From Bacteroidales bacterium (GTDB taxonomy: Bacteria; Bacteroidota; Bacteroidia; Bacteroidales; UBA932): a stretch of 64,000 bases of DNA. The position numbers and the translations under genes are program-made. Below are positions 1-64,000 of the stretch, piece after piece. The notes under the pieces were generated by a model. That model had not been told where the DNA came from and ran no database searches. It saw only the letters and a list, made by a program, of their open reading frames with translations. Within the stretch, counting starts at the first letter, position 1. Each line of letters starts with the position of its first letter. The stretch spans positions 1-64,000 of the forward strand of contig JAFSSE010000022.1 of NCBI GenBank assembly GCA_017445755.1. Reading direction: 5' to 3'.

Positions 1-1
1 C

Positions 2-112
2 AGCAGAGTGCTGACGGACAAGACTCCGCTTAGAGACCTGTTTGCTGGTCCCGAGACCCTGGAGGATGTATGCGAAAACGTCGTTCAACTTGAGTTTGTG
101 TTTAGCTGTTAG
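2..112 (+). CDS. C-terminal end of an unidentified protein, cut by the window edge
   Basis: A reading frame enters from the left edge and stays open to a TAG at 110-112, giving about 36 residues that end in ...VVQLEFVFSC. The composition is protein-like (TDKTPLRDLFAGPETLEDV). It converges with the next minus-strand gene and overlaps its stop by about 11 bases, as often seen for tightly packed convergent genes. No family can be recognised from such a short tail. It lies inside the putative tRNA-Asp element, so it is probably another accessory gene. Confidence 0.45.
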   Translation, partial: SRVLTDKTPLRDLFAGPETLEDVCENVVQLEFVFSC

Positions 113-2327
113 TTTTTAAAAAATTTAATTGGACACTAGTGATGTTAATTCTATCAAACCAAGCCTCTTTGACTTTATTCCATCCTACCATCCAGGCAGT
201 AAATGGTGAGATGGCTAAAGTATCAGCAGGAGCATGGTCCTTGTCGAACATGACTTCGTTAGGATAGTGTCCCTCCATAAAAGCGACATTCTCAGCTGGC
301 TGGTAATCAGCATACAAATCAACGGCCCCCATTAGGTGAAGGAGTTCGTGAGCTACAACGCCGGAATGCAGTTGCAAGTTGTCATCTCCATATAGAACTG
401 CGCATCCCATATGCTCCTCTCCGCGTCCCTGCCACCCGGCAAAACTTCGACCGTCGGCATCAACAATCACCAAAAGGGCCGCTCTTGAGCAATCACGCTG
501 ACGCGAGGTATAAAGGAGCTGGTCAACATTGAATTGTTTGTTGGCCATGCTCAGATAATAGTTAGTATCAGCACCATGGCATTCCGGGCAGTCAATGTCT
601 TTAGGGGTTTCTGCATGAACAGTCCAGCCTTCATCAAGCCCAGTATGACCATTAACGAAGGTGATTCTTTTGCCATAATGGGAAGCCTGCTCCTCAATCC
701 AGTGCTCAGCATCCTCAATGAGTGCCATGCGCTTTTCCTTTTCACCTGCTTTGAATTCACCCTCCGAAAGAAATAGGCTATGGATGTAAATCCTCTCTTC
801 TGCGACATCGGCCGCTTCCATTCCCGCATCACAGGTATTGGGTGTTACTTCGGCCCCCTCTGTTTCAACATTTTCTTTGAGAAGATTGAAGCCTGGCATT
901 GCTTCTTTATACTCTATGTCAATATAATGACATTGCTGTCGGATAATGCCCCTTTTTTCAATTGCAGGGCGGAGACAGTATTTTTCATACTTGTCCAGGA
1001 AGTCGGCCAAATCTGCAGGTCCTAGTTTTGATAGGTCAGTGACATGAGGAAAAAACAGTTTACAGTATGCGGTCGCAACCTTCTTTACAGCTTTAACATC
1101 TCGAAGATCAGCACTACCTTCGTAGGAAACAATGTCATCGAATATTGTTCCATACTCGGGACGAGTACGCAGAGAATGAAAGACCTCGGACAAGTATTCT
1201 TTATTGAGGCCCCATCCCTTATATATGCTTTCTACAGTAAGACGAGGGATCTTCCAGCCTTCAATTACTACATGGAATCGGTCAAGCACAGCCGAATTGT
1301 AAAAAGGTTTAGGAAGACATCTGAAGTATTTTTTCTCGACTGGTTTAAGATCAGCCGTAAGCGGAATATTGCAAACCCACATCATCCCACATTCGGACTG
1401 AATACTAACGTTGCCGAAACAGACCGTACCAGATTCAAGGTAGACTTTCAGGGGGGAACTAACAGATTCTTGAATAGAAAACGAGGATATTTCATCTATA
1501 ACATATGCATCAAGTGTTTTAATCGGGCCGAATAATTTAGTTAGCCGGTTGTAAAAAAGCTCTGCAATCGTGGTGTTCCCATGGTCGTGAGTACCCATGA
1601 ATTTGCTTGAGTTTTTATATGTAAACGACTTCCCGGTCCCCTTAGGGCCAAATTCTAACCCATTTACGCCCGGTTCGACAATCGGTAATAGACGAGTCAA
1701 AAATTCGCATTTTTGGCATGTCGCCTCTTCTTCGCTTTCCTTTGAAAAAGACTCCGGAGCATATCCTATCCCACTAATAAGAACATCCAGCCACTCTTCA
1801 AAACTAAATTGCGCCCGGGCCTTCGCATAGTAGTCAAGATCGATTATCTCAATGGGACGAAAAGGGCGGAACGAAATCATATTAACGTATCCGGGTTTTT
1901 TCCCCTCTGCGGGAACATATTCCAAAGTGATATTTCCCCAAATAACCCCATCTGTAAGTGTGTTTTTGTTATCGTCAAGAACTGAGCGAACGATATAGCC
2001 ATTTGCTCCAAGTTCAATATCACGAAGCGTAAACGTTGTTTTCCCTTTCGCCAGATCGCACATAACGCTGAATGCGCATGTAAGGTTTACTGTTTTACCA
2101 TCATTCAAAGCGCGACGGACTGCTCCACTATCGGTAGTCATTTTGTTTTCCAGATACTCGTCAAGAGCATACCTGTCAATTACTCCACCAGAGTTTGTGA
2201 AGCGCATCAATAAATACTCCTGAATATAGACCGGGAGATTACGCCCACCAAATAGAGATAGTCGGGTGCTATCTTTGAATGTACAGAGATCAGGAAAGAC
2301 CTCTTTGACTTTTGTTCCAATTTCCAT
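102..2327 (-). CDS. BrxL-like AAA+ ATPase fused to a metzincin-type zinc metalloprotease domain
   Basis: 741 residues. The first ~480 resemble BrxL, the Lon-like protein of BREX phage-defence systems: an N-terminal domain with the NLPVYIQEYLL motif (30-40), a second motif FSFEEWLDVLISG (174-186), Walker A GPKGTGKS (227-234), Walker B AYVIDEI (274-280) and DRFHVVIEGWKIPR (349-362). After a linker (~480-510) the expected Lon protease domain with its Ser-Lys dyad is not seen. Instead there is a domain with HELLHLMGAVD at 660-670, matching the metzincin HExxHxxGxxD zinc site, a possible Met-turn (NEVM, Met693) and SPFTAWMVGW (707-716). A CPEC pair lies near 580. Inference: ATP-driven DNA or protein remodelling coupled to zinc-dependent proteolysis, probably anti-phage. 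The gene starts 11 bases after the stop of its upstream partner, so the two are likely co-transcribed. No other BREX gene is visible in the window. Confidence 0.8.
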   Translation of the reverse strand: MEIGTKVKEVFPDLCTFKDSTRLSLFGGRNLPVYIQEYLLMRFTNSGGVIDRYALDEYLENKMTTDSGAVRRALNDGKTVNLTCAFSVMCDLAKGKTTFTLRDIELGANGYIVRSVLDDNKNTLTDGVIWGNITLEYVPAEGKKPGYVNMISFRPFRPIEIIDLDYYAKARAQFSFEEWLDVLISGIGYAPESFSKESEEEATCQKCEFLTRLLPIVEPGVNGLEFGPKGTGKSFTYKNSSKFMGTHDHGNTTIAELFYNRLTKLFGPIKTLDAYVIDEISSFSIQESVSSPLKVYLESGTVCFGNVSIQSECGMMWVCNIPLTADLKPVEKKYFRCLPKPFYNSAVLDRFHVVIEGWKIPRLTVESIYKGWGLNKEYLSEVFHSLRTRPEYGTIFDDIVSYEGSADLRDVKAVKKVATAYCKLFFPHVTDLSKLGPADLADFLDKYEKYCLRPAIEKRGIIRQQCHYIDIEYKEAMPGFNLLKENVETEGAEVTPNTCDAGMEAADVAEERIYIHSLFLSEGEFKAGEKEKRMALIEDAEHWIEEQASHYGKRITFVNGHTGLDEGWTVHAETPKDIDCPECHGADTNYYLSMANKQFNVDQLLYTSRQRDCSRAALLVIVDADGRSFAGWQGRGEEHMGCAVLYGDDNLQLHSGVVAHELLHLMGAVDLYADYQPAENVAFMEGHYPNEVMFDKDHAPADTLAISPFTAWMVGWNKVKEAWFDRINITSVQLNFLKTNS

Positions 2328-2338
2328 ATGCTGATTTA

Positions 2339-2911
2339 TTAAAAAGAATAGTCAATAACGGCTCCTTTAATACGAATAAGATGAGTGTCACAGCAAGTCT
2401 CTTCTGCTCCTGTTATCCCTTTAGATTGAACAGGGGTAACACTTGTAACGTCTTTCATATTAGTATGTTGTACGGGCGAAGTAGATGCCTTTTTTAGTCG
2501 AATAACCGCGCCGTCTGGGTTTATCTCGGTATTAAGGTCCCCATGAACGAGAATAGAATCTGTTTTTCGTTCCCTTTCTAAAATGAAAGAAATGTTATCA
2601 GTATAGCAGACTTTATTGAGTTCCTTCATCTGGAAGAATAACCATGATACATTGATTAGAGGTTTATTTCTTTTGACCTCTACTGAACTGACAGTTCTGT
2701 ACATTTCTTCGGTTACAGCAATTCCGTAGTGCTTCAACCTATCTTCAAAGCAGGGATCCCATCTGTGGAAATAATAATAAACCCCATTTATATCAAGAGA
2801 TATCCTATATTTATAATGAAGGTAGTAACGCCTCAGAAGGAGGAGCCACCCACGAGTAATTCTGTTAGCGATAAAAGCTAGAGCCCGCCTGATAGTATTC
2901 TTGATATCCAT
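2339..2911 (-). CDS. Unknown small protein, first gene of the BrxL-metalloprotease cassette
   Basis: 190 residues from ATG 2911 (MDIKNTIRRAL...); an in-frame start 54 bases further upstream (2965) would give 208. The N-terminus has a basic, partly hydrophobic stretch (TRGWLLLLRRYYLHYKYR) that could touch membrane or nucleic acid but is not a clear transmembrane helix. A middle part rich in Tyr and Trp (GVYYYFHRWDPCFED) looks folded, and the last ~60 residues are polar and probably flexible. I recognise no family. It lies immediately upstream of the BrxL-like gene on the same strand. Being small, unique and paired, it could be a sensor, substrate or specificity subunit of that protein; this is inference from position only. 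Confidence 0.6.
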   Translation of the reverse strand: MDIKNTIRRALAFIANRITRGWLLLLRRYYLHYKYRISLDINGVYYYFHRWDPCFEDRLKHYGIAVTEEMYRTVSSVEVKRNKPLINVSWLFFQMKELNKVCYTDNISFILERERKTDSILVHGDLNTEINPDGAVIRLKKASTSPVQHTNMKDVTSVTPVQSKGITGAEETCCDTHLIRIKGAVIDYSF

Positions 2912-2965
2912 TCGTCCATTAGGTTTCTGCCCTATAAGACGATAAGGACTCGGAAATATTTGCAA

Positions 2966-3190
2966 TCAATTCAAAATAAAACAAGAAACTATTTTGCCGG
3001 AATAGTGTGGTGCCAACTCAATATGTGGTGGTTGTAGATTACAACAATTGAAGGTGTGAGATAAGTGCATCCGTTAAAAAAAGGGACGGAAGTTTAATGG
3101 GCCAATGTGCCATAGAATGCCGTAGAATAGCGTTTTTATAAAACTTAGAATACCGGCCTACATAGTCTGGGGTCGAAAGTTTACAAAAAC
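2966..3190. other. AT-rich intergenic DNA of the element
   Basis: No open frame worth calling on either strand. It must contain the promoter of the minus-strand cassette, but I find no convincing TAnnTTTG box reading that way. Its right half holds the first three copies of the TAGAAT repeat. Confidence 0.5.
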
Positions 3191-3211
3191 CTTGTTTCAT
3201 ACGCTTAGAAT
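3113..3211 (+). repeat. Four direct TAGAAT repeats beside the tRNA-Asp junction
   Basis: TAGAAT occurs at 3113, 3123, 3146 and 3206, all in the same orientation, and two copies share the longer form CTTAGAAT. They end about 100 bases from the tRNA fragment. Short same-strand repeats near an attachment core are typical of arm-type integrase or excisionase sites. A chance cluster in AT-rich DNA is possible. Confidence 0.35.
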
Positions 3212-3222
3212 GCGTATATTTG
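3192..3222 (+). promoter_or_regulatory. Bacteroidetes-type promoter reading towards uvrA
   Basis: TTG at 3192-3194, 20 bases, then a perfect -7 box TATATTTG at 3215-3222. It points to the tRNA fragment and uvrA and lies on the element side of the junction, so it may have taken over expression of uvrA after integration. Confidence 0.5.
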
Positions 3223-3313
3223 TGATGGCCAAAGGTGAGTGTGAGATGCGTGTGACGAAAATTGGCCTTTTGTAATTAACTGAGAGTAAAGCGATTAAGT
3301 GTTGCGGGATACA

Positions 3314-3355
3314 CTGTCACGCCGGGGGTCGCGAGTTCGAGCCTCGTCCGCACCG
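3314..3355 (+). mobile_element. Displaced 3' half of tRNA-Asp(GTC): attachment-site remnant
   Basis: From the anticodon loop CTGTCAC (3314-3320) onwards the sequence is that of a tRNA-Asp: 3' side of the anticodon stem GCCGG, variable region, T-arm GCGAG-TTCGAGC-CTCGT (3331-3347), acceptor strand CCGCACC and discriminator G at 3355. Upstream of 3314 there is no matching anticodon 5' strand, D-arm or acceptor 5' strand, so this is not a whole gene. Tyrosine integrases commonly use exactly this anticodon-to-3'-end segment as att. The orientation predicts the intact tRNA-Asp on the plus strand to the left of this window, with the element between. Confidence 0.8.
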
Positions 3356-3363
3356 CTTAAAGA

Positions 3364-3393
3364 TGCCTTACAACCGCTTGTAGGGCATTTTTT
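3364..3393 (+). terminator. Rho-independent terminator of the ancestral tRNA-Asp
   Basis: Nine-pair stem (3364-3372 with 3379-3387, one G-T pair), six-base loop and T6 at 3388-3393. It sits 8 bases after the tRNA fragment and only 6 bases before the uvrA start codon. Confidence 0.8.
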
Positions 3394-3399
3394 ATTAGT

Positions 3400-6195
3400 A
3401 TGCCCCAGGAAGGAAACATCATTATTAAGAAGGCAAGAGTCAATAACCTCAAGGAGATCTCCCTCGAGATCCCCCGGGGGCGGCTTGTCGTTATTACCGG
3501 AATATCGGGTAGCGGGAAATCTTCGCTCGCCTTCGATACCCTTTTCGCAGAGGGGCAGCGGCGCTTCGCCGAGAGTCTTTCCTCCTATGCGAGGCAGTTT
3601 CTGGGGAGGATGTCAAAGCCGGATGTGGAGCTTATTGAAGGAATCCCTCCGGCGGTTGCCATCGAACAGAAGGTGAATACGAGAAATCCCCGTTCCACGG
3701 TCGGTACTACAACGGAAATATATGATTATCTGCGTCTTCTCTTCGCAAGGATAGGGCGGACCTATTCTCCTGTTTCAGGGAAGGAGGTAAGGGCCCATAC
3801 GGTCGCCGACGTGATGGAGAGGATTTTCGACGGGAGTGTCGTTTCCTGCTATGTTCTCTCTGATATCGGCTGGGATAAGCGGACCGACAAGGTCGAGCTG
3901 ATGCTCCAGCTGAAAGAGGAGGGCTACAGCCGTTTTTTCAAGGATGGCATTATCCCGATCGAGGATGTGATGAGGGAGGCGGAAAATGGCGCCTATCCGG
4001 AGGGGCTGCTTCTTCTTATCGACCGCGCGAGGATATCGGATGACCCGGATCTCCGAACCAGAATCAGCTCTTCCCTCGAAACCGCCTTCTCCAAGGGGGA
4101 CGGGCGTCTTGTCCTTCGCCTCGAGGACGGGGAAGGGAAGGTAACCATGGAACCCTTCTCATCCCGGATGGAACTGGACGGACTGACTTTCCGCGAGCCG
4201 GATGAATACCTTTTCAGTTTCAACAGCCCTCTCGGGGCCTGCCCGGTATGCGGCGGGCTCGGGAAGATCATAGGCATCAGCGAGGATCTGGTCATTCCCG
4301 ACAAGGCGAAAAGCATTTACGATGGGGCCATCGCCTGCTGGAAGGGAGAAAAGATGGGCTGGTTCAAGGACCATATGGTCAGGGTCGCGGAGCGTTATCA
4401 TATACCCGTTTTCGAGCCGTATTGCCAGCTTTCGGACGAGGTGAAGGACATTATCTGGAATGCCCACAGCGTAGAGGGGGATGAGGATTCCCTTATAGGA
4501 ATCAACGAGTTCTTTTCATGGGTAGAAGCCAACCGGTATAAGATTCAGTACAAGTATATGCTGAGCCGTTTTTCCGGAAGGACTGTCTGCGGCGAATGCA
4601 GGGGCAGCCGGCTTAGGAAGGAGGCGCTCTGGGTCCGTGTCGGCGGTAAAACCATCCACGAACTCCTTTCTATGACCGTCGAGCAGCTGATGGCCTTTTT
4701 CGACGCCCTCCACCTTACTCCATACGAGGAAGGCGTTGCGGGAAAGGCGGTTGAAGAAATCATGTCCCGGCTCCGCTACATCAGCGACGTGGGGCTTGGA
4801 TATCTTACTCTCAGCCGGAGCAGTAACACCCTTTCCGGCGGCGAGAGCCAGAGGGTCAGCCTTGTGACCGCGCTCGGAAGTTCCCTCGTCGGGTCCATGT
4901 ATATCCTCGACGAGCCCTCCATCGGGCTTCATCCGAGGGATACGGCCCGCCTGATAGGGGTTCTGAAACGCCTCCGTGACATCGGGAATACGGTAATTGT
5001 CGTCGAGCACGATGAAGAAATCATCCGTGCGGCGGACTATCTTATTGATATGGGTCCCAGGGCCGGCGAGGCGGGCGGAGAGGTCGTGTACTGCGGTTCA
5101 CCCCTGGGAAAGGGGGATTCCCTTACGCTCCGTTACCTCTCCGGGGAAATCGCCCGCTACGCCAGGAAAAAACGTCCCTTCCAGTACTCCATCACCATCG
5201 AAGGCGCCATGGAGCACAACCTCAAGAACATCGACGTCCGTTTCCCCCTCGGCGTCCTTACGGTCGTCTCCGGGGTCAGCGGCAGCGGCAAGTCATCCCT
5301 TGTCGGAGATATCCTCTATCCGGCCATGAGGAGAAGGATAAATGAAACCGGGGATCTTCCCGGAGTATTCCGCTCCCTCGGCGGGAATCTGGACCGGATT
5401 ACCCGTGTCGAATATGTCGACCAGAATCCGATAGGGAAGAGTTCCCGATCGAATGCCGTTACCTATCTGAAGGTTTATGATACCATCCGGAAGCTCCTTT
5501 CGGAGCAGCAGTTCGCCAAAATCAACGGCCTGACGCCATCCTTCTTCTCTTTCAACCAGGAAGGCGGACGCTGTCCCGAGTGCCAGGGCGACGGCTTTGT
5601 CCGGATAGGGATGCAGTTCATGGCAGACGTGACCATGGTCTGCGAGGCCTGCGGAGGAAAGCGTTTCAAGCCGGAAATTCTCGAGGTGAGGTATGAGGGG
5701 AAGAATATCGACGACATCCTTAACATGAGCGTTGCGGAGGCCATTGAATTCTTTGGAGGGGCTAAAGACGCGCTCGCACGCCAGGTTGCCGCCGAACTCC
5801 AGCCGCTTGTGGATGTGGGACTCTCCTATATCCGGCTTGGGCAGCCCTCCAGCACCCTTTCCGGCGGTGAAAGCCAGAGGATCAAGCTGGCCTATTTCCT
5901 TTCTTTGAGCGCCGATGACAAGCCCCGGAAGGACAGGATTCTCTTCCTTTTCGACGAGCCGACTACGGGTCTTCACTTCTATGACGTTGAAAAGCTTCTC
6001 AGATGCTTCGACGCCCTTCTGGACAGGGGCCATACGGTCATTGTTGTCGAACATAATCCGGATGTCATACGGAACGCCGACTGGGTCATAGACCTTGGAC
6101 CTGATGCTGGAGACAGGGGCGGGGAAGTAGTCTTTGCAGGGACTCCTGAAGACCTCGTTTCGAAAGGCGGAACCTTTACTGCGCAGTATCTGTAA
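3400..6195 (+). CDS. uvrA: Excinuclease ABC subunit A
   Basis: 931 residues, the normal UvrA length. It is the damage-recognition ATPase of nucleotide excision repair, acting as a dimer with UvrB in the cytoplasm. The two ABC modules are clear: Walker A GISGSGKS near residue 35 and GVSGSGKS near 625, signature LSGGESQR near 478 and 819, with Walker [10 protein letters not shown] and FDEPTTGLH. Zinc-binding CPVCGG (~280) and CPECQG...CEACGG (~724-750) are present. The N-terminus ([18 protein letters not shown]) aligns with the family start, so ATG 3400 is kept although it lies only 6 bases after a T-tract and has no visible Shine-Dalgarno. The end overlaps the convergent Stealth gene by 20 bases. 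Confidence 0.97.
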
Positions 6196-7159
6196 AATCG
6201 ATTCCGAGCCGTTTCCCGATCCAGTCGAGGAAGAGGGCGCGCTCCTTGTCGGAGGCCTCCGGCAGGGAATTCATGCAGCCGAACATGAGGGCAGCTTTCC
6301 CCTCGGCTTCCCGGAGCTTCCTTTCCATATAGTTTTTCCTGCCTTTTCCCGGCTTGAAAAAGACCGTGCGTCCTTTCGGGCTTCGGAATTCGGCCTTTCC
6401 GAGCTGCTCTGCGAGGACATAGAAGAAACCCTGGACATTGAACTGGCTTTCATCGCGGAAACGATGTGCCAGATTCTTCTCTTCGACATCCGGGTGGGCG
6501 TCAAACCAGGTGCAGAGGATGTCTTTCCGGAGCGGATGCGGCTCGTGGGGCATCAGCCAGAAGTGATTGGATCCCAGGGCCCTGGCTCCGTTTGCGAGGG
6601 AGTCCTTGTAACCGAAGGGCTTGTGGCCTTTTTTCTTCGGCTTCAGAAAACGCTGGATACGGACGAAGGGAACGCTGTAGCGGTCAGCGTAGCAGATAAC
6701 CTTGCCATCCGGGGTGAACAGGTCCTTTTCCTCTATCGGAGCGGTGAAGAAGAAATCGTCGTTCATGTAGATAAAGCGGTCTGAAAGACCCGGAATGCGG
6801 CAGATGACGGTTTCTACTGATATGCTGTTGAAAACAGGGGTGTGACGCTCCAGAGAGCCGCGGAAAAGGGTGTTCTGGTCTATAATTCTGATTTCCACCC
6901 TGCTCTCCGGGAAATACTTCCGAATGAAATCCCCGAGCTGAGGGTCCTGGCGGTTTGTCACTATGAAAATACGGCCGACAAAGGGGGCGAACCGAAGGAT
7001 TGAGGCGACGCTGAAGCGGATCTCATCCGCCTGGAGGAAGCGCTGGGGACCGGCGATGTCAGCGAGGGTGTCTTCCCGCTTTCCGGTCAGATATTGCTGC
7101 CTCTCGGCCCTGAGTACCGGGTCATTGCCGTTTACCCAGGTCATTACTACGTCAACCAT
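6176..7159 (-). CDS. Stealth-family sugar-phosphate transferase
   Basis: 327 residues with the conserved regions of Stealth (CR1-CR4) proteins, which transfer hexose-1-phosphate from UDP-sugars onto cell-surface polysaccharides: CR1 VDVVMTWVNGNDP at 2-14, CR2 DEIRFSVASILRFAPFVG...IFIVTNRQDPQ near 45-77, CR3 around YMNDDFFFTAPI, and CR4 with HPDVEEKNLAHRFRDESQF. No signal peptide, so it is cytoplasmic. Last gene of a minus-strand operon; it starts 5 bases after the upstream glycosyltransferase. With that context it probably adds a phosphodiester-linked sugar to capsule or exopolysaccharide. The exact donor and acceptor cannot be read. Confidence 0.88.
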   Translation of the reverse strand: MVDVVMTWVNGNDPVLRAERQQYLTGKREDTLADIAGPQRFLQADEIRFSVASILRFAPFVGRIFIVTNRQDPQLGDFIRKYFPESRVEIRIIDQNTLFRGSLERHTPVFNSISVETVICRIPGLSDRFIYMNDDFFFTAPIEEKDLFTPDGKVICYADRYSVPFVRIQRFLKPKKKGHKPFGYKDSLANGARALGSNHFWLMPHEPHPLRKDILCTWFDAHPDVEEKNLAHRFRDESQFNVQGFFYVLAEQLGKAEFRSPKGRTVFFKPGKGRKNYMERKLREAEGKAALMFGCMNSLPEASDKERALFLDWIGKRLGIDFTDTAQ

Positions 7160-7164
7160 GGGGC

Positions 7165-8010
7165 TTAGAGGATCTTATGGAATTTTTCGGGAATCCGGAC
7201 CACTAATTTGAGCCCGAGGGTCGTAGGTTTGTTGAGGGTGTGGATTGCACGGGTATGGACCTGGATCCAGCGCATCAGGGGGACCAGTTTATCCCACTCT
7301 CCCGGCTTCGTATTGGTGATGACGCGGATTGTCCGGGCGCGGCGCTTTAGGTGGGCGGACCAGCCGTTGGCAATCCGGTCAGAGCCGTCAATACGTTCCT
7401 GAAGGCGTTTGAAATCTATGCAGCCGAAGTGGAAGAGATAGAGATTCGGGTCGATATGGTACTGGTGGCCCTCGACGCGATGGAAGCCCGAGCCCCATTC
7501 AATGGGTTCCGAAAGGGTGTTGGTTTTAGTATAGCGCGAAGAAAGATAACCATAGGTCCGCTGCTCGAGGAAGGGGCGGGAAGGGTCAATCGGCTGCTCT
7601 GTATTCAGGTTTTGGCCGACATCTATCCCGAGTCCGGAGACGGAGCCCTTGATTTTGAGCGAAGAGAGGTATTCCGGAAGGGAGAGGCCAAGGTCGGGGT
7701 CCACAACGAGGAATTCGTCCACATCGGTTCCTATCACTATGTCATAGCGCTCAAAAAGTTCCTCGGCACGTTTTGAGAGGAAGCGGATACGTCCTTTGTC
7801 CGCGCGGGCAACGTTTCCCGCGACCCGGTCGCAGAGCACGGCGTTTGTCCCTTCGCAGCAGGGGGGAATATCCTGGTCTTTGCCGTCGAAAAAGATATAA
7901 AGATTTTCCTTCCCGAGGCGCTCTCCGTAGTAGGAGACCCATTTCTTCAGGAAGAACTCATCGTTGCGCACCATTGTCAGGGCGCAGATTCTTTTTCCAT
8001 TCTCAGGCAT
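7165..8010 (-). CDS. GT-A-fold glycosyltransferase (GT2-like)
   Basis: 281 residues. The start, CALTMVRNDEFFLKKWVSYY, is typical of the Glyco_tranf_2_4 group that opens with 'MVRNE..FL..W..YH'. The metal-binding DxD is GTDVDEFLVVD near residue 95. No membrane segment. Its start overlaps the end of the upstream GT4 gene by 8 bases and its stop is 5 bases before the Stealth gene, so the three enzymes are translationally linked. It likely adds one sugar to the same surface glycan. Donor and acceptor are unknown. Confidence 0.8.
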   Translation of the reverse strand: MPENGKRICALTMVRNDEFFLKKWVSYYGERLGKENLYIFFDGKDQDIPPCCEGTNAVLCDRVAGNVARADKGRIRFLSKRAEELFERYDIVIGTDVDEFLVVDPDLGLSLPEYLSSLKIKGSVSGLGIDVGQNLNTEQPIDPSRPFLEQRTYGYLSSRYTKTNTLSEPIEWGSGFHRVEGHQYHIDPNLYLFHFGCIDFKRLQERIDGSDRIANGWSAHLKRRARTIRVITNTKPGEWDKLVPLMRWIQVHTRAIHTLNKPTTLGLKLVVRIPEKFHKIL

Positions 8011-9061
8011 TTCTCAGCATATCTTCATAGATGTCGTAATACCTGGCGGCGGCGGTTTCCCAGGAATAGGATTTGGCGTGGTCAATCATGGCCTGGACGT
8101 CGAAATTCCCGCTCTCAAATAACTCAATGCCCTTTTCGAATTCTTCCCTCATTCCGTCCGGATCGAAGTCATGGTTGAAATAAAAACCGTGCTCTCCGGT
8201 AATTTCGGGGATGCTCATGCGGTCCGATACAAAGACAGGCCTTCCGCAGCGCATGGCCTCCAGAACCGGCAGCCCGAACCCCTCTGCCAGGGAAGGGAAG
8301 ACAAAGGCGCGGCAGTGCTGCATGTACCAGTACTTCTCGTCCTCGTCAACGGGTCCGGTAAAGACTACCCTGTCTGCGACGCCGAACTTCTTCGCCGCTT
8401 CCAGGACCCGCTCCTCATACCTGTTCTTGTCCATGTTGCCTACCAGGAGGAGCTTCATGTCGTTCCCGACCAGAAGCGGAGGAAGGACTTCGTAGTTCTT
8501 CAGGCGGGCGATACGGCTGACGCAGAGAAGATAGGGCTCTTCGGGCACATAAGCGGGACGCTTTGGAGTCCCGCTGTAGTCGGGAACCCCGTTGTAAACG
8601 ACGTCAACCTGCATTCCATATAGGTCCAGGTCGCTTTCCAGCAGCTGTTTCCTGGCAAATTCCGAAATCGTTACAATCCGGTCGGCCCGGTCGATGGAAC
8701 GCTGGCACTCAATTTTGTAGCGCGGGCGTTTTTTCCGCGGTCCCGCCAGAAAGAAGTTGATGTCATGGACCGTAAGAAGCACCTGGGCCCGTCCAGAGTC
8801 CGGGATATAACCGCTCCGCTGGCGCGCGCAGTGCCATAGATCTACATATGAGGGGGATTTCAGATAGAGCCGGTCGAATTTACCGCACTTCAAATATCTC
8901 ATGTCGTCACCAAATCTTCCCATATCCTTTTCCGGGACATAGAAGGCCATGGTTTCCGAGCGTTTTCTTGCTTCTTCCGAGAGCGCCCTGCCGAGGGAGT
9001 CGCAATATGTGTAGAAGCCCTGAAAAGGGTGTTTCAGTCTCTCGCAATCAAAAAGTATCAT
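8003..9061 (-). CDS. GT4-family (GT-B) glycosyltransferase
   Basis: 352 residues with a Rossmann-type N-terminal half (LTVHDINFF near residue 97, then DRIVTISEFARKQLL) and the donor-binding C-terminal half: LLCVSRIARLKNYE, then the E-x7-E motif in EGFGLPVLEAMRCGRPV and SDRMSIPEITGE. This is the usual layout of retaining GT4 enzymes that use nucleotide sugars in capsule, LPS or exopolysaccharide assembly. A TATTTTTG -7 box on the minus strand (9096-9103) lies inside the end of the upstream lipoprotein gene and could give the glycosyltransferases their own transcript. Confidence 0.9.
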   Translation of the reverse strand: MILFDCERLKHPFQGFYTYCDSLGRALSEEARKRSETMAFYVPEKDMGRFGDDMRYLKCGKFDRLYLKSPSYVDLWHCARQRSGYIPDSGRAQVLLTVHDINFFLAGPRKKRPRYKIECQRSIDRADRIVTISEFARKQLLESDLDLYGMQVDVVYNGVPDYSGTPKRPAYVPEEPYLLCVSRIARLKNYEVLPPLLVGNDMKLLLVGNMDKNRYEERVLEAAKKFGVADRVVFTGPVDEDEKYWYMQHCRAFVFPSLAEGFGLPVLEAMRCGRPVFVSDRMSIPEITGEHGFYFNHDFDPDGMREEFEKGIELFESGNFDVQAMIDHAKSYSWETAAARYYDIYEDMLRNA

Positions 9062-9082
9062 TCCATATCTTTCTTCCGGGCT

Positions 9083-9976
9083 TTAGTACACTTTGCAAAA
9101 ATACGTTTTATTCGTGATATTTCCAAATTCCATACCATTCAGTCCGTCTCCTTCCGGACGGACCGTTATACTGCGGGAGGTGTTCCTTTTCACATCCCCT
9201 GTTTGGAAGCGGTATTTCAGGTACTCCCCGGGCGGAGTATGATATTTGTCGGAGTGGAATTCCAGATCCAGTTCAATCCAACTCGGATTTTCCCCGCCCA
9301 TGTTTTCCAGGAGGTAGAGGTCAACCGGGGTGGAGGGAGTGCGGTTGATCGGCTCCACATTCTCGTCCGCCTTGCAGAATCCGCTCGGAAAAACCTCATC
9401 CTCGTTCCTTACGGAACTGCTGCCAAAAAGGAAGGCGGAGGAGGGACAGTTGCCTACGGTGATTCTCCGGACATAAATTCTGACGTCATCGTCCAGGGCG
9501 CTCCGGTCCATCCCGACTGAAATCCTCGCCATCATCCTCCTGAGGGGGATTAACCCTCCGTCCTCGCCGGGGATAAAGTTCTCGAGGCATCCAGTCATGG
9601 GGATACCCTTTGGATACTCGTCCGGATATGCGAGGTGGAAGCGGGTTTTTTTCAGCGAATCCAGGGTTGGAGGCGCTTCCATGGCATATCCCATGTTGGC
9701 TGCGAGGCAAAGGGTATATGTCCCTCCGGAAAGGAGTTTCATTTCAAATGAGCAGTTTCCTTCCAGAAACCGGCGGGACAGGAAGCGGTGTTCCTCAAGG
9801 CGGGAATTCCAGTCGTAGAGGAAAATGTTGAGATCTGAAACCATGTTCTCATCCTCCGGGTCGTCGGATTTTACCGCTCCGGGGAGAAGGGGAGTAAAAA
9901 CGTACGTCTGCAATTGTCCCGGCTCTTCGGAGCACGAAACAAGGGTAAGAAGCAGTATGAGTAGGGTCCTTTTCAT
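9083..9976 (-). CDS. FimB/Mfa2-like fimbrial lipoprotein
   Basis: 297 residues with a lipoprotein signal (MKRTLLILLLTLVSC, Cys15). The body resembles the Bacteroidales FimB/Mfa2 anchor and fimbrillin-like proteins: SDLNIFLYDWNSRLEEHRFL early, then GTYTLCLAANMG, LRRMMARISVGMD and a C-terminal FGNITNKTYFCKVY. Such proteins are beta-sandwich surface subunits or anchors exported by the lipoprotein route and processed by gingipain-like proteases. Four bases separate it from the preceding fimbrillin-like gene, and three glycan enzymes follow. Whether it anchors a real fimbria or is a stand-alone surface protein cannot be told, as no Mfa1-type shaft gene is visible. Confidence 0.75.
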   Translation of the reverse strand: MKRTLLILLLTLVSCSEEPGQLQTYVFTPLLPGAVKSDDPEDENMVSDLNIFLYDWNSRLEEHRFLSRRFLEGNCSFEMKLLSGGTYTLCLAANMGYAMEAPPTLDSLKKTRFHLAYPDEYPKGIPMTGCLENFIPGEDGGLIPLRRMMARISVGMDRSALDDDVRIYVRRITVGNCPSSAFLFGSSSVRNEDEVFPSGFCKADENVEPINRTPSTPVDLYLLENMGGENPSWIELDLEFHSDKYHTPPGEYLKYRFQTGDVKRNTSRSITVRPEGDGLNGMEFGNITNKTYFCKVY

Positions 9977-9979
9977 CGT

Positions 9980-10924
9980 TTAGTAGCTCTGGATTTCCCC
10001 TTCCATAACCTCCCAGGGAACTACGTCCGAAGAGAGGCGGTACATTTCCGGGGACGCGGGATTATCCGGTCCGGAGGTTCCCAGCCGTGTCAGAACGAGG
10101 TCGAAGATATGGCGTTCTCCCGCTTTAAGGGACGGAATGCTTACGGGGTAATAATAGGTATCTCCGAGGATTGTTCCTTCAATGACGAGCCGTGTAAATG
10201 GCTCCAGGGGCGTTTCTTCAGCGATATCGTTGGCGTAGCAAAGAAATGAGCAGCCGGAGAAGACCGGATCCATCCCGACCCTTCCCTTGAGAGGAATCGA
10301 TGGCACCTCCTCTGCCGCCGCTCTGAAATTAACCCAGGAGGGCTCCGGTTCCCTCGAAAGGAGGCGGCAGCGGTCATGGACGTTGACAGGGTAGATTCTG
10401 ATATTCTCAAGGAAAGCCCCTTCGTAAGGACGTCCGCTGAAATCGCATGACAGGGAGCGGAGCCGGATCTCTGAAAAAAGCGGCGTCAGCGGAATCCTGA
10501 GGTCGCTTCCTTCCATAAGGATGGTTTCAGCGCTCATTACCGGATGGGAGGGGTCCTCATCCTTCAGCTCGGCGATTCTTCCGCTTAGGGTCCAGAAGGT
10601 CTGGATATCGGACCATGAGAAACGGTCCTCCCCGTAGTTTGCAATTGCTACAACCCTTTTGGATCCGCTTCTGGAGACCCCTTCAAAGACGTTTTCATCC
10701 GGAGATTCGAACCTCTGGTACGAGTCCAGGCGGGAGAGGGAGTCGTCGTCAAAGAAGAAAAGGTCAAGGTGTTCCAGAGGGGAGCCACCGGAACGGGTCA
10801 GTAGTACCCGTACGTGTCTTTCGGATTCTGCCGGAGGAGCGGATGTGCACGAGGAAACAAAGGCCGGATACAGGTTCGCAAGAAGAATAACCACAAAAAT
10901 AATGTTAATCCGTGAAGAACTCAC
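9980..10924 (-). CDS. Second fimbrillin-like lipoprotein
   Basis: About 314 residues from a GTG at 10924, which places a lipoprotein signal (INIIFVVILLANLYPAFVSSC) at the N-terminus; an in-frame ATG at 11044 would add 40 basic residues that do not fit a signal peptide. The body has the fimbrillin-like pattern: EHLDLFFFDDDSLSRLDSYQ, KRVVAIANYG and a final domain with VIEGTILGDTYYYPVSI. First gene of the surface operon. It is probably a paralogue or partner of the next gene (structural subunit and anchor). A short inverted repeat covers the GTG region (CCGTGA...TCACGG), which may influence translation. Confidence 0.65.
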   Translation of the reverse strand: MSSSRINIIFVVILLANLYPAFVSSCTSAPPAESERHVRVLLTRSGGSPLEHLDLFFFDDDSLSRLDSYQRFESPDENVFEGVSRSGSKRVVAIANYGEDRFSWSDIQTFWTLSGRIAELKDEDPSHPVMSAETILMEGSDLRIPLTPLFSEIRLRSLSCDFSGRPYEGAFLENIRIYPVNVHDRCRLLSREPEPSWVNFRAAAEEVPSIPLKGRVGMDPVFSGCSFLCYANDIAEETPLEPFTRLVIEGTILGDTYYYPVSIPSLKAGERHIFDLVLTRLGTSGPDNPASPEMYRLSSDVVPWEVMEGEIQSY

Positions 10925-11100
10925 GGGCCGAAGTTCAGATTTTCCATAGCAAGTCAGGTTCCTGGGGCCCCGGCCTTTCTTTCCCGAATATGAAGTTTTT
11001 CCGTGCATGTCGCTCTTTGGCTTTCGGTGCAAAACTAAACACACGGAGCGGAACTTCCGAGGTCGGGGAGGCCCTCCGGCTGAAACTTTTTATGTTTTCG

Positions 11101-11140
11101 GAAAAAAGAAAAGGTTTCCGGAGAAAAACTTCCGGAAACC
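11101..11140 (-). terminator. Intrinsic terminator after the nqr operon
   Basis: Ten-pair GC-rich stem (11113-11122 with 11131-11140), 8-base loop, followed on the minus strand by a T-rich run (11101-11112). A second perfect 8-pair hairpin lies at 11149-11166. Both read out from nqrF past the palindromic element. Confidence 0.75.
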
Positions 11141-11187
11141 CCTTCATCTCCGGAAATTTTTCCGGAACATTATTTCGCCAGGTGGCA

Positions 11188-11421
11188 GGAAAAAATTACC
11201 TCATCACTTTCCCTGCCGTCGCCCTGCGGGCGACCCCTTACCCTTATACGGGGGAATACAATTCCCCCGAACCCCCTGCGGCCTATTGTCCTTTCCGACT
11301 TTTGCCAGCTGGCAAAAGTCCCGGACCCGGCCGGTCGGCTGATGCCGACTTTCTTAGGGCCCCTCCCTCTTATGGTGCCGAGGGTGGCACAGGCGATGAA
11401 AGTGATGAGGTAATTTTTTCC
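11188..11421. repeat. 234-bp palindrome-rich element closed by 23-bp inverted repeats
   Basis: The ends (11188-11210 and 11399-11421) are perfect 23-bp inverted repeats, with A6 and T6 tracts outside a CTCATCAC/GTGATGAG core. Inside are five separate hairpins: a 7-pair stem at 11218-11234, a 9-pair stem at 11249-11269, a perfect 24-bp palindrome at 11297-11320, a 6-pair stem at 11334-11349 and a 5-pair stem at 11375-11390. The element begins 7 bases after the nqrF stop. It carries no gene. Candidate readings are a mobile palindromic unit (MITE-like), a large structured 3'-UTR RNA, or a terminator whose loop was invaded by a hairpin element. No target-site duplication is evident outside the repeats. 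Confidence 0.75.
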
Positions 11422-11428
11422 GTTGGAG

Positions 11429-12700
11429 TTATGCGCCGAAGTTATCGTAGAGGATGGACTCCGGGGCGACTCCGAGGGAGTCGAGGAGGTTGTTGACCGA
11501 GGCGACCATCATAGGCGGACCGCACATGAAGTACTTGATATCCTCCGGGGCCTCATGGTCCTTGAGATACGTATCGTACATCACCTGATGGACAAAACCT
11601 GCCGTGTACTTTACTCCTGCCTCATCGGCTGCCGGATCCGGACGGTCGAGGGCGAGGGTGAAGTGGAAGTTCGGGAATTCCTTCTCGATTTCCGCGAAAT
11701 CCTCAAGATAGAAGGCCTCCACAAGGGCTCGTGCTCCATAGAAGAAGCGGACGGGCTTTCCGGTCTTCAAGGTCTTGAACAGGTGCATGATGTGGCTCCG
11801 GAGAGGGGCCATACCGGCACCGCCGCCGACGAAGATGTATTCCTGGGTATCGGGGTCGTTCTCCGGAAGGAGGAACTCTCCGTAAGGGCCGCTGATGGTG
11901 ACCTTGTCACCGGGTTTACGTGAGAAAACGTAGGTGGAGGCGATTCCAGGAGGGACGGGGAGCATCTTGAAGACGCCGCGCGGCTGGCTCCTGTCGAAGG
12001 GAGGCGTAGCGATACGGACGTTCAGTTTGATGAGACCCTTCTCCGCCGGATACGAGGCCATGGAATAGGCGCGGATAGTCGGGACGGTATTCTTGTACTT
12101 GATGCCGAAGAAACCGTATTTCTCCCAGTCGCCGCGGTAGATGGGATCGATGTCGAAGTCGGCGAAGTCGACGTCATACTCGGGGATGTCGATCTGGATG
12201 TACTCACCGGACTTGAAGTCGATATGCTCTCCTTCCGGGAGCCGGACCGTGAATTCCTTGATGAAGGTTGCCACGTTCTTGTTGGAGATAACCTCGCATT
12301 CGAGTTTCTTGACGCTGAGTGCGCTCTCAGGGACTGCGATTTCGAGGTTGTCCTTAACCTTGACCTGGCAGCCGAGACGCCAGCCCTCCTTAATCTGTTT
12401 GCGGGAGAAGAAGCCGGTTTCGGTAGGGAGGATCGTGCCTCCGCCTTCGACCACCCTGACCTTGCACTGGCCGCAGTTGGCCTTGCCGCCGCAGGCGGAG
12501 GGAAGGAAGATGCCACCCTCGGCGAGGGAGTTCATGAGAGTTCCCCCGGGAGTGACTTCCAGCTCCTTGGCGCCCTTGTTGATTGAAATTTTCACCGAGC
12601 CGGACGGGGTCAGTTTCGCCTTGATCCAGAGGAGGAGGGCGACGAGAAGCAGCGTCACTACAGTGATGACGATGATTGAGAATAATACTGTATTACCCAT
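11429..12700 (-). CDS. nqrF: Na+-translocating NADH:quinone reductase subunit F
   Basis: 423 residues. This is the electron-entry subunit: NADH gives electrons to FAD and then to a [2Fe-2S] cluster. Visible: one N-terminal membrane helix (6-27), a plant-type ferredoxin domain with CGGKANCGQC (Cys70, 76, 79) and LGCQ near 110, an FAD motif RAYSMASYP, and the NADH-binding GGGAGMAPLRSH, ending CGPPMM. Last gene of the nqrABCDEF operon, 14 bases after nqrE. Its length and motifs are canonical. Confidence 0.97.
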   Translation of the reverse strand: MGNTVLFSIIVITVVTLLLVALLLWIKAKLTPSGSVKISINKGAKELEVTPGGTLMNSLAEGGIFLPSACGGKANCGQCKVRVVEGGGTILPTETGFFSRKQIKEGWRLGCQVKVKDNLEIAVPESALSVKKLECEVISNKNVATFIKEFTVRLPEGEHIDFKSGEYIQIDIPEYDVDFADFDIDPIYRGDWEKYGFFGIKYKNTVPTIRAYSMASYPAEKGLIKLNVRIATPPFDRSQPRGVFKMLPVPPGIASTYVFSRKPGDKVTISGPYGEFLLPENDPDTQEYIFVGGGAGMAPLRSHIMHLFKTLKTGKPVRFFYGARALVEAFYLEDFAEIEKEFPNFHFTLALDRPDPAADEAGVKYTAGFVHQVMYDTYLKDHEAPEDIKYFMCGPPMMVASVNNLLDSLGVAPESILYDNFGA

Positions 12701-12714
12701 AATTACCCCTCCTT

Positions 12715-13311
12715 TTAAAGTGAAATTCCCATGAAGGTCATGAAGGCCATGCCCATCAGACCTACGGTGATAAAGGTGATACCAAGACCCTTGAGCGCCT
12801 TCGGGACGTTGCTGTAGGCCATCTTTTCACGGATTGCCGCAAGCGACACGATGGCGAGGAACCAGCCGATTCCGCTGCCGAGGGCATATACGACCGGCTC
12901 GGCGAAGGTCGTGAAGTCCCGCTGCTGCATGAAGAGCGATCCGCTGAGGATGGCGCAGTTCACGGCAATGAGCGGAAGGAAGATACCGAGCGAGGAGTAA
13001 AGCGAAGGGCTGAATTTCTCCACCACCATCTCAACAATCTGGACTATTGCCGCAATGACTGCGATGAAAATGATGAAACTGAGGAAACTCAGGTCCACCC
13101 CCTTGATAAGGGCATCCGGAGCGAGCACATAGGTGTTCAGGAGCCAGTTGATAGGGAGTGTGATAAGAAGGACGAAGATTACCGCGAGGCCGAGGCCGGC
13201 AGCGGTCTTCACATTCTTGCTTACCGCCAGGAATGAGCACATTCCCAGGAAGTAGGCAAAAATCATATTATCGACGAAGATCGACTTTACGAATAAGCTT
13301 AAAAATTCCAT
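12715..13311 (-). CDS. nqrE: Na+-translocating NADH:quinone reductase subunit E
   Basis: 198 residues, six hydrophobic helices, integral membrane subunit homologous to NqrD and RnfA. The two half-membrane motifs with the conserved cysteines that hold the intramembrane iron site are present: [10 protein letters not shown] near residue 25 and [10 protein letters not shown] near 120. It sits between nqrD and nqrF with short spacers, in the standard order. Part of the Na+ channel and electron path across the membrane. Confidence 0.97.
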
Positions 13312-13332
13312 ATTCCTTTGATGTGCTTAAGG

Positions 13333-13947
13333 TTACTTTTCCTGGAGATCTTTCTGAATCGAGCGCTGGACCCATACGATGCATCCCAGGAGGATGAGCG
13401 CGAAGGGCGGCAGGATAACGAGGTTGTTCGGGACATAGCCGAAGCGGTTGAGGATATCGATCCCGAAGAGGGTGCCGCTTCCGAGAAGCTCCCGGAAGAA
13501 GGCGACAATCAGGAGGATCATGCCATAGCCGGCTCCGTTCGCGACGCCGTCGAGCAGCGAAGGCCAGGGCTTGTTTCCGAGGGCGAAGGCCTCGATGCGG
13601 CCCATGACGATGCAGTTCGTAATGATGAGTCCGATATAGACGCTGAGCTGCTTGTCGATGGCATAGGTCGCATCAAAGGATTTCAGCACCTGGTCGACGA
13701 GGATAACCATCATGGCCACCACGACGAGCTGGACGATGATTCGGACCCGGCTGGGAATCGTGTTCCGGAGCAGGGAGAGAATGAGCGACGAGACGCCGGT
13801 TACAACGATGACCGAGAGGGCCATGACGAGGGCGCCCTTGAGCGTGACGGTGACGGCCAGCGAGGAGCAGATACCGAGTACAAGGACGGTAATCGGGTTG
13901 CCCTTGAATATCGGATTGAGAATGGTTTCTTTGAGTTTTGCGTCCAT
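13333..13947 (-). CDS. nqrD: Na+-translocating NADH:quinone reductase subunit D
   Basis: 204 residues, hydrophobic, with six predicted membrane helices. The Cys motifs LGICSSLAVT near residue 27 and ITNCIVMGRIEA near 110 mirror those of NqrE, as expected for the inverted-topology pair that binds iron at the membrane centre. It starts 3 bases after the nqrC stop, indicating translational coupling. Confidence 0.97.
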   Translation of the reverse strand: MDAKLKETILNPIFKGNPITVLVLGICSSLAVTVTLKGALVMALSVIVVTGVSSLILSLLRNTIPSRVRIIVQLVVVAMMVILVDQVLKSFDATYAIDKQLSVYIGLIITNCIVMGRIEAFALGNKPWPSLLDGVANGAGYGMILLIVAFFRELLGSGTLFGIDILNRFGYVPNNLVILPPFALILLGCIVWVQRSIQKDLQEK

Positions 13948-13950
13948 ATT

Positions 13951-14712
13951 CTATTCCTCCGTGTTGTTATCCTCCGCAGCGCTGAAATGCTTTGCGTAGG
14001 CGGCGAGCCACAGGTCGATGGCGGCTTCCAGACCCTTCGAGGTCATGGTCGCACCGGTGATGGCGTCGATCTTGTTGTCAATAATTTCCTTTCCATCGGC
14101 ATCCTTGGGGGATCCGCCCTTTACAATCTCGAATACCTTTCCCTCGGTGAATGCGGGTTTTTCTCCGGCGAATTCCTGCTGGAAGGCGGGATCATCCTTG
14201 ATCCTCGCGCCGAGGCCTGCGGTTTCGGATTCATGGTCGAAATAAGCGCCGATGATTGTATTTGAGCCGTCGAAGGCGATATAGCCCCAGACCGGACCCC
14301 AAAGGCCGGCTCCGTAGACGGGAACGACGGCCGTACCGTTCCGGAATTCGAATACCGGAAGCTCCGCCTCCTCTTTGTCACCCTTCAGCTTGTAGTTCTG
14401 GGCCTTGAGTTCGGAAGGGGAGTAAACTTTGGTCAGGTCGAGGTCGGCAACTTTCCTGCCTTCAACATTGACCGTATATGCTGCACCGATTTCTTCGGCA
14501 TATTTGGCAAGGACTGCCTTGTTCCCCATTTTCTGGAATTCGGCCTTGGTCCCGAAGCGGGCGGCAGTCATCATCTGGGAGATGGTGTCGGCCTTCTCGT
14601 TTGCCTGCTGGTTACCCTTAAGCGACTGGGAGACAAAGGCGAGCACCGCAGCGACGACCACCACTATGACGGTCGTGTAGATTACTGTATAGACATTGCT
14701 GTTCGTATTCAT
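13951..14712 (-). CDS. nqrC: Na+-translocating NADH:quinone reductase subunit C
   Basis: 253 residues with one N-terminal membrane helix (8-27) and a periplasmic domain. The flavinylation motif DAITGATMTS near residue 225 carries the Thr that receives FMN covalently from ApbE. An FMN transferase gene is not seen in this window. Order and spacing (11 bases after nqrB, 3 before nqrD) are those of a single operon. Confidence 0.97.
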   Translation of the reverse strand: MNTNSNVYTVIYTTVIVVVVAAVLAFVSQSLKGNQQANEKADTISQMMTAARFGTKAEFQKMGNKAVLAKYAEEIGAAYTVNVEGRKVADLDLTKVYSPSELKAQNYKLKGDKEEAELPVFEFRNGTAVVPVYGAGLWGPVWGYIAFDGSNTIIGAYFDHESETAGLGARIKDDPAFQQEFAGEKPAFTEGKVFEIVKGGSPKDADGKEIIDNKIDAITGATMTSKGLEAAIDLWLAAYAKHFSAAEDNNTEE

Positions 14713-14723
14713 AATCCCTTTCT

Positions 14724-15863
14724 TTAAGCGGTTTTCATTTTTCTCTGCCTTCTGGAAATGCTCGAGGAGACGACGCAGTGGTCAATCGTCGGGGCGAAGG
14801 TGTTCATGAGGAGGATGGCGAGCATCATGCCTTCGGCATAACCCGGATTCCACAGGCGTACCACGACGGCGAGGGCGCCTACGAGGAAGCCGAAAATCCA
14901 CTTGCCGGTCTCTGTCTGGGCCGAAGTGACCGGATCGGTGGCCATGAAGACCGTGCCGAAGAGGAAACCGCCCATTACGAGGTGGTACCAGGCGGGAATT
15001 CCGGAACCGGCCAGCTGGCCGAGCCAGCCGACAAGGAGTCCTCCGGCGATGGAGGAAACCATGATTTTCCAGCTTGCTACGCCCGTCCATGCAATGATTA
15101 TGGCGCCGAGGAGGATGGCGATGACGCTGGTTTCACCGACCGAACCGGGGATGAGGCCCCAGAAGAGGTCCATGAATGAATACCCGGCCGCGTCGAGGGC
15201 TCCTTTCCCGCCTTCGCCGGCGATGGCGAGGGGAGTGGCGCCTGTGAAGGCGTCAACCGTGGACATGCCCTTCGGGATATGGACCCAGACGGAGGATCCG
15301 CTCATCGAAGAGGGGTATGAGAAGAACAGGAAGGCCCTGGCCACGAGGGCAGGGTTCCAGATGTTCATTCCGGTGCCGCCGAAAACTTCCTTGCAGAAGA
15401 TGACCGAGAAGGCCACCGCAAGGGCGAGCATCCATAGCGGAACATCCACAGGGACAATCAGCGGGATGAGGAAACCGGTCACGAGGTAGCCCTCGTTGAC
15501 CTCCTCGCCGCGAATCTGGGAGGATGCGAACTCGATTGCAAGTCCGACGAGATATGCGACCACGTAGAGCGGGAGGACCTTGAAGAGTCCGTAGAAGAAC
15601 ATCTTCCAGAACCCCCAGGAAGCGCCCGTCGCGAGAGCTGTCTGATAGCCGACGTTGTACATGCCGAAGAGGGCCGCCGGAACGAGGGCGATGACCACCA
15701 TGATCATGACTCTCTTGAGGTCGATGGAATCCCTGACATGGGCTCCCTTCGCGGTTACGGTACCCGGAACGCGGAGGAAGGTGTCGAAGGCATCGATTGT
15801 GGAGTGGAGCCAGTAGAGCTTGCCGCCTTTCTCAAAAAGGCCTGCTTTCTTTTCTTCTGCCAT
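14724..15863 (-). CDS. nqrB: Na+-translocating NADH:quinone reductase subunit B
   Basis: 379 residues, multi-spanning membrane protein. It binds riboflavin and a covalent FMN: the motif DAFTGATPLA near residue 210 provides the acceptor Thr. GGTGMNIWNPALVARAF upstream is characteristic of NqrB/RnfD. This subunit forms the main Na+ path and contributes to the quinone site. It begins 3 bases after the nqrA stop. Confidence 0.97.
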   Translation of the reverse strand: MAEEKKAGLFEKGGKLYWLHSTIDAFDTFLRVPGTVTAKGAHVRDSIDLKRVMIMVVIALVPAALFGMYNVGYQTALATGASWGFWKMFFYGLFKVLPLYVVAYLVGLAIEFASSQIRGEEVNEGYLVTGFLIPLIVPVDVPLWMLALAVAFSVIFCKEVFGGTGMNIWNPALVARAFLFFSYPSSMSGSSVWVHIPKGMSTVDAFTGATPLAIAGEGGKGALDAAGYSFMDLFWGLIPGSVGETSVIAILLGAIIIAWTGVASWKIMVSSIAGGLLVGWLGQLAGSGIPAWYHLVMGGFLFGTVFMATDPVTSAQTETGKWIFGFLVGALAVVVRLWNPGYAEGMMLAILLMNTFAPTIDHCVVSSSISRRQRKMKTA

Positions 15864-15866
15864 AAC

Positions 15867-17213
15867 TTATGCCATTTCTTTAATCATGAGGTCGATACCC
15901 TTCGCGATGATATCCTGGATATCGTTCTTGGAGGGGTCTACATATTCACAGAGGGCGAAATCCTCGGGGAGGACTTCGTAGATGCCGAATTTCTCCATCT
16001 TCTCGATGTCACCGGCAAGGCAGGCCTTGATGAGGTAAATCGGGAAGAGCCCCATCGGGGTGACGTCCTCGAAGCACTTCGTCTCGACGAAGGCGCGCGG
16101 ACCGCCGTGAAGGTTGGTGTCCATGTTGTACTTCCTCTTCGGGGTAAGCCATGAGAAGTAGCACTTGGAGGAGCTGAAAAGATTGAAACGGAAGGGTTTA
16201 GCCCATCCGAGAACCTCACGCTCGGGACCCTCGGAAAGGAGGGTCAGCTGCTCGTCGAAGAAGCCGAGATAGCCGTTGGAGCCGAGAATCTTTCCGGTAA
16301 GGATATCCCCGCCGATTATGCGGACGCCTTCGTAAACCGCCGTAAGGGAGCGGACGGGAGCGCCTGCGACTGTTACTACATATGCGGGTTCATCCACTGC
16401 GGGGCCGGTGATGGCGACTTTGCGGGTAAGATCCAGCTTTCCGGTCGCCACGAGGCGGCCGATAGCGGCTACACCGAGGAGCGGGCATGTCCACACGGTC
16501 TCACCCTTGCGGATGGGGGAGATGTGGCTGATCTGGACGCCTACATTTCCTGCCGGATGCGGCCCGGAGAAGGTGTGGAGTATGACATTCTCCATTTTTG
16601 CGAACGGGGATTTGATCTCGGAACCCTTGTCGATGGAGAGGTGAACCCCTCCGTCGGTAAGTTTTCCAAGGGCGATAAGTCCGTTCTGGATGTCGGCTGT
16701 GCGGTCCCCGAGGGTAAATTCAGTTTCCGGGGCGAGCGGAGCGGTAGAGAAAGCGGATACAAAGATGGCCTTCGGGCTCAGGGCGGGATCCGCCATGATG
16801 CCGTAAGGCCTCTGGATCAGGTAAGCCCAAAGGCCGCTCCTGAGGAGCAGGTCCTTGACTTCCTCCCGGCTGAGGGATGCGGCGTCACGGGCTCCGAAAT
16901 CGACTTTCTTCTGCTCGGCATCGGCCTGGATTAGGACGGCGAGGAGTTTCCTTTTTTCCCCTCTGACAACTTCCTTTACCGTGCCGCTGACGGGACTGGT
17001 AAAGAGCACGTCCGGATTCTGTTTGTCACAGAAAACGGGAGAACCGCCGAGTACGCTGTCGCCTTCTTTAACAAGGAGCCGCGGAAGGAGCCCCTTGAAG
17101 TCGGTAGGTTTCAGTGCCACAACGTCAGGAACAACCGTTTTAGTGACTTTCTGGGCCGCGATACCCTTTACAGGGATGTCCAGGCCCTTTTTCAGTGCGA
17201 TGTTGTTTGACAT
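15867..17213 (-). CDS. nqrA: Na+-translocating NADH:quinone reductase subunit A
   Basis: 448 residues, soluble cytoplasmic-side subunit involved in ubiquinone or menaquinone binding. The N-terminus KKGLDIPVKGIAAQ and FTSPVSGTVKEVVRGEKR are family hallmarks (RnfC-like barrel-sandwich region). First gene of the six-gene nqr operon; the upstream gap to the tRNA-Gly terminator is about 60 bases and holds TATCTTCG (17252-17259, minus strand), a near-consensus -7 box. NQR couples NADH oxidation to Na+ export, a main energy-conserving step in Bacteroidales. Confidence 0.97.
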   Translation of the reverse strand: MSNNIALKKGLDIPVKGIAAQKVTKTVVPDVVALKPTDFKGLLPRLLVKEGDSVLGGSPVFCDKQNPDVLFTSPVSGTVKEVVRGEKRKLLAVLIQADAEQKKVDFGARDAASLSREEVKDLLLRSGLWAYLIQRPYGIMADPALSPKAIFVSAFSTAPLAPETEFTLGDRTADIQNGLIALGKLTDGGVHLSIDKGSEIKSPFAKMENVILHTFSGPHPAGNVGVQISHISPIRKGETVWTCPLLGVAAIGRLVATGKLDLTRKVAITGPAVDEPAYVVTVAGAPVRSLTAVYEGVRIIGGDILTGKILGSNGYLGFFDEQLTLLSEGPEREVLGWAKPFRFNLFSSSKCYFSWLTPKRKYNMDTNLHGGPRAFVETKCFEDVTPMGLFPIYLIKACLAGDIEKMEKFGIYEVLPEDFALCEYVDPSKNDIQDIIAKGIDLMIKEMA

Positions 17214-17271
17214 TATAAGATTCGTTGTAAGTTATAATCTAAAATACCGCGCGAAGATACATAAATTTATT

Positions 17272-17297
17272 GAAAAAGACAGCCGGAAGGGCTGTCT
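17272..17297 (-). terminator. Terminator of tRNA-Gly
   Basis: Eight-pair stem (17277-17284 with 17290-17297) with a 5-base loop. On the minus strand it is followed by T5 (17272-17276) and on the plus strand by a T run too, so it may work in both directions. Confidence 0.8.
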
Positions 17298-17308
17298 TTT
17301 TCAAGGGG

Positions 17309-17381
17309 AGCGGAATACGAGGTTCGAACTCGCGACCTGCGGCTTGGGAAGCCGCCGCTCTACCAACTGAGCTAATTCCGC
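17309..17381 (-). tRNA. tRNA-Gly(CCC)
   Basis: A complete 73-base cloverleaf on the minus strand. The acceptor GCGGAAT pairs with ATTCCGC, the D-arm contains AGCTCAGTTGGTAGAGC, the anticodon stem GCGGC/GCCGC encloses loop TTCCCAA (anticodon CCC), and the T-arm has GTTCGAACC-type sequence. The discriminator is T and CCA is not encoded. A consensus promoter and terminator flank it, so it is a single-gene unit. Confidence 0.93.
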
Positions 17382-17391
17382 GAAGGGATTG

Positions 17392-17422
17392 CAAATATAG
17401 GATTATTTTCTGACAAATCAAA
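17392..17422 (-). promoter_or_regulatory. Promoter of tRNA-Gly
   Basis: On the minus strand TTTG (17419-17422), 19 bases, then TATATTTG (17392-17399), matching the Bacteroidetes consensus. The mature tRNA begins 10 bases downstream. Confidence 0.75.
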
Positions 17423-17443
17423 AAATGAGCTGGAGAATCGGGC

Positions 17444-17516
17444 CATAAAATTCGTATGGCGGTTGCATCACTGCGACCGCCATACTACTTAACCTAAACT
17501 TAAACTATGAAAAACT
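17444..17516 (-). ncRNA. Candidate small RNA between pcrA and tRNA-Gly
   Basis: A strong minus-strand promoter (17523-17552) would start a transcript near 17516. It would run through an unstructured leader (containing GTTTAAGTTTAGGTTAAG) into a 10-pair hairpin (17454-17463 with 17476-17485) followed by a moderately T-rich stretch. No open frame of note lies within it. The hairpin also could simply terminate pcrA. I do not recognise a named RNA family. Confidence 0.5.
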
Positions 17517-17522
17517 TCACCG

Positions 17523-17552
17523 CAAATATACAATTTAATTTTGATTATCCAA
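17523..17552 (-). promoter_or_regulatory. Promoter overlapping the 3' end of the helicase gene
   Basis: TTG (17550-17552), 19 bases, TATATTTG (17523-17530) on the minus strand: the full Bacteroidetes consensus with ideal spacing. The -33 element lies within the last codons of the helicase gene. It cannot serve the tRNA, which has its own promoter. Confidence 0.6.
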
Positions 17553-20022
17553 GGGAAGCCCTTCGGATTTTTGCATATTTGAGGAGAAGCAGTTTCTCGC
17601 CATAGTTGTCAAAGACAATTCTGGCCTTGAGTTCCGGGATATTTCCCGTAATTTCCAGGATACGTCCGAATCCGAAGCGATTGTGCTCTATGCGGTCCCC
17701 GGTGTGGAAACAGTCCATGGTTTCCGGAACGAAGTCTTCGTTTTTCGGCGGAAGAGTGCGCCGGCTGAGCGCGTCTTTAACAGTGGACATGGGCGCGTTG
17801 CTTCGTATGGCGCCGGAGGAAGATGCCGTGAAGGGCCTGGAGGCGGAAGATGATGGGGTGAATGACCTTGGGCCGGAGGCCGCCGTGGAGGTGGATTTTG
17901 CGCCGTAGGGCCTGTAGTTTCCGCTTCCGAAGCGGAAGCCGGGGATATCGTCCTCCTCCGTATCCCTGGAGCGAAGGTCATCTTTCCGGAGCGGATTTTC
18001 GATGTACTGCGGGGCAATTTCCCGTAGGAAGCGGCTCGGGGCGTTGGATTCATGTTTTCCGTTCCGCATGCGGGAGTTCGCAAAGGTCAGGGCGACGGCC
18101 GTTTTCGCTCGGGTAATCGCGACGTAGAAGAGGCGCCGCTCCTCCTCGATGTCCTTTTCCGAAGCGAGCATGCCTCCGGAAGGGAAGAGGTTTTCTTCCA
18201 TGCCTGCGACATAGACGTAGGGGAATTCGAGGCCCTTGGCGGAATGGGCGGTCATCAGGGCGACGCGGTTATCCCCGTCGGAATCCTCGACCACATCGAC
18301 GTTGGAAAGCAGGGATATGTCTTCCAGGAAGTCTCCAAGGGGGACCAGAGGGCATTCTATCTCCGAGACGGAGTCGGCGTCCTGGATGGCTCCGTCCTCT
18401 ATCAGCGCTTCAATATACTCTCCGTTACGGTCTTCTACAAAGCCGGTTACGGACGAGACGAGTTCTTCAATATTTGCGGCCCTTGACTGGGCTTCGACGG
18501 AATTGTCTTCCTTGAAGGAGCGGTAGAGACCGCATGCGTCTGAGAGGGACTTTACCACAGCGTCAGCGTTCTGGCTCAGGGACATTTCGCCGTGGCGCCG
18601 GATCATGTCGCAGAACTCCCGGATTTTCTGTACGGCTGAGGCGCGAAGGCCGAAGGACTCCAGATCGCTGCGGTACGCCGCTTCCAGAAGGGAAATCCCG
18701 TTTTTTGCCGCCGCCGCTTCCAGGGCGGAAAGGGAGGTCGCCCCGATTCCGCGGGCAGGGGTGTTGACAATCCTCTTGAAAGACTCGTTGTCAGAGTTGT
18801 TTACCGTAAGTTTCAGGTAAGCCATCATGTCCTTGATTTCGGCTCTTTCAAAGAAAGAATTTCCGGAGTAAATCATGTAGGGGACATTGCGTTTCCGGAG
18901 CGCCTCTTCGAGGGCCCTGGACTGGGAGTTTGTGCGGTAGAGGATGGCGAAATCCCGGTATTCGGCTCCGGCCTCGCGGATACGGGAGAGGATGGAGGAG
19001 GTAATCAGCACCGCCTCCTCTTCAGCCGTATAGGCGCGTATCAGACGAAGCTTTTCGCCCTCTCCTCCGACTGCGACGCAGTGCTTGGGAAGTCTGTCTT
19101 CGTTCTTGGAAATCAGCGAATTGGCCGCATTAACTATGTTTTTGGTAGAGCGGTAATTCATTTCAAGACGGAAAGTCTTCGTCTCCGGGAAGTCCTTCTG
19201 GAAGTTGAGGATGTTCTCAATCCGGGCGCCGCGGAAGGCGTAGATCGACTGGGAATCGTCGCCCACCACGCAGAGGTTATGGACAGGACGGTCCTTCATC
19301 AGCTCCCGTAGTATCCTGTACTGGGCAAAATTTGTGTCCTGATACTCGTCAACGAGGATATGGTCGAACCTTCCGGCGATTTCCTTTAGAGCCGCCGGAT
19401 TCACCTTCAGGAGGATGTTCATGTTGAGAAGGATGTCGTCGAAGTCCATGACCCCGGAACTCTTCAGGAGGGTGTCATAGCACTTGTACAGCTCTGCCAA
19501 CTTCGGCCTTTTCGCTATCCTGTCATCCTCCATGGCCCTGTGGTTATCCGGGTAGGCGTCGGCGGTTACAAGGGCGTTTTTCGCCTTGGAAATCCTTGCG
19601 AGCACATCCTTTGGCTTATAGGTCTTGTCGTCCAGCCCCAGCTGTTTTATGCAGGTCCGGATGGCGCTGACCGAATCCGAAGTGTCATAGATGGTAAAGG
19701 AAGAAGGGTAGCCGATTGAGTCCGAGAACTCCCGGAGGAGGCGGACGAAAACGGAATGGAAGGTCCCCATCCAAAGGTGCCTTGCCTTCTTTTCTCCGAC
19801 CATGCGCGCAATCCTTTCCTTCATTTCCCCGGCCGCCTTTTTTGTGAAAGTCAGGGCCATAATCCTCGATGGATCCACCCCTTTTTCAATCATGTAGGCA
19901 ATTCTGGAGGTCAGCACCCGGGTCTTTCCGGACCCCGCTCCGGCGACAATCAGAACCGGACCGTCGATGCATTCGACGGCTCTGCGCTGCTCCTGGTTCA
20001 GCTGTTCGAGGATTTCGCTCAT
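17545..20022 (-). CDS. pcrA: UvrD/PcrA-type 3'-5' DNA helicase
   Basis: 825 residues, superfamily 1 helicase acting in excision and mismatch repair and in removing recombinase or RNA polymerase. Motifs run in order: Q motif LNQEQRRAVE, Walker A GAGSGKT (28-34), motif Ia TFTKKAAGEM, Walker B VDEYQDT, motif III GDDSQSIYAFRGA, motif IV LEMNYRS, motif V TAHSAKGLEF and motif VI AITRAK. The C-terminal Tudor-like domain (DRIEHNRFGFGRILEI) that binds RNA polymerase in PcrA is present. Single-gene unit; TATCTTCG upstream (20042-20049, minus strand) is a possible -7 box. Confidence 0.96.
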   Translation of the reverse strand: MSEILEQLNQEQRRAVECIDGPVLIVAGAGSGKTRVLTSRIAYMIEKGVDPSRIMALTFTKKAAGEMKERIARMVGEKKARHLWMGTFHSVFVRLLREFSDSIGYPSSFTIYDTSDSVSAIRTCIKQLGLDDKTYKPKDVLARISKAKNALVTADAYPDNHRAMEDDRIAKRPKLAELYKCYDTLLKSSGVMDFDDILLNMNILLKVNPAALKEIAGRFDHILVDEYQDTNFAQYRILRELMKDRPVHNLCVVGDDSQSIYAFRGARIENILNFQKDFPETKTFRLEMNYRSTKNIVNAANSLISKNEDRLPKHCVAVGGEGEKLRLIRAYTAEEEAVLITSSILSRIREAGAEYRDFAILYRTNSQSRALEEALRKRNVPYMIYSGNSFFERAEIKDMMAYLKLTVNNSDNESFKRIVNTPARGIGATSLSALEAAAAKNGISLLEAAYRSDLESFGLRASAVQKIREFCDMIRRHGEMSLSQNADAVVKSLSDACGLYRSFKEDNSVEAQSRAANIEELVSSVTGFVEDRNGEYIEALIEDGAIQDADSVSEIECPLVPLGDFLEDISLLSNVDVVEDSDGDNRVALMTAHSAKGLEFPYVYVAGMEENLFPSGGMLASEKDIEEERRLFYVAITRAKTAVALTFANSRMRNGKHESNAPSRFLREIAPQYIENPLRKDDLRSRDTEEDDIPGFRFGSGNYRPYGAKSTSTAASGPRSFTPSSSASRPFTASSSGAIRSNAPMSTVKDALSRRTLPPKNEDFVPETMDCFHTGDRIEHNRFGFGRILEITGNIPELKARIVFDNYGEKLLLLKYAKIRRASLG

Positions 20023-20071
20023 GACACTTCGTTTCGAGGTACGAAGATACGAATTTTTATCGGTAAGGCCA

Positions 20072-21205
20072 CTATTTTAGGACAAAAGAGTCGGGCGACT
20101 TTAGTCCCGGGATTCCGTAGTAGGACGAGACTATGTTCCCGTGGAGATAGACCCTCCGGCCGAGAAGGTCCGGATTGTCAGCGAGGTTGAGGCCTTCCCG
20201 TACGGTACCCTTCGGGAGTTCCACCGAGAGGCATGAGGCCTTTTCCGTCACGGAGGACCGGGCGGCGATGGCAAGGTGGGTTGCGGAGCTGAAGGGGGCG
20301 GCGGTGTTCATTTTCGTCCCCGCGGAAGTGAGGTCGCCCCCGACTATGTAGCCGAAGACCCATATCCCGTCAGTTCCGGCCGCAGCCCGCGCCTGGGTGA
20401 CGTTGAGGGCGTTTTCTATGTCCGCCCCGGGATTTCCCTCGCCGGAGGATCCTTCCCCGACGGTGATGTTTTCGTATTTCCTGTTCTTTGTAGTATCGAC
20501 GGTGACGGTCATCCGCCAGTCCTTCTCCTCCGTGGGAGCGGATGCCGAGAGTCCGATGTTGAGTATCTCCCTCGGACTCAGCAATCTGGAGAAGAGGACC
20601 TCGTCGCTCCCTCCGCTGCTCATTGTAAGGGAAACCGTTCCGGGAAGGAAGTAGGCCGTCCTGTTTTCATACTGGCTGTAAAGCAGCCGTCCCTCCTGGC
20701 AGCCGAGGAGCAGGACAGCGGAAGGGAAGGCGCTCCGGAAACTGGCTCCGATTTCGAGATGGAGACCGCAGTTTATCATTGTGCAGCAGAGCTTTACATC
20801 GGCACTCTCCCCGGCCTTCAGTACAACTATTTCGGTGTCTCCGTACTGGGGCTTGTCGAAGGCGGGGGCGGAGAAGTCGGAGGATTTAACCTCGATTTGG
20901 TAACTCCCGGGGCGGACAAGGAGTTTCTCCGGGGAATCCCCGTAAGCTCCGCTGTAGAGAATCTCTCCGGAAGCGTCCTTTACGGAAAGCAGGAAGTCGT
21001 TTGTGTCTGGAAGTTCTGTTTCTGCCCTTGTCAGAGGCGATTGCCCGGGGTCGAAGTGCCAGCGGAGTTCGGAAAGGGAGGCGCCCTCCGAGCGGGAGAA
21101 GTCGCTGCAGGAAAGGATCAGGTAGGGGAGGATCAGGAGAGTGAGGAGGGTGAGATGGATGGGGCGGATGGGGCGGCTTGTCGCCCGGGTAAAGAAGTGT
21201 TTCAT
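20072..21205 (-). CDS. DUF4493/DUF6359 lipoprotein
   Basis: 377 residues. An N-terminal signal (HLTLLTLLILPYLILSC) ends in a lipobox Cys. The middle part (PGSYQIEVKSSDFSAPAFDKPQYGD, then VLKAGESADVKLCCTMIN) fits DUF4493, and the end (GIWVFGYIVGGDLTSA ... GRRVYLHGNIVSSYYGIPGL) fits DUF6359, an OB-like domain often found with it in Bacteroidetes surface lipoproteins. Function is unknown; carbohydrate or surface adhesion roles have been guessed for such proteins. Transcribed alone from a TATCTTTG promoter. Confidence 0.75.
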   Translation of the reverse strand: MKHFFTRATSRPIRPIHLTLLTLLILPYLILSCSDFSRSEGASLSELRWHFDPGQSPLTRAETELPDTNDFLLSVKDASGEILYSGAYGDSPEKLLVRPGSYQIEVKSSDFSAPAFDKPQYGDTEIVVLKAGESADVKLCCTMINCGLHLEIGASFRSAFPSAVLLLGCQEGRLLYSQYENRTAYFLPGTVSLTMSSGGSDEVLFSRLLSPREILNIGLSASAPTEEKDWRMTVTVDTTKNRKYENITVGEGSSGEGNPGADIENALNVTQARAAAGTDGIWVFGYIVGGDLTSAGTKMNTAAPFSSATHLAIAARSSVTEKASCLSVELPKGTVREGLNLADNPDLLGRRVYLHGNIVSSYYGIPGLKSPDSFVLK

Positions 21206-21224
21206 GGTCCAATGTGTTTTGCTG

Positions 21225-21232
21225 CAAAGATA
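21225..21232 (-). promoter_or_regulatory. -7 box for the DUF4493 lipoprotein
   Basis: TATCTTTG on the minus strand, 20 bases upstream of the start codon at 21205. No clear TTTG -33 element is seen. Confidence 0.55.
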
Positions 21233-21240
21233 GGACTCTA

Positions 21241-21600
21241 TTCCCTTCCTCCTTTACGAAAACCCAAGAAATACCATTATGGTTTCACGATTTTTCTCTC
21301 CAATCGCCGAAAAAACTACAGAAACCGCTGCTTTCCGTTGCGGCGGCAGGCGGCCGGGCTGTTGTCCATCGCAGCGGCGGGTGGCGCACAATTGCTTTAT
21401 AGTAAGCGTTATGTATAAAACAATGTGCTGGATATAAGGTACGTCGTTTTACGTTACAGTTTTATAATCAGCGCTTTCTCCGCCACGGCCCTTGTGTCGT
21501 CAGCGGTTTTCATGTACTCGCGGTAGGGTGTGGGAAGCCGGCGGGAAAAATGGACAGCCGGGCGGGAAAAACAAGCTTGTGAAAAACTGGAGGAGAGGGG
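21241..21600. other. Intergenic stretch without a callable gene
   Basis: About 360 bases between divergent genes. I see no RNA fold, no repeat shared with the rest of the window and no full gene. A minus-strand frame ending at 21454 has a protein-like last 20 residues but no sensible start, and may be a gene remnant or chance. Confidence 0.4.
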
Positions 21601-21609
21601 AGAGGCGGT

Positions 21610-21617
21610 TAATTTTG
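21610..21617 (+). promoter_or_regulatory. -7 box for the 243-residue orphan gene
   Basis: TAATTTTG, 19 bases before the ATG at 21637. Confidence 0.5.
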
Positions 21618-21636
21618 CAGAAAAACTCTCTGACGT

Positions 21637-22368
21637 ATGAAAAAGAAGACATTCTGCAGCGGAGCGCTGCGCCTCAGCTCCCTTTCGGGAATCCTTACGA
21701 ACGACCCCCTCGAGACTGTAATACCTGACGGAATCGGAAGAAGAATCCTCCTGTCGATCCAGGAGACTATGAGACAGCTTGCCCCGGTAGGGGACAATGA
21801 CCGGCGCACCCTCTGGTTCGAGGTCCTCGGAAGGGGGAAGAATCCGGAAGTAATGTGGCTGGAGGTCAGCTTTTCAATCTATCGGGACTTCCACTATATG
21901 CTCCTCAGTGACGGCCGCTCGGAGTACCATGCCGTGATGAACCGCTCCGATTCGGCCGACGAGCCCGCGGCCGGATATGGGACTGAGGGGCTGACAAGAA
22001 GTCTGTCGTGCCTCTTCGGCTACCTCCAGGACCTTATCCGGAAGATAGCGGCTGACCCTCAGGCGTATAATAAGTATTTGGAGGATAATTTCCCGTGGGC
22101 TCTAAGGACGGGAGGAATAAATGTCCAGGAACTGGACAGGATTTTCGGAAGGAGGATAGTCGATGCGGAAGAGCGGGCTGTGGTCCAGATAATTCCGGGA
22201 GACCTTTCCCGTTTCAGCTCGCGTTCCTTCCCGGTTCTATCGATGGATGACCTGCCTTCGGACGCGACTCCGGAGCAGCTGGATGCGTTTGTCCGCTGCG
22301 TAACCTGGGACCCTGTCGCCGAGGTCCGCTGCGACCCCTGGCGTTTCTATGATGTGGACGGGTGTTAG
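21637..22368 (+). CDS. Unknown 243-residue protein
   Basis: No family recognised. It is a soluble protein without signal peptide or membrane segment. Features seen: a polar, Arg-rich start (MKKKTFCSGALRLSS), GIGRRILLSIQETMRQL near 32-48, a central part with EVMWLEVSFSIYRDFHYMLLSDG that looks like a beta-rich core, a helical middle (LSCLFGYLQDLIRKIA) and an acidic C-terminal tail with several Trp. Codon use and GC match the backbone, and it has its own -7 box, so it is likely a real lineage-specific gene. Confidence 0.65.
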   Translation: MKKKTFCSGALRLSSLSGILTNDPLETVIPDGIGRRILLSIQETMRQLAPVGDNDRRTLWFEVLGRGKNPEVMWLEVSFSIYRDFHYMLLSDGRSEYHAVMNRSDSADEPAAGYGTEGLTRSLSCLFGYLQDLIRKIAADPQAYNKYLEDNFPWALRTGGINVQELDRIFGRRIVDAEERAVVQIIPGDLSRFSSRSFPVLSMDDLPSDATPEQLDAFVRCVTWDPVAEVRCDPWRFYDVDGC

Positions 22369-22417
22369 TGCGGAGGAAGTTCCGGCTTCCTTTATGGGAA
22401 TCTCCGAAAGTTTCATT

Positions 22418-22425
22418 ATTTTTGC
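22418..22425 (+). promoter_or_regulatory. -7 box upstream of the outer-membrane protein gene
   Basis: TATTTTTG ending 17 bases before ATG 22443. This supports the 22443 start over an upstream in-frame start at 22362 that would precede the promoter. Confidence 0.55.
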
Positions 22426-22442
22426 GACAAATTAGGTATTCC

Positions 22443-23714
22443 ATGAGCCATCTTTTAAGATCCGTGACCCTCTCGGCGGCCCTTTTCTCCGCCGCCATGC
22501 TTTCTGCTCAGGGAATCGGCGACTTTTTCGGGAATTTTTTCCAGAATCCCCGCCCTGTGGAAAGCAGCGGCCGCGAAGGTGCGAAGTTCGTTTATGACGT
22601 CAATTTCAACTATGCTTTTGTAAATAATGAATTCGACGCTTCCGACGGCTATTTTGTCCCTTCCGGTACTATTGCGGCAGCGCGCCTCACGCCGTACATT
22701 GGTTTCGAGATAAACCGCGGCGCGTTTGGGAGCCACCGGCTCATGGCCGGAATAGACGTTCTGAAGAATTTCGGAGCAAACCCGATTTCGTATGGGGCGG
22801 AGAATGACCCCTCGCTTGAGAACAAGGCCCTTTTACGGGAGGTGACACTCTGGTACCAGTACGCCCGGAAGTTCGGAAAAACTGATTTTTTTGCAGCGGC
22901 CGGAGTCTTTCCACGCCACCTTTGCCGCGGGAAATATACGACAGCCGTCTTCTCTGACGGAGTACGGTTCTTTGACAATAATGCTGAAGGGCTGATGCTC
23001 AGGTGGAAGCGCCCCCGTTCCAATTATGAGGTAATCCTCGACTGGAACGGGCTTTACGGGACTGACCGCCGGGAACAGTTCAATGTTCTTACGTACGGCG
23101 AATGCTACCTTTCAGAGCACCTGTATCTCGGCTGGCAGGGTATGTTCCACCATTATGCCAATTCTGCGAACGTCGGAGGTGTTGTGGATGACCACCTTCT
23201 CAACCCCTTTGTCGCCTATGACTTTACGAAGGCGGTCCCGGTTGAGGTTCTTACGGTTTCCGCTGGTGCATATCTCGGATACCAGCGTGACAGAAGAAAG
23301 GGGAAAGAGTATAAAACGCCGCTCGGGGGGAGTCTCGTGACGGATGTAAGGAACTGGAGGGTCGGTCTTCGGAACGAACTGTATTACGGCGCTGACCTTA
23401 TGCCCCTATTCAACGATACGGACAATGCCGGGATAATGTACGGGGCAAACCTTTACTTCCGTTCCGGCAGCTGGAAGATTTCTAAGGACGGAAAACCGGG
23501 TTTCTACGACAACGCCGAACTTTACTGGAGGCCTCTTATAAGCGAGTTTGTAGATATAAAGATAAGTGCCATAGCCCACTTCCTCCCCGGATTTATCGGC
23601 TGGCAGCAGCTTGTAATACTGAATTTTGATCTGGAAAAGATAGGGAGGCAGCCCGCGACGGCGAAAAAGCAGCGCCGGGAGCAGGAGCGAAGGCCTCAGA
23701 ACTATTACCTATAA
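22443..23714 (+). CDS. Outer-membrane beta-barrel-like protein, function unknown
   Basis: 423 residues with a cleavable signal peptide (LLRSVTLSAALFSAAMLSAQ, cleavage after SAQ). The mature protein is full of alternating aromatic/polar strands (VYDVNFNYAFVNNEF, LTPYIGFEINRGAFG, NYEVILDWNGLYG, GLRNELYYGADL), typical of a porin-like barrel, and ends in a basic Gln/Arg-rich tail that is not a standard barrel C-terminus. Four bases separate it from the 5'-nucleotidase lipoprotein gene, so the pair may act together at the cell surface, for example in nucleotide scavenging; this is inference. Confidence 0.7.
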   Translation: MSHLLRSVTLSAALFSAAMLSAQGIGDFFGNFFQNPRPVESSGREGAKFVYDVNFNYAFVNNEFDASDGYFVPSGTIAAARLTPYIGFEINRGAFGSHRLMAGIDVLKNFGANPISYGAENDPSLENKALLREVTLWYQYARKFGKTDFFAAAGVFPRHLCRGKYTTAVFSDGVRFFDNNAEGLMLRWKRPRSNYEVILDWNGLYGTDRREQFNVLTYGECYLSEHLYLGWQGMFHHYANSANVGGVVDDHLLNPFVAYDFTKAVPVEVLTVSAGAYLGYQRDRRKGKEYKTPLGGSLVTDVRNWRVGLRNELYYGADLMPLFNDTDNAGIMYGANLYFRSGSWKISKDGKPGFYDNAELYWRPLISEFVDIKISAIAHFLPGFIGWQQLVILNFDLEKIGRQPATAKKQRREQERRPQNYYL

Positions 23715-23718
23715 TACA

Positions 23719-25458
23719 ATGAAACGCAGATTCTTTTTCCTTTTCGCGGTTCTTCTTGCCGCCTCATGCGGAGGTCCTGAAGACGGGGACTATAAGCTTA
23801 CCCTCCTTACAACCAACGATGTCCACGGCCACTTTTTCGATTCTACCTATGTCGGGCATTCCCTCAGCAAGTCCCTTATGGCCGTCCACCACATCGTGGA
23901 CAGTGTCCGGGCGGCGGAAGGAGCTGAAAACGTCGTGCTTGTGGATGCCGGAGACTGCCTTCAGGGAGACAATGCTGCGTATTATTTCAACTATGTGGAT
24001 ACCTGCTCGAAGCACGTCTGGTCCCGGATTGTAGATTACATGGACTATGACGCCTGCGCCTGGGGAAACCACGATGTGGAAACGGGGCATCCTGTTTATG
24101 ACCGCGTATTCTCGGATCTTAAGAAAGACGGGATTCCGCTTCTTGCCGGCAATGCGGTAAGGAATGATAACGGGAAGACCTACTTCCCGCTGTATACGGT
24201 CGTAAGGCGCGCCGGAGTGAAGATTGCGATTCTCGGTTATACCAATGCCAATATCCGCGCATGGCTCAGCGAAAGCGTCTGGAGCGGAATGCATTTCGTT
24301 CCGATCATGTCCCGCTGCCAGGAAGATGTCGTTATGGTAAGACGGAAAGAGAAGCCGGACCTTGTGATTGTCGCAATGCACAGCGCGACCGGAAAGGGGG
24401 ATGGCTCCATCCTCGAGGCAGAGGCGATGGATGTCTTTAAGGGGGTGAAGGGAATCGATTTTGTCGTCTGTTCCCACGACCACAGGCCCTTTGTGACAAA
24501 GACGGACACCTCGGCCCTTATCAATTCCGGAAGCCACTGCCGCTATGTCGGACAGGGGACCCTGAACTTCCGGGTCGAAAAGGGTAAGATTGTTTCGAAA
24601 GAGTTTAACTCAGAGCTTATTCCGGTTAGGGCATGGAATGTAGACAGGGAGATGTGCGAGACCTTCCATGAAGACTACTCGGCCGTTAAAAAGTTTACTC
24701 TCCGGGAGGTCGGAACCCTTAAGTCGGATCTTCGTACGAGGGATGCCTACCGGGGGATGAGCGACTATATCAATCTCGTCCATACCCTCCAGATCAGCTG
24801 CGCCCCCGCCCAGATTTCCTTCGCCGCTCCGCTGACATATAACGGTTTCGTAAAAGCCGGGACCCTTATCTACAACGATCTCTTTACGATTTATCCTTTT
24901 GAAAACCAGCTGTTCGTCCTTCGGATGAGTGGCCGGGAAATCAGGAACTATCTGGAATTCAGCTATGATAACTGGATAAATACAATCTCGTCCCCTTCGG
25001 ATCATATTCTTAAGATAGTGCCCTACGACGACCCGAGGACTGGTCAGAAGGGCTGGTCTTTCGTGAACCGCAGTTATAATTTCGACTCTGCCGCGGGATT
25101 GAACTATACGGTCGATGTGACAAAGCCGAAAGGAGAGCGTATCGCCATTTCCTCGCTCGCCGGCGGACAGCCCTTTGACGAGGATGCAACATATTCAGTA
25201 GCTGTTACTTCCTACCGTGCAAGCGGCGGAGGCGGCCTGATGCGTTACGGGGCCGGAATCGATACTGAAAAGATCGACGAGCGTGTCGTTGAACGTTATC
25301 CCGAGATTCGCAACATCCTCTATCAGTATCTGGTCGAGTTCGGAGAAATCGATCCGGCGGTGACCGGCGATCCCGCCCGCATAGGGTCCTGGCGTTTCAT
25401 TCCTGAAGCCCTGGCGGAGAAGGCCCTCGACCAGGACATGTCCCTTATGTTCCGATAG
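23719..25458 (+). CDS. 5'-nucleotidase / metallophosphoesterase lipoprotein (UshA-like)
   Basis: 579 residues, lipobox MKRRFFFLFAVLLAASC (Cys17). N-terminal calcineurin-like phosphoesterase domain with LTTNDVHGHF, DAGDCLQGD, GNHDVE and the late metal motif SHDHRPF; C-terminal 5'-nucleotidase domain from ~residue 330 with the substrate region (ENQLFVLRMSGREIRNYLEFS, YRASGGGGLM). Such enzymes hydrolyse nucleotides or UDP-sugars outside the cytoplasm so that nucleosides can be taken up. It is fused, unlike the split homologue at 55433-57153. It converges with dsbD with no gap. Confidence 0.9.
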   Translation: MKRRFFFLFAVLLAASCGGPEDGDYKLTLLTTNDVHGHFFDSTYVGHSLSKSLMAVHHIVDSVRAAEGAENVVLVDAGDCLQGDNAAYYFNYVDTCSKHVWSRIVDYMDYDACAWGNHDVETGHPVYDRVFSDLKKDGIPLLAGNAVRNDNGKTYFPLYTVVRRAGVKIAILGYTNANIRAWLSESVWSGMHFVPIMSRCQEDVVMVRRKEKPDLVIVAMHSATGKGDGSILEAEAMDVFKGVKGIDFVVCSHDHRPFVTKTDTSALINSGSHCRYVGQGTLNFRVEKGKIVSKEFNSELIPVRAWNVDREMCETFHEDYSAVKKFTLREVGTLKSDLRTRDAYRGMSDYINLVHTLQISCAPAQISFAAPLTYNGFVKAGTLIYNDLFTIYPFENQLFVLRMSGREIRNYLEFSYDNWINTISSPSDHILKIVPYDDPRTGQKGWSFVNRSYNFDSAAGLNYTVDVTKPKGERIAISSLAGGQPFDEDATYSVAVTSYRASGGGGLMRYGAGIDTEKIDERVVERYPEIRNILYQYLVEFGEIDPAVTGDPARIGSWRFIPEALAEKALDQDMSLMFR

Positions 25459-27324
25459 CTACAGGGCCTTTTTGAGGAAGGCGACGTAGGCATCGGTATC
25501 CAGATTATAGTTCCTCTCGGCGATTATTTCTCCGTCGGGAGTGAGCAGAACGTAAGTCGGCTGGGCGTTTGCGTTGAAACGGGTGCGGGCGATGTAGGAA
25601 TTGATCTTGCCCCATTCTTTCAGCACCTTCCCGCTGTCCGTAGTCAGCCATGAGGATTCCGGGGCTTTGGTGTGGTCGTCGCAGTGGAGGGCGACAAGGA
25701 CAAAGCGTTTATCCAGAAGTTCCCTGACCCGGGGGTCGCTCCATACTCTCGCTTCCATCTCGCGGCAGTTGGTGCAACCTTTCCCCGTGATGTCAACGAA
25801 TACGGGTTTTCCGGTCCTGGAGGCCTCTGCAAGCCCCTCTTCGAGGGTTTCATAGCCGTGGAGTCCCTGCGGAAGCTCGACCGTCCCATTCCCGGGAGCG
25901 GCAATGGGGGAGGGAGCACCGGATGAAAGCACAAACTCCTGGGATTCCATTGGCGGAAGATAACCGGAGAGGGCCTTAAGCGGGGCTCCGAACATGCCGG
26001 GAATCATCCAGACGACGAAGGTGAAGACTCCGATAGCGAGAACGAGCCGGACGAGGGAGATGTGCTCCAGGGGAGAATCATATTTGAATCGGAGTTTTCC
26101 CAGAAGGTAGAACCCGAGCAGTGAGAAGACGACTATCCAGATGGCGAGATAGACTTCCCGGTTGAGGATACCCCAGCCGTAGGTCTGGTCTGCGATGGAG
26201 AGGAACTTCAGTCCGAGGGCGATTTCCACGAAGCCGAGGACGACCTTGACCGAATTCAACCATCCGCCGCCCTTCATCTTTTTCAGAAGCTGGGGGAAAA
26301 GGGCGAATATTGTAAACGGAAGGGCGAAGGCAATGGAAAAGGCGAGCATCGTCACCATCGGGGTCCAGAACTCCCCGTGGGTCGATTTCAGGAGCACGCT
26401 TCCGACAATCGGTCCGGTGCAGGAGAAGGAGACGAGAACGAGGGTGAGGGCCATGAAAAACACCCCTCCGAGGCCTCCACGGCCCGATTTTGCATCAGTT
26501 TTCGTAGTCCATGACGCAGGCAGTGTAATCTCGAACGCGCCGAAGAACGAGGCGGCGAATATCATGAACACAACGAAGAAGAGGATGTTCGGAAGCCAGT
26601 GGGTAGAGAGCCAGTTGAAGATATCTGCCGTAACCGCATCTCCGCCGACGACCCTTGTAAGAAGGATTATCAGGGATATCGGGACAGTGTAGAGGAGGAC
26701 GATGAAAAGCCCGTACATAAAGGCCTTGAATCGTCCTGAAGCGGGATTGTCGGACCCTTTCAGGAAGAAGGAAACGGTCATCGGGACCATCGGGAAGACG
26801 CATGGGGTCAGCAGCATGGCAAAGCCCCAGAGGATTGCCTCTATCAGAAGAGCCCAAAGACCGCCGCCCGCGCTTCTCTCCTCCTCGGGGTCTTCAATCG
26901 CCGTTCCGATGACTTCGGAAGGTGCGCCGACCGTTACCGAAAACTCCTCTTCCTCGGGCATTCCGCACATCTCGTCCGTACAGGCCTGCCAGCGGATAAT
27001 ACCTTCCGCGCGCCCCTCTCCAGACACTTTCTGGGCGAAAACCGCCCGCGAGGAAAAACCCCGGTCTCCCTTGAAAACACTCGCTTCGGAGCGCTCTTCA
27101 AGGCCGCCGGAAAGCTCTACTCCTTCGAGGGAAGTGAATACTACCGTAGTGGGGTTGAATTCATTCCGGGTATCGTAAATATGCTGCCCGGAGGGAATCT
27201 TCGCGGTAAAAAGGATTTCGTCCCCTTCGACGGAGACATTCCACCGGACGGAAGGGGTCTGGGCAAAGACGGCAGCCCCCGTAAGGATGGCTGCCGCAAG
27301 CGATGTAATTAACCTATTTCGCAT
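25459..27324 (-). CDS. dsbD: Thiol:disulfide interchange protein DsbD
   Basis: 621 residues from ATG 27324. Signal peptide ([18 protein letters not shown]), then an N-terminal domain with the paired cysteines [12 protein letters not shown] (as in DsbD-alpha), a CcdA-like membrane core with [19 protein letters not shown] and [11 protein letters not shown] supplying the two transfer cysteines, and a C-terminal thioredoxin domain with CTNC in [14 protein letters not shown]. It carries electrons from cytoplasmic thioredoxin to periplasmic disulfides. The start lies 11 bases inside the end of rny, so translation is probably coupled. Confidence 0.93.
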
Positions 27325-28855
27325 ATGCAACGGAGCGTGTTTCCCGGATTACCGTGATTTTCACCTGGCCGGGATAGGTCATTTCGTCCTGGATCTTCTT
27401 TGCAATCTCGCCGGAGAGACTTTCTGCCTGCTGGTCGGAGACCTGGTCGGCGCCGACGATAACGCGGAGCTCGCGACCGGCCTGGATGGCGTAAGACTTG
27501 GTCACGCCGGGATACGCCTGGGCGAGGTCTTCCATGCCCTTGAGACGCTTGATGTAGGATTCAATGACCTCCCTGCGGGCACCGGGACGGGCTCCGGAGA
27601 TGGCGTCTCCGACGAGGACAATCGGGGCGATGAGGGATGTCATCTCTATTTCTTCATGGTGTGCGCCGATGGCGTTGCAGATTTCCGGTTTCTCCTTGTA
27701 CTGCTCGGCGAGTTTCATACCGAGGATGGCGTGAGGCATTTCCGGATCCTCTTCGGAGACCTTGCCGATATCGTGCAGGAGGCCGGCGCGCTTTGCCGCC
27801 TTTACGTTGAGTCCGAGTTCCGCGGCCATGATTGCGCAGATGTTTGCAACCTCACGGGAGTGCTGCAGCAGGTTCTGGCCATAAGAGGAACGGTATTTCA
27901 TACGGCCGATCATGCGGACGAGCTCCATGCTCATCCCGTGGATGCCGAGATCGATGCAGGTGCGCTTTCCGGTTTCGAGGATTTCTTCTTCGAGCTGCTT
28001 CTGGACCTTGGTGACGACTTCCTCGATACGGGCCGGGTGGATACGTCCGTCCACTACGAGCTGGTGGAGGGAAAGGCGGGCCACCTCACGGCGGACAGGG
28101 TCGAAGCCGGAGATGAGAATCGCGTCCGGAGTATCGTCAACTACTATTTCAACGCCGGTTGCCGCCTCGAGGGCCCGGATATTACGTCCCTCGCGTCCGA
28201 TGATGCGTCCCTTAATCTCGTCGTTGTCGATAGGGAAGGTGGTTACAGCGTTTTCTATGGCCGTTTCCGTGGCGGTCCGCTGGATGGTGTTGATAACAAT
28301 CCGCTTGGCCTCCTTTGCGGCGTTGAGCCGGGCTTCGTCCATGGTGTCGTTGATGTAGGCCTGGGCCTCGGTCCTGGCTTCCGCCTTCATGGCATCCACG
28401 AGCTGGTTTTTCGCCTCCTGGGCGGTCATTCCCGCGATGTTCTCGAGCTGGCGGAGGGCTTCCCCGCGGAGCTTGTCATACTCCTCGGCCTTGCGGGCGA
28501 GGGCTTCCTGCTGCCCTTTTAGGGAAGCTTTCGCATTCTCCACGTCACGGTTTTTCTTCTGGAGTTCGGCCGTAATCTGGTTTGCGGTGTTCTCCTTCTG
28601 CTTTATGCGGGACTCCGCCTCACGAATCTGGGCGTTCTTCTCGCTGACATACTGGTCATGCTCGCTCCGGAGGGTCAGGAATTTCTCTTTTGCCTGGAGG
28701 ATTTTCTCATTTTTGATCTTTTCTCCTTCAAACTCCGCCTTTTTGATAATCTGTTCGCTCCTGGATTTGAGCGCGGTCCTTGAAAGGATTATGTAGACGA
28801 CGAGCGCCAAGACGGCGCCTGCGACGAATCCGATGATAATGCTGACTATATTCAT
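27314..28855 (-). CDS. rny: Ribonuclease Y
   Basis: 513 residues, membrane-anchored endoribonuclease that starts mRNA decay. N-terminal transmembrane helix (4-26), a long charged coiled coil (~30-200), a KH RNA-binding domain ([15 protein letters not shown]) near 205-265 and an HD hydrolase domain with [15 protein letters not shown]...LLHDIGK. The order zapA - 6S RNA - rny is common in Bacteroidales. Length is normal. Confidence 0.97.
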
Positions 28856-28888
28856 AATATATATAATAATTTAACTGTCAATACAATA

Positions 28889-28920
28889 AAGGCAGTTCCC
28901 TCTTATCAAGGAACTGCCTT
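28889..28920 (-). terminator. Terminator of the 6S RNA transcript
   Basis: Perfect 11-pair stem (28889-28899 with 28910-28920) and 10-base loop, followed on the minus strand by a short AT-rich tail. The stem begins 12 bases after the closing stem of the 6S RNA. Confidence 0.85.
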
Positions 28921-28931
28921 TTCAGAAGAAA

Positions 28932-29113
28932 AGCCGTCAGCGTCTATGTCAGAAAATCTTGATGTCAAGATTTGGGTTCCGACCGTTTCTGAGATCCCAC
29001 GTCCCGTCCCGAAGGGCGGAATTCCCGAAGGTAACCTGGGGCCTGTCATCACCGGTGCGAGTCCACCCGGTACGTTAGTACTCTGTTGTTTTCAGCACAG
29101 GGGCCTGACGGCT
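28932..29113 (-). ncRNA. ssrS: 6S RNA
   Basis: About 182 bases, the usual size. The ends pair: AGCCGTCAG at the 5' end (29105-29113) with CTGACGGCT at the 3' end (28932-28940). The interior is a long imperfect hairpin, as in 6S RNA, which mimics an open promoter and sequesters housekeeping RNA polymerase. Location between zapA and rny and a strong terminator right after support the call. The 5' stem overlaps the zapA stop codon, so the RNA is probably processed from, or started inside, the zapA transcript. Confidence 0.82.
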
Positions 29114-29396
29114 ATTTAATCTTTTCCAGATAGGAATCCGTATCCTCCAGCATTTTTCGGATTGAGGACTTCAGGGAGTCGCATTCCCTCTTCGAGGTCA
29201 GCATGCCAATCCCCAGGTTCAGGGCGAGAAGGGAAATCCTGTCAACGTCGCTCTTTCCCGGAAGGGCCGTGGTAAGGGCTTCGAGTTTGGCATTGATGAC
29301 GGCGGCGGCGCTCCGGATAAGTTCCTCATTTTCAGGGGAGGAGGCGGTCAGGGCGTACTTGCGGTCCGCAATGCGGATTGTAATCTTCTGGTCCAT
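29112..29396 (-). CDS. zapA: Cell division protein ZapA
   Basis: 94 residues from ATG 29396 (MDQKITIRIADRKYAL); the in-frame ATG 15 bases upstream overlaps the previous gene and lacks family support. ZapA binds FtsZ and bundles its filaments. The N-terminal beta-rich part (ITIRIADRKYALTASSPENEELIRSAAAVIN) and the C-terminal coiled coil are as in the family. It follows the coiled-coil gene by one base, and 6S RNA begins at its stop. Confidence 0.88.
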   Translation of the reverse strand: MDQKITIRIADRKYALTASSPENEELIRSAAAVINAKLEALTTALPGKSDVDRISLLALNLGIGMLTSKRECDSLKSSIRKMLEDTDSYLEKIK

Positions 29397-29397
29397 T

Positions 29398-29673
29398 CTA
29401 GCTCTTTTCAAGCAGGGAAATGCATCTGTCGATTTCCCTGATCATCCTGTCAATCTTCTCTTTGGAGGCGGAAGTGCTATTTCCGCCTGCGCTGAATGCC
29501 TGTGAAAGGTGCAGTGTTTCTATCTGTTCTTCCAAACCGGTTATCTGTTCCTTGTAGGAGTCCACGGCGGCCCTGCAGGAGTCGAGTTCGTCGCGCAGTT
29601 TCCGGTTCTGCGCTTTCTCCGCCTCATACAAAGCGATGAGCTGTTCGAAATTTTTTCGGATCTCTTCGAGCAT
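29398..29673 (-). CDS. Small coiled-coil protein upstream of zapA
   Basis: 91 residues from ATG 29673 (MLEEIRKNFEQLIALYEAEKAQ); an upstream in-frame start would include the promoter region. Nearly all of it is a heptad-rich helix (residues 5-60), then a flexible Ser/Gly part and a last helix (KEKIDRMIREIDRCISLLEK). Its place directly before zapA suggests a divisome partner, analogous to ZapB, but sequence similarity to ZapB is not evident. TATTTTTG (29701-29708, minus strand) is its likely -7 box. Confidence 0.75.
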   Translation of the reverse strand: MLEEIRKNFEQLIALYEAEKAQNRKLRDELDSCRAAVDSYKEQITGLEEQIETLHLSQAFSAGGNSTSASKEKIDRMIREIDRCISLLEKS

Positions 29674-29716
29674 GGCTGCCTTGGTGTACCTAATTGTGGG
29701 CAAAAATAATAAAAAA

Positions 29717-29750
29717 TCTTTGTTATTTCGATATTTGGATGAAAATATTT
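29717..29750 (+). repeat. Left 34-bp direct repeat of the immunity cassette
   Basis: Identical over 34 bases to 31446-31479 (starts TCTTTGTTATTTCG, ends GAAAATATTT). Flanking bases differ on both sides of the two copies, so the repeat has defined ends. It lies in the promoter region of the zapA operon. Confidence 0.9.
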
Positions 29751-29820
29751 TATAATGTAGTGTGCCCAAAAAGTGTTGTTGAACAATGTGTCTGCTTTGA
29801 GTTGGTCCTATCCTCTATAT

Positions 29821-30519
29821 TTATTCAAACGACACAGAAGTAATAACACGCCCTCGATAGATTCCAGGTGTTTTGTAGTCAAGCCCAATAATATTATTCT
29901 GTGCCAAATTGTCGACAAGTCTTTCTGAAAAGAAGGTGTGTTGGCAGCTCTCTACTCGTAAAATATCAACATTTGAAAATCTCTTATCTAGTACAATATG
30001 CAATGGTTTTATGCCATCGAAATCCCCGTCATAAAATTGATCCGGAGTCTTCAAATCGTATACAACCTCAGGATGTCGTCCATTACAATAGACGGAGGAA
30101 GAAAGAATAATATTTGAAATTGGTATTTGAAATATAAACATTAGATAATAATTGTCTTCCACGCCTTCAATACTAATAGGGTGAAGAATGTATTCTTCTT
30201 TAGAGATATTCAATTCTTCAAAAATATGCTTAATCTTTTCATTGATTACTCCGAAGCATCCTTTGAATTTAGGCCATACATCCATATAGTCTTGTGCTCC
30301 TTTATAATCCATCTTCCCTTTGAAATCATAATCAAAATGTGAAAACAGTTGCTTTTGGATAGAAGACAGGGATTTTGCGTACTCAATAAGGAAATTCGCA
30401 TCTCGTTCTATCATATAATTGCAATATTCTTTATTTAGGATATGAACCCATTGAGGATGAGATCGGTTCTTTAACAGATGCTCATCCATTGATTCTTCGA
30501 CACAAAAGTAGGTATTCAT
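29821..30519 (-). CDS. Imm11/Imm43-like (DUF1629-type) immunity protein
   Basis: 232 residues, AT-rich codons unlike the neighbours. The C-terminal part, with VDILRVESCQHTFFSERLVDNLAQNNIIGLDY, follows the pattern of Imm11/Imm43 (DUF1629) immunity proteins, which end in 'xxSERxxxxxxxNxxxGxxF'. No signal or membrane segment. It begins 18 bases after the stop of a toxin-like tail (30538), the spacing seen in effector-immunity pairs. With the toxin lost, it would protect against a rival's effector. Family assignment is by motif only. Confidence 0.6.
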   Translation of the reverse strand: MNTYFCVEESMDEHLLKNRSHPQWVHILNKEYCNYMIERDANFLIEYAKSLSSIQKQLFSHFDYDFKGKMDYKGAQDYMDVWPKFKGCFGVINEKIKHIFEELNISKEEYILHPISIEGVEDNYYLMFIFQIPISNIILSSSVYCNGRHPEVVYDLKTPDQFYDGDFDGIKPLHIVLDKRFSNVDILRVESCQHTFFSERLVDNLAQNNIIGLDYKTPGIYRGRVITSVSFE

Positions 30520-30537
30520 AACAGGTAATGAATTAAA

Positions 30538-30655
30538 TTATGGTTTGTTGTTTATTTCCTTAAAATACTGATTAATTCCTTTTCCAGTTGTATTAAAATC
30601 TTGAACTCCTTTTGTTCTGTTGTTATTCAGGTAATTTGAAATGTCGATTAAGATC
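30538..30655 (-). pseudogene. C-terminal remnant of a secreted toxin
   Basis: In a frame different from the 30623-31198 gene, about 38 residues read IDISNYLNNNRTKGVQDFNT then TGKGINQYFKEINNKP and a TAA at 30538-30540. The composition and the ending resemble C-termini of polymorphic toxins, and an immunity gene follows 18 bases later. No start or upstream domain remains, and the frame runs into the neighbouring gene. A chance open frame is possible. Confidence 0.4.
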
Positions 30656-31198
30656 CATCAGTCTGTTTGAACGAACTCTGTATTCTTTTATTTCGATAGG
30701 ATATAATTCGGTAATGCTATTCTTATAATAATAAAACAACCGGTTATCTGAATAGCAAAACTCTTGTACTTCATCTTCAGGGACAAGGTTTTTTCTGTTA
30801 TCTGTCAAAACTTTAAAATTGAAACCAGTTCGATATCGGCAGTTAATTGAGAAATATAGTATGTGTTTGTTTTCTATATAATAGATTCGAAGTGAATCTA
30901 ACATTTGTTCTGGCGGTTTAAGCATTATATAATAGTCCTTTTTTGTGCATGGTATTCCGACATTCTCAGAGTCCTCAACGATAAAAAGAGTTCTTCCTCT
31001 TTCCGCAGGAACGACTTTAGAAATGAATACTTCTTTATTAGGAATTCTATATACAGTTTCTTCTATCCTAACGCTCCCCCAACTAAGTGCGGCGAATAAA
31101 GCTACGATTGGAAGTATCGCATAAGCAGATAATATAATTACAAGAATTAATAATCCTTTAGAAAAGGTAAGTATTATGTCTTCTAATGAGCGTTTCAT
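30623..31198 (-). CDS. Unknown membrane-anchored protein in the immunity cassette
   Basis: 191 residues. One strong N-terminal membrane segment (LLILVIILSAYAILPIVALFAAL, about 15-37) and a probably periplasmic domain with many Tyr (DYYIMLKPPEQML, YSDNRLFYYYKNS). No known family seen. AT-rich like the neighbouring immunity gene and in the same orientation. A second immunity protein, of the membrane-tethered kind, is a reasonable guess from context only. Confidence 0.6.
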   Translation of the reverse strand: MKRSLEDIILTFSKGLLILVIILSAYAILPIVALFAALSWGSVRIEETVYRIPNKEVFISKVVPAERGRTLFIVEDSENVGIPCTKKDYYIMLKPPEQMLDSLRIYYIENKHILYFSINCRYRTGFNFKVLTDNRKNLVPEDEVQEFCYSDNRLFYYYKNSITELYPIEIKEYRVRSNRLMDLNRHFKLPE

Positions 31199-31219
31199 TT
31201 GAAAGTTTTTAAAACAAAC

Positions 31220-31440
31220 TTAACTGGATACTAATGTTTCAGTATCTTTATTAGTGCTGGAGGGAAGGTTATAGTCGTCCATGAATCGAAGGATTCCCTG
31301 ATAAAGCGCCGCGCCGTCTTCCTCCGTATGGATGTAAATGTAGTCTTTTTTTATTGTTCTCCAAAATCTTTCTATCCAAATGTCGTTCTATGCCCAGGCG
31401 TCGCCGGGAAATTTTCCTCAACTATTGGTGGACAGCAATG
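31220..31440 (-). pseudogene. IS3-family transposase (OrfB) remnant
   Basis: The minus-strand frame ending at 31220-31222 reads NDIWIERFWRTIKKDYIYIH followed by TEEDGAALYQGILRFMDDYN, the rve-core end of IS3/IS150-type transposases ('DNxxIERxWRxxKxExxY'). An in-frame TAG (31388-31390) interrupts it just before this motif, with GDAWA ahead. Only ~70 codons of a ~280-codon gene remain, ending in unrelated sequence. It marks past IS activity inside the direct-repeat cassette. Confidence 0.8.
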
Positions 31441-31445
31441 AATTT

Positions 31446-31479
31446 TCTTTGTTATTTCGATATTTGGATGAAAATATTT
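31446..31479 (+). repeat. Right 34-bp direct repeat of the immunity cassette
   Basis: Second exact copy of 29717-29750. It ends 36 bases before the nadE start codon. One copy plus the 1.7 kb between equals an insertion of 1729 bp. Confidence 0.9.
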
Positions 31480-31514
31480 AATTTCGCGGTGCACTATAAA
31501 AAGAAAAAGATTTA

Positions 31515-33548
31515 ATGGAAAAGTATGGTTTTGTCAGGGTGGCTGCCGCTACGCCGAGGGTAAAGGTCGCCGATACGGCTTTCAATGAGAAGGAGATGGA
31601 GGCGCTGATCGAAAAGGCCGAGCATGAGAAGGTGTCCCTACTGGTCTTCCCGGAGCTTTCCGTAACCGGATATACATGTGGTGATCTTTTTGGAAGCAAC
31701 CTCCTGATAGAAAGCGCTGAGAAAGCGGTTCTCGCCCTCAGGGACTCCACCAGGGGGCTCGAAGTGACGGTTGTCGCAGGCGCCCCGGTCCGGTACAATG
31801 ACCGGCTTTATAACTGCGCCATCGTAATCCGCAACGGCCAGGTGAAGGGGATTGTCCCGAAGATTTACATGCCGACCTACAACGAGTTCTATGAAGCCCG
31901 CTGGTTCTCTTCCGGGGCCGATTTCCTCTCCGGAAACGTCCACAACGAGGGCCGTTTCCTGGATGACGGAAGGGACTTTGTGAGGGAGGGCTTCTGCGCC
32001 GAGATAACCTATGCCGGCAAGCGCTGCAATATTTCCCCGAACCTTCTCTTCACCGTAGGGGAGGCGACCTTCGCAATCGAAATCTGCGAAGACCTCTGGA
32101 CCCCTCTTCCGCCGTCCTCCTTCCACTGCGTCGCCGGGGCCCAGATAATCGTCAATCTGTCGGCGAGCAACGAGGTCCTTATGAAGCATGTCTATCGGAA
32201 ATCCCTCGTCTGCGAGCAGAGTGCCCATACGCTTTCCGGATATATTTACTGTTCAAGCGGTTATGGGGAATCAACCCAGGACCTTGTCTTTGCCGGTTCC
32301 TCGATGATTTACGAGAATGGAACCCTTATGGCCGAGGCGGAGCGTTTCGGGATGGACTCCTCCATGATCCTTGCGGATCTGGATGTCGAAAAGTTGACCG
32401 TCCTCCGCCAGAAGCAGAGTTCCTTCTATTATGTGACTCCGGACGGCACAAGGGCATCGACCTATGCCCAGATGTATTCCCGGGTTAAGGCAGGTCCCTC
32501 CGCCGGAACCGACTTCGAAAAGTCCTTCCACCGCTATATCGAACCCCATCCCTTCGTTCCCGCGGGCAGTGCGGACGACATCCGTGCCCGCTGCGAGGAG
32601 ATAATCTCCATCCAGGTACTCGGGCTTGCAACCCGGCTGGAACATGTCCGGGCAAAGAGTGCCGTAATCGGCATCTCCGGCGGTCTGGACAGCACCCTGG
32701 CCCTCCTTGTGACGGCCCTTGCCTTCGACAAGCTCGGGTGGGACCGGAAGGGTATAATAGGCGTTTCCATGCCCGGTCTCGGTACTTCAAAGAGGACCCA
32801 TACCAATGCGGACGACCTTATGGAGGTCCTCGGAATCTCCTCGCGTGAGATTTCGGTAGTTCCCGCTGTTGAGCAGCACTTCAGGGACATCGGCCATGAT
32901 CCTGAAATAAAGGACACCACCTACGAAAACGCCCAGGCGCGGGAGCGTACCCAGATTCTGATGGACATCTCCAACGCTACCGGAGGGATTGTAATCGGGA
33001 CCGGAGACCTTTCGGAGCTCGCCCTCGGCTGGTGTACATACAATGGGGACCATATGTCCATGTACGGGGTCAACGCCTCGGTCCCGAAGACCCTCGTGAG
33101 GTATCTCTGCCGCTGGATTGGGGAGAATCATATTACTGCGGGAACGACCTCTGACGGCCGCTCGGTAAGGGATATTATCCGGGATATCGTCGATACCCCC
33201 ATCAGTCCCGAACTTACCCCGACGGACGAAAACGGGGCAATCGCACAGCTGACGGAGGATCTCGTCGGGCCGTATGAGCTCAACGATTTCTTCCTCTATC
33301 ATTTCTTCCGCTTCGGCTGCTCGCCGGAAAAGATAGTTTTCCTCGCCGGGAAGGCCTTCGGGGACAAGTATGACGCTAAGACACTGAGGTACTGGGCGGA
33401 CAATTTCTTCCGCCGGTTCTTCTCCCAGCAGTTCAAGCGTTCATGTCTTCCGGACGGCCCGAAAGTCGGGTCGGTAAGTTTATCTCCGCGCGGAGACTGG
33501 AGGATGCCTTCCGACGCCTCCGCAGATCTTTTCCGGATACTTGAGTAA
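31515..33548 (+). CDS. nadE: Glutamine-dependent NAD+ synthetase
   Basis: 677 residues, the long two-domain form. N-terminal nitrilase-like glutaminase (VFPELSVTGYTCGD with the catalytic Glu near 46; KIYMPTYNEFYEARWF with the Lys; EICEDLW with the Cys near 192) feeds ammonia to the C-terminal synthetase with the pyrophosphate loop SGGLDSTLAL near 389. Last step of NAD+ synthesis. Single gene; its promoter region includes the right direct repeat and TAATTTCG at 31479-31486. It converges with the purine-salvage operon with a 4-base gap. Confidence 0.96.
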   Translation: MEKYGFVRVAAATPRVKVADTAFNEKEMEALIEKAEHEKVSLLVFPELSVTGYTCGDLFGSNLLIESAEKAVLALRDSTRGLEVTVVAGAPVRYNDRLYNCAIVIRNGQVKGIVPKIYMPTYNEFYEARWFSSGADFLSGNVHNEGRFLDDGRDFVREGFCAEITYAGKRCNISPNLLFTVGEATFAIEICEDLWTPLPPSSFHCVAGAQIIVNLSASNEVLMKHVYRKSLVCEQSAHTLSGYIYCSSGYGESTQDLVFAGSSMIYENGTLMAEAERFGMDSSMILADLDVEKLTVLRQKQSSFYYVTPDGTRASTYAQMYSRVKAGPSAGTDFEKSFHRYIEPHPFVPAGSADDIRARCEEIISIQVLGLATRLEHVRAKSAVIGISGGLDSTLALLVTALAFDKLGWDRKGIIGVSMPGLGTSKRTHTNADDLMEVLGISSREISVVPAVEQHFRDIGHDPEIKDTTYENAQARERTQILMDISNATGGIVIGTGDLSELALGWCTYNGDHMSMYGVNASVPKTLVRYLCRWIGENHITAGTTSDGRSVRDIIRDIVDTPISPELTPTDENGAIAQLTEDLVGPYELNDFFLYHFFRFGCSPEKIVFLAGKAFGDKYDAKTLRYWADNFFRRFFSQQFKRSCLPDGPKVGSVSLSPRGDWRMPSDASADLFRILE

Positions 33549-33552
33549 GAGT

Positions 33553-34377
33553 TTAGATTCTGGAGATTAATTCAGTGAACAGCAAGGTCATGCGGTCGGC
33601 GGCAGCGTCGGCCGCTTTTACGATTTCCTCTCCGTCGGTAACATAGTCCTCGTCATCGGTGGAGTGGGCTACGTCGGTGATGACGGACATCCCGAAACAC
33701 GGGACCGAACTGTGCCTTGCAACAATAACCTCCGGGGTGGTGCTCATCCCGACGGCGTCTGCGCCGACAGAGCGGTAGAAACCGTATTCCGCAGGAGTTT
33801 CATAGCAGGGGCCGGTGACGGCGAGATAGGTACCCTTTCTTACCTTGATGCCTTTTTCCGAAGCGATTTCCTCGGCCATCCGGACCAGTTTCGGATCGTA
33901 GGGTCGGGTCATGTCCGGGAAACGCGGCCCGAAGTCGTCGAGGTTCGGACCGATAAGGGGATTAGGGAGCATGTTTATCTGGTCGGTGATAATCATGAGA
34001 TCACCTACGTTGTAGTCGAAATTGGTGCCGCCGGCCGCGTTTGAAACGAAGAGCACGGAGATTCCGATTCGGATCATGACCCGGATAGGCAGGGTGACCT
34101 GGTCCATGGTATAGCCCTCATAGTAGTGGATGCGGCCCTGCATCGCGATAACGCACTTTCCACCGAGGGTTCCTATGATGAAATTGCCCTTGTGGCCGAT
34201 TGCAGTGGATACGGGGAAGCCGGGAATCTCGGAATAGGGGATGGTCAGAGGGTCTTCAATGCGGTCGGAGAGCTTCCCGAGACCGCTTCCGAGGACGATT
34301 CCAATCTGCGGCTTCCGGCCGCAGAGACGCTGCTTCACAAACTCGGAAGCACCCAGTATAGTTTCTGTTCTGTCCAT
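33553..34377 (-). CDS. punA: Purine nucleoside phosphorylase, paralogue with Asp at the base-specificity site
   Basis: 274 residues from ATG 34377 (MDRTETILGASEF); a longer in-frame start runs into the preceding gene. Trimeric PNP/MTAP-family enzyme: GSGLGKLSD phosphate loop, GRIHYYEGY, SNAAGG, GPCYETPAEY with the catalytic Glu, and [13 protein letters not shown]. Where human PNP has Asn243 (ITN), this copy has Asp235 (SVITD), a change that in human PNP shifts preference toward 6-aminopurines. It lies one base after its paralogue and after mtaD, so it may act on adenosine or methylthioadenosine. The family is certain, the substrate is not. Confidence 0.88.
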   Translation of the reverse strand: MDRTETILGASEFVKQRLCGRKPQIGIVLGSGLGKLSDRIEDPLTIPYSEIPGFPVSTAIGHKGNFIIGTLGGKCVIAMQGRIHYYEGYTMDQVTLPIRVMIRIGISVLFVSNAAGGTNFDYNVGDLMIITDQINMLPNPLIGPNLDDFGPRFPDMTRPYDPKLVRMAEEIASEKGIKVRKGTYLAVTGPCYETPAEYGFYRSVGADAVGMSTTPEVIVARHSSVPCFGMSVITDVAHSTDDEDYVTDGEEIVKAADAAADRMTLLFTELISRI

Positions 34378-34378
34378 T

Positions 34379-35206
34379 CTAAAGTTCTTGTATAATCCTT
34401 TCAAAAAGGGTGGTCATTGTATTCGCAATGGCGTCCGCTGCATAGACCACGTCAGCGCCGTCGTTGACGTAGTCTTCCGGGTAATTGTCGTGCGCCTCGT
34501 TGGTAATGACGGACATGCCGAAAACGGGGATTGAAGCGTGGCGGGCTACGATTACTTCCGGAATCGTGCTCATGCCGACGCAGTCCGCGCCCGCCTTCCG
34601 GAAGAATTTATACTCGGCGGGAGTCTCGTAGGAGGGTCCGGTGCTGCCGAGGTAAACGCCGGTTTTCACCGGAATGCCGAGCTCCAGGGCGACTTTCTTC
34701 GCCAGGGCGATTATCTTCGGATCATAGGGACGGGTCATGTCGGGGAAACGGGGGCCGAACTCGTCGAGGTTTGGTCCGATGAGGGGGTTCGGAAGGAGGT
34801 TGATATGGTCCCTGAGGATCACGAGGTCGCCGATTCTGTAGTCGTAGTTCACCCCTCCGGCGGCGTTTGAGACAAAGAGGGTTCCGATGCCGAGGACAAT
34901 CATTACCCGGACCGGCAGGGTGACCTGGTCCATGGGGTATCCTTCGTAACAGTGGATGCGGCCCTGCATGGCGATGACGCATTTTCCTCCGAGGGTACCG
35001 ACAATGTAATTGCCCTTGTGGCCGAGGGCGGTCGATACCGGGAAGCCGGGAATCTCACGGTATGGAATTTCGATTTTGTCGGAAATCCTGTCCGCGAGCG
35101 AATTGAGTCCGCTTCCGAGGATAATTCCGACTGCGGGCTTCCTGTCCCCGATGCGCTCTTTGACGGCCTCCGCCGCCGCATATATTTTTTCTAATCTAAG
35201 GTCCAT
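34379..35206 (-). CDS. punA: Purine nucleoside phosphorylase, paralogue with the normal Asn
   Basis: 275 residues, roughly two thirds identical by eye to the downstream copy. Conserved: [47 protein letters not shown] and SVITN with Asn236 in place of Asp. This is the normal 6-oxopurine (inosine, guanosine) type. It splits nucleosides with phosphate into base and ribose-1-phosphate. Middle gene of mtaD-punA-punA, 21 bases after mtaD. Confidence 0.93.
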
Positions 35207-35227
35207 AGTATCAGTGTTTTAGTCCGT

Positions 35228-36484
35228 CTAATCGAGCTCCCTCAGAATTTCCCTCGCTTGCTGTAGCATCTCTTTTTCTCCTTCGATTCTCCGGTTTCTC
35301 ACTACGAATTTTCCGCCCGCGATGACCGATTCGATGCAGTCGCTGTGGGCCGAGTAGATAAGGTTGGAAAGGAAGGGGGCAGGGGAAAGGAAGGCGGGGG
35401 AGTCGGTATCGATGATAAGGATGTCGGCGAGTTTGCCTTCACGGATTTCCCCGGTGTCGATGCCGAGGGCGCGGGCGCCGTTCACGGTTGCCGCGTCGAG
35501 GAGTTCCTGGATAGGCATGGTCCTCGGGTCCCGGTTGATGGCTTTCTGGACGATGGCGGAGGTCTTCATGGTCTCGAGGAGGTCGAGGTTGTTTGAAGAC
35601 GCGGCCCCGTCAGTACCGATGCAGACATTGACTCCCGCGGCCTTGAGGTCATTGTAACGGAAACGGTATCCGGAGGCAAGCTTGAGGTTGGAATTGACGT
35701 TATAGACGCATGAAACCCGGTTTCTTCCCAGGATTTCCACATCCTCGTCTGTCAGCCACAAGCTGTGCCCGGCGATGACATCGGGTCCCAGGACGCCCAG
35801 CTCGTCAAGGTATTTGACGGTAGTGATACCGCGCTCCTTTATGCTGTCCGCCTGCTCCTTTTCGGTCTCTGCAAGGTGGATGTGAATCGGGAGATGGTGC
35901 TTTCTGGCAAATTCGGTCCCAAAGAGAATCATCTCTTCGCTGACGGTATAGGCGGAGTGGATGGAGACGGTAAAAACAGCGTCCTCGGGATTCCAGGACC
36001 GGGATTTTTCGTACAGCTCAGCGCATTCATCCCGCTGGATTGCGGCCTTTTCCCTGTCGTAGAGGTCTAGGATAACGTAGGAAATAGCCGGCCTGAGCCC
36101 GATTTCCCCGGTGGCCCTCAGGGCGGCGAGGGGGAACCAGTACTGGTCGTTGAAGGTAACGGTTCCGGACTTTGCCATTTCAAGGCAGGCGACCTTGGTC
36201 CCATGATAAACAAAATCCTCATCGAGCTTTGCCTCAAGCCGCCATATTTCGGAAATCCAGTCGTGGAAATCGACATCTTCCCGGACGCCCCTCAGAAGGG
36301 ACATGGCGGCGTGGGTATGCATGTTGACAAGGGCCGGCAGGGCGGTTTTTCCGTTGCAGTCCACGACCTCGGTCCCCGGCTCGGGGGAGGAAGGGGCGGC
36401 GGGAGAAATCCTGGAAATCCTTTTTCCGTCGATCAGGATGTCGACTTGCTTTTCGTTGAGGGTGATGTTTTTAAGGAGGATCAT
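35228..36484 (-). CDS. mtaD: 5'-methylthioadenosine / S-adenosylhomocysteine deaminase
   Basis: 418 residues, amidohydrolase fold with metal ligands HTHAA near 55, HIHLAET, GHSLWL and the late Asp in IGTDGAASSNN. These motifs (VNMHTHAAMSLLRG, WFPLAAL) fit the MTA/SAH deaminase group, which turns MTA or SAH into the inosine form. Followed by two PNPs, this suggests deamination and then phosphorolysis of methylthio- or other purine nucleosides. First gene of the operon. Guanine or cytosine deaminase-like activity is a less likely alternative. Confidence 0.88.
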   Translation of the reverse strand: MILLKNITLNEKQVDILIDGKRISRISPAAPSSPEPGTEVVDCNGKTALPALVNMHTHAAMSLLRGVREDVDFHDWISEIWRLEAKLDEDFVYHGTKVACLEMAKSGTVTFNDQYWFPLAALRATGEIGLRPAISYVILDLYDREKAAIQRDECAELYEKSRSWNPEDAVFTVSIHSAYTVSEEMILFGTEFARKHHLPIHIHLAETEKEQADSIKERGITTVKYLDELGVLGPDVIAGHSLWLTDEDVEILGRNRVSCVYNVNSNLKLASGYRFRYNDLKAAGVNVCIGTDGAASSNNLDLLETMKTSAIVQKAINRDPRTMPIQELLDAATVNGARALGIDTGEIREGKLADILIIDTDSPAFLSPAPFLSNLIYSAHSDCIESVIAGGKFVVRNRRIEGEKEMLQQAREILRELD

Positions 36485-36498
36485 CTTAGTCCGGGTTT

Positions 36499-36521
36499 GA
36501 AAAAAACCGGCGCAGGCCGGT
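36499..36521 (-). terminator. Terminator after the PUR-family gene
   Basis: Six-pair GC stem (36506-36511 with 36516-36521), tetraloop, then about T7 on the minus strand (36500-36506). It separates the PUR gene from the mtaD operon. Confidence 0.75.
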
Positions 36522-36531
36522 CATGATTTCA

Positions 36532-36873
36532 TCAAAGTTCGTCGAAGCTGACACTTTCCGAAGGGGAGCCGTCCCGCGCTGGGAGATCCTTCAGGCAGTT
36601 TTCGCGGATGTAGTTTATTGCATCCTGCAGCCCTTCCGCAAACTTCTCGAAGTCTTCCTTATAGAGGAAAATCTTGTGTTTGTCAAAGGAGAAACTGCCG
36701 TCGCGCTCCTGGCGGCGCTTGCTTTCGGTAATTGTCAGATAGTAGTCATTGTTGCCCTTCGTCGACTTTACATCGAAGAAATAAGTTCGCTTTCCGGCAC
36801 GGACGGGCTTGGAATACACGTCGTCGGAATTTCTCTCCTGAGAGAATCCTCTCTCGTAGTCCTCACGGTACAT
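36532..36873 (-). CDS. PUR-family nucleic-acid-binding protein (DUF3276)
   Basis: 113 residues. A PUR-alpha-like repeat typical of Bacteroidetes and spirochaetes: SKPVRAGKRTYFFDVKSTKGNNDYYLTITESKRR, then a helix EDFEKFAEGLQDAINYI. In homologues this fold binds single-stranded DNA/RNA. Single gene, with its own terminator and a TATTTTTG -7 box (36900-36907, minus strand) divergent from nusB. Confidence 0.88.
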   Translation of the reverse strand: MYREDYERGFSQERNSDDVYSKPVRAGKRTYFFDVKSTKGNNDYYLTITESKRRQERDGSFSFDKHKIFLYKEDFEKFAEGLQDAINYIRENCLKDLPARDGSPSESVSFDEL

Positions 36874-36899
36874 GGTTCGTAATTTTAATATTTACCCTA

Positions 36900-36937
36900 C
36901 AAAAATACGGAAAATAATTTCAAATATTGTATATTTG
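36900..36937. promoter_or_regulatory. Divergent -7 boxes for the PUR gene and nusB
   Basis: Minus-strand TATTTTTG at 36900-36907 and plus-strand TATATTTG at 36930-36937, in an 87-base gap. The -33 elements are not clear. Confidence 0.5.
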
Positions 36938-36960
36938 TACAAATTTTTGTTTGAAATATC

Positions 36961-37896
36961 ATGCTGAACAGACGAATCCTTAGAGTCAAGGCCCTCAAAG
37001 TGCTGTATGCCTGTGCGGAAGACAGGACCCTTTCCCTCAAAGACGCTAATTCAATGCTCGACGCTTCGTGCGAAGCTGCGCGCGACATGTACCTGTTCAT
37101 GCTGGACCTCGTCCGGCCCCTGACCGCGGAGGCCTCAAACCGCATTGAGGCGGCAAGGGGAAAGCTCCGGCCGAGCGAAGAAGACCTCAATCCCAATACC
37201 AAATTCTCCGAAAACGCCATCGCCCGTGTCCTCGACGAGGATCCGGACTTCAAGAAAATCCTGGAAAGAAAAAAGCTTTCCTGGGAGCCCTACGATGCCT
37301 TTATCCGGGATCTCTACAACACCGTTTCCGCCCGTGAGTATTTCCGGGAGTACATGGAGAGCGGGGACCGCTCAGCCGTCTCGGACGCCCGTCTTTTCCA
37401 GAAGATATTCGAGGAGGAGCTGGAGGACAGGGAGGATCTTCTTTCAATCCTCGAAGAGATGAATCTCCTCTGGACGGACGATCTCGGCTATGTCCTCAGG
37501 TATGATATAAAATCCCTCGGGAGCATCGCAGAAAAGGGGATATGGACTCTTCCGGACCTCTATACCTCCGAGGAGGACAGCTCCTTCGCAAGGCGGCTGC
37601 TGCAGCGGACCTACGGCACCTGCGAGGGCTCTTTCGAGCGGATTTCCGCCAATGTCAGCGGCTGGGAACGAGACCGTCTCTTCGTCCTCGATACGGTTCT
37701 GATTTCCATGGGGCTCGCCGAGGCGGAGACCTTCCCGGACATCCCGCTCCGGGTGACCATCAATGAATACGTCGAGCTTACGAAATACTACAGCACCCCG
37801 AAGAGCCGTTCCTTTGTCAACGGACTTCTCGACCGCCTTATCCGGGAGGATATCGCCTCCGGAAAAATAACCAAATCAATCGATTCCAATCAATAA
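36961..37896 (+). CDS. nusB: Transcription antitermination protein NusB (long Bacteroidetes form)
   Basis: 311 residues against about 140 in E. coli. It starts with the NusB-like RRILRVKALKVLYA, has a long helical insertion, and the C-terminal NusB domain is clear (WERDRLFVLDTVLISMGLAE...VTINEYVELTKYYSTPKSRSFVNGLLD). It supports rRNA antitermination with NusA, NusE and NusG. First gene of nusB-yajC-ybbR-coaE, an order common in the phylum. Confidence 0.93.
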   Translation: MLNRRILRVKALKVLYACAEDRTLSLKDANSMLDASCEAARDMYLFMLDLVRPLTAEASNRIEAARGKLRPSEEDLNPNTKFSENAIARVLDEDPDFKKILERKKLSWEPYDAFIRDLYNTVSAREYFREYMESGDRSAVSDARLFQKIFEEELEDREDLLSILEEMNLLWTDDLGYVLRYDIKSLGSIAEKGIWTLPDLYTSEEDSSFARRLLQRTYGTCEGSFERISANVSGWERDRLFVLDTVLISMGLAEAETFPDIPLRVTINEYVELTKYYSTPKSRSFVNGLLDRLIREDIASGKITKSIDSNQ

Positions 37897-37908
37897 AAAC
37901 AATTCAAT

Positions 37909-38226
37909 ATGAACGCAATGATGCTTTTACAGGCCACCCAGCCCACCGGCGGCAGTTCCTGGTCCATGTGGATCATGCTGATCCTCATTTTCGTGGTCAT
38001 GTACTTTTTCATGATCCGCCCTCAGCGCAAGCAGCAGAAGGAGCTCCAGAACTTCCGTAATTCCCTGAAGAAAGGGGACAAGGTAGTTACTGTCGGGGGC
38101 ATTTACGGAGAAATCGTCGAGGTCAACGAGAAGACCGCCCTCATCAGGGTTGACGGCGACACCAAACTCCGCGTCGACAAGAACGGACTGGTCCGCGATT
38201 ATTCGACCGACGCACAGCAGCAGTAA
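37909..38226 (+). CDS. yajC: Preprotein translocase accessory subunit YajC
   Basis: 105 residues: short N-terminus, one membrane helix (WSMWIMLILIFVVMYFFMIR, about 18-37), then the conserved RPQRKQQKELQNFRNSLKKGDKVVTVGGIYG. It associates with SecDF-YidC at the Sec translocon. 12 bases after nusB. Confidence 0.94.
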   Translation: MNAMMLLQATQPTGGSSWSMWIMLILIFVVMYFFMIRPQRKQQKELQNFRNSLKKGDKVVTVGGIYGEIVEVNEKTALIRVDGDTKLRVDKNGLVRDYSTDAQQQ

Positions 38227-38229
38227 GAC

Positions 38230-39204
38230 GTGGACCCGCTCCGGCGAATAAAGGGTCTCCTGCAACTAGGTACGGGAAGGGATACGGCGGTTCTGCTTTC
38301 ATCCCTCCTCGTTGCCTTCGTTATATGGTTGATTTCCAACCTTTCGCAGTCCTATGCCGGGACGCTCTCCGTCCCGGTCATCGCCGAATGTAACATTGAG
38401 GGCCACGCCAGCGTTTCCGACTCTCCAGCGATGGCTGTCGCCCGCTGCCATGCTTCCGGAAGCGCCCTCCTCAAGAACCGGAACCGTTCCGGTCGGAAAC
38501 CCGTCAGGGTGAGCATCGACCGCTCTGACCTCCGCCAGACCGGACCGGAGGAGTTCTGCCTGACCGGATCTGCGATGAACGCCTATGTAAATGCGATTTT
38601 CGGGAGCGGTGCGACGGTGGATGCCTTTATCTCCGATTCGCTGTTCTTTCGCTTTCCATACATGAACAACAGGAAGGTTCCGGTGGAACCGGTCCAGGAT
38701 CTCCGCTTCAGGGACGAGTATATGCTGACCGCCCCGTTATCCGTAGTTCCCGATTCCATCACGGTTTACGGCGAGGAAGCCAGAATAGGCGGAATCGACC
38801 GCGTATATACCTCAGCCCTCAATCTTTACGACCTTCATGAGAGCCAGAGCGGTACCCTTCGGCTTGGCCGGATCAAGGGGGTCCGCTTCTCCCAGGACGA
38901 GGTGGCCTATTCCATTGACATTTCCCGCTATGTGGAGATTGCATCTACGGTCCAGATCGAGGTCTGGAACGCCCCCGCCGGGAAAAATCTCCAGGTATAT
39001 CCCTCGACCGCCGAGGTCGTCTTCCGCTGCAAATTCCCGCTCCGGCGGGACCCTTCGGATGCCTTCCGGCTCTACGTGGATTACCGCGATTTCACCTCAT
39101 CCCTGACGGGCCGCTGCGTCCCGCGTATCCTTAAACTTCCCTCCGGGGTCATCGATGTCCGGGTTACTCCGGAAGTCGTCGACTGCGTTCTCGAAGAGCA
39201 ATGA
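38230..39204 (+). CDS. YbbR-like domain protein
   Basis: 324 residues from a GTG at 38230, 3 bases after the yajC stop. N-terminal membrane helix (DTAVLLSSLLVAFVIWLISN, about 17-37) and YbbR-type repeats outside the membrane (FRFPYMNNRKVPVEPV, VVPDSITVYGEEARI). In Firmicutes the YbbR protein CdaR regulates the diadenylate cyclase CdaA; no cyclase gene is next to it here. No in-frame ATG precedes the membrane helix, so GTG is accepted. It overlaps coaE by 4 bases. Confidence 0.83.
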   Translation: MDPLRRIKGLLQLGTGRDTAVLLSSLLVAFVIWLISNLSQSYAGTLSVPVIAECNIEGHASVSDSPAMAVARCHASGSALLKNRNRSGRKPVRVSIDRSDLRQTGPEEFCLTGSAMNAYVNAIFGSGATVDAFISDSLFFRFPYMNNRKVPVEPVQDLRFRDEYMLTAPLSVVPDSITVYGEEARIGGIDRVYTSALNLYDLHESQSGTLRLGRIKGVRFSQDEVAYSIDISRYVEIASTVQIEVWNAPAGKNLQVYPSTAEVVFRCKFPLRRDPSDAFRLYVDYRDFTSSLTGRCVPRILKLPSGVIDVRVTPEVVDCVLEEQ

Positions 39205-39806
39205 AAACGCTCCTTCTGACCGGTCCCATAGGTAGCGGCAAGTCCGCAGTTTCCGCCCTGCTCCGGGAGCGGGGCGTTGCCGTATATGATTCTGACTCGA
39301 GGGCTAAACTCCTTTATGAAACCGACCCTGAGCTGCTTCCGGCTGTGGAAAAGGCACTTGGGAGAAGTTTCCGCCGAAGGGGTGTTTTCTCCCGGAAGGC
39401 CCTTTCAAACGTGGTCTTTTCCGACCCGGAGAAACTCTCCATCCTCGAGGGTGTGGTCCATCCGGCGGTCCGGGAGGATTTCCTTCGCTGGAGGGACGGG
39501 ATAAGCTACCCCTCATGGCCTCATGGGGCCGGGCCCTTCGTGGTTATGGAGTCCGCAATCGCCCTTTCGAAACCCCTTTTCCGGGACCTCTTTGACGGTG
39601 TCATCATGGTTGAGGCCCCTCTGGAGGAAAGGGTTCGGCGAATTGTCGCGAGGGATGGAGTTTCGGAGGAGGAGGCCCTCCGCCGCATCTCCCTCCAGAA
39701 TTTCGACCCTTCCCTTGCCGACCTCCTTATCGTCAACGACGCTTCCCCCGACGACCTTATTCCCAAAGTTGAGTTTATTCTTTCATGGAATTATCTTAAA
39801 GATTAA
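39201..39806 (+). CDS. coaE: Dephospho-CoA kinase
   Basis: 201 residues. P-loop GPIGSGKSAV at 8-17, YDSDSRAK near 30, VVHPAVREDF and the LID-type region EERVRRIVARDG. Last step of coenzyme A synthesis. Start ATG overlaps the ybbR stop (ATGA). Confidence 0.95.
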   Translation: MKTLLLTGPIGSGKSAVSALLRERGVAVYDSDSRAKLLYETDPELLPAVEKALGRSFRRRGVFSRKALSNVVFSDPEKLSILEGVVHPAVREDFLRWRDGISYPSWPHGAGPFVVMESAIALSKPLFRDLFDGVIMVEAPLEERVRRIVARDGVSEEEALRRISLQNFDPSLADLLIVNDASPDDLIPKVEFILSWNYLKD

Positions 39807-39807
39807 T

Positions 39808-39815
39808 TATATTTG
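39808..39815 (+). promoter_or_regulatory. -7 box before the DUF5606 gene
   Basis: TATATTTG, 20 bases upstream of ATG 39836. A new transcript probably starts here for DUF5606-rimO-DUF6340. Confidence 0.6.
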
Positions 39816-39835
39816 CAAGAATTAATATCATAAAA

Positions 39836-40267
39836 ATGAAAACAGATCTTTCGAAAATCCTTTCGGTGTCCGGCCAGCACGGACTTTACAATTATATCGC
39901 CCAGGCCCGAAGCGGAGCTGTCGTCGAGTCCCTCGAAGACAAGAGCCGCAGAGTATTTGATCTCAAGAGCCGTATCACCTCCCTAGCAGACATTTCCATC
40001 TATACGATGGACGCCGAGGTGAAACTCCGGGAAGTTTTCCTGAAGATGCACGAGGTCCTCGGAGAGACTCCCGCCCCCTCGCCCAAGGCCCCGGTTGCCG
40101 AGATTAAGGCCGTTTTCGAGAAGGCCCTCCCCGATTATGATCCCGACCGCTTCTATGTTTCCCATATGAAGAAAGTCGTCGAATGGTATAACGAGATACT
40201 GAAATTCGCTTCCTTCGATTTCACTGATCCGGAAGGGGAAGAGGCAGAGGAAGCAGCCGCGGAATAA
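39836..40267 (+). CDS. DUF5606 family protein
   Basis: 143 residues with the typical start MKTDLSKILSVSGQHGLYNYIAQARSG and an early beta-rich domain (GAVVESLEDKSRRVFD), a helical middle and an acidic tail (EGEEAEEAAAE). Widespread and conserved in Bacteroidales, function unknown. Soluble. Four bases before rimO. Confidence 0.85.
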   Translation: MKTDLSKILSVSGQHGLYNYIAQARSGAVVESLEDKSRRVFDLKSRITSLADISIYTMDAEVKLREVFLKMHEVLGETPAPSPKAPVAEIKAVFEKALPDYDPDRFYVSHMKKVVEWYNEILKFASFDFTDPEGEEAEEAAAE

Positions 40268-40271
40268 AGGT

Positions 40272-41594
40272 ATGCAGACCCTGCAGGTAATTGTCCTTGG
40301 GTGTTCCAAGAACACAGTCGATACGGAGCACCTGCTCTCCCAGGTCCGGGACCGTTTTGAATTAGTTCCGGAAGGGGAGGACCGCCCGGTAGATTACCTG
40401 CTCATAGATACCTGCGGATTCATAGGTGACGCCAAGGAGCAGTCGATAGAGACTATCCTTTCGGCCGCTGAGGCGAAAAAAGCGGGGAAGGTCGGCAAAC
40501 TGGTGGTTTTCGGCTGCCTCTCGGAGCGGTACCCCTCAGAGCTCCCGGAGCTTATTCCGGAAGTTGACCTCTGGTTCGGAGCCAGGGACTTTGACCCCCT
40601 CGTGAGGGCGCTCGGATGTACCCCGGATCCGTCCAGGAACCATCTCAGGGTCCGCTATGACTCCCACCACCCGTATGCCTTCCTGAAGATTTCCGAGGGC
40701 TGCGACAGGCGGTGTTCGTACTGCGCCATCCCGCTTATCCGGGGACCTCACCGTTCAGTTCCCCTTGAAGTGCTTGTAAAGGAGGCGGAAACGCTTGCCT
40801 CCGAGGGAGTTAAAGAGCTTGTTCTGATTGCCCAGGATACTACCTGCTACGGGCTTGACCTCTACCGGAAAAGGATGCTCGCGGAACTTCTACGCCGGCT
40901 TTCAGCCATAGAGGGTATCCGCCGCATCCGAATCCATTATTCATATCCGGACGATTTCCCGGAGGATGTCCTCGACGAGATGGCGTCCAATCCGAAAATC
41001 TGCCGCTATCTGGACCTTCCTCTCCAGCATATTTCCGATTCTGTCCTTAAGAACATGCGCCGCCATATTGACGGGGAGGGGACCCGCGCCATTATCCGCA
41101 GAATGAGGGAAAAGGTCCCGGGGCTCGCCCTTCGGACCACCCTTATCGTAGGACACCCCGGAGAGGGTCGGAAGGAGTTCCGGGAGCTGCTGGATTTTGT
41201 CGAAGAAACCCGCTTCGACCGCCTCGGCTGCTTTGCCTATTCCGAAGAGGAGGGAACTTACGGGGCGGAGCATTTTACGGACAGCGTCACGCCGCGGACG
41301 AAACAATCCCGCCTGAAGCGGCTTATGGAGCTTCAGCGTGGCATTTCCTTTGCTGCTAATTCCGAGAGGGTCGGAACGGAAACCGACGTGCTCGTGGATG
41401 ATTTCGTGGACGGGTGCTTCGTCTGCCGGAGCGAATACGAAAGCCCGGAAGTTGACGGGGAAATCCTCGTTAAGTATGACGAGGCCGCATTCGGGGGAGT
41501 GGAACCATACTCCTTTGTCGGCGAATTCCTCCACGTACGCATCACGGCCGCCGATGAATACGACCTGATTGCGGAACTATCTAAAAACCAATGA
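40272..41594 (+). CDS. rimO: Ribosomal protein S12 methylthiotransferase RimO
   Basis: 440 residues. N-terminal UPF0004 domain with VLGCSKNTVDTE and further Cys (DTCGFI, VFGCLSERY) for the second cluster, the radical-SAM motif CDRRCSYCAIP near 144-155, and a C-terminal TRAM domain. RimO adds a methylthio group to Asp88 of S12. The RimO-type LIRGPHRSVP pattern separates it from MiaB. The stop overlaps the next gene's first possible ATG. Confidence 0.96.
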   Translation: MQTLQVIVLGCSKNTVDTEHLLSQVRDRFELVPEGEDRPVDYLLIDTCGFIGDAKEQSIETILSAAEAKKAGKVGKLVVFGCLSERYPSELPELIPEVDLWFGARDFDPLVRALGCTPDPSRNHLRVRYDSHHPYAFLKISEGCDRRCSYCAIPLIRGPHRSVPLEVLVKEAETLASEGVKELVLIAQDTTCYGLDLYRKRMLAELLRRLSAIEGIRRIRIHYSYPDDFPEDVLDEMASNPKICRYLDLPLQHISDSVLKNMRRHIDGEGTRAIIRRMREKVPGLALRTTLIVGHPGEGRKEFRELLDFVEETRFDRLGCFAYSEEEGTYGAEHFTDSVTPRTKQSRLKRLMELQRGISFAANSERVGTETDVLVDDFVDGCFVCRSEYESPEVDGEILVKYDEAAFGGVEPYSFVGEFLHVRITAADEYDLIAELSKNQ

Positions 41595-41596
41595 TT

Positions 41597-42532
41597 ATGA
41601 AACGTTTATCCATACTTTTCGTCGCAGCTTCAATCTTGCTCGTCGCCTCCTGCTCTCCGGAGACGTTTTCGATGAATATCGAGATGCGCTATCCCTCCCG
41701 TTCCGGTATAGACCTGACCCGGAAGTCGATGGCGGTTGTCGCAGTTGACAGCGGAGACGCTTCCGACACGACTTTCATGAGTGCCGTCGCAGAGGGCTTC
41801 GCCACCAAGATGGAGGAAGAGTATTACGGCGGAAAGAGCGTCATCGATATCTACCGGGTCCCGTCAATAAGCGGCTCCAGTGTGAAATCCTTCGCCCAGG
41901 ACCTTATAATGGACACAAACCGGGACGTAGTCTTCCTTTTCGACCGGACCGAGTTCGGAGGGATTGCTACGGGTGACCGTAAGCAGAACCGCCTGGCGAC
42001 CAATCCGGACTCCGCCTATATTACGGATGCCGCCCTTCCTTTCCGTCTCAAGATGTCCGTTTACAATTCCCTGGACACCCTGGATAAGGTTTATTCCTAT
42101 TCCGGCGCCTCGTCGGTCCGCTGCAATGTCTATAACGACGGAACTTCCACGGCGGTAGAAAGGAATATCTGGGACAGTTCGGTCTCCGAGGCCGTGAAGG
42201 TGGGTTCCAGGGCAGCAGCCAACTTCCTGAATACCTGGAAAACGGAGACATATACCTTCTACTATTTCGAGACGCTCTCATCCGACTGGGACGAGGCCTC
42301 GCAGGCCGCGTACGAGTACCGCTGGACCGATGCCGTCAGGAAATGGACGTCCATCTTCAAGAATTCCAGCGATTCCAGGAAAAAGGCCTGCGCCGCATAT
42401 GACATAGCGACAGCGTGTTATATGCTCGAGGAATATCCCCTCGCCCTTCAGTGGCTGGACATGGCGGACTCCCTATGCTCGCTGAGTCTTTCCCCGGGGC
42501 TCAGGAAGCGCATTAACAGCAGAATCCAATAA
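41597..42532 (+). CDS. DUF6340 lipoprotein
   Basis: 311 residues from ATG 41597 (an ATG two codons earlier overlaps the rimO stop). Lipobox MKRLSILFVAASILLVASC, Cys19. Body: DLTRKSMAVVAVDSGDASD, a central MDTNRDVVFLFDRTEFG and a C-terminal TPR-like part (WDEASQAAYEYRWTDAVRKW, KKACAAYDIATACYMLEEYPLALQW). Fits DUF6340, found in Bacteroidales with no assigned role. The helical repeats suggest protein contacts in the periplasm. Confidence 0.78.
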   Translation: MKRLSILFVAASILLVASCSPETFSMNIEMRYPSRSGIDLTRKSMAVVAVDSGDASDTTFMSAVAEGFATKMEEEYYGGKSVIDIYRVPSISGSSVKSFAQDLIMDTNRDVVFLFDRTEFGGIATGDRKQNRLATNPDSAYITDAALPFRLKMSVYNSLDTLDKVYSYSGASSVRCNVYNDGTSTAVERNIWDSSVSEAVKVGSRAAANFLNTWKTETYTFYYFETLSSDWDEASQAAYEYRWTDAVRKWTSIFKNSSDSRKKACAAYDIATACYMLEEYPLALQWLDMADSLCSLSLSPGLRKRINSRIQ

Positions 42533-42543
42533 CATTAACTCAT

Positions 42544-44163
42544 ATGGCCAATAATTACAAGGACAACGAATTCGACGTCATTATCGTCGGTGGCGGCATC
42601 ACCGGAGCGGGTACGGCCCGCGACTGTGCGATGCGCGGCCTGAAGGTCCTCCTTATCGAGCGCCATGACATAGCAACCGGAGCCACTGGCCGAAATCACG
42701 GCCTTCTCCACTCCGGAGCCCGTTATGCCGTGACCGACAAGGAGTCCGCGACAGAATGTATCGAAGAAAACATGATTCTGAGGCGGATTGCACGCCACTG
42801 TGTTGACGAGACGGAAGGTTTCTTCATCACCCTTCCGGAAGACGACCTCGATTACCAGAAAAAGTTTGTTGAATCCTGCCTCGCGGCGGGGATCAGCGCT
42901 GAAGTCATCGATCCGAAGGACGCCATCCGTATGGAGCCCTCGGTGAATCCCGACCTTATCGGGGCGGTCAAGGTACCGGACGGCAGCGTGGATCCGTTCC
43001 GCCTCTGCGCGGCAAATATGCTTGATGCCAAGCTGCATGGGGCGAAAATACTTGTATATACGGAAGTTACCTCCTTTATAAAGGAAGGCGATACGGTCCG
43101 TGGAGTAAAGGTCGTCGATACGAAGACGGGCCAGGAGGCAGAGTATTATGCCCCTGTCACGGTCAATGCGGCGGGCATCTGGGGCCATGGAATAGCGGCG
43201 ATGGCGGGTGCGAATATCGGGATGTTCCCGGCGAAGGGAGCCCTTCTGATTTTTGCGCACAGGGTCAACAGCATCGTCATAAACCGCTGCCGCAAGCCGG
43301 CCAATGCGGATATTCTTGTCCCGGGCGACACGGTCTGCGTCATCGGAACCACCTCCACGAAGGTGCCCTTTGAAGAGTGTGACAACATGCATGTCACTCC
43401 GGACGAGGTCGATCTCCTCCTGACCGAAGGAGCGAAGCTCGCCCCCTCCCTCGCTTCCACCCGTATCCTCAGGGCCTATGCAGGTGTCCGGCCGCTCGTC
43501 AGCGCCGACAACGATCCCTCCGGACGTAATATCAGCCGCGGTATCGTCTGCCTCGATCATGAGACCCGCGACGGCATCAAGGGCTTTGTCAGTATTACCG
43601 GCGGCAAGCTGATGACCTACCGGCTCATGGCCGAGCAGGCGACGGACGTGGTCTGCCGGAAGCTGGGTATCGACCGCTCCTGCGAGACCGCCGTAATTCC
43701 TCTTCCCGGCTCCGAAGGCGGGAAGACCGAGGAGGTCTCCAAGAAGATCTGGGCGGCTCCGACTACAGCCCAGAAGGCGTCGGCCGGACGGGCCGGGACC
43801 CGCGCCAGGGGGATATCCTTCGACAACTCCGTCGATGCGGCCCTTGTCTGCGAGTGCGAGGAAGTCTCCGTCGGGGAGGTTAAATCCGCGATAGAGAACC
43901 TTGAGGTCCATAATCTCGTGGATCTTCGCCGCCGCACCCGCGTCGGCATGGGAACCTGCCAGGGTGAGCTCTGCGCCTGCCGCGCAGCCGGACTTCTCGG
44001 GAAGGCCCATGGCTGCACCGAGAGGGCGGAGAAGGACCTTCGCTCGTTCATGAACGAACGCTGGAAGGGCATGTACCCGATCGCCTGGGGCAATACGCTC
44101 CGCGAGGCGGATTATACCCAGTGGGTTTATAACCAGGTACTTGGATTTAATGTGGAGGAATAG
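42544..44163 (+). CDS. glpA: Anaerobic glycerol-3-phosphate dehydrogenase subunit A
   Basis: 539 residues. FAD-binding VIIVGGGITGAGTARDCAMRG (about 12-32), GATGRNHGLLHSGARY, and a C-terminal BFD-like [2Fe-2S] domain with VCECEEVS and GTCQGELCACRAAGLL. It oxidises glycerol-3-phosphate to dihydroxyacetone phosphate at the inner membrane, passing electrons through GlpB and GlpC to menaquinone. First of glpABC, 3 bases before glpB. Confidence 0.95.
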   Translation: MANNYKDNEFDVIIVGGGITGAGTARDCAMRGLKVLLIERHDIATGATGRNHGLLHSGARYAVTDKESATECIEENMILRRIARHCVDETEGFFITLPEDDLDYQKKFVESCLAAGISAEVIDPKDAIRMEPSVNPDLIGAVKVPDGSVDPFRLCAANMLDAKLHGAKILVYTEVTSFIKEGDTVRGVKVVDTKTGQEAEYYAPVTVNAAGIWGHGIAAMAGANIGMFPAKGALLIFAHRVNSIVINRCRKPANADILVPGDTVCVIGTTSTKVPFEECDNMHVTPDEVDLLLTEGAKLAPSLASTRILRAYAGVRPLVSADNDPSGRNISRGIVCLDHETRDGIKGFVSITGGKLMTYRLMAEQATDVVCRKLGIDRSCETAVIPLPGSEGGKTEEVSKKIWAAPTTAQKASAGRAGTRARGISFDNSVDAALVCECEEVSVGEVKSAIENLEVHNLVDLRRRTRVGMGTCQGELCACRAAGLLGKAHGCTERAEKDLRSFMNERWKGMYPIAWGNTLREADYTQWVYNQVLGFNVEE

Positions 44164-44166
44164 CAT

Positions 44167-45366
44167 ATGAAATTTGATACTGTCATAATCGGAGGCGGTC
44201 TTGCCGGACTCACAGCCGGCCTCCGGCTCCAGCAGAAGGGAAAAAGTGTCGCTATTGTCAGCGCGGGTCAGAATGCCCTCCACTTTTCCTCCGGTACTTT
44301 CGGCGTCCTGAACGAAGGGGCTGAAATTCCGGAAAACCACCCTTACATGAAACTGAATCTCGAGGGATATCTCGCCGAGGTGATACCCTTCTTCGCTTCC
44401 GCAGGTGTCGTGCTGAAAGGGAATCCCCTTAAGAACTCCTGGCGGATAACTCCGATGGGAAAGCGCCAGGAGGCCCGTTTCTTCATGGAAGATGCTGATC
44501 CTCTTGAGGGAAAGGATACCCTTATCGGGAAGAAGGCCCTTGTCGTCTCCTTCCCGGGCTTCCTCGATTTCAACACCTCTTTCCTCGCCGCCTCCCTGGA
44601 GAAATCCGGAACGGCTGTGAGGATCGAGCTGCTTGCCCTTCCCGAAATGGACCGGCTCCGCGAAAACCCCAGCGAAATGCGCTCGGTCAATGTCGCGAGG
44701 GTCATGGACAGGGCCTGGAACAAGGTTGTCAGCGAGGTGAAACTTCTCCTGAAGGGGGAGGACGTAATTGTTCTGCCCCAGGTCTTCGGACTTAAGGACA
44801 GCGCCATCGTTTCGGCTATCCGGGAGTCCTTCGACCAGAAGGTGCTCTTTGTCGGGACCATGCCCCCGTCAGTCCCCGGAATGAGGACGCAGATGAAGTT
44901 GAAACAGAGCTTCGAGGCCGCCGGAGGAACCTTCCTTATGGGCGACGAGGTCCTTTCTGCTGAGATTTCATCGGAAAGGGTCGTATCCGTAAAGACCCGT
45001 AATCTCGGTGACCATGCCCTCGAGGCCGACGCTTTCATCCTCGCCTCGGGCTCCTACTTCTCAAAGGGGCTTTCCGCAACTACGGAAGAGGTATTTGAGC
45101 CCCTTTTCGGACTGGATGTCAACTTCAGCGAGGGCCGCTCCTCGTGGTATGACGCCGATTTCTATTCGGCCCAGCCCTTCAATAATTTCGGTGTCATGAC
45201 TGACGAGAAATTCCGGGCCCTCAAGGAAGGGAAGCCGGTTTTGAACCTCTATGCCGCCGGCTCGGTGCTCGGTGGGGCGGATGCCCTCCGGCTCGGCTGC
45301 GGCGCCGGGGTCGCCATCCTTTCCGGCCTTGCCGTCGCCGATGCTATTGCCCCTGAATCCAAATAG
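44167..45366 (+). CDS. glpB: Anaerobic glycerol-3-phosphate dehydrogenase subunit B
   Basis: 399 residues. N-terminal dinucleotide-binding VIIGGGLAGLTAGLRLQQKG, FSSGTFGVLN, and the end YAAGSVLGGADALRLGCGAGVAILSG are GlpB-like. It is the FMN-linked middle subunit of the complex. Length as in the family. Confidence 0.93.
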   Translation: MKFDTVIIGGGLAGLTAGLRLQQKGKSVAIVSAGQNALHFSSGTFGVLNEGAEIPENHPYMKLNLEGYLAEVIPFFASAGVVLKGNPLKNSWRITPMGKRQEARFFMEDADPLEGKDTLIGKKALVVSFPGFLDFNTSFLAASLEKSGTAVRIELLALPEMDRLRENPSEMRSVNVARVMDRAWNKVVSEVKLLLKGEDVIVLPQVFGLKDSAIVSAIRESFDQKVLFVGTMPPSVPGMRTQMKLKQSFEAAGGTFLMGDEVLSAEISSERVVSVKTRNLGDHALEADAFILASGSYFSKGLSATTEEVFEPLFGLDVNFSEGRSSWYDADFYSAQPFNNFGVMTDEKFRALKEGKPVLNLYAAGSVLGGADALRLGCGAGVAILSGLAVADAIAPESK

Positions 45367-45380
45367 TGGAGGAATGAACC

Positions 45381-46631
45381 ATGAAAATGCAAGAATATAC
45401 GCTCAGCGCCCATAATTTTGAAGAGTGCATGAAATGTACGGTCTGCACGGCTTACTGCCCTGTGGTTCCGGCCAATCCCCACTATCCCGGCCCGAAACAG
45501 GCCGGACCCGACGGGGAGCGCCTCCGTCTGAAGGATCCTTATTTCTTCGACGAGATGCTTAAATACTGCCTCAACTGCAAACGCTGCGAGGTCGCCTGTC
45601 CTTCGGGGGTCAATGTCGCGGACATTATCCAGTCCGCCCGTATCCGTTACTCCAAGTCGAAGCCGAAGCTTCGCGACCGGATTCTCGCCTCTACGGATTT
45701 CATGGGAACGGCAGCCCGTCCCTTCGCACCCCTTGTCAACGCGGTGACAGGACTCGGCATCACCAAGTCCGTCCTCGACGCCACCATGGCGATTGACCGC
45801 CACCGCACCTTCCCGAAATATGCCGGGAAGAGCTTTGAGGGCTGGTTCAAGCGCAATGCCGCCGCTTCCCAGGAGCAGTTCAAGGAGAAGGTCGCCTATT
45901 TCCACGGCTGCTATGTGAATTACAATTATCCCCAGCTCGGAAAGGACCTCGTCGCCCTCATGAATGCCCTCGGCTTCGGGGTCGAACTCCTTGACAAGGA
46001 GAAGTGCTGCGGAGTTGCGATGATTGCCAACGGGATGTATGACGGGGCCAGGAAACATGCCGCCCATAACGAAAAAGTCCTCGGAAAGGCCGCCTCTTCG
46101 GGCCGTAAGATCCTGACAACCTCCACGACCTGTACCTTTACCATGAGGGACGAGTATCGGGAGCTTCTCGATGTGGACAATTCCTCCTATCGCGACAATC
46201 TCCTTATCGCTACGAAGTTCATTTATGAGAAAGTGAACAGCGGAGAGGTGAAACTCGTCTTCCGTAAGGACTATAAGGCGAAGATTGCATACCATACGCC
46301 CTGCCACATGGAAAAACTCGGCTGGGGCGTCTTCTCTACGGGACTCCTTAAGATGATTCCCGGAGCGGAGTTTACCATTCTGGACTCGAACTGCTGCGGT
46401 ATTGCCGGAACATACGGTTTCAAGAAGGAGAACTATGCCGTCTCGCAGGAGATTGGGAAGCCCCTTTTCGACCAGATTGCCCGCATTGCTCCGGAAGTGG
46501 TCGCCTGCGACTGCGAGACCTGTAAATGGCAGATCGAGATGTCCACCGGACTCCCGGTCAAAAACCCCGTTTCCATCCTCGCCGAAGCCCTCGACCTCGA
46601 AGCAACTGCTAAATTAAATCAACATGAATAA
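45381..46631 (+). CDS. glpC: Anaerobic glycerol-3-phosphate dehydrogenase subunit C
   Basis: 416 residues. Two [4Fe-4S] motifs (CMKCTVCTAYCP and CLNCKRCEVACP) and two CCG domains (LLDKEKCCGVAMIANG; DSNCCGIAGTYGF), which bind further Fe-S or haem-like groups and reach the quinone pool. It ends the glpABC operon, 14 bases after glpB, and runs up to the alpha-galactosidase gene without a visible terminator. Confidence 0.94.
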   Translation: MKMQEYTLSAHNFEECMKCTVCTAYCPVVPANPHYPGPKQAGPDGERLRLKDPYFFDEMLKYCLNCKRCEVACPSGVNVADIIQSARIRYSKSKPKLRDRILASTDFMGTAARPFAPLVNAVTGLGITKSVLDATMAIDRHRTFPKYAGKSFEGWFKRNAAASQEQFKEKVAYFHGCYVNYNYPQLGKDLVALMNALGFGVELLDKEKCCGVAMIANGMYDGARKHAAHNEKVLGKAASSGRKILTTSTTCTFTMRDEYRELLDVDNSSYRDNLLIATKFIYEKVNSGEVKLVFRKDYKAKIAYHTPCHMEKLGWGVFSTGLLKMIPGAEFTILDSNCCGIAGTYGFKKENYAVSQEIGKPLFDQIARIAPEVVACDCETCKWQIEMSTGLPVKNPVSILAEALDLEATAKLNQHE

Positions 46632-46650
46632 AATAAGCTGTTGTTTTATA

Positions 46651-48897
46651 ATGAAAAAAGTACTTATACTGGTGGCTGCCGCATTGGCAGTCCTGCCGCT
46701 GGGCGGAGCGTCCCGCAAAAAGGCCGTCAAGGCGTCGAAGGAGCAGACGGTCGTCGCCGTTCCGACGGTCGAAAAGACCGTGATTCCGATTTCGACGGAC
46801 AATACCCAGATGGTGCTGGTCGCCTTTGGGAAGGGGATTCTGCATACCTACCATTATGGGGCGAAGCTGACGGATCCCGGGGAGTATGCCAATTTCAATT
46901 CCCGGATGGGATCGAATAATGGCGACGGCCCCATGACCTACCCTACCCAGGGCGGGAAATACGTCTCCGAGCCGGCCCTGAGCGTTAAATATGCCGACGG
47001 GTACCGGAACACCGAGCTCTGCTATGTATCTCATACACAGAGCGTTCGGGGGAATGTCGTAAAAACGGAAATCCAGATGAAGGACTACGTTACGGGACTT
47101 CAGGTAAAGCTCGTTTACGACGCCTATCAGAAGGAAGACGTCATCCTTGCCCATACCGAAATCACCAACGGCGGAAAGGTTCCCGTCGAGCTCGAGAACT
47201 ATGCCTCCTCGTCGCTCTTCCTTCGCGGGGACAAGTTCCTCCTGACCCATACTTACGGGGACTGGGGCGCCGAGATGCAGGTTGACCGCGAGGTCCTTAC
47301 CCACAATATGAAGGTCGTCGAGACCAAGCGCGGCACCCAGGCCACCCAGTGGAACAACCCTGCGTTCATGGTCAGCATGGACACCGACTGCTTCAGCGAG
47401 ACGGAAGGGGAGGTTATTGCCGGAGCCCTCTGCTGGAGCGGAAATTTCCGGCTGAGCTTCGAAAAGGGCGTCAGCCACAACCTCAATATCGTCGCCGGCA
47501 TCAACCCCTATTCCTCCGAGTACCCGCTCGGGGCGGGGGAGACCTTCGTTACCCCCGAGATGGTCTGGACCTTCTCCGCGGAAGGTGCCGGAAGGGCCTC
47601 GAGGAATATCCATTCCTGGGCAAGGCATTACGGCGTCTATGGCGGTGACCAGATTAAGCCGGCCCTCCTGAACAGCTGGGAGGGCGCATATTTCACCTTT
47701 ACGACCGAGACCCTTCTTCGGATGATCGACGATGCCGCCTCGATGGGACTTGAGATGTTCGTCCTCGACGACGGCTGGTTCGCCATGGATTATCCCCGCG
47801 ACAATGACCGCCAGGGCCTTGGCGACTGGGAGGTGAATACCCGGAAACTCCCGGAGGGAATCGACTACGTCGCTAAATATGCCCACGGGAAGGGGCTGAA
47901 ATTCGGTATCTGGATTGAGCCGGAGATGGTCAATCCCAAGAGCAACCTTGCCCAGGCCCATCCCGACTGGGTGGTCCGTTCCCCGGGAAGGGAGATTTAC
48001 CAGCACCGGAACCAGTGGATTCTCGACCTTACCAATCCTGAGGTCCAGGATTTCGTGTTCAGTATCTTCGACAATACCATGCAGCTCTCGAAGGATATCG
48101 ACTACATCAAATTCGACTCCAACAGGGCTATCAACAACTTCGGCTCCGATTTCCTCGGAAAGGACCAGAGCCGCTTCTATGTGGATTATGTCCAGGGACT
48201 CTACAAGGTCATGCAAAGGGTTCGTGAAAAATACCCCGACACCATCGTCCAGTGCTGTTCTTCCGGAGGAAGCCGTGTCGATTACGGATCCCTCAGGTAT
48301 TTTGACGAGTTCTGGACAAGCGACGACACCGACGCCATGGAGAGGGTAAAGATCCAGTACGGGACCTCCCTTTTCTATCCTGCCTGCACGATGGCCTCCC
48401 ATGTTTCCGCCGTCCCGAATCACCAGACGGGCAACGTGACCCCGCTTAAGTTCCGCTTCGATATCGCCTGTGCGGGGCGCCTCGGCATGGAACTTCAGCC
48501 GAAAAACCTGAGCGCGGAAGAGAAGGCCCTTGCGGACCGCTGCATCTCCTCCTACAAGGTTTGGCGGGACCTGGTCTTCCAGGGAGACCTCTACCGGATT
48601 TCTTCTCCTTATGAGTCAGATTATTACGCTCTGATGTATGTTTCGGAGGATAAGTCCAGGGCGGTTGTCTTTACCTATTCGACAAATTATCTCAACCGCG
48701 CGATTGGGACAAAGACGTTCCGGCTCCGCGGGCTGGATCCGCAGAAGAAGTATAAGGTAAGCGAACAGAATGTGGATACTTCTGTCTTCTCCGCCAACGG
48801 GAAGTCCCTCAGCGGAAGCTATCTTATGAATGGTGGATTCAATCTAAACCTCTTCAAGACCTTCCAGAGCGCTGTATTCTATCTGGAGGCCGAATAA
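46651..48897 (+). CDS. GH36 alpha-galactosidase, exported
   Basis: 748 residues from ATG 46651, which opens with a signal peptide (MKKVLILVAAALAVLPLGG); an in-frame ATG at 46624 overlaps glpC and adds 9 residues. GH36 layout: N-terminal beta-sandwich, (beta/alpha)8 barrel with ALLNSWEGAYF, VLDDGWF, the nucleophile in DYIKFDSNR (Asp489) and the acid/base in WTSDDTDA (Asp558), then a small C-terminal beta domain. It removes terminal alpha-galactose from raffinose-type sugars or galactomannan in the periplasm. No SusC/D genes adjoin. Confidence 0.92.
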   Translation: MKKVLILVAAALAVLPLGGASRKKAVKASKEQTVVAVPTVEKTVIPISTDNTQMVLVAFGKGILHTYHYGAKLTDPGEYANFNSRMGSNNGDGPMTYPTQGGKYVSEPALSVKYADGYRNTELCYVSHTQSVRGNVVKTEIQMKDYVTGLQVKLVYDAYQKEDVILAHTEITNGGKVPVELENYASSSLFLRGDKFLLTHTYGDWGAEMQVDREVLTHNMKVVETKRGTQATQWNNPAFMVSMDTDCFSETEGEVIAGALCWSGNFRLSFEKGVSHNLNIVAGINPYSSEYPLGAGETFVTPEMVWTFSAEGAGRASRNIHSWARHYGVYGGDQIKPALLNSWEGAYFTFTTETLLRMIDDAASMGLEMFVLDDGWFAMDYPRDNDRQGLGDWEVNTRKLPEGIDYVAKYAHGKGLKFGIWIEPEMVNPKSNLAQAHPDWVVRSPGREIYQHRNQWILDLTNPEVQDFVFSIFDNTMQLSKDIDYIKFDSNRAINNFGSDFLGKDQSRFYVDYVQGLYKVMQRVREKYPDTIVQCCSSGGSRVDYGSLRYFDEFWTSDDTDAMERVKIQYGTSLFYPACTMASHVSAVPNHQTGNVTPLKFRFDIACAGRLGMELQPKNLSAEEKALADRCISSYKVWRDLVFQGDLYRISSPYESDYYALMYVSEDKSRAVVFTYSTNYLNRAIGTKTFRLRGLDPQKKYKVSEQNVDTSVFSANGKSLSGSYLMNGGFNLNLFKTFQSAVFYLEAE

Positions 48898-49301
48898 TGG
48901 AAGAGAAGGTCTGGGACCCGCTGCGGCGGAAGGAGGTGCCCCTGACCCCGGAGGAAAGGGTCAGGCAATGGTTCATCTCGTTTCTCCGCTCTGAGGCCGG
49001 AGTCCCGGTCCATATGATGATGAGCGAGGTTGCGCTCCTCTCGGGAGGAAAGCGGTACCGGGCCGATATAGTGGTCTATGACCGTACGGGAAGCCCCCTT
49101 ATGGTAGTGGAGTGCAAGAAACCGGAAGTACCTCTGGACGAGAAGGTTACTGATCAGGCGCTTCGCTATGACCGCTCCCTGGGAGTTCGGTATATCGCCG
49201 TTACCAACGGGCACGCGACCCTGCTTTTCGAAAAGACGGAGACGGGCTTTTCGCCGCTTTTAAAACTCCCTTCATGGGAAGAAATGTTATGCAGACCATA
49301 A
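48897..49301 (+). CDS. Single-domain HsdR_N protein (type I restriction R-subunit N-terminal domain)
   Basis: 134 residues, only the nuclease-like domain of HsdR: VRQWFISFLRSE, then RADIVVYDRTGSPLMVVECKKPEV, which supplies the D-ExK residues of a PD-(D/E)XK fold. There is no helicase, methylase or specificity gene near it. Such stand-alone proteins are common in Bacteroidetes housekeeping loci near cca or holA, so it is probably not a restriction remnant. Its start overlaps the alpha-galactosidase stop and its end overlaps cca. Role unknown. Confidence 0.83.
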   Translation: MEEKVWDPLRRKEVPLTPEERVRQWFISFLRSEAGVPVHMMMSEVALLSGGKRYRADIVVYDRTGSPLMVVECKKPEVPLDEKVTDQALRYDRSLGVRYIAVTNGHATLLFEKTETGFSPLLKLPSWEEMLCRP

Positions 49302-50731
49302 CCGAAGGATATTTGGACGCCCCGGTTTTCCGGATTGTGTCGGAAGTCGCGAAGGATCTCGGAGTGAGGGCTTTCGTGATAGGCGGTTATGTGAGGGACT
49401 GCTTCCTCGGCCGTCCCGGTAGTGACATCGACATCGTAGTCGAGGGAAGCGGCATCCGCCTCGCCGAAGCGGTCGGGAAGCGGGTGGGGAGCAATGTCTC
49501 GGTTTTCAAGAATTTCGGTACCGCAATGCTCCACTATAAGGGCGTCGAGGTGGAATTTGTCGGCGCCCGGAGGGAGTCGTATTCCCATGATTCCAGAAAG
49601 CCGATAGTGGAGGACGGGACCCTGGAGGAGGATCAGCTCCGCCGGGACTTTACCATCAACGCCATGGCTTTCAGTCTCCAGGAGGAGGACTACGGCGCCC
49701 TGGTGGATCCTTTCGGTGGAATCCGGGACCTTGCGGACGGTATTATCCGGACGCCTCTGGATCCGGACCAGACGTATAGCGACGACCCGCTGAGAATGCT
49801 CCGGGCCATTCGTTTCGCTTCGAAGCTGAGCACCCCTGAGCATTCCTTCCGGATTGTTCCTGAATCCCTCGATTCCATGCGTAGGAACGCCTCCCGGCTC
49901 GATATCCTTTCGAAGGAAAGGATTGTCGAAGAGCTGAACAAGATGCTCGTGAGCCCAAGACCATCGATGGCCTTCCGCCTTATGGATGAGACCACCCTTC
50001 TCGACCATATCCTTCCCCAGCTGTCTAAGCTTAAAGGCGTGGAAACAGTTGAGGGAAAGGGCCATAAGGAGAATTTCTCCCATACCCTCCAGGTTGTCGA
50101 CAATGTCGCGAAGGAGGAGGCCGGCTCCGAACCCAACCTCTGGCTCCGCTGGGCGGCCCTTCTCCACGATATCGGGAAGCCCTCCACGAAGAAATTCGTT
50201 CCGGGGACCGGATGGACCTTCTATGGCCATGATATCGTCGGCTCCAGGATGGTTCCGAAGATCTTCCTTTCCCTGAAAATGCCCATGAACGAGAAGATGA
50301 AGTATGTCCAGAAGCTCGTCGGTCTCCACCTCCGCCCGATTGCCCTTGTTGACGACGGTGTGACGGATTCCGCGGTGCGGCGGCTGCTCTTCGACGCCGG
50401 GGACGACATTGACGACCTCATGGTGCTCTGCAAGGCCGATATCACTTCGAAAAACCCCGCCAAGGTTGAGCGGCTGAAGAAAAACTTCGAGCTTGTAAAG
50501 GAGAAGATTGTCGAGGTCGAGGCCAAGGATGCGATACGGAATTTCAAGAACCCGATTACGGGTGATTATATCATGGATCTGTTCGGAATCGGCCCCTGCA
50601 ATACCATAGGCATTCTGAAAGAATACGTCAAGGAAGCTATTCTGGACGGGAAAATCGGCAATAATTTCGAGGAGGCGGATTCCCTTATGAGGGAAAAGGC
50701 CGCTGCCCTCGGTCTCTTCCCAAAGCCATGA
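49289..50731 (+). CDS. cca: CCA tRNA nucleotidyltransferase (HD-domain form)
   Basis: 480 residues from ATG 49289 (MQTITEGYLDAPVF). Class II polymerase-beta-like head with GGYVRDCFLGRPGSDIDIVVEG, RRDFTINAMAFSL and DDPLRMLRAIRFA, followed by an HD domain (LRWAALLHDIGKP, HLRPIAL). It adds or repairs 3' CCA. The tRNA genes seen here do not encode CCA, so this enzyme is essential. Confidence 0.95.
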   Translation: MQTITEGYLDAPVFRIVSEVAKDLGVRAFVIGGYVRDCFLGRPGSDIDIVVEGSGIRLAEAVGKRVGSNVSVFKNFGTAMLHYKGVEVEFVGARRESYSHDSRKPIVEDGTLEEDQLRRDFTINAMAFSLQEEDYGALVDPFGGIRDLADGIIRTPLDPDQTYSDDPLRMLRAIRFASKLSTPEHSFRIVPESLDSMRRNASRLDILSKERIVEELNKMLVSPRPSMAFRLMDETTLLDHILPQLSKLKGVETVEGKGHKENFSHTLQVVDNVAKEEAGSEPNLWLRWAALLHDIGKPSTKKFVPGTGWTFYGHDIVGSRMVPKIFLSLKMPMNEKMKYVQKLVGLHLRPIALVDDGVTDSAVRRLLFDAGDDIDDLMVLCKADITSKNPAKVERLKKNFELVKEKIVEVEAKDAIRNFKNPITGDYIMDLFGIGPCNTIGILKEYVKEAILDGKIGNNFEEADSLMREKAAALGLFPKP

Positions 50732-51672
50732 GTCCTGTCGAAGGATATATTGTCTATGTGGAGACGGTCCGACGCTATTCGCCAAGGACCGTCGCCATCT
50801 ATCGCTCCGTACTCGAAGACTTTTCCTCCTTTGTAGGAGAAGGGGAGGTTCTGCCTTCCATGATACCAGCCGTCATTCGTGACTACGAGGTGTCGCTTAG
50901 CGAAAGGGGCCTTTCGGCGAGGACCGTGAATCAGCATCTCTCGGTTTTGAGCGGCTTTTCCCGCTACCTTGTGCGTGAGGGCCTGATCGAGTCCAACCCG
51001 GTTTCTACTGTGCCGCGGCCGAAAAACGCCTCGCGGCTCCCCGTATTTTTCCACAGGGAGGCGATAGAGGCGTATATGAAAGATACCGAGTTCCTTATTA
51101 CCGAGCCGGAAACCTTCATGGACGGGAAATACTATGAGCGCCGCCTGAAACGGCTGATTATAAGCATCCTGTTCTCGACCGGAATCCGTAGGGCGGAACT
51201 CATTTCCCTTGACCTCAATTCTTTCAATCCTTCCCGCGGGGTCCTCAGGGTTGTCGGAAAAGGCAATAAAATGAGAGAAATTCCGCTCATTCCTTCGCTT
51301 TCTCATGAAATTTCCCTATATTTACAATCGACAGCTGCGACGTCCGCCGGAACTGAAGGGTTGGATCGCCCGCTTTTAGTGACCCCGCGCGGCGGCCGGT
51401 TATATCCGGTCTACGTGGACAGGACGGTAAAATCGGAACTTTCCGGCTATGGGATAACGGGCAGGAAATCTCCCCATGTGCTTCGGCACACGCTGGCTAC
51501 GGAGCTCCTCGAAGAGGGAGCTGACCTGTATGCAATCAAGGAGATGCTCGGCCACTCGTCCCTCGCCGCCACCCAGGTTTATACCCATACGTCGGTCGAA
51601 CGGCTGAAAACAGTTTATGAAAACGCCCATCCAAGGGCAAAAAACGGAGGTAACCATGGAAATCAGGATTAA
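50728..51672 (+). CDS. xerC: Tyrosine recombinase XerC
   Basis: 314 residues. SAM-like N-terminal domain (SPRTVAIYRSVLEDFSSFVG) and catalytic domain with Arg in STGIRRAELI, Lys in VGKGNKMREIPL, HxxR in HVLRHTLATELL, and GHSSLAATQVYTH with the nucleophilic Tyr. It resolves chromosome dimers at dif with its XerD partner. The adjacent hpf matches the usual Bacteroidales order, so this is the housekeeping enzyme, not an element integrase. ATG overlaps the cca stop. Confidence 0.92.
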   Translation: MSPVEGYIVYVETVRRYSPRTVAIYRSVLEDFSSFVGEGEVLPSMIPAVIRDYEVSLSERGLSARTVNQHLSVLSGFSRYLVREGLIESNPVSTVPRPKNASRLPVFFHREAIEAYMKDTEFLITEPETFMDGKYYERRLKRLIISILFSTGIRRAELISLDLNSFNPSRGVLRVVGKGNKMREIPLIPSLSHEISLYLQSTAATSAGTEGLDRPLLVTPRGGRLYPVYVDRTVKSELSGYGITGRKSPHVLRHTLATELLEEGADLYAIKEMLGHSSLAATQVYTHTSVERLKTVYENAHPRAKNGGNHGNQD

Positions 51673-51949
51673 ATCTCTGAAATTCGATGCCGACGCGAAA
51701 CTTATCGCGTATGTCGAGAAGAAGGTTTCCAAGCTCGAGAAATTTTTCGACGGGCTGGAGACGGTAGATGTCGTTCTGTCCCTCTTGTCTGAGCCGGACA
51801 ACAAGAACGTCAAACTCCAGGCACACATTCCGGGTGACGAACTTGTCATCGAGAGGAGCGCCAGGACCTTTGAGGAGGCCGTTACGGAAGCGGTCGACCT
51901 CATGAAAGAAAAGGTCGTGAGAGCCAAAGAGAAAAAGTTCGACAAATAA
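51656..51949 (+). CDS. hpf: Ribosome hibernation-promoting factor (short form)
   Basis: 97 residues from ATG 51656, which has a strong GGAGG six bases upstream; a longer in-frame start at 51617 lacks one. MEIRIKSLKFDADAKLIAYVEKKVSKLEKFF and LVIERSARTFEEAVTEAVDLM are HPF/YfiA features. It stabilises inactive ribosomes in stationary phase. It overlaps xerC by 17 bases and ends at a strong terminator. Confidence 0.93.
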   Translation: MEIRIKSLKFDADAKLIAYVEKKVSKLEKFFDGLETVDVVLSLLSEPDNKNVKLQAHIPGDELVIERSARTFEEAVTEAVDLMKEKVVRAKEKKFDK

Positions 51950-51957
51950 ATTGTTCA

Positions 51958-51983
51958 GGGCGGTAGATTTACCGCCCTTTTTT
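51958..51983 (+). terminator. Terminator after hpf
   Basis: Perfect 8-pair stem (51958-51965 with 51970-51977), GATT loop and T6. It closes the HsdR_N-cca-xerC-hpf transcript. Confidence 0.92.
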
Positions 51984-51986
51984 CAT

Positions 51987-51994
51987 TATCTTTG
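51987..51994 (+). promoter_or_regulatory. -7 box of holA, consistent with a leaderless mRNA
   Basis: TATCTTTG, only 6 bases before ATG 52001, which is where transcription should start. Confidence 0.55.
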
Positions 51995-52000
51995 TGTCCT

Positions 52001-53044
52001 ATGGCAGGCAAGGGCTATATAGAGACGGACCGTCAGTGCAGGAACATCGTCAGCGATGTCAGAAGTGGCGTATTCAAGAACGTCTATGTCCTGATGGGGG
52101 AGGAACCGTATTATCCGGAGATGGTCTGCAGCGCCATTTTGGAAAACTGCCTCCAGGACTGGGAGAAGGATTTCAATGAAACGGTCTGCTACGGGGCTGA
52201 CGTCGATGCCGATACGGTCATTACCGCCGCGAGGCGCTTCCCGATGATGGCAGAGCGCCAGCTGGTCGTAGTTAAGGAAGCCCAGGCAATGCGTTCTCTC
52301 GAGGAACTCGCCGTTTATTGCCAGAAGCCCCTGGACAGCACCGTCCTTGTCATTTATCTTCGCGGAAGCTCCCTAGACAAGCGGAAATCCCTTTATAAGA
52401 CCGTACTGAAAACCGGAATCATAGTGGAATCAAATCCGCTCAGGGATTATGAGATGCCGCGGTGGATAGCCGATTATTATAAGGACCGCGGACTCTCCAT
52501 AGACCCGGAGGCGGCGATGCTCCTTTCCGAGTTTGCCGGTACGGACCTTTCCAGAATCGCTGTAGAAACCGACAAGATGCTCCGTAACCTGCCGGAAGGA
52601 ACGACAGTGGTTACCGCTTCAGATATCGAGCGCAATGTCGGTATAAGCCGCGAATTCAGCGTTTTTGAGCTTACCCGGGAGCTTTCCTTCCGGGATGCGC
52701 CAAAAGCCCTCAGAACGGCCCGTTTTATCGGGAATGCCCCGCGCTTTGCCATGCCGATGGCGGTCAGCGCCCTCTTTACCCATTTTTACAGGATTCTGAG
52801 GTACGGGGCTCTGCTGCAGAAAGGACCGAACCCTCCTTCCGATGTGAAGGCGAGGATTCTCGGAGTGAATCCGTACTTTTTCAGGGAATATGATACGGCC
52901 GTCCAGAACTATCCCCTGAGGAAGTGTATGGCGGTTGTTTCGCTGCTGGATGATTTTGACTATAAGGGCAAGGGCGGAGAGACCGGCGAGGCCACTCCTG
53001 GAGACCTGCTTGTCGAGCTTGTGAGTAAAATCTTAAATATTTGA
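52001..53044 (+). CDS. holA: DNA polymerase III subunit delta
   Basis: 347 residues from ATG 52001. Clamp-loader delta: NVYVLMGEEPYYPEMV at the start, FPMMAERQLVVVKEAQ, DSTVLVIYLRG, LSEFAGTDLSRIAVETDKML and the helical C-terminal domain (SREFSVFELTRELSFRDAPKAL). It opens the beta clamp during loading. A short frame extension to a TTG at 51992 lies within the promoter and is not used. Confidence 0.9.
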   Translation: MAGKGYIETDRQCRNIVSDVRSGVFKNVYVLMGEEPYYPEMVCSAILENCLQDWEKDFNETVCYGADVDADTVITAARRFPMMAERQLVVVKEAQAMRSLEELAVYCQKPLDSTVLVIYLRGSSLDKRKSLYKTVLKTGIIVESNPLRDYEMPRWIADYYKDRGLSIDPEAAMLLSEFAGTDLSRIAVETDKMLRNLPEGTTVVTASDIERNVGISREFSVFELTRELSFRDAPKALRTARFIGNAPRFAMPMAVSALFTHFYRILRYGALLQKGPNPPSDVKARILGVNPYFFREYDTAVQNYPLRKCMAVVSLLDDFDYKGKGGETGEATPGDLLVELVSKILNI

Positions 53045-53054
53045 TAAATTATTA

Positions 53055-53083
53055 TTGTAATTCAATAATTATTTATATATTTG
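53055..53083 (+). promoter_or_regulatory. Promoter of the ABC exporter operon
   Basis: TTG (53055-53057), 18 bases, TATATTTG (53076-53083); the ATG is at 53102. Confidence 0.6.
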
Positions 53084-53101
53084 CGGAAATAATTTATTTT
53101 T

Positions 53102-54013
53102 ATGCCTTTATTAGATATCCGAAATGTATCGAAGTCCTTCGGAACGAAGGTGGCGCTGGACGACATCTCCCTGGAAATACCTGAAGGACAGATTTTTGGT
53201 CTTCTTGGACCGAACGGAGCGGGTAAGACTACCCTGATCCGGATTATCAACCGAATTACTATCCCGGGCGGCGGGACCGTCTATTTCAACGGTCACCCCA
53301 TTTCAGACGAAGACGTCTCGAAGATAGGTTATCTTCCCGAAGAGAGGGGTCTCTACCGCAAGATGAAGGTCGGAGACCAGGCGATGTACCTCGCCCAGCT
53401 CAAGGGAATGTCCCAGAAGGACGCGGCCCTGGCCCTGAAGGAGTGGTTTGTCCGCTTTGGCATCGAGGACTGGTGGAACAAGAAAATCGAGGAGCTCTCA
53501 AAGGGCATGGCCCAGAAGATCCAGTTTATCACGACGGTGGTCCATAAACCCTCCCTCATGATTCTGGATGAGCCGTTTTCCGGCTTTGACCCGGTCAACG
53601 CCGAACTGATCCGTAAGGAAATCCTACGCCTGAAGGAGGAGGGCGCGACGGTAATCCTCTCCACCCATAACATGGAGTCCGTTGAGGAGCTCTGCGACAG
53701 CATCGCCCTTATCAACAAGTCTCGCCTTGTCGTTACCGGCGGAGTGGACGAAATCCGTCGTAAACACGGAAACAACAATGTAGAGCTTATTTATACCGGC
53801 GAGGCGCTCGCTTCCCGGGAAGGCCTTTTCCGGGTCCTCAGTGACGAAGAAAACACCGGCCGCCACTCCTCTGTCCTCTCTCTCGAAGAAGGAGCTTCTC
53901 CGAACGCAGTCCTTTCCGCAATTATCGGGGAGGGCGTTGCCGTCAATTCCTTCAAGGAACTGATTCCACGCATGAACGATATCTTTATTAAACTGGTTAC
54001 GGAGGGCGTATAA
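53102..54013 (+). CDS. ABC transporter ATP-binding protein (NatA-like)
   Basis: 303 residues. Walker A GLLGPNGAGKTTLIR near 36-50, Q-loop, signature ELSKGMAQK, Walker B LMILDEPFSGFDPV, His switch STHNME, and a C-terminal DUF4162-type extension. It pairs with the following permease one base downstream. It resembles the NatAB Na+ exporter group of Bacteroidetes; the true substrate is unknown. Confidence 0.9.
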   Translation: MPLLDIRNVSKSFGTKVALDDISLEIPEGQIFGLLGPNGAGKTTLIRIINRITIPGGGTVYFNGHPISDEDVSKIGYLPEERGLYRKMKVGDQAMYLAQLKGMSQKDAALALKEWFVRFGIEDWWNKKIEELSKGMAQKIQFITTVVHKPSLMILDEPFSGFDPVNAELIRKEILRLKEEGATVILSTHNMESVEELCDSIALINKSRLVVTGGVDEIRRKHGNNNVELIYTGEALASREGLFRVLSDEENTGRHSSVLSLEEGASPNAVLSAIIGEGVAVNSFKELIPRMNDIFIKLVTEGV

Positions 54014-54014
54014 T

Positions 54015-55430
54015 ATGAATCTGAAGAAACTCAATATCATTATAGGACGCGAATACCTCAACAAGGTTCGCAAGAAATCCTTCCTCCTTACCACCTTCGG
54101 GGTTCCGATCCTGATTGCCGCAATGTATGTGGTCATGATCCTTATCATGCTGAAAGCCAAGGATGAGGCCAAGGTCGTGGGAGTCGTTGATGAGTCCGGG
54201 ATTGTCCTTCCGACTCTGGAGAACAATGATGTTCTCGAATTCAGGGATGTCTTGGAAATCCCGCTCGACTCGCTTAAAAACGCGATGGGGAACTATGGGA
54301 TAGACTTTGTCTTCACCGTCTCCGAGATAGATCCCGAGACAAAGAACGTCAGGGCTGCGACCTATTCCGAAAAACCTCTCGGAGTGGAGACCGTCGATAT
54401 GCTGAAATCCAGGGTCGATAAGGCGGTGGAGTCCTACCGGATAGATTCCTATGGGATTGACGGACTTGCCCAGATTATGACGGATGTCCGTTCTAATGTA
54501 TCTGTAAAGACCTATACCATAAGTAGTTCCGGCGAGGAGAAAATTACCGAATCCAGCGTTTACATGATTCTTTCCATGCTCCTCTCGATGGGACTCTACA
54601 TGTTCATCGCGATTTTCTCCGGCATGGTCATGACGAGCGTCATCGAGGAGAAATCCTCCCGCGTCGTCGAGGTCCTGGTCTCTTCGGTAAAGGCGACGGA
54701 ACTCCTGTTCGGAAAGATTATAGGCGTCGCCCTTGTGGCCCTGACCCAGTTCCTCCTGTGGATAGTCCTCTCCGGAGTGATTATCGGGGGAGTCGGTGCC
54801 GTTGTCGGATTCGACAAGATTGCCGGCGTCGCTTCGGCGACTGAATACCACCCTGACATGTCTTCGATGGGAGTTCCGGAAGGGGCGACCCTCGATATGG
54901 GTTCCATGCTCGGAGCGCCCGGGGATGCCGCTACGGCCCCTGCGGATACGGCGGCCTCATCTGATGAACCGACCGGTATCCAGGCAGTTTTCTCTACGCT
55001 TTCGGAGCTTAACATTGCCGAGATAATTGTTGTCTTCCTTCTCTTCTTCGTATTCGGATACCTGCTTTATGCCTCACTCTTTGCGGCCATAGGTTCCGCG
55101 GTGGAGAACGAAGCGGACACCCAGCAGCTCCAGATTCCGATTACGATACCGCTTCTGATTGGATTCTTTATCGCCTTCTACGCCTTCCGTGCCCCGGATT
55201 CCGCAGTGGTCTTCTGGGGGTCCATGATTCCGTTTACCTCTCCGATCGTAATGCTGGCGCGCGTTCCCTTCGGAGTTCCGCTCTGGGAGCTACTCCTCTC
55301 GCTCGGACTTCTGGTCGGCACCTTCATCGCCTGTGCCTGGCTGTCGGCAAAGATTTATAAGGTCGGTATCCTGATGTACGGGAAGAAGTCTTCCTTTAAG
55401 GACCTTTGGAAATGGCTTAAAATGAAATAG
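54015..55430 (+). CDS. ABC-2 type permease (NatB-like)
   Basis: 471 residues. N-terminal NIIIGREYLNKVRKKSFLLTT and first helix FGVPILIAAMYVVMILIMLK, a large external domain (~45-180), then five more helices; between two of them is a low-complexity Ala/Thr/Asp-rich loop (MGSMLGAPGDAATAPADTAA). The SSRVVEVLVSSVKATELLFGKIIG motif is typical of the family. Works with the ATPase encoded just before it. Confidence 0.9.
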   Translation: MNLKKLNIIIGREYLNKVRKKSFLLTTFGVPILIAAMYVVMILIMLKAKDEAKVVGVVDESGIVLPTLENNDVLEFRDVLEIPLDSLKNAMGNYGIDFVFTVSEIDPETKNVRAATYSEKPLGVETVDMLKSRVDKAVESYRIDSYGIDGLAQIMTDVRSNVSVKTYTISSSGEEKITESSVYMILSMLLSMGLYMFIAIFSGMVMTSVIEEKSSRVVEVLVSSVKATELLFGKIIGVALVALTQFLLWIVLSGVIIGGVGAVVGFDKIAGVASATEYHPDMSSMGVPEGATLDMGSMLGAPGDAATAPADTAASSDEPTGIQAVFSTLSELNIAEIIVVFLLFFVFGYLLYASLFAAIGSAVENEADTQQLQIPITIPLLIGFFIAFYAFRAPDSAVVFWGSMIPFTSPIVMLARVPFGVPLWELLLSLGLLVGTFIACAWLSAKIYKVGILMYGKKSSFKDLWKWLKMK

Positions 55431-55432
55431 AT

Positions 55433-56290
55433 ATGAAATTAAGAAAGGTACTTCTCTGCTGTGCTGTGCTGCTTGCCTGCTGTGGTGTCGGCCGGGCGGT
55501 ATATATCGCTGAATCCGGGGTAAAGATTTCCTGGGGGAGGACGCTCATGGACGGGCACAGAACCGGCGTCCAGAGTGTCACGGTTGATAACCAGGCGGAA
55601 GCCCTCGGCGTATTTGATGGCGAAACCTATGTTTCCCCGAGCGGAAACCGGTTTACGGAGGGTGCGACCCCTGCCGTTGCCGCCGCCCTTATCGAAGTGC
55701 AGCCGAAAATGGCACGGTTAAAGGAAGTTATCGGCTACAGCGCCGTTGAAATGGAAGCTTATCCTCCTGAGAGCCCCCTCAGCAATCTTTTTGTAGATGA
55801 ACTCAGGGCTGCCGGGTCCAGGATTTTCGGCAGAGAAGCCGATCTCGCCCTGGCGAATTTCGGCGGCATCCGTACATCCATGCCGGAAGGCCCCGTCGTC
55901 CTCGACGATATCCTTTCCATGTTCCCGTTCCGGAATGTCGTCGTGATGACTACGGTCCGCGGCCGCTCGATAAAGACCCTTTTCGACCAGCTTGCCGAGA
56001 CCGGCTCGTTCCAGTGCATAAGCGGAGCCCGTGTGGTAATCAAGGACCGCAAGGTCGTTTCCGCTGAAATCGGGGGAGAGCCCATCGAAGACGACCGTCT
56101 CTATAATTTCGTGACCATAGACTTCCTCCTGACCGGAGGGGACCGGATTGCAATTGGTGCTATCGCAGAGTCACTTGAGATGTCGGACGTCCTTCTGAAG
56201 GACATTATGCTGGACTATGTACGCCGGCTTAATGCGGAAGGAAAGAAAATTGAATACCAGACTGACGGACGAGTCGTTATCGAGAATTAG
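55433..56290 (+). CDS. 5'-nucleotidase C-terminal domain protein (substrate-binding half)
   Basis: 285 residues. Signal peptide (VLLCCAVLLACCGVGRA), possibly a lipoprotein at one of the clustered cysteines. Contains only the 5_nucleotid_C domain: SPLSNLFVDELRAAG, ADLALANFGGIRTSMPEGP, VLDDILSMFPFRNVVVMTTVRG. No phosphoesterase motifs, so it cannot act alone. The partner catalytic domain is encoded 2 bases after its stop. Together they would equal one UshA-type enzyme in reverse order. Confidence 0.88.
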   Translation: MKLRKVLLCCAVLLACCGVGRAVYIAESGVKISWGRTLMDGHRTGVQSVTVDNQAEALGVFDGETYVSPSGNRFTEGATPAVAAALIEVQPKMARLKEVIGYSAVEMEAYPPESPLSNLFVDELRAAGSRIFGREADLALANFGGIRTSMPEGPVVLDDILSMFPFRNVVVMTTVRGRSIKTLFDQLAETGSFQCISGARVVIKDRKVVSAEIGGEPIEDDRLYNFVTIDFLLTGGDRIAIGAIAESLEMSDVLLKDIMLDYVRRLNAEGKKIEYQTDGRVVIEN

Positions 56291-56292
56291 CC

Positions 56293-57153
56293 ATGGAAAA
56301 GAAAAGAATAGTTTATATCGCTCTTGCAGTACTCTGCATCGGTATTTTCATCGGGTCGTTCTTCATTAAGGGTTCGCCCCGCCGCCACCTTACAATCGTC
56401 CATGTGAACGATACCCACAGCCACTTTGAACCGGTCCGTTCGGGCTCCCGTGCCGGACTCGGAGGCATAATCGAAAGGGCTGCCTTCGTTGACAGCGTCC
56501 GTGCCGCCGACGGGGCGGAGAATGTGCTCCTGCTCCATGCCGGCGATTTCAGCCAGGGAACCACCTATTTTTCAGAGCTCGGAGGGGACCTCGAGATAGA
56601 GGAGCTCAACAATATGGGCTATGACGTCGTGACGCTCGGAAACCATGAGTTTGATAACGGACTCGAGGATCTCGGCCGCCGTCTGTCCTCGCTGAATATG
56701 CCCGTAGTATGCTGCAATTACGATTTTTCGCCTTTCGAGGCCGGAAAATACATAAAGCCCTGCACCGTCATTGAAAAAGCCGGAATCCGGATTGGCGTAG
56801 TCGGGGTGCTCTGTAACCTTAAGGCCATGGTTTCGGCCGAGATTTCGAACCGTATCCCTGAATTCGAGACCCTTCCTACCGTCCAGAAGTACGTGGATAA
56901 GCTCCGGAATGAGGATGGCTGCGAATTTGTCATTGCCCTGACCCACATCGGGTACGAGAAGGAGAATCCGGAGGATTTTGTAGATCCTGACCTCGTAGCC
57001 GGAACGAGGGGAATAGACCTTGTCGTCGGGGGCCATTCCCATACCTTCCTGACGGAAAAGAAGATGCACAGGAACCTCGACGGAAAGAAAGTCCCGGTTG
57101 TCCAGGACGGCTGCTGGGGGCTCTACGTCGGGAAGCTTGACGTGGTCTTCTAG
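56293..57153 (+). CDS. Metallophosphoesterase (catalytic half of a 5'-nucleotidase)
   Basis: 286 residues with an N-terminal hydrophobic anchor (IVYIALAVLCIGIFIGSFFI). Metal motifs: VHVNDTHSHF, HAGDFSQG, LGNHEFDNG, LTHIGYEKE, VVGGHSHTF. It ends with QDGCWGLYVGKLDVVF, where UshA proteins continue into the C-terminal domain, so the enzyme is complete only with the preceding gene. It overlaps the convergent yicC by 4 bases. Confidence 0.9.
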   Translation: MEKKRIVYIALAVLCIGIFIGSFFIKGSPRRHLTIVHVNDTHSHFEPVRSGSRAGLGGIIERAAFVDSVRAADGAENVLLLHAGDFSQGTTYFSELGGDLEIEELNNMGYDVVTLGNHEFDNGLEDLGRRLSSLNMPVVCCNYDFSPFEAGKYIKPCTVIEKAGIRIGVVGVLCNLKAMVSAEISNRIPEFETLPTVQKYVDKLRNEDGCEFVIALTHIGYEKENPEDFVDPDLVAGTRGIDLVVGGHSHTFLTEKKMHRNLDGKKVPVVQDGCWGLYVGKLDVVF

Positions 57154-58028
57154 AGAATATTCATCGACTGTTCGCGGATTTTTTCGAGCTCGTCTTTCAT
57201 TCGAACGACGAGCTTTTGTATACCCGCGTGGTTCGCCTTTGAACCGGTGGTATTGATTTCACGCCCCATTTCCTGGATGATGAAACCGAGTTTCCTGCCG
57301 GGGCAGGGCTCATGATCTATGGTGTCCATGAAGTAGCGGCAGTGCTGACGAAGGCGCACCTTCTCCTCGTTGATGTCATATTTTTCAAGGTAGAAGATAA
57401 GTTCCTGCTCAAAGCGGCTCGCATCCACCTTCTGCCCGAGTTCGTCAAGGGCTTTCAGGAGCTTCGCCCTTACCGCTTCAATGCGCTCTCCTTCAAGTTT
57501 TTCCACCTCGTCATAGAGGGCGAGGATGTTCTCAATTCGGGAGGTTACATCCTTGTAGAGGGCAGCCCCTTCGCGGGAGCGGTAGTCGTTCACGGCGGCG
57601 AGGGCCTCGTCAAAGGCGGCTTCTACGGCGGGATAGTCTTCCTCTGAAATTATGTCCTGTTTCCTCGAATCTACGACATCGGGAAAGCGGAGAATCGATG
57701 AGAGGACCATCGCCTTCGCTTCGTTATTGAGAGCGATTTCCGGCGCAATCTCCATCGCCTCTGCAAGGTATGCCTTGGCGAGGGGCTTGTTAAGAGGTTT
57801 TGCCGTCGTTTCGGCCGAAGACTCGAAACTCAGGAAAACATCTATGCTGCCCCGCTTGAGCTGATCTGTAATCTTCTGGCGGAGAGGTAGTTCCATTTCC
57901 TTCGGGAGGAGGGCGGATTTCAAGTTAAAATCCGCACTCTTCCCATTGAGGGTGCGGATCTCAAGAGTCAGCGTTCCGGCTTTGAGGGCGGCGGTCGCCT
58001 TCCCGTAACCGGTCATGGACTGGATCAT
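57150..58028 (-). CDS. yicC: YicC-family endoribonuclease
   Basis: 292 residues, usual length. N-terminal MIQSMTGYGKATAAL and LEIRTLNGKSADFNLK, and the DUF1732 end EEKVRLRQHCRYFMDT...GRKLGFIIQEMGREINTTGSKAN are diagnostic. Members of the family cleave small RNAs or mRNA. Its start overlaps the spt stop, so the two are co-transcribed. Confidence 0.94.
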   Translation of the reverse strand: MIQSMTGYGKATAALKAGTLTLEIRTLNGKSADFNLKSALLPKEMELPLRQKITDQLKRGSIDVFLSFESSAETTAKPLNKPLAKAYLAEAMEIAPEIALNNEAKAMVLSSILRFPDVVDSRKQDIISEEDYPAVEAAFDEALAAVNDYRSREGAALYKDVTSRIENILALYDEVEKLEGERIEAVRAKLLKALDELGQKVDASRFEQELIFYLEKYDINEEKVRLRQHCRYFMDTIDHEPCPGRKLGFIIQEMGREINTTGSKANHAGIQKLVVRMKDELEKIREQSMNIL

Positions 58029-59215
58029 GCGATAATTCCTTCTTCTTTAAATACTTTTGTCAGAGCGGCTACTGCGCGGTCAACCTGCTCCCGGCTGTGG
58101 TTTGCCATGAGGGCGAACCGGACCAGAGTGTCTGACGGGGCGCAGGCCGGGGGAATGACGGCGTTGATGAACACTCCTTCGTCGAAGGCGCGTTTCGTCA
58201 CGATAAAGGTCTTTTCGAGATTGCGGACGTAGAGCGGGATAATCGGGCTCTCGGTCTCGCCGATTTCAAATCCGGCCTCGCGGAACTTCGCGAGGGCGTA
58301 ATTCGTAACGTCCCAGAGGGCATGAATGCGCTCCGGCTCGTTCTGGATGATGTGCAGGGCCTCGAGGGCGCTGGCCGTTGCGGCCGGGGTGTCGGAGGCG
58401 CTGAAGATGTAAGTCCTGGCGTTGTGGCGGAGGAAATTGATTATAACCTTGTCGGCAGCAATGAAACCTCCGATCGAGGCGAGGGACTTCGAGAAGGTGC
58501 CCATGATAAGGTCAACTTCGTCCGTGAGGTGGAAGTGGTCGCAGACGCCGCGGCCCTGACGGCCGAAAACTCCGAGTCCATGGGCCTCGTCCACCATTAT
58601 GACGACATTGTCGTACTTATGCTTAAGGGCCACTATTTCAGGCAGTTTCGCAAGGTCTCCTTCCATCGAGAAGACACCGTCCACGACAATCAGTTTCACC
58701 GCCATTTTAGGGCAGCGCCGCAGGCAGCGCTCGAGGTCCGCCATGTCGTTGTGCTTGAAATGGAGGGCCTTTGCGAAGGAGAGGCGGCGTCCGTCGACGA
58801 TTGACGCGTGGTCACGGTCGTCGCAGATAATGAAGTCGTTGCGGGTAAGGAGAGCGGGAATGACTCCGGAATTGACGCTGAAACCGGTCGAGAAGCAGAG
58901 GGCCTCGTCCTTTCCGATGAATTCGGCGAGTTCTTTCTCGAGCTGGACATGGAGGTCCAGGGTCCCGTTGAGGAATCTCGAGCCGGCGCAGCCGGAACCG
59001 TACTTTCTAAGGGCTTTCACCCCGGCCTCTATCACTCTTTCGTCACCGGTCAGTCCGGTGTATGCGTTCGATCCGAACATGAGAACGGGCTTACCTTCCA
59101 TCTCTACCTCGGTGCCCTGCTTGCCTTCTATTTCGCGGAAATAGGGATAAACACCCTTTTCCATCATCTGCTGTGGCAAATCGTACTTCGCCAGGCGGTC
59201 ATTTAACATACTCAT
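58025..59215 (-). CDS. spt: Serine palmitoyltransferase
   Basis: 396 residues, alpha-oxoamine synthase family, PLP-dependent. VLMFGSNAYTGLTGDERV, GSGCAGSRFLNGTLDLH, DDRDHASIVDG, VDEAHGLGVFG and the PLP Lys in GTFSKSLASIGG. Condenses serine with palmitoyl-CoA, the first step of sphingolipid synthesis, a trait of Bacteroidetes. KBL and 8-amino-7-oxononanoate synthase are relatives; the close fit to Bacteroidales SPT (start DRLAKYDLPQ...GVYPYFREIE) favours SPT. Minus-strand TTG, 21 bases, TATCTTCG (59241-59272) is a possible promoter. Confidence 0.88.
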   Translation of the reverse strand: MSMLNDRLAKYDLPQQMMEKGVYPYFREIEGKQGTEVEMEGKPVLMFGSNAYTGLTGDERVIEAGVKALRKYGSGCAGSRFLNGTLDLHVQLEKELAEFIGKDEALCFSTGFSVNSGVIPALLTRNDFIICDDRDHASIVDGRRLSFAKALHFKHNDMADLERCLRRCPKMAVKLIVVDGVFSMEGDLAKLPEIVALKHKYDNVVIMVDEAHGLGVFGRQGRGVCDHFHLTDEVDLIMGTFSKSLASIGGFIAADKVIINFLRHNARTYIFSASDTPAATASALEALHIIQNEPERIHALWDVTNYALAKFREAGFEIGETESPIIPLYVRNLEKTFIVTKRAFDEGVFINAVIPPACAPSDTLVRFALMANHSREQVDRAVAALTKVFKEEGIIA

Positions 59216-59307
59216 GGTTTTCAGGTATTAGTACAAAGTGCGAAGATAGTAAAAAAATTTTTAATGCTCCAACTGGGGCCCTTATTTCACATTATTGATA
59301 TTTTTTC

Positions 59308-59343
59308 CTAATTTTGAAAGTTTTTTGAACTAATTTTGAAAGT
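59308..59343 (+). promoter_or_regulatory. Tandemly repeated -7 boxes before glnS
   Basis: A 14-base direct repeat (CTAATTTTGAAAGT) at 59308-59321 and 59330-59343, each holding TAATTTTG, spaced 22 bases. The second lies 21 bases before ATG 59360. Either copy could be the -7 element. Confidence 0.55.
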
Positions 59344-59359
59344 GTTTGTAAAAGAGACC

Positions 59360-61039
59360 ATGGAAGAAGTCAATAAAAACTCAGCCGAAGAGCCGCGGAA
59401 GCTTAATTTCATCGAAGAAATCATCGAATCGGACCTCGCCTCCGGCAAGGTAAGCTCCATTATGACCCGTTTCCCTCCGGAGCCCAATGGATACCTCCAT
59501 CTTGGCCATGCAAAGAGCATCTGCCTGAATTTCGGGCTTGCCGAGAAGTACGGCGGGAAGACGAATCTCCGCTACGATGACACCAACCCGACCAAGGAGG
59601 ACACCGAATACGTGGATTCCATCAAGGAAGATATCCACTGGCTCGGTTTCCAGTGGGACAGGGAGCTCTACGCCTCCGACTATTTCGACCAGCTCTACGA
59701 GTGGGCTGAGAAGCTTATTACCATGGGACTCGCCTATGTGGACGACCAGACCCAGGAGGAAATCCGCCTTGGTCGGGGAACGGTCGATAAGCCGGGCAAA
59801 AACAGCCCCTGGCGCGACCGCAGCGTGGAAGAGAACCTTCGTCTCTTCCGCGAGATGAAGGCCGGGAAATACGCCGAGGGCGAAAAGGTCCTCCGCGCTA
59901 AGATTGACATGGCCCACCCGAACATGATGTTCCGAGACCCTCTCCTTTACCGGATTAAGTTTGCCTCCCATCACAGGACAAGGGACAAGTGGTGCATCTA
60001 CCCGATGTATGACTTCACCCATGGCCAGTGTGACTCAATAGAGCACATTACCCACTCCATCTGCACCCTTGAATTCGATGTCCACCGTCCGCTCTACGAC
60101 TGGTTCATCGAAAAGCTCGGCATCTATCCGAGCCACCAGTATGAATTCGCCCGGCTGAACCTCACCTATACGCTGATGTCCAAGAGAAAGCTACTGGAAC
60201 TCGTCCAGAAGGGCTTTGTCAGCGGCTGGGACGATCCCCGTATGCCTACGCTCTGCGGCGTTCGCAGGAGGGGTTATACCCCCGAGGCCCTGAAGATGTT
60301 CTGCGAAAAGATCGGGGTATCGAAACGCGACCAGCTGATGGACATCCAGCTTCTCGAGTGGTGCGTCCGCCAGGACCTTAATGCCCGCTCCAACCGCTAC
60401 ATGGTCGTTCAGGACCCTGTGAAAGTCACAATTACGAACTATCCGGAAGGGAAGGTCGAATGGTTCGACTGCCCGCTGAATCCGGCCGAGCCGGAAGGGG
60501 CTGCCCGGAAGGTTCCTTTCACACGTGAGCTCTATATCGAGAGGGCAGACTTCATGGAGGATGCCCCGAAGAAGTTCTTCCGCCTGAAACCGGATGGCGA
60601 AGTCCGTCTTAAATATACTTATATCGTTAAGTGTGAGGAGGTTATAAAGGACGATGAGGGTAAGGTTGTGGAGCTTCGCTGCACCTATGATCCTTCGACC
60701 CGTCCCGGTGGGGATGGCGAGTGGAGGAGCGTGAAGGGAACTATCCACTGGGTGTCCACGGAATATGCCAGGAAAGTCACCCTCCGGAATTATGACCGTC
60801 TCTTTACCCTTGCGGACATGAGCCAGGTCCCTGAGGACAAGGACTATAAGGACTTCCTCAATCCGGATTCCCTGATTTTCGTCGATGCTTTTGCGGAGCC
60901 CGCCCTTCTTGAAGACGCGAGCGGCATCGCAGTCCAGTTTGAGAGGACAGGATATTACTTCAAGGATACGGACAGCACGGAGCAGAACCCTGTCTTCAAT
61001 AAGACAACGGCTCTTAAGGATTCCTATCGTCCTGAATAG
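59360..61039 (+). CDS. glnS: Glutaminyl-tRNA synthetase
   Basis: 559 residues from ATG 59360; an upstream TTG would lie in the promoter. HIGH motif PEPNGYLHLGHAK near residue 41, DDTNPTKED, and KMSKS-type LMSKRKL, followed by the two-barrel anticodon-binding part (VPFTRELYIERADF). Glutaminyl rather than glutamyl by PPEPNGYLHLGHAKSI. Single gene. Confidence 0.96.
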   Translation: MEEVNKNSAEEPRKLNFIEEIIESDLASGKVSSIMTRFPPEPNGYLHLGHAKSICLNFGLAEKYGGKTNLRYDDTNPTKEDTEYVDSIKEDIHWLGFQWDRELYASDYFDQLYEWAEKLITMGLAYVDDQTQEEIRLGRGTVDKPGKNSPWRDRSVEENLRLFREMKAGKYAEGEKVLRAKIDMAHPNMMFRDPLLYRIKFASHHRTRDKWCIYPMYDFTHGQCDSIEHITHSICTLEFDVHRPLYDWFIEKLGIYPSHQYEFARLNLTYTLMSKRKLLELVQKGFVSGWDDPRMPTLCGVRRRGYTPEALKMFCEKIGVSKRDQLMDIQLLEWCVRQDLNARSNRYMVVQDPVKVTITNYPEGKVEWFDCPLNPAEPEGAARKVPFTRELYIERADFMEDAPKKFFRLKPDGEVRLKYTYIVKCEEVIKDDEGKVVELRCTYDPSTRPGGDGEWRSVKGTIHWVSTEYARKVTLRNYDRLFTLADMSQVPEDKDYKDFLNPDSLIFVDAFAEPALLEDASGIAVQFERTGYYFKDTDSTEQNPVFNKTTALKDSYRPE

Positions 61040-61053
61040 GATTTCTTACCCTT

Positions 61054-62256
61054 TTAGAAAACGCGTAAAAGACGGCTTCGAGAAAGCAGGGCGGCGCCGA
61101 TAGGGGCCGCCTGGTGGCCCAGTTTCGTGAATTTAATATGGGTATCCCGTCCTACGAAGTTCTGGGAGTGCTTTTTGACGGCGCTACGGATCGGGAGCAT
61201 CAGATAGTCCCCGGTTACAGCCATCTTGCCTCCGATGACAACCAGCTCAGGATTGAATATGTTGATCAGTCCCGCGAGACCCCGTCCCAGAAGCTCTCCA
61301 ACCTCCTGGACCTTCTCGATGCAGAGGACGTCTTCTTCACGGACGGCCTTGTAGATGTCATTGATGGTAATCTTGTCGCCCCTGTTGTATTTGTCCGTAA
61401 GGGTGGATGCCCTTCCGCTTCGCAGCCCGGCGAGAACTTCCCTGTGAAGAGCCGTTCCGGAGGCCCCGGTTTCGAAGCAGCCGATTTTACCGCAGCGGCA
61501 GATAATGTCATTGTTGAAGTAGGGGAAGTGGCCGAATTCACCGGCAAAGCCCGACTTTCCGTAGAAGAGGTTGCCGCCGAGGATAATACCCATGCCAAGA
61601 CCCCAGCTGACATTGATGAAGAGCATGTTGTTCTCCTTTTCGGCGATGCCGTCAAGGTATTCCCCGTAAGCCATGGCCCTGGAGTCGTTTTCGATAATTA
61701 CCCTTGTTCCAAGTTCTTCGCTGAGGATTCCGCTGATGGTTTTACCGCTCGGAAGGGGATAGGAGTAGCTTTCCCCGGTCTCCGGGTTGATACGGCCAGT
61801 AACGCTGATGCCGAGCCCGAGGACCTTGTTCCAGTCAAGATGGACACTGTCGGTATAGTCCCGGATGGATGTACTTAAGGTCAGGATCGACTCTTCATTG
61901 TTTTTCAGGACGAAGGGGCGGTCTTCGCTGAAATAGATGAGATTGCCTTTGAAATCGGTGACTGCGAGCGTCGCATGGCTGTGCCGCACGTCAACGCCCA
62001 CGAAATAACCTGCTTCCGGATTCAGCCCGAAGACGCTCGGACGGCGTCCCCCCGAGGTCCCGTGCTTACCGAGATCGACCATAAAGCCCTCATCCATCAG
62101 TTCCTGGATAAGTTTAGTGACTGTAGGAACACTGGTGACCAGTTCCTTGCTCAGTGCGGCGATACTGAATTCGCCCTCTTCTATGCATCTTGACAAAATT
62201 CGTTTTTTCAGGATGCTGTTTTTCGTGTCTTTTTTATCCAGGAATGTGTTTCGCAT
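61054..62256 (-). CDS. ROK-family transcriptional regulator
   Basis: 400 residues. N-terminal winged helix (ILSRCIEEGEFSIAALSKELVTSVPTVTKLIQELMDEG, about 20-58) and a ROK sugar-kinase-like domain with FVGVDVRHSHATLAV, VSWGLGMGIILGG, GEFGHFPY and zinc motif CRCGKIGCFE. NagC/Mlc-like; the sugar ligand is unknown. A well-spaced promoter lies just upstream. Confidence 0.9.
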   Translation of the reverse strand: MRNTFLDKKDTKNSILKKRILSRCIEEGEFSIAALSKELVTSVPTVTKLIQELMDEGFMVDLGKHGTSGGRRPSVFGLNPEAGYFVGVDVRHSHATLAVTDFKGNLIYFSEDRPFVLKNNEESILTLSTSIRDYTDSVHLDWNKVLGLGISVTGRINPETGESYSYPLPSGKTISGILSEELGTRVIIENDSRAMAYGEYLDGIAEKENNMLFINVSWGLGMGIILGGNLFYGKSGFAGEFGHFPYFNNDIICRCGKIGCFETGASGTALHREVLAGLRSGRASTLTDKYNRGDKITINDIYKAVREEDVLCIEKVQEVGELLGRGLAGLINIFNPELVVIGGKMAVTGDYLMLPIRSAVKKHSQNFVGRDTHIKFTKLGHQAAPIGAALLSRSRLLRVF

Positions 62257-62277
62257 AGGTTTTTTCTCTAATTGACG

Positions 62278-62308
62278 CGAAAATAATTAAAAATTTTAAA
62301 ATTCCAAA
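62278..62308 (-). promoter_or_regulatory. Promoter of the ROK regulator
   Basis: TTTG (62305-62308), 19 bases, TATTTTCG (62278-62285) on the minus strand. The -7 box has C in place of the third T. The region around it is strongly AT-rich. Confidence 0.55.
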
Positions 62309-62375
62309 GAAATATTTGGAAATATTTGAAAAATTTTACCCTTTGAACTATTTGCTGTTTTGATTACCCTGCCCA

Positions 62376-62411
62376 TACGGCTTCCCGTAGGCAAAACCGG
62401 CCTGTTTTGCC
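62376..62411. other. Pair of adjacent hairpins after the LysR gene
   Basis: A 5-pair stem (62376-62380 with 62385-62389) directly followed by an 8-pair stem (62390-62397 with 62404-62411). No T-tract follows on either strand, so a simple intrinsic terminator is not supported. Confidence 0.5.
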
Positions 62412-62442
62412 CATGAGAATGACTTAGCGGAGGCGGAGGGGG

Positions 62443-63018
62443 CTACAGTAGGGACTGAAGGAGGGCGGCGAAGGGCTTGGAGGAGAAACCGGGGGCGGTG
62501 AGAACCGTGAAGGCGAGGTCGGCCGAGCGGTCCTGAGAGGGGACGGAGAGGGTGACGGCGAGGTCGGCGGGGTGGGTCCGGAAGAGGTCAGCGGAAGGGG
62601 AGGGGGTGGAGAGAAGCTGCTGGAAATCAGTGCTTTCCGGGTAGATTGAGAGCGAGAAGGCGGCGCCGGTCAGCTCTTCCATGCGCTTAAGTACCGGGGG
62701 GAGGACATGGGTCGCTATGAAGTCTGTGGTGGCGATTCGGACGGGCTGCTCTTTCGGGCGCATGGCGGGAGAGAGAATCGCAGTGACTTCGTCGTAGAGG
62801 TCATTGAGGCGGGTGGCGTAGTCCATAAATATGCGCCCCTCGGGAGTCAGGGAAACGGAGGAGCGCGAGCGCTCTAACAACTTGACACCCAGTTCCTTCT
62901 CAAGAGAGCTGATACTTTGGCTGACGGCCGACTGGGATATACCGAATTCCCCGGCGGCTTTGGAGAAACCGCCGGTGCGGACAACCGCCAGGAATAAGCT
63001 GATTCGGTGATCTTTCAA
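62443..63018 (-). CDS. Short LysR-type regulator
   Basis: 191 residues, against about 290-300 for LysR proteins. The winged helix-turn-helix is complete (ISLFLAVVRTGGFSKAAGEF then GISQSAVSQSISSLEKELGVKLLER, about 5-50) plus the linker helix and the first part of the effector domain (VRIATTDFIATHVLPPVLKR). The second effector subdomain is missing and no continuation is found in other frames downstream. Either a natural short form or a truncated gene. It follows the ferredoxin gene by 6 bases on the same strand. Confidence 0.7.
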   Translation of the reverse strand: MKDHRISLFLAVVRTGGFSKAAGEFGISQSAVSQSISSLEKELGVKLLERSRSSVSLTPEGRIFMDYATRLNDLYDEVTAILSPAMRPKEQPVRIATTDFIATHVLPPVLKRMEELTGAAFSLSIYPESTDFQQLLSTPSPSADLFRTHPADLAVTLSVPSQDRSADLAFTVLTAPGFSSKPFAALLQSLL

Positions 63019-63024
63019 ACTCGA

Positions 63025-63198
63025 CTATTCTGCCGGGGCGATGGCACCCATCGGGCAGACCTCGGCGCAGGTGCCGCAGTCGATGCAGATGTTGGGATCA
63101 ATCTTGTAGAAGTCTCCTTCGGAGATTGCGCCCTGGGGGCATTCGCCGATGCAAGTGCCGCATGCGATGCAAATATCTTCTGAAATCTTGTAAGCCAT
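63025..63198 (-). CDS. 2[4Fe-4S] ferredoxin
   Basis: 57 residues starting MAYKISEDICIACGTCIGEC. Two CxxCxxCxxxCP motifs (CIACGTCIGECP and CIDCGTCAEVCP) with the internal symmetry of clostridial ferredoxins. Soluble low-potential electron carrier, for example for pyruvate:ferredoxin oxidoreductase. RBS-like AAAGGA upstream. Too small to be noticed by size cut-offs but unambiguous. Confidence 0.95.
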   Translation of the reverse strand: MAYKISEDICIACGTCIGECPQGAISEGDFYKIDPNICIDCGTCAEVCPMGAIAPAE

Positions 63199-63226
63199 AA
63201 TATTAATCCTTTATTTGTTGCGGCTG

Positions 63227-63256
63227 CAAATTTAGCGATTTTATTTGATTTTCAAA
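63227..63256 (-). promoter_or_regulatory. Promoter of the ferredoxin gene
   Basis: Minus strand TTTG (63253-63256), 18 bases, TAAATTTG (63227-63234). It interleaves with the plus-strand promoter of the next gene. Confidence 0.65.
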
Positions 63257-63274
63257 CAAAGCGGATTAACTTTG
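63244..63274 (+). promoter_or_regulatory. Promoter of the DUF1573 lipoprotein gene
   Basis: TTTG (63244-63247), 19 bases, TAACTTTG (63267-63274). The expected start of transcription coincides with the ATG at 63280. Confidence 0.65.
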
Positions 63275-63279
63275 TCTCC

Positions 63280-64000
63280 ATGAGACGAATCCTGTATATG
63301 TTCATGCTCTTTGCCGCCATTTCCTGTGGGGGCAGGTCATCTTCTGTAAAGCAATCTGGTACAGGTAGTTCCGACCAGTCCGATGTCGCAGATGCTACCG
63401 CTGAAACAGTCGCCGATACCGCAGCAGATGCGGTAGATGAGGCCTTGAGAATAATCAGCGAAGCGGAATCAGGCAGGAGGGCGGCTTCGGAGGAACCCGC
63501 TCTTTCGTCCCGGTCAGTGAAGATTTCCGATGCGATAGAGCTGGACAGGACCGTCTTTGATTTTGGGGATTTCCTGGTTTCCGACGGTCCTAAAACCTGC
63601 TCCTTTACGGTGGCAAACAAGGGGAAAGAGCCCCTGACGATTCTGGAAGTCATTTCCTCCTGCGGCTGCACCGGGGCGACATGGACCCATGATCCCATAC
63701 CGCAGGGAGGGAAGGGGACAATTACTGCGACATACAAGAATGAAGACGGTCCCATTCCCTTCGACAAGACGCTGACTGTTTATTTTTCTTCGCTTGAAAA
63801 GCCCGTTCTCCTTCACCTTCGGGGCGTTCCGAGGGCGAAAACTGTTCCCCTTGAGGAATCGTATGGAGCATTCCGCTGCGGGGACATCGGATTCAAGTCG
63901 GATGTCTTCAAGGCCGGAAATCTCGAGCAGGGCGGGTCTAAGAGCGATGAAACGACTATTGCAAACCTCGGGAAACGAGCGGTGTCTGTCTCCTTTAAGA
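63280..64000 (+). CDS. DUF1573 lipoprotein, N-terminal part (cut by the window edge)
   Basis: 240 residues to the edge. Lipobox MRRILYMFMLFAAISCGG (Cys16), a low-complexity Ala/Asp-rich linker (about 30-70), then a DUF1573 ASPM/MSP-like beta-sandwich: DFGDFLVSDGPKTCSFTVAN, VISSCGCTGATW, and GGKGTITATYKNED. The SCGCT motif is the family hallmark. A second similar unit begins near the edge. Periplasmic or surface; function unknown. Confidence 0.85.
   Translation, partial: MRRILYMFMLFAAISCGGRSSSVKQSGTGSSDQSDVADATAETVADTAADAVDEALRIISEAESGRRAASEEPALSSRSVKISDAIELDRTVFDFGDFLVSDGPKTCSFTVANKGKEPLTILEVISSCGCTGATWTHDPIPQGGKGTITATYKNEDGPIPFDKTLTVYFSSLEKPVLLHLRGVPRAKTVPLEESYGAFRCGDIGFKSDVFKAGNLEQGGSKSDETTIANLGKRAVSVSFK

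Follow-up and report, generated by a model that had tools for sequence, protein, structure and literature searches.

The window analysed here comprises 64,000 nucleotides (positions 1 to 64,000 of contig JAFSSE010000022.1, GenBank assembly GCA_017445755.1) from a Bacteroidales bacterium whose draft genome consists of 44 contigs, with a completeness of 82.94%. At its left end lies a minus-strand open reading frame (ORF) in which a BrxL is joined to a predicted metallopeptidase domain, preceded by a small partner gene and, further out, by a fragment of a tRNA-Asp gene (Table 1). This fragment stands just before a gene at position 3400 that we take to be UvrA. The fusion ORF is uninterrupted, with zero internal stops over its whole length.

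Table 1. Features at the left end of the window (positions are those of the window; residues are those of the respective ORF).
Feature	Position	Strand	Basis or remark
Repeat identical to contig C38:1-141; contains the end of a plus-strand ORF (to base 112)	1..141	.	possibly a transposable element
ORF of the BrxL-metallopeptidase fusion, 741 aa, of which about 1-729 are native	102..2327	-	ORF and profile matches
Predicted peptidase domain of M6-like metzincin type, residues about 511-729	141..797	-	alignments; NCBIfam M6 matches
Candidate Met-turn methionine M693	249..251	-	column invariant in 15/15 rows
Putative zinc site HELLHLMGAVD, residues 660-670	318..350	-	motif and 15-row alignment
Linker, residues about 483-510	798..881	-	alignments; stand-alone short BrxLs stop near residue 482
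BrxL AAA+ ATPase domain, residues 149-476	900..1883	-	Pfam PF13337 (BrxL_ATPase), E 1.4e-84
BrxL_N domain, residues 10-137	1917..2300	-	Pfam PF20442, E 1.2e-13
Partner ORF, 190 aa from the first ATG (208 aa from a TTG ending at 2965)	2339..2911	-	stop 11 bp before the fusion start codon
Partner C-terminal tail KGAVIDYSF	2342..2368	-	aligned to partner tails from the relatives
tRNA-Asp 3' fragment, probable remnant of an integration site	3314..3356	+	sequence match

Both BrxL domains exceed their Pfam gathering cut-offs (51.6 against 28.2 bits for BrxL_N and 284 against 25 bits for BrxL_ATPase), and the fusion ORF is matched as well by TIGR02688 (E 1.3e-98; 330.6 bits, just over the cut-off of 329.3) and by the PADLOC model of BrxL (E 2.5e-136). 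The Walker A motif GPKGTGKS occupies residues 227-234 and, together with D278/E279, N320 and R350, is the same in all nine rows of an alignment with short BrxLs. Identity to the eight short BrxLs of this alignment is 32-43% across the full core, and the solved BrxL chains 8emc and 8emh align to residues 7-429. The BrxL-type N-terminus and the AAA+ motifs that a first-pass annotation of this DNA had recognised are thus confirmed by the profiles and the aligned motif columns. Judged by these matches, the first 482 residues make up a whole BrxL, of the short kind found in BREX type 4.

The same annotation had placed the metalloprotease where BrxL would carry a Lon-like Ser/Lys domain. Its reading of a BrxL ATPase fused to a metzincin-like site was borne out, whereas the replacement of Lon and the Ser/Lys claim had to be given up. 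According to the accessible part of a 2026 BREX survey, type-1 BrxL ends either in a Lon-like domain without activity or in an HKD nuclease, and type-4 BrxL is without any C-terminal extension (PMC12839542). The type-1 Lon-like domain is described as lacking the Ser-Lys dyad in the portions available of that survey and of an earlier work (PMC12839542, PMC10164562). The nearest BrxLs of the window gene are type-4-like proteins of about 480 aa that end where the peptidase begins. A scan of 84,980 genomes gave at least 592 stretches, of which 581 were confirmed and the best 80 kept, a scan that may miss records very close to the window's genome. The BrxL ORF has 469-517 aa in 79 of these 80 loci (two start at a contig edge) and is split in the remaining one; no peptidase match at E 1e-3 was found in those best 80 of 581 confirmed BrxL loci. 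The fusion continues for 256 residues beyond residue 485. Since neither short BrxLs nor type-4 BrxL have a C-terminal extension, it is a type-4-like core with an addition. A Lon remnant in the C-terminal part was ruled out: the check for a Lon match there, which had been proposed with the annotation, found none in Pfam, and TIGR02653 (675 positions) matches the fusion up to model position 426 only.

BREX type 4 BrxL (about 480 aa) shares BrxL_N and the MCM-type AAA+ core with the window gene. In type 4, however, brxL follows a PglZ-sized gene and encodes no C-terminal domain, whereas the window gene has no PglZ upstream, carries the peptidase and belongs to a genome in which no PglZ match was found, at its completeness of 82.94%. 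Type-1 BrxLs have the ATPase core in common with the window gene and carry an exchangeable domain, Lon-like or HKD nuclease, at the C-terminus (available parts of PMC12839542 and PMC10164562); such long BrxLs are about 24-32% identical to the type-4-like core of the window and end in a different domain. Another genome of the same genus contains a type-4-like BREX operon that includes a cysteine-desulfurase-like gene and encodes a short BrxL (L205 in G886; gene order and sizes judged by eye).

The C-terminal domain of the fusion is predicted to be an M6-like metzincin-type metallopeptidase with a putative zinc site. The motif HExxHxxGxxD occurs a single time among the 127,996 residues of the six-frame translation of the window. 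In a 15-row alignment of peptidase relatives, the columns of W543, H660, G667, A668, D670, Y672, M693 and T710 are invariant, with 90% conservation or more in those of E661, L663, H664 and G715. Read by eye, E661 and H664 are kept in 14 of the 15 rows; the exception is a relative (L045:7625-8515) in which the site reads HSxxN and which is probably inactive. The zinc-site motif of the first-pass annotation, with H660, E661, H664 and D670 in its own numbering, therefore holds, and M693, which follows the motif, is a candidate for the Met-turn that it considered plausible. Aspartate as the third zinc ligand has been described for the Asp-zincins, which are said to be without a Met-turn in the accessible part of that source (PMC3890501); because an invariant methionine follows the Asp-type motif here, unlike in the Asp-zincins, the label M6-like metzincin-type was preferred.

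Family profiles point in the same direction. The NCBIfam M6 domain TIGR03296 matches ten of the 15 members of the alignment (best E 6e-6), and reprolysin-like Pfam families match up to four of them (best E 0.0035); these families have the same HExxHxxGxxD motif with an invariant methionine downstream. Over the domain of the window itself, TIGR03296 reaches E 0.0045 and 16.9 bits, far under its curated cut-off of 110.8, and no Pfam family was found at E <= 1. A sequence search of the solved structures with the peptidase gave no relative (the best hit, at E 0.052, is an unrelated chain), and searches of PHROGs, PADLOC and the solved structures for peptidases or partners gave weak matches at most.

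The M6-like relatives that were found differ from the window domain in being stand-alone and often apparently exported. Eight close ones, read in their wider context (L039-L044, L027 and L059), occur on their own as proteins of 242-363 aa, and six of the eight closest have signal-like N-termini, as judged by eye. Many further peptidase matches in the order- and class-level genome draws cover the zinc-site region only. SpoIIE-type phosphatases adjoin stand-alone relatives at L041:11268-13362 and L043:33-2438. On viral contigs of 40-223 kb, peptidase relatives are likewise present as stand-alone genes (L080-L082).

A second fusion was not encountered. Overlapping draws of 393, 395, 149 and 395 genomes at the levels of order, class, family and phylum covered the full length of the fusion only in the genome of the window itself; the large draws scored no more than two candidates from each genome. 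Nor is a second fusion present among the best 80 of the 581 confirmed stretches of the 84,980-genome scan. Among plasmids and phages, 310 and 6 records matched, respectively, none of which covers 80% of the fusion query. Viral contigs contain 37 BrxL loci and four peptidase loci, none fused, and gave no match to the whole fusion; searches of plasmids, phages and viral contigs with the peptidase, a stand-alone relative or the partners returned nothing informative. The occurrence in this genome only, which the first-pass annotation had named beforehand as a finding against its reading, is thus what the genomes searched have given so far. Its remark that it knew of no described BrxL with a metalloprotease end agrees with the open-licence PMC literature, in which no description of a BrxL with a metalloprotease or metallopeptidase end was found.

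A fusion seen once, in an incomplete draft of many contigs, might be an assembly chimera in which BrxL and the peptidase come from different molecules. This is highly improbable. Window bases 1-141 are identical to the start of contig C38, the two sequences diverging at base 142, and the contigs overlap by this 141-base word; the junction between the two halves lies about 660-740 bases inside sequence that is absent from C38. Both halves, moreover, share a GC and GC3 that are low for the host: the GC content is 0.44 in the fusion and 0.39 in the partner against 0.54 in the window, and the GC3 of the two halves of the fusion gene is 0.39 and 0.44 against 0.68-0.77 in five neighbours.

The fusion and its partner form a low-GC island beside the tRNA-Asp fragment that looks mobile. 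The fragment matches an annotated tRNA-Asp along 38 nt (94.7% identity) and unannotated places along 43 nt (90.7%), and was not detected by ARAGORN or Rfam. In the first 16 kb of the readable flank the genes appear housekeeping-like, as judged by eye, and no defence gene was recognised. At the opposite end, the identity with C38 followed by divergence is the pattern expected of a repeat at an assembly fork; a search of plasmids with the 36-aa peptide of this repeat gave no match. Because bases 1-141 are identical to C38, the last 12 residues of the ORF (730-741) are repeat-derived and not native.

This repeat-encoded end raises the possibility of a decaying, non-functional remnant, a fusion that arose in a mobile island and whose 3' end was then cut by a repeated element. 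The lack of another copy, in the genome draws or among the best 80 of 581 scan stretches, would agree with it, and so would the long branch of the window BrxL described below, which could mean decay. On the other hand, the ORF has kept its frame without a stop, and the invariant ATPase positions and the zinc site are intact. Most aligned peptidase relatives stop a few residues beyond the equivalent of residue 724, although L044 continues; because most of them end near the same point, the catalytic domain of the fusion appears complete. Taken together, the remnant reading is somewhat unlikely. The join is most likely a rare and horizontally acquired variant of BrxL that would gate a cytoplasmic peptidase.

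The phylogeny places the window BrxL with BrxLs outside BREX. In a tree of 109 BrxLs, built from chosen loci only and with L098 and L182 dropped for length, it groups with L121, L122, L123 and L126 with a support of 99; a more careful tree of 40 rows chosen from those 109 recovers the same group, which was named after the first tree, with a support of 100/100. The window branch is very long in both (1.42 and 1.96 changes per column in the 109-row and 40-row trees, respectively). The four relatives are Bacteroidales BrxLs of 478-486 aa that are 42-50% identical to the window, have no peptidase and lack a PglZ-sized gene directly upstream, although the contig of L121 ends 965 bases above brxL. 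Peptidase matches in their genomes are weak in two (E 0.16 and 0.26) and missing in the other two. Since the four genomes show no convincing copy, the peptidase does not seem to be core to this type of locus.

Two of these loci have a conspicuous gene content. The surroundings of BrxL in L122 and L126 have in common a kinase, an FHA protein and a further protein of weak similarity, as well as a PP2C phosphatase, a large membrane protein and a lipoprotein-like protein. The kinase, FHA and PP2C proteins of L122 match Pfam over the cut-off; the kinase and PP2C of L126 are 49% and 46% identical to their L122 counterparts, and its FHA match falls just under the cut-off (18.0 against 20.7 bits). The membrane protein (1490 aa in L122 and 1382 aa in L126) is transpeptidase-like from SxxK, SxN and KTG motifs seen by eye, not from Pfam. 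In L123, a 202-aa partner is accompanied by a protein that matches Pfam as a transglycosylase/transpeptidase; L121 has a 215-aa partner and a convergent 1757-aa protein with a sub-threshold transpeptidase match, for which a search of the window's genome gave no match, in a run without positive control that does not establish absence. The arrangement of a BrxL without PglZ-sized neighbour beside kinase, FHA and PP2C genes was noted for L122 and L126 with L223 and L225. Downstream of BrxL, L123:10580-11167 and L126:10745-11269 encode homologous proteins (44% identity), which we take to be KptA-like. No paper treating BrxL together with FHA was found in the open-licence PMC literature.

From this gene content the clade might serve a phosphorylation-linked envelope signalling, with kinase, FHA, PP2C and the transpeptidase-like membrane protein, in which the fused peptidase would process a protein of the pathway. 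The set shared by L122 and L126, including the lipoprotein-like gene, and the SpoIIE phosphatases beside peptidase relatives in L041 and L043 are consistent with such a regulated protease. It is nonetheless an unlikely reading, because L121 and L123 do not carry the whole kinase/FHA/PP2C set and because, among the assembled contigs, of which the window's own stops at base 1, kinase and FHA matches are confined to a different cluster on contig C31. This cluster (G000, at about 10-28 kb of C31; L203 and L204) contains kinase and FHA genes found by search, and TerB/zinc-ribbon-like, AAA+, PP2C and large proteins recognised by eye. C31, a contig of 137 kb, was rejected as the place of the rest of the system, as it has no BrxL match.

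In L121, L122 and L123, a small partner lies upstream of BrxL as it does in the window. The partners of these three loci are homologous (that of L122, of 208 aa, is separated from brxL by one gene), and the window partner resembles those of L121 (E 0.005) and L123 (E 0.015), weak values from a four-sequence comparison. The partner was rejected as a fragment of PglZ, with an hhalign probability of 0.3% against PglZ-sized proteins.

The gene immediately before brxL encodes an acidic tail ending in phenylalanine in 86 of 98 cases. Among the remaining ORFs of these loci, such a tail is present in 44 of 822; internal windows of the same proteins give 6.7%, and the tails of BrxL itself seven of 108. 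Because the score was drawn up with the type-4 tails already in view and the proteins are related, a Fisher value for the ORF counts is no fair probability. Upstream genes of more than 700 aa, taken as PglZ by size (and by annotation in L032 only), make up 75 of the 98. The score is also passed by 16 of the 17 upstream genes, 832-869 aa long, in the type-1 loci (L098-L120). A tail such as G..EEDLF or TSDFDF is usual for the PglZ-sized gene in front of brxL, both in loci such as L035, L037, L038, L071, L075, L084 and L130 and in the type-1 loci. Within the clade, L121, L122 (the 208-aa protein), L123 and L126 (the FHA protein) fit as well; the window tail resembles that of L121, yet it fails the score. 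The acidic-Phe tail is put forward as a candidate docking motif for BrxL, one that the accessible portions of PMC9122589 and PMC13326643 do not describe for the interaction of PglZ with BrxL.

The explanation that we tentatively favour, while holding it to be somewhat short of probable, is that a BrxL of type-4 descent left BREX, acquired a cytoplasmic C-terminal metallopeptidase of M6-like type and now sits on a mobile island beside tRNA-Asp, together with a small partner, as a ring-gated peptidase with a role in conflict. BrxL assembles into rings on DNA in an ATP-dependent manner (PMC10164562, accessible part). The partner would recruit or restrain the BrxL ring by means of either its C-terminal tail or its body; the ring would assemble with ATP on DNA, as published for BrxL, or on another cue, and this assembly would bring together and unlock the fused peptidases, which we infer might then cleave proteins of the host or of an invader. 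The likely setting would be a conflict, whether defence against phages or mobile elements or maintenance of the element itself, and the fusion would work in the manner of NTPase-gated peptidase effector systems. Ring assembly under partner control that activates tethered peptidases would be the most economical model.

This proposal is favoured by the BrxL identity, the intact ATPase motifs, the conserved zinc-site residues, the M6 profile matches among the peptidase members, the clade support, the position and weak similarity of the partner, the lack of a PglZ match in the 82.94% complete genome, the low GC, the tRNA-Asp fragment and the published ring assembly of BrxL on DNA. It is disfavoured by the single occurrence, the 3' end overwritten by the repeat, the long branch and a flank without recognised defence genes, and also by the exported look of the peptidase relatives, the weak peptidase matches in the clade and the failing partner tail. 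Among known systems, the MoxR-vWA-peptidase conflict systems likewise combine an AAA+ ATPase with a peptidase effector, as far as the available part of the survey describes them (PMC12839542); they use a different ATPase family, and the fusion ORF has no vWA match in Pfam. A bolder version, in which the MCM-type DNA-binding ring of BrxL and the metzincin-type metallopeptidase would constitute a new kind of ATP-dependent protease, with a partner that mimics the PglZ tail as its switch, acting in mobile-island defence outside BREX, is doubtful at present.

The role of BrxL in BREX has been called unresolved in the accessible text of a 2026 paper (PMC13326643). A peptidase at the position that a dead Lon domain or a nuclease takes in other BrxLs would speak for the ring as a sensor or activator and for the C-terminus as an exchangeable effector. 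Likewise, the clade outside BREX and the acidic-Phe tail encoded upstream of brxL lead to testable hypotheses on how BrxL may be recruited.
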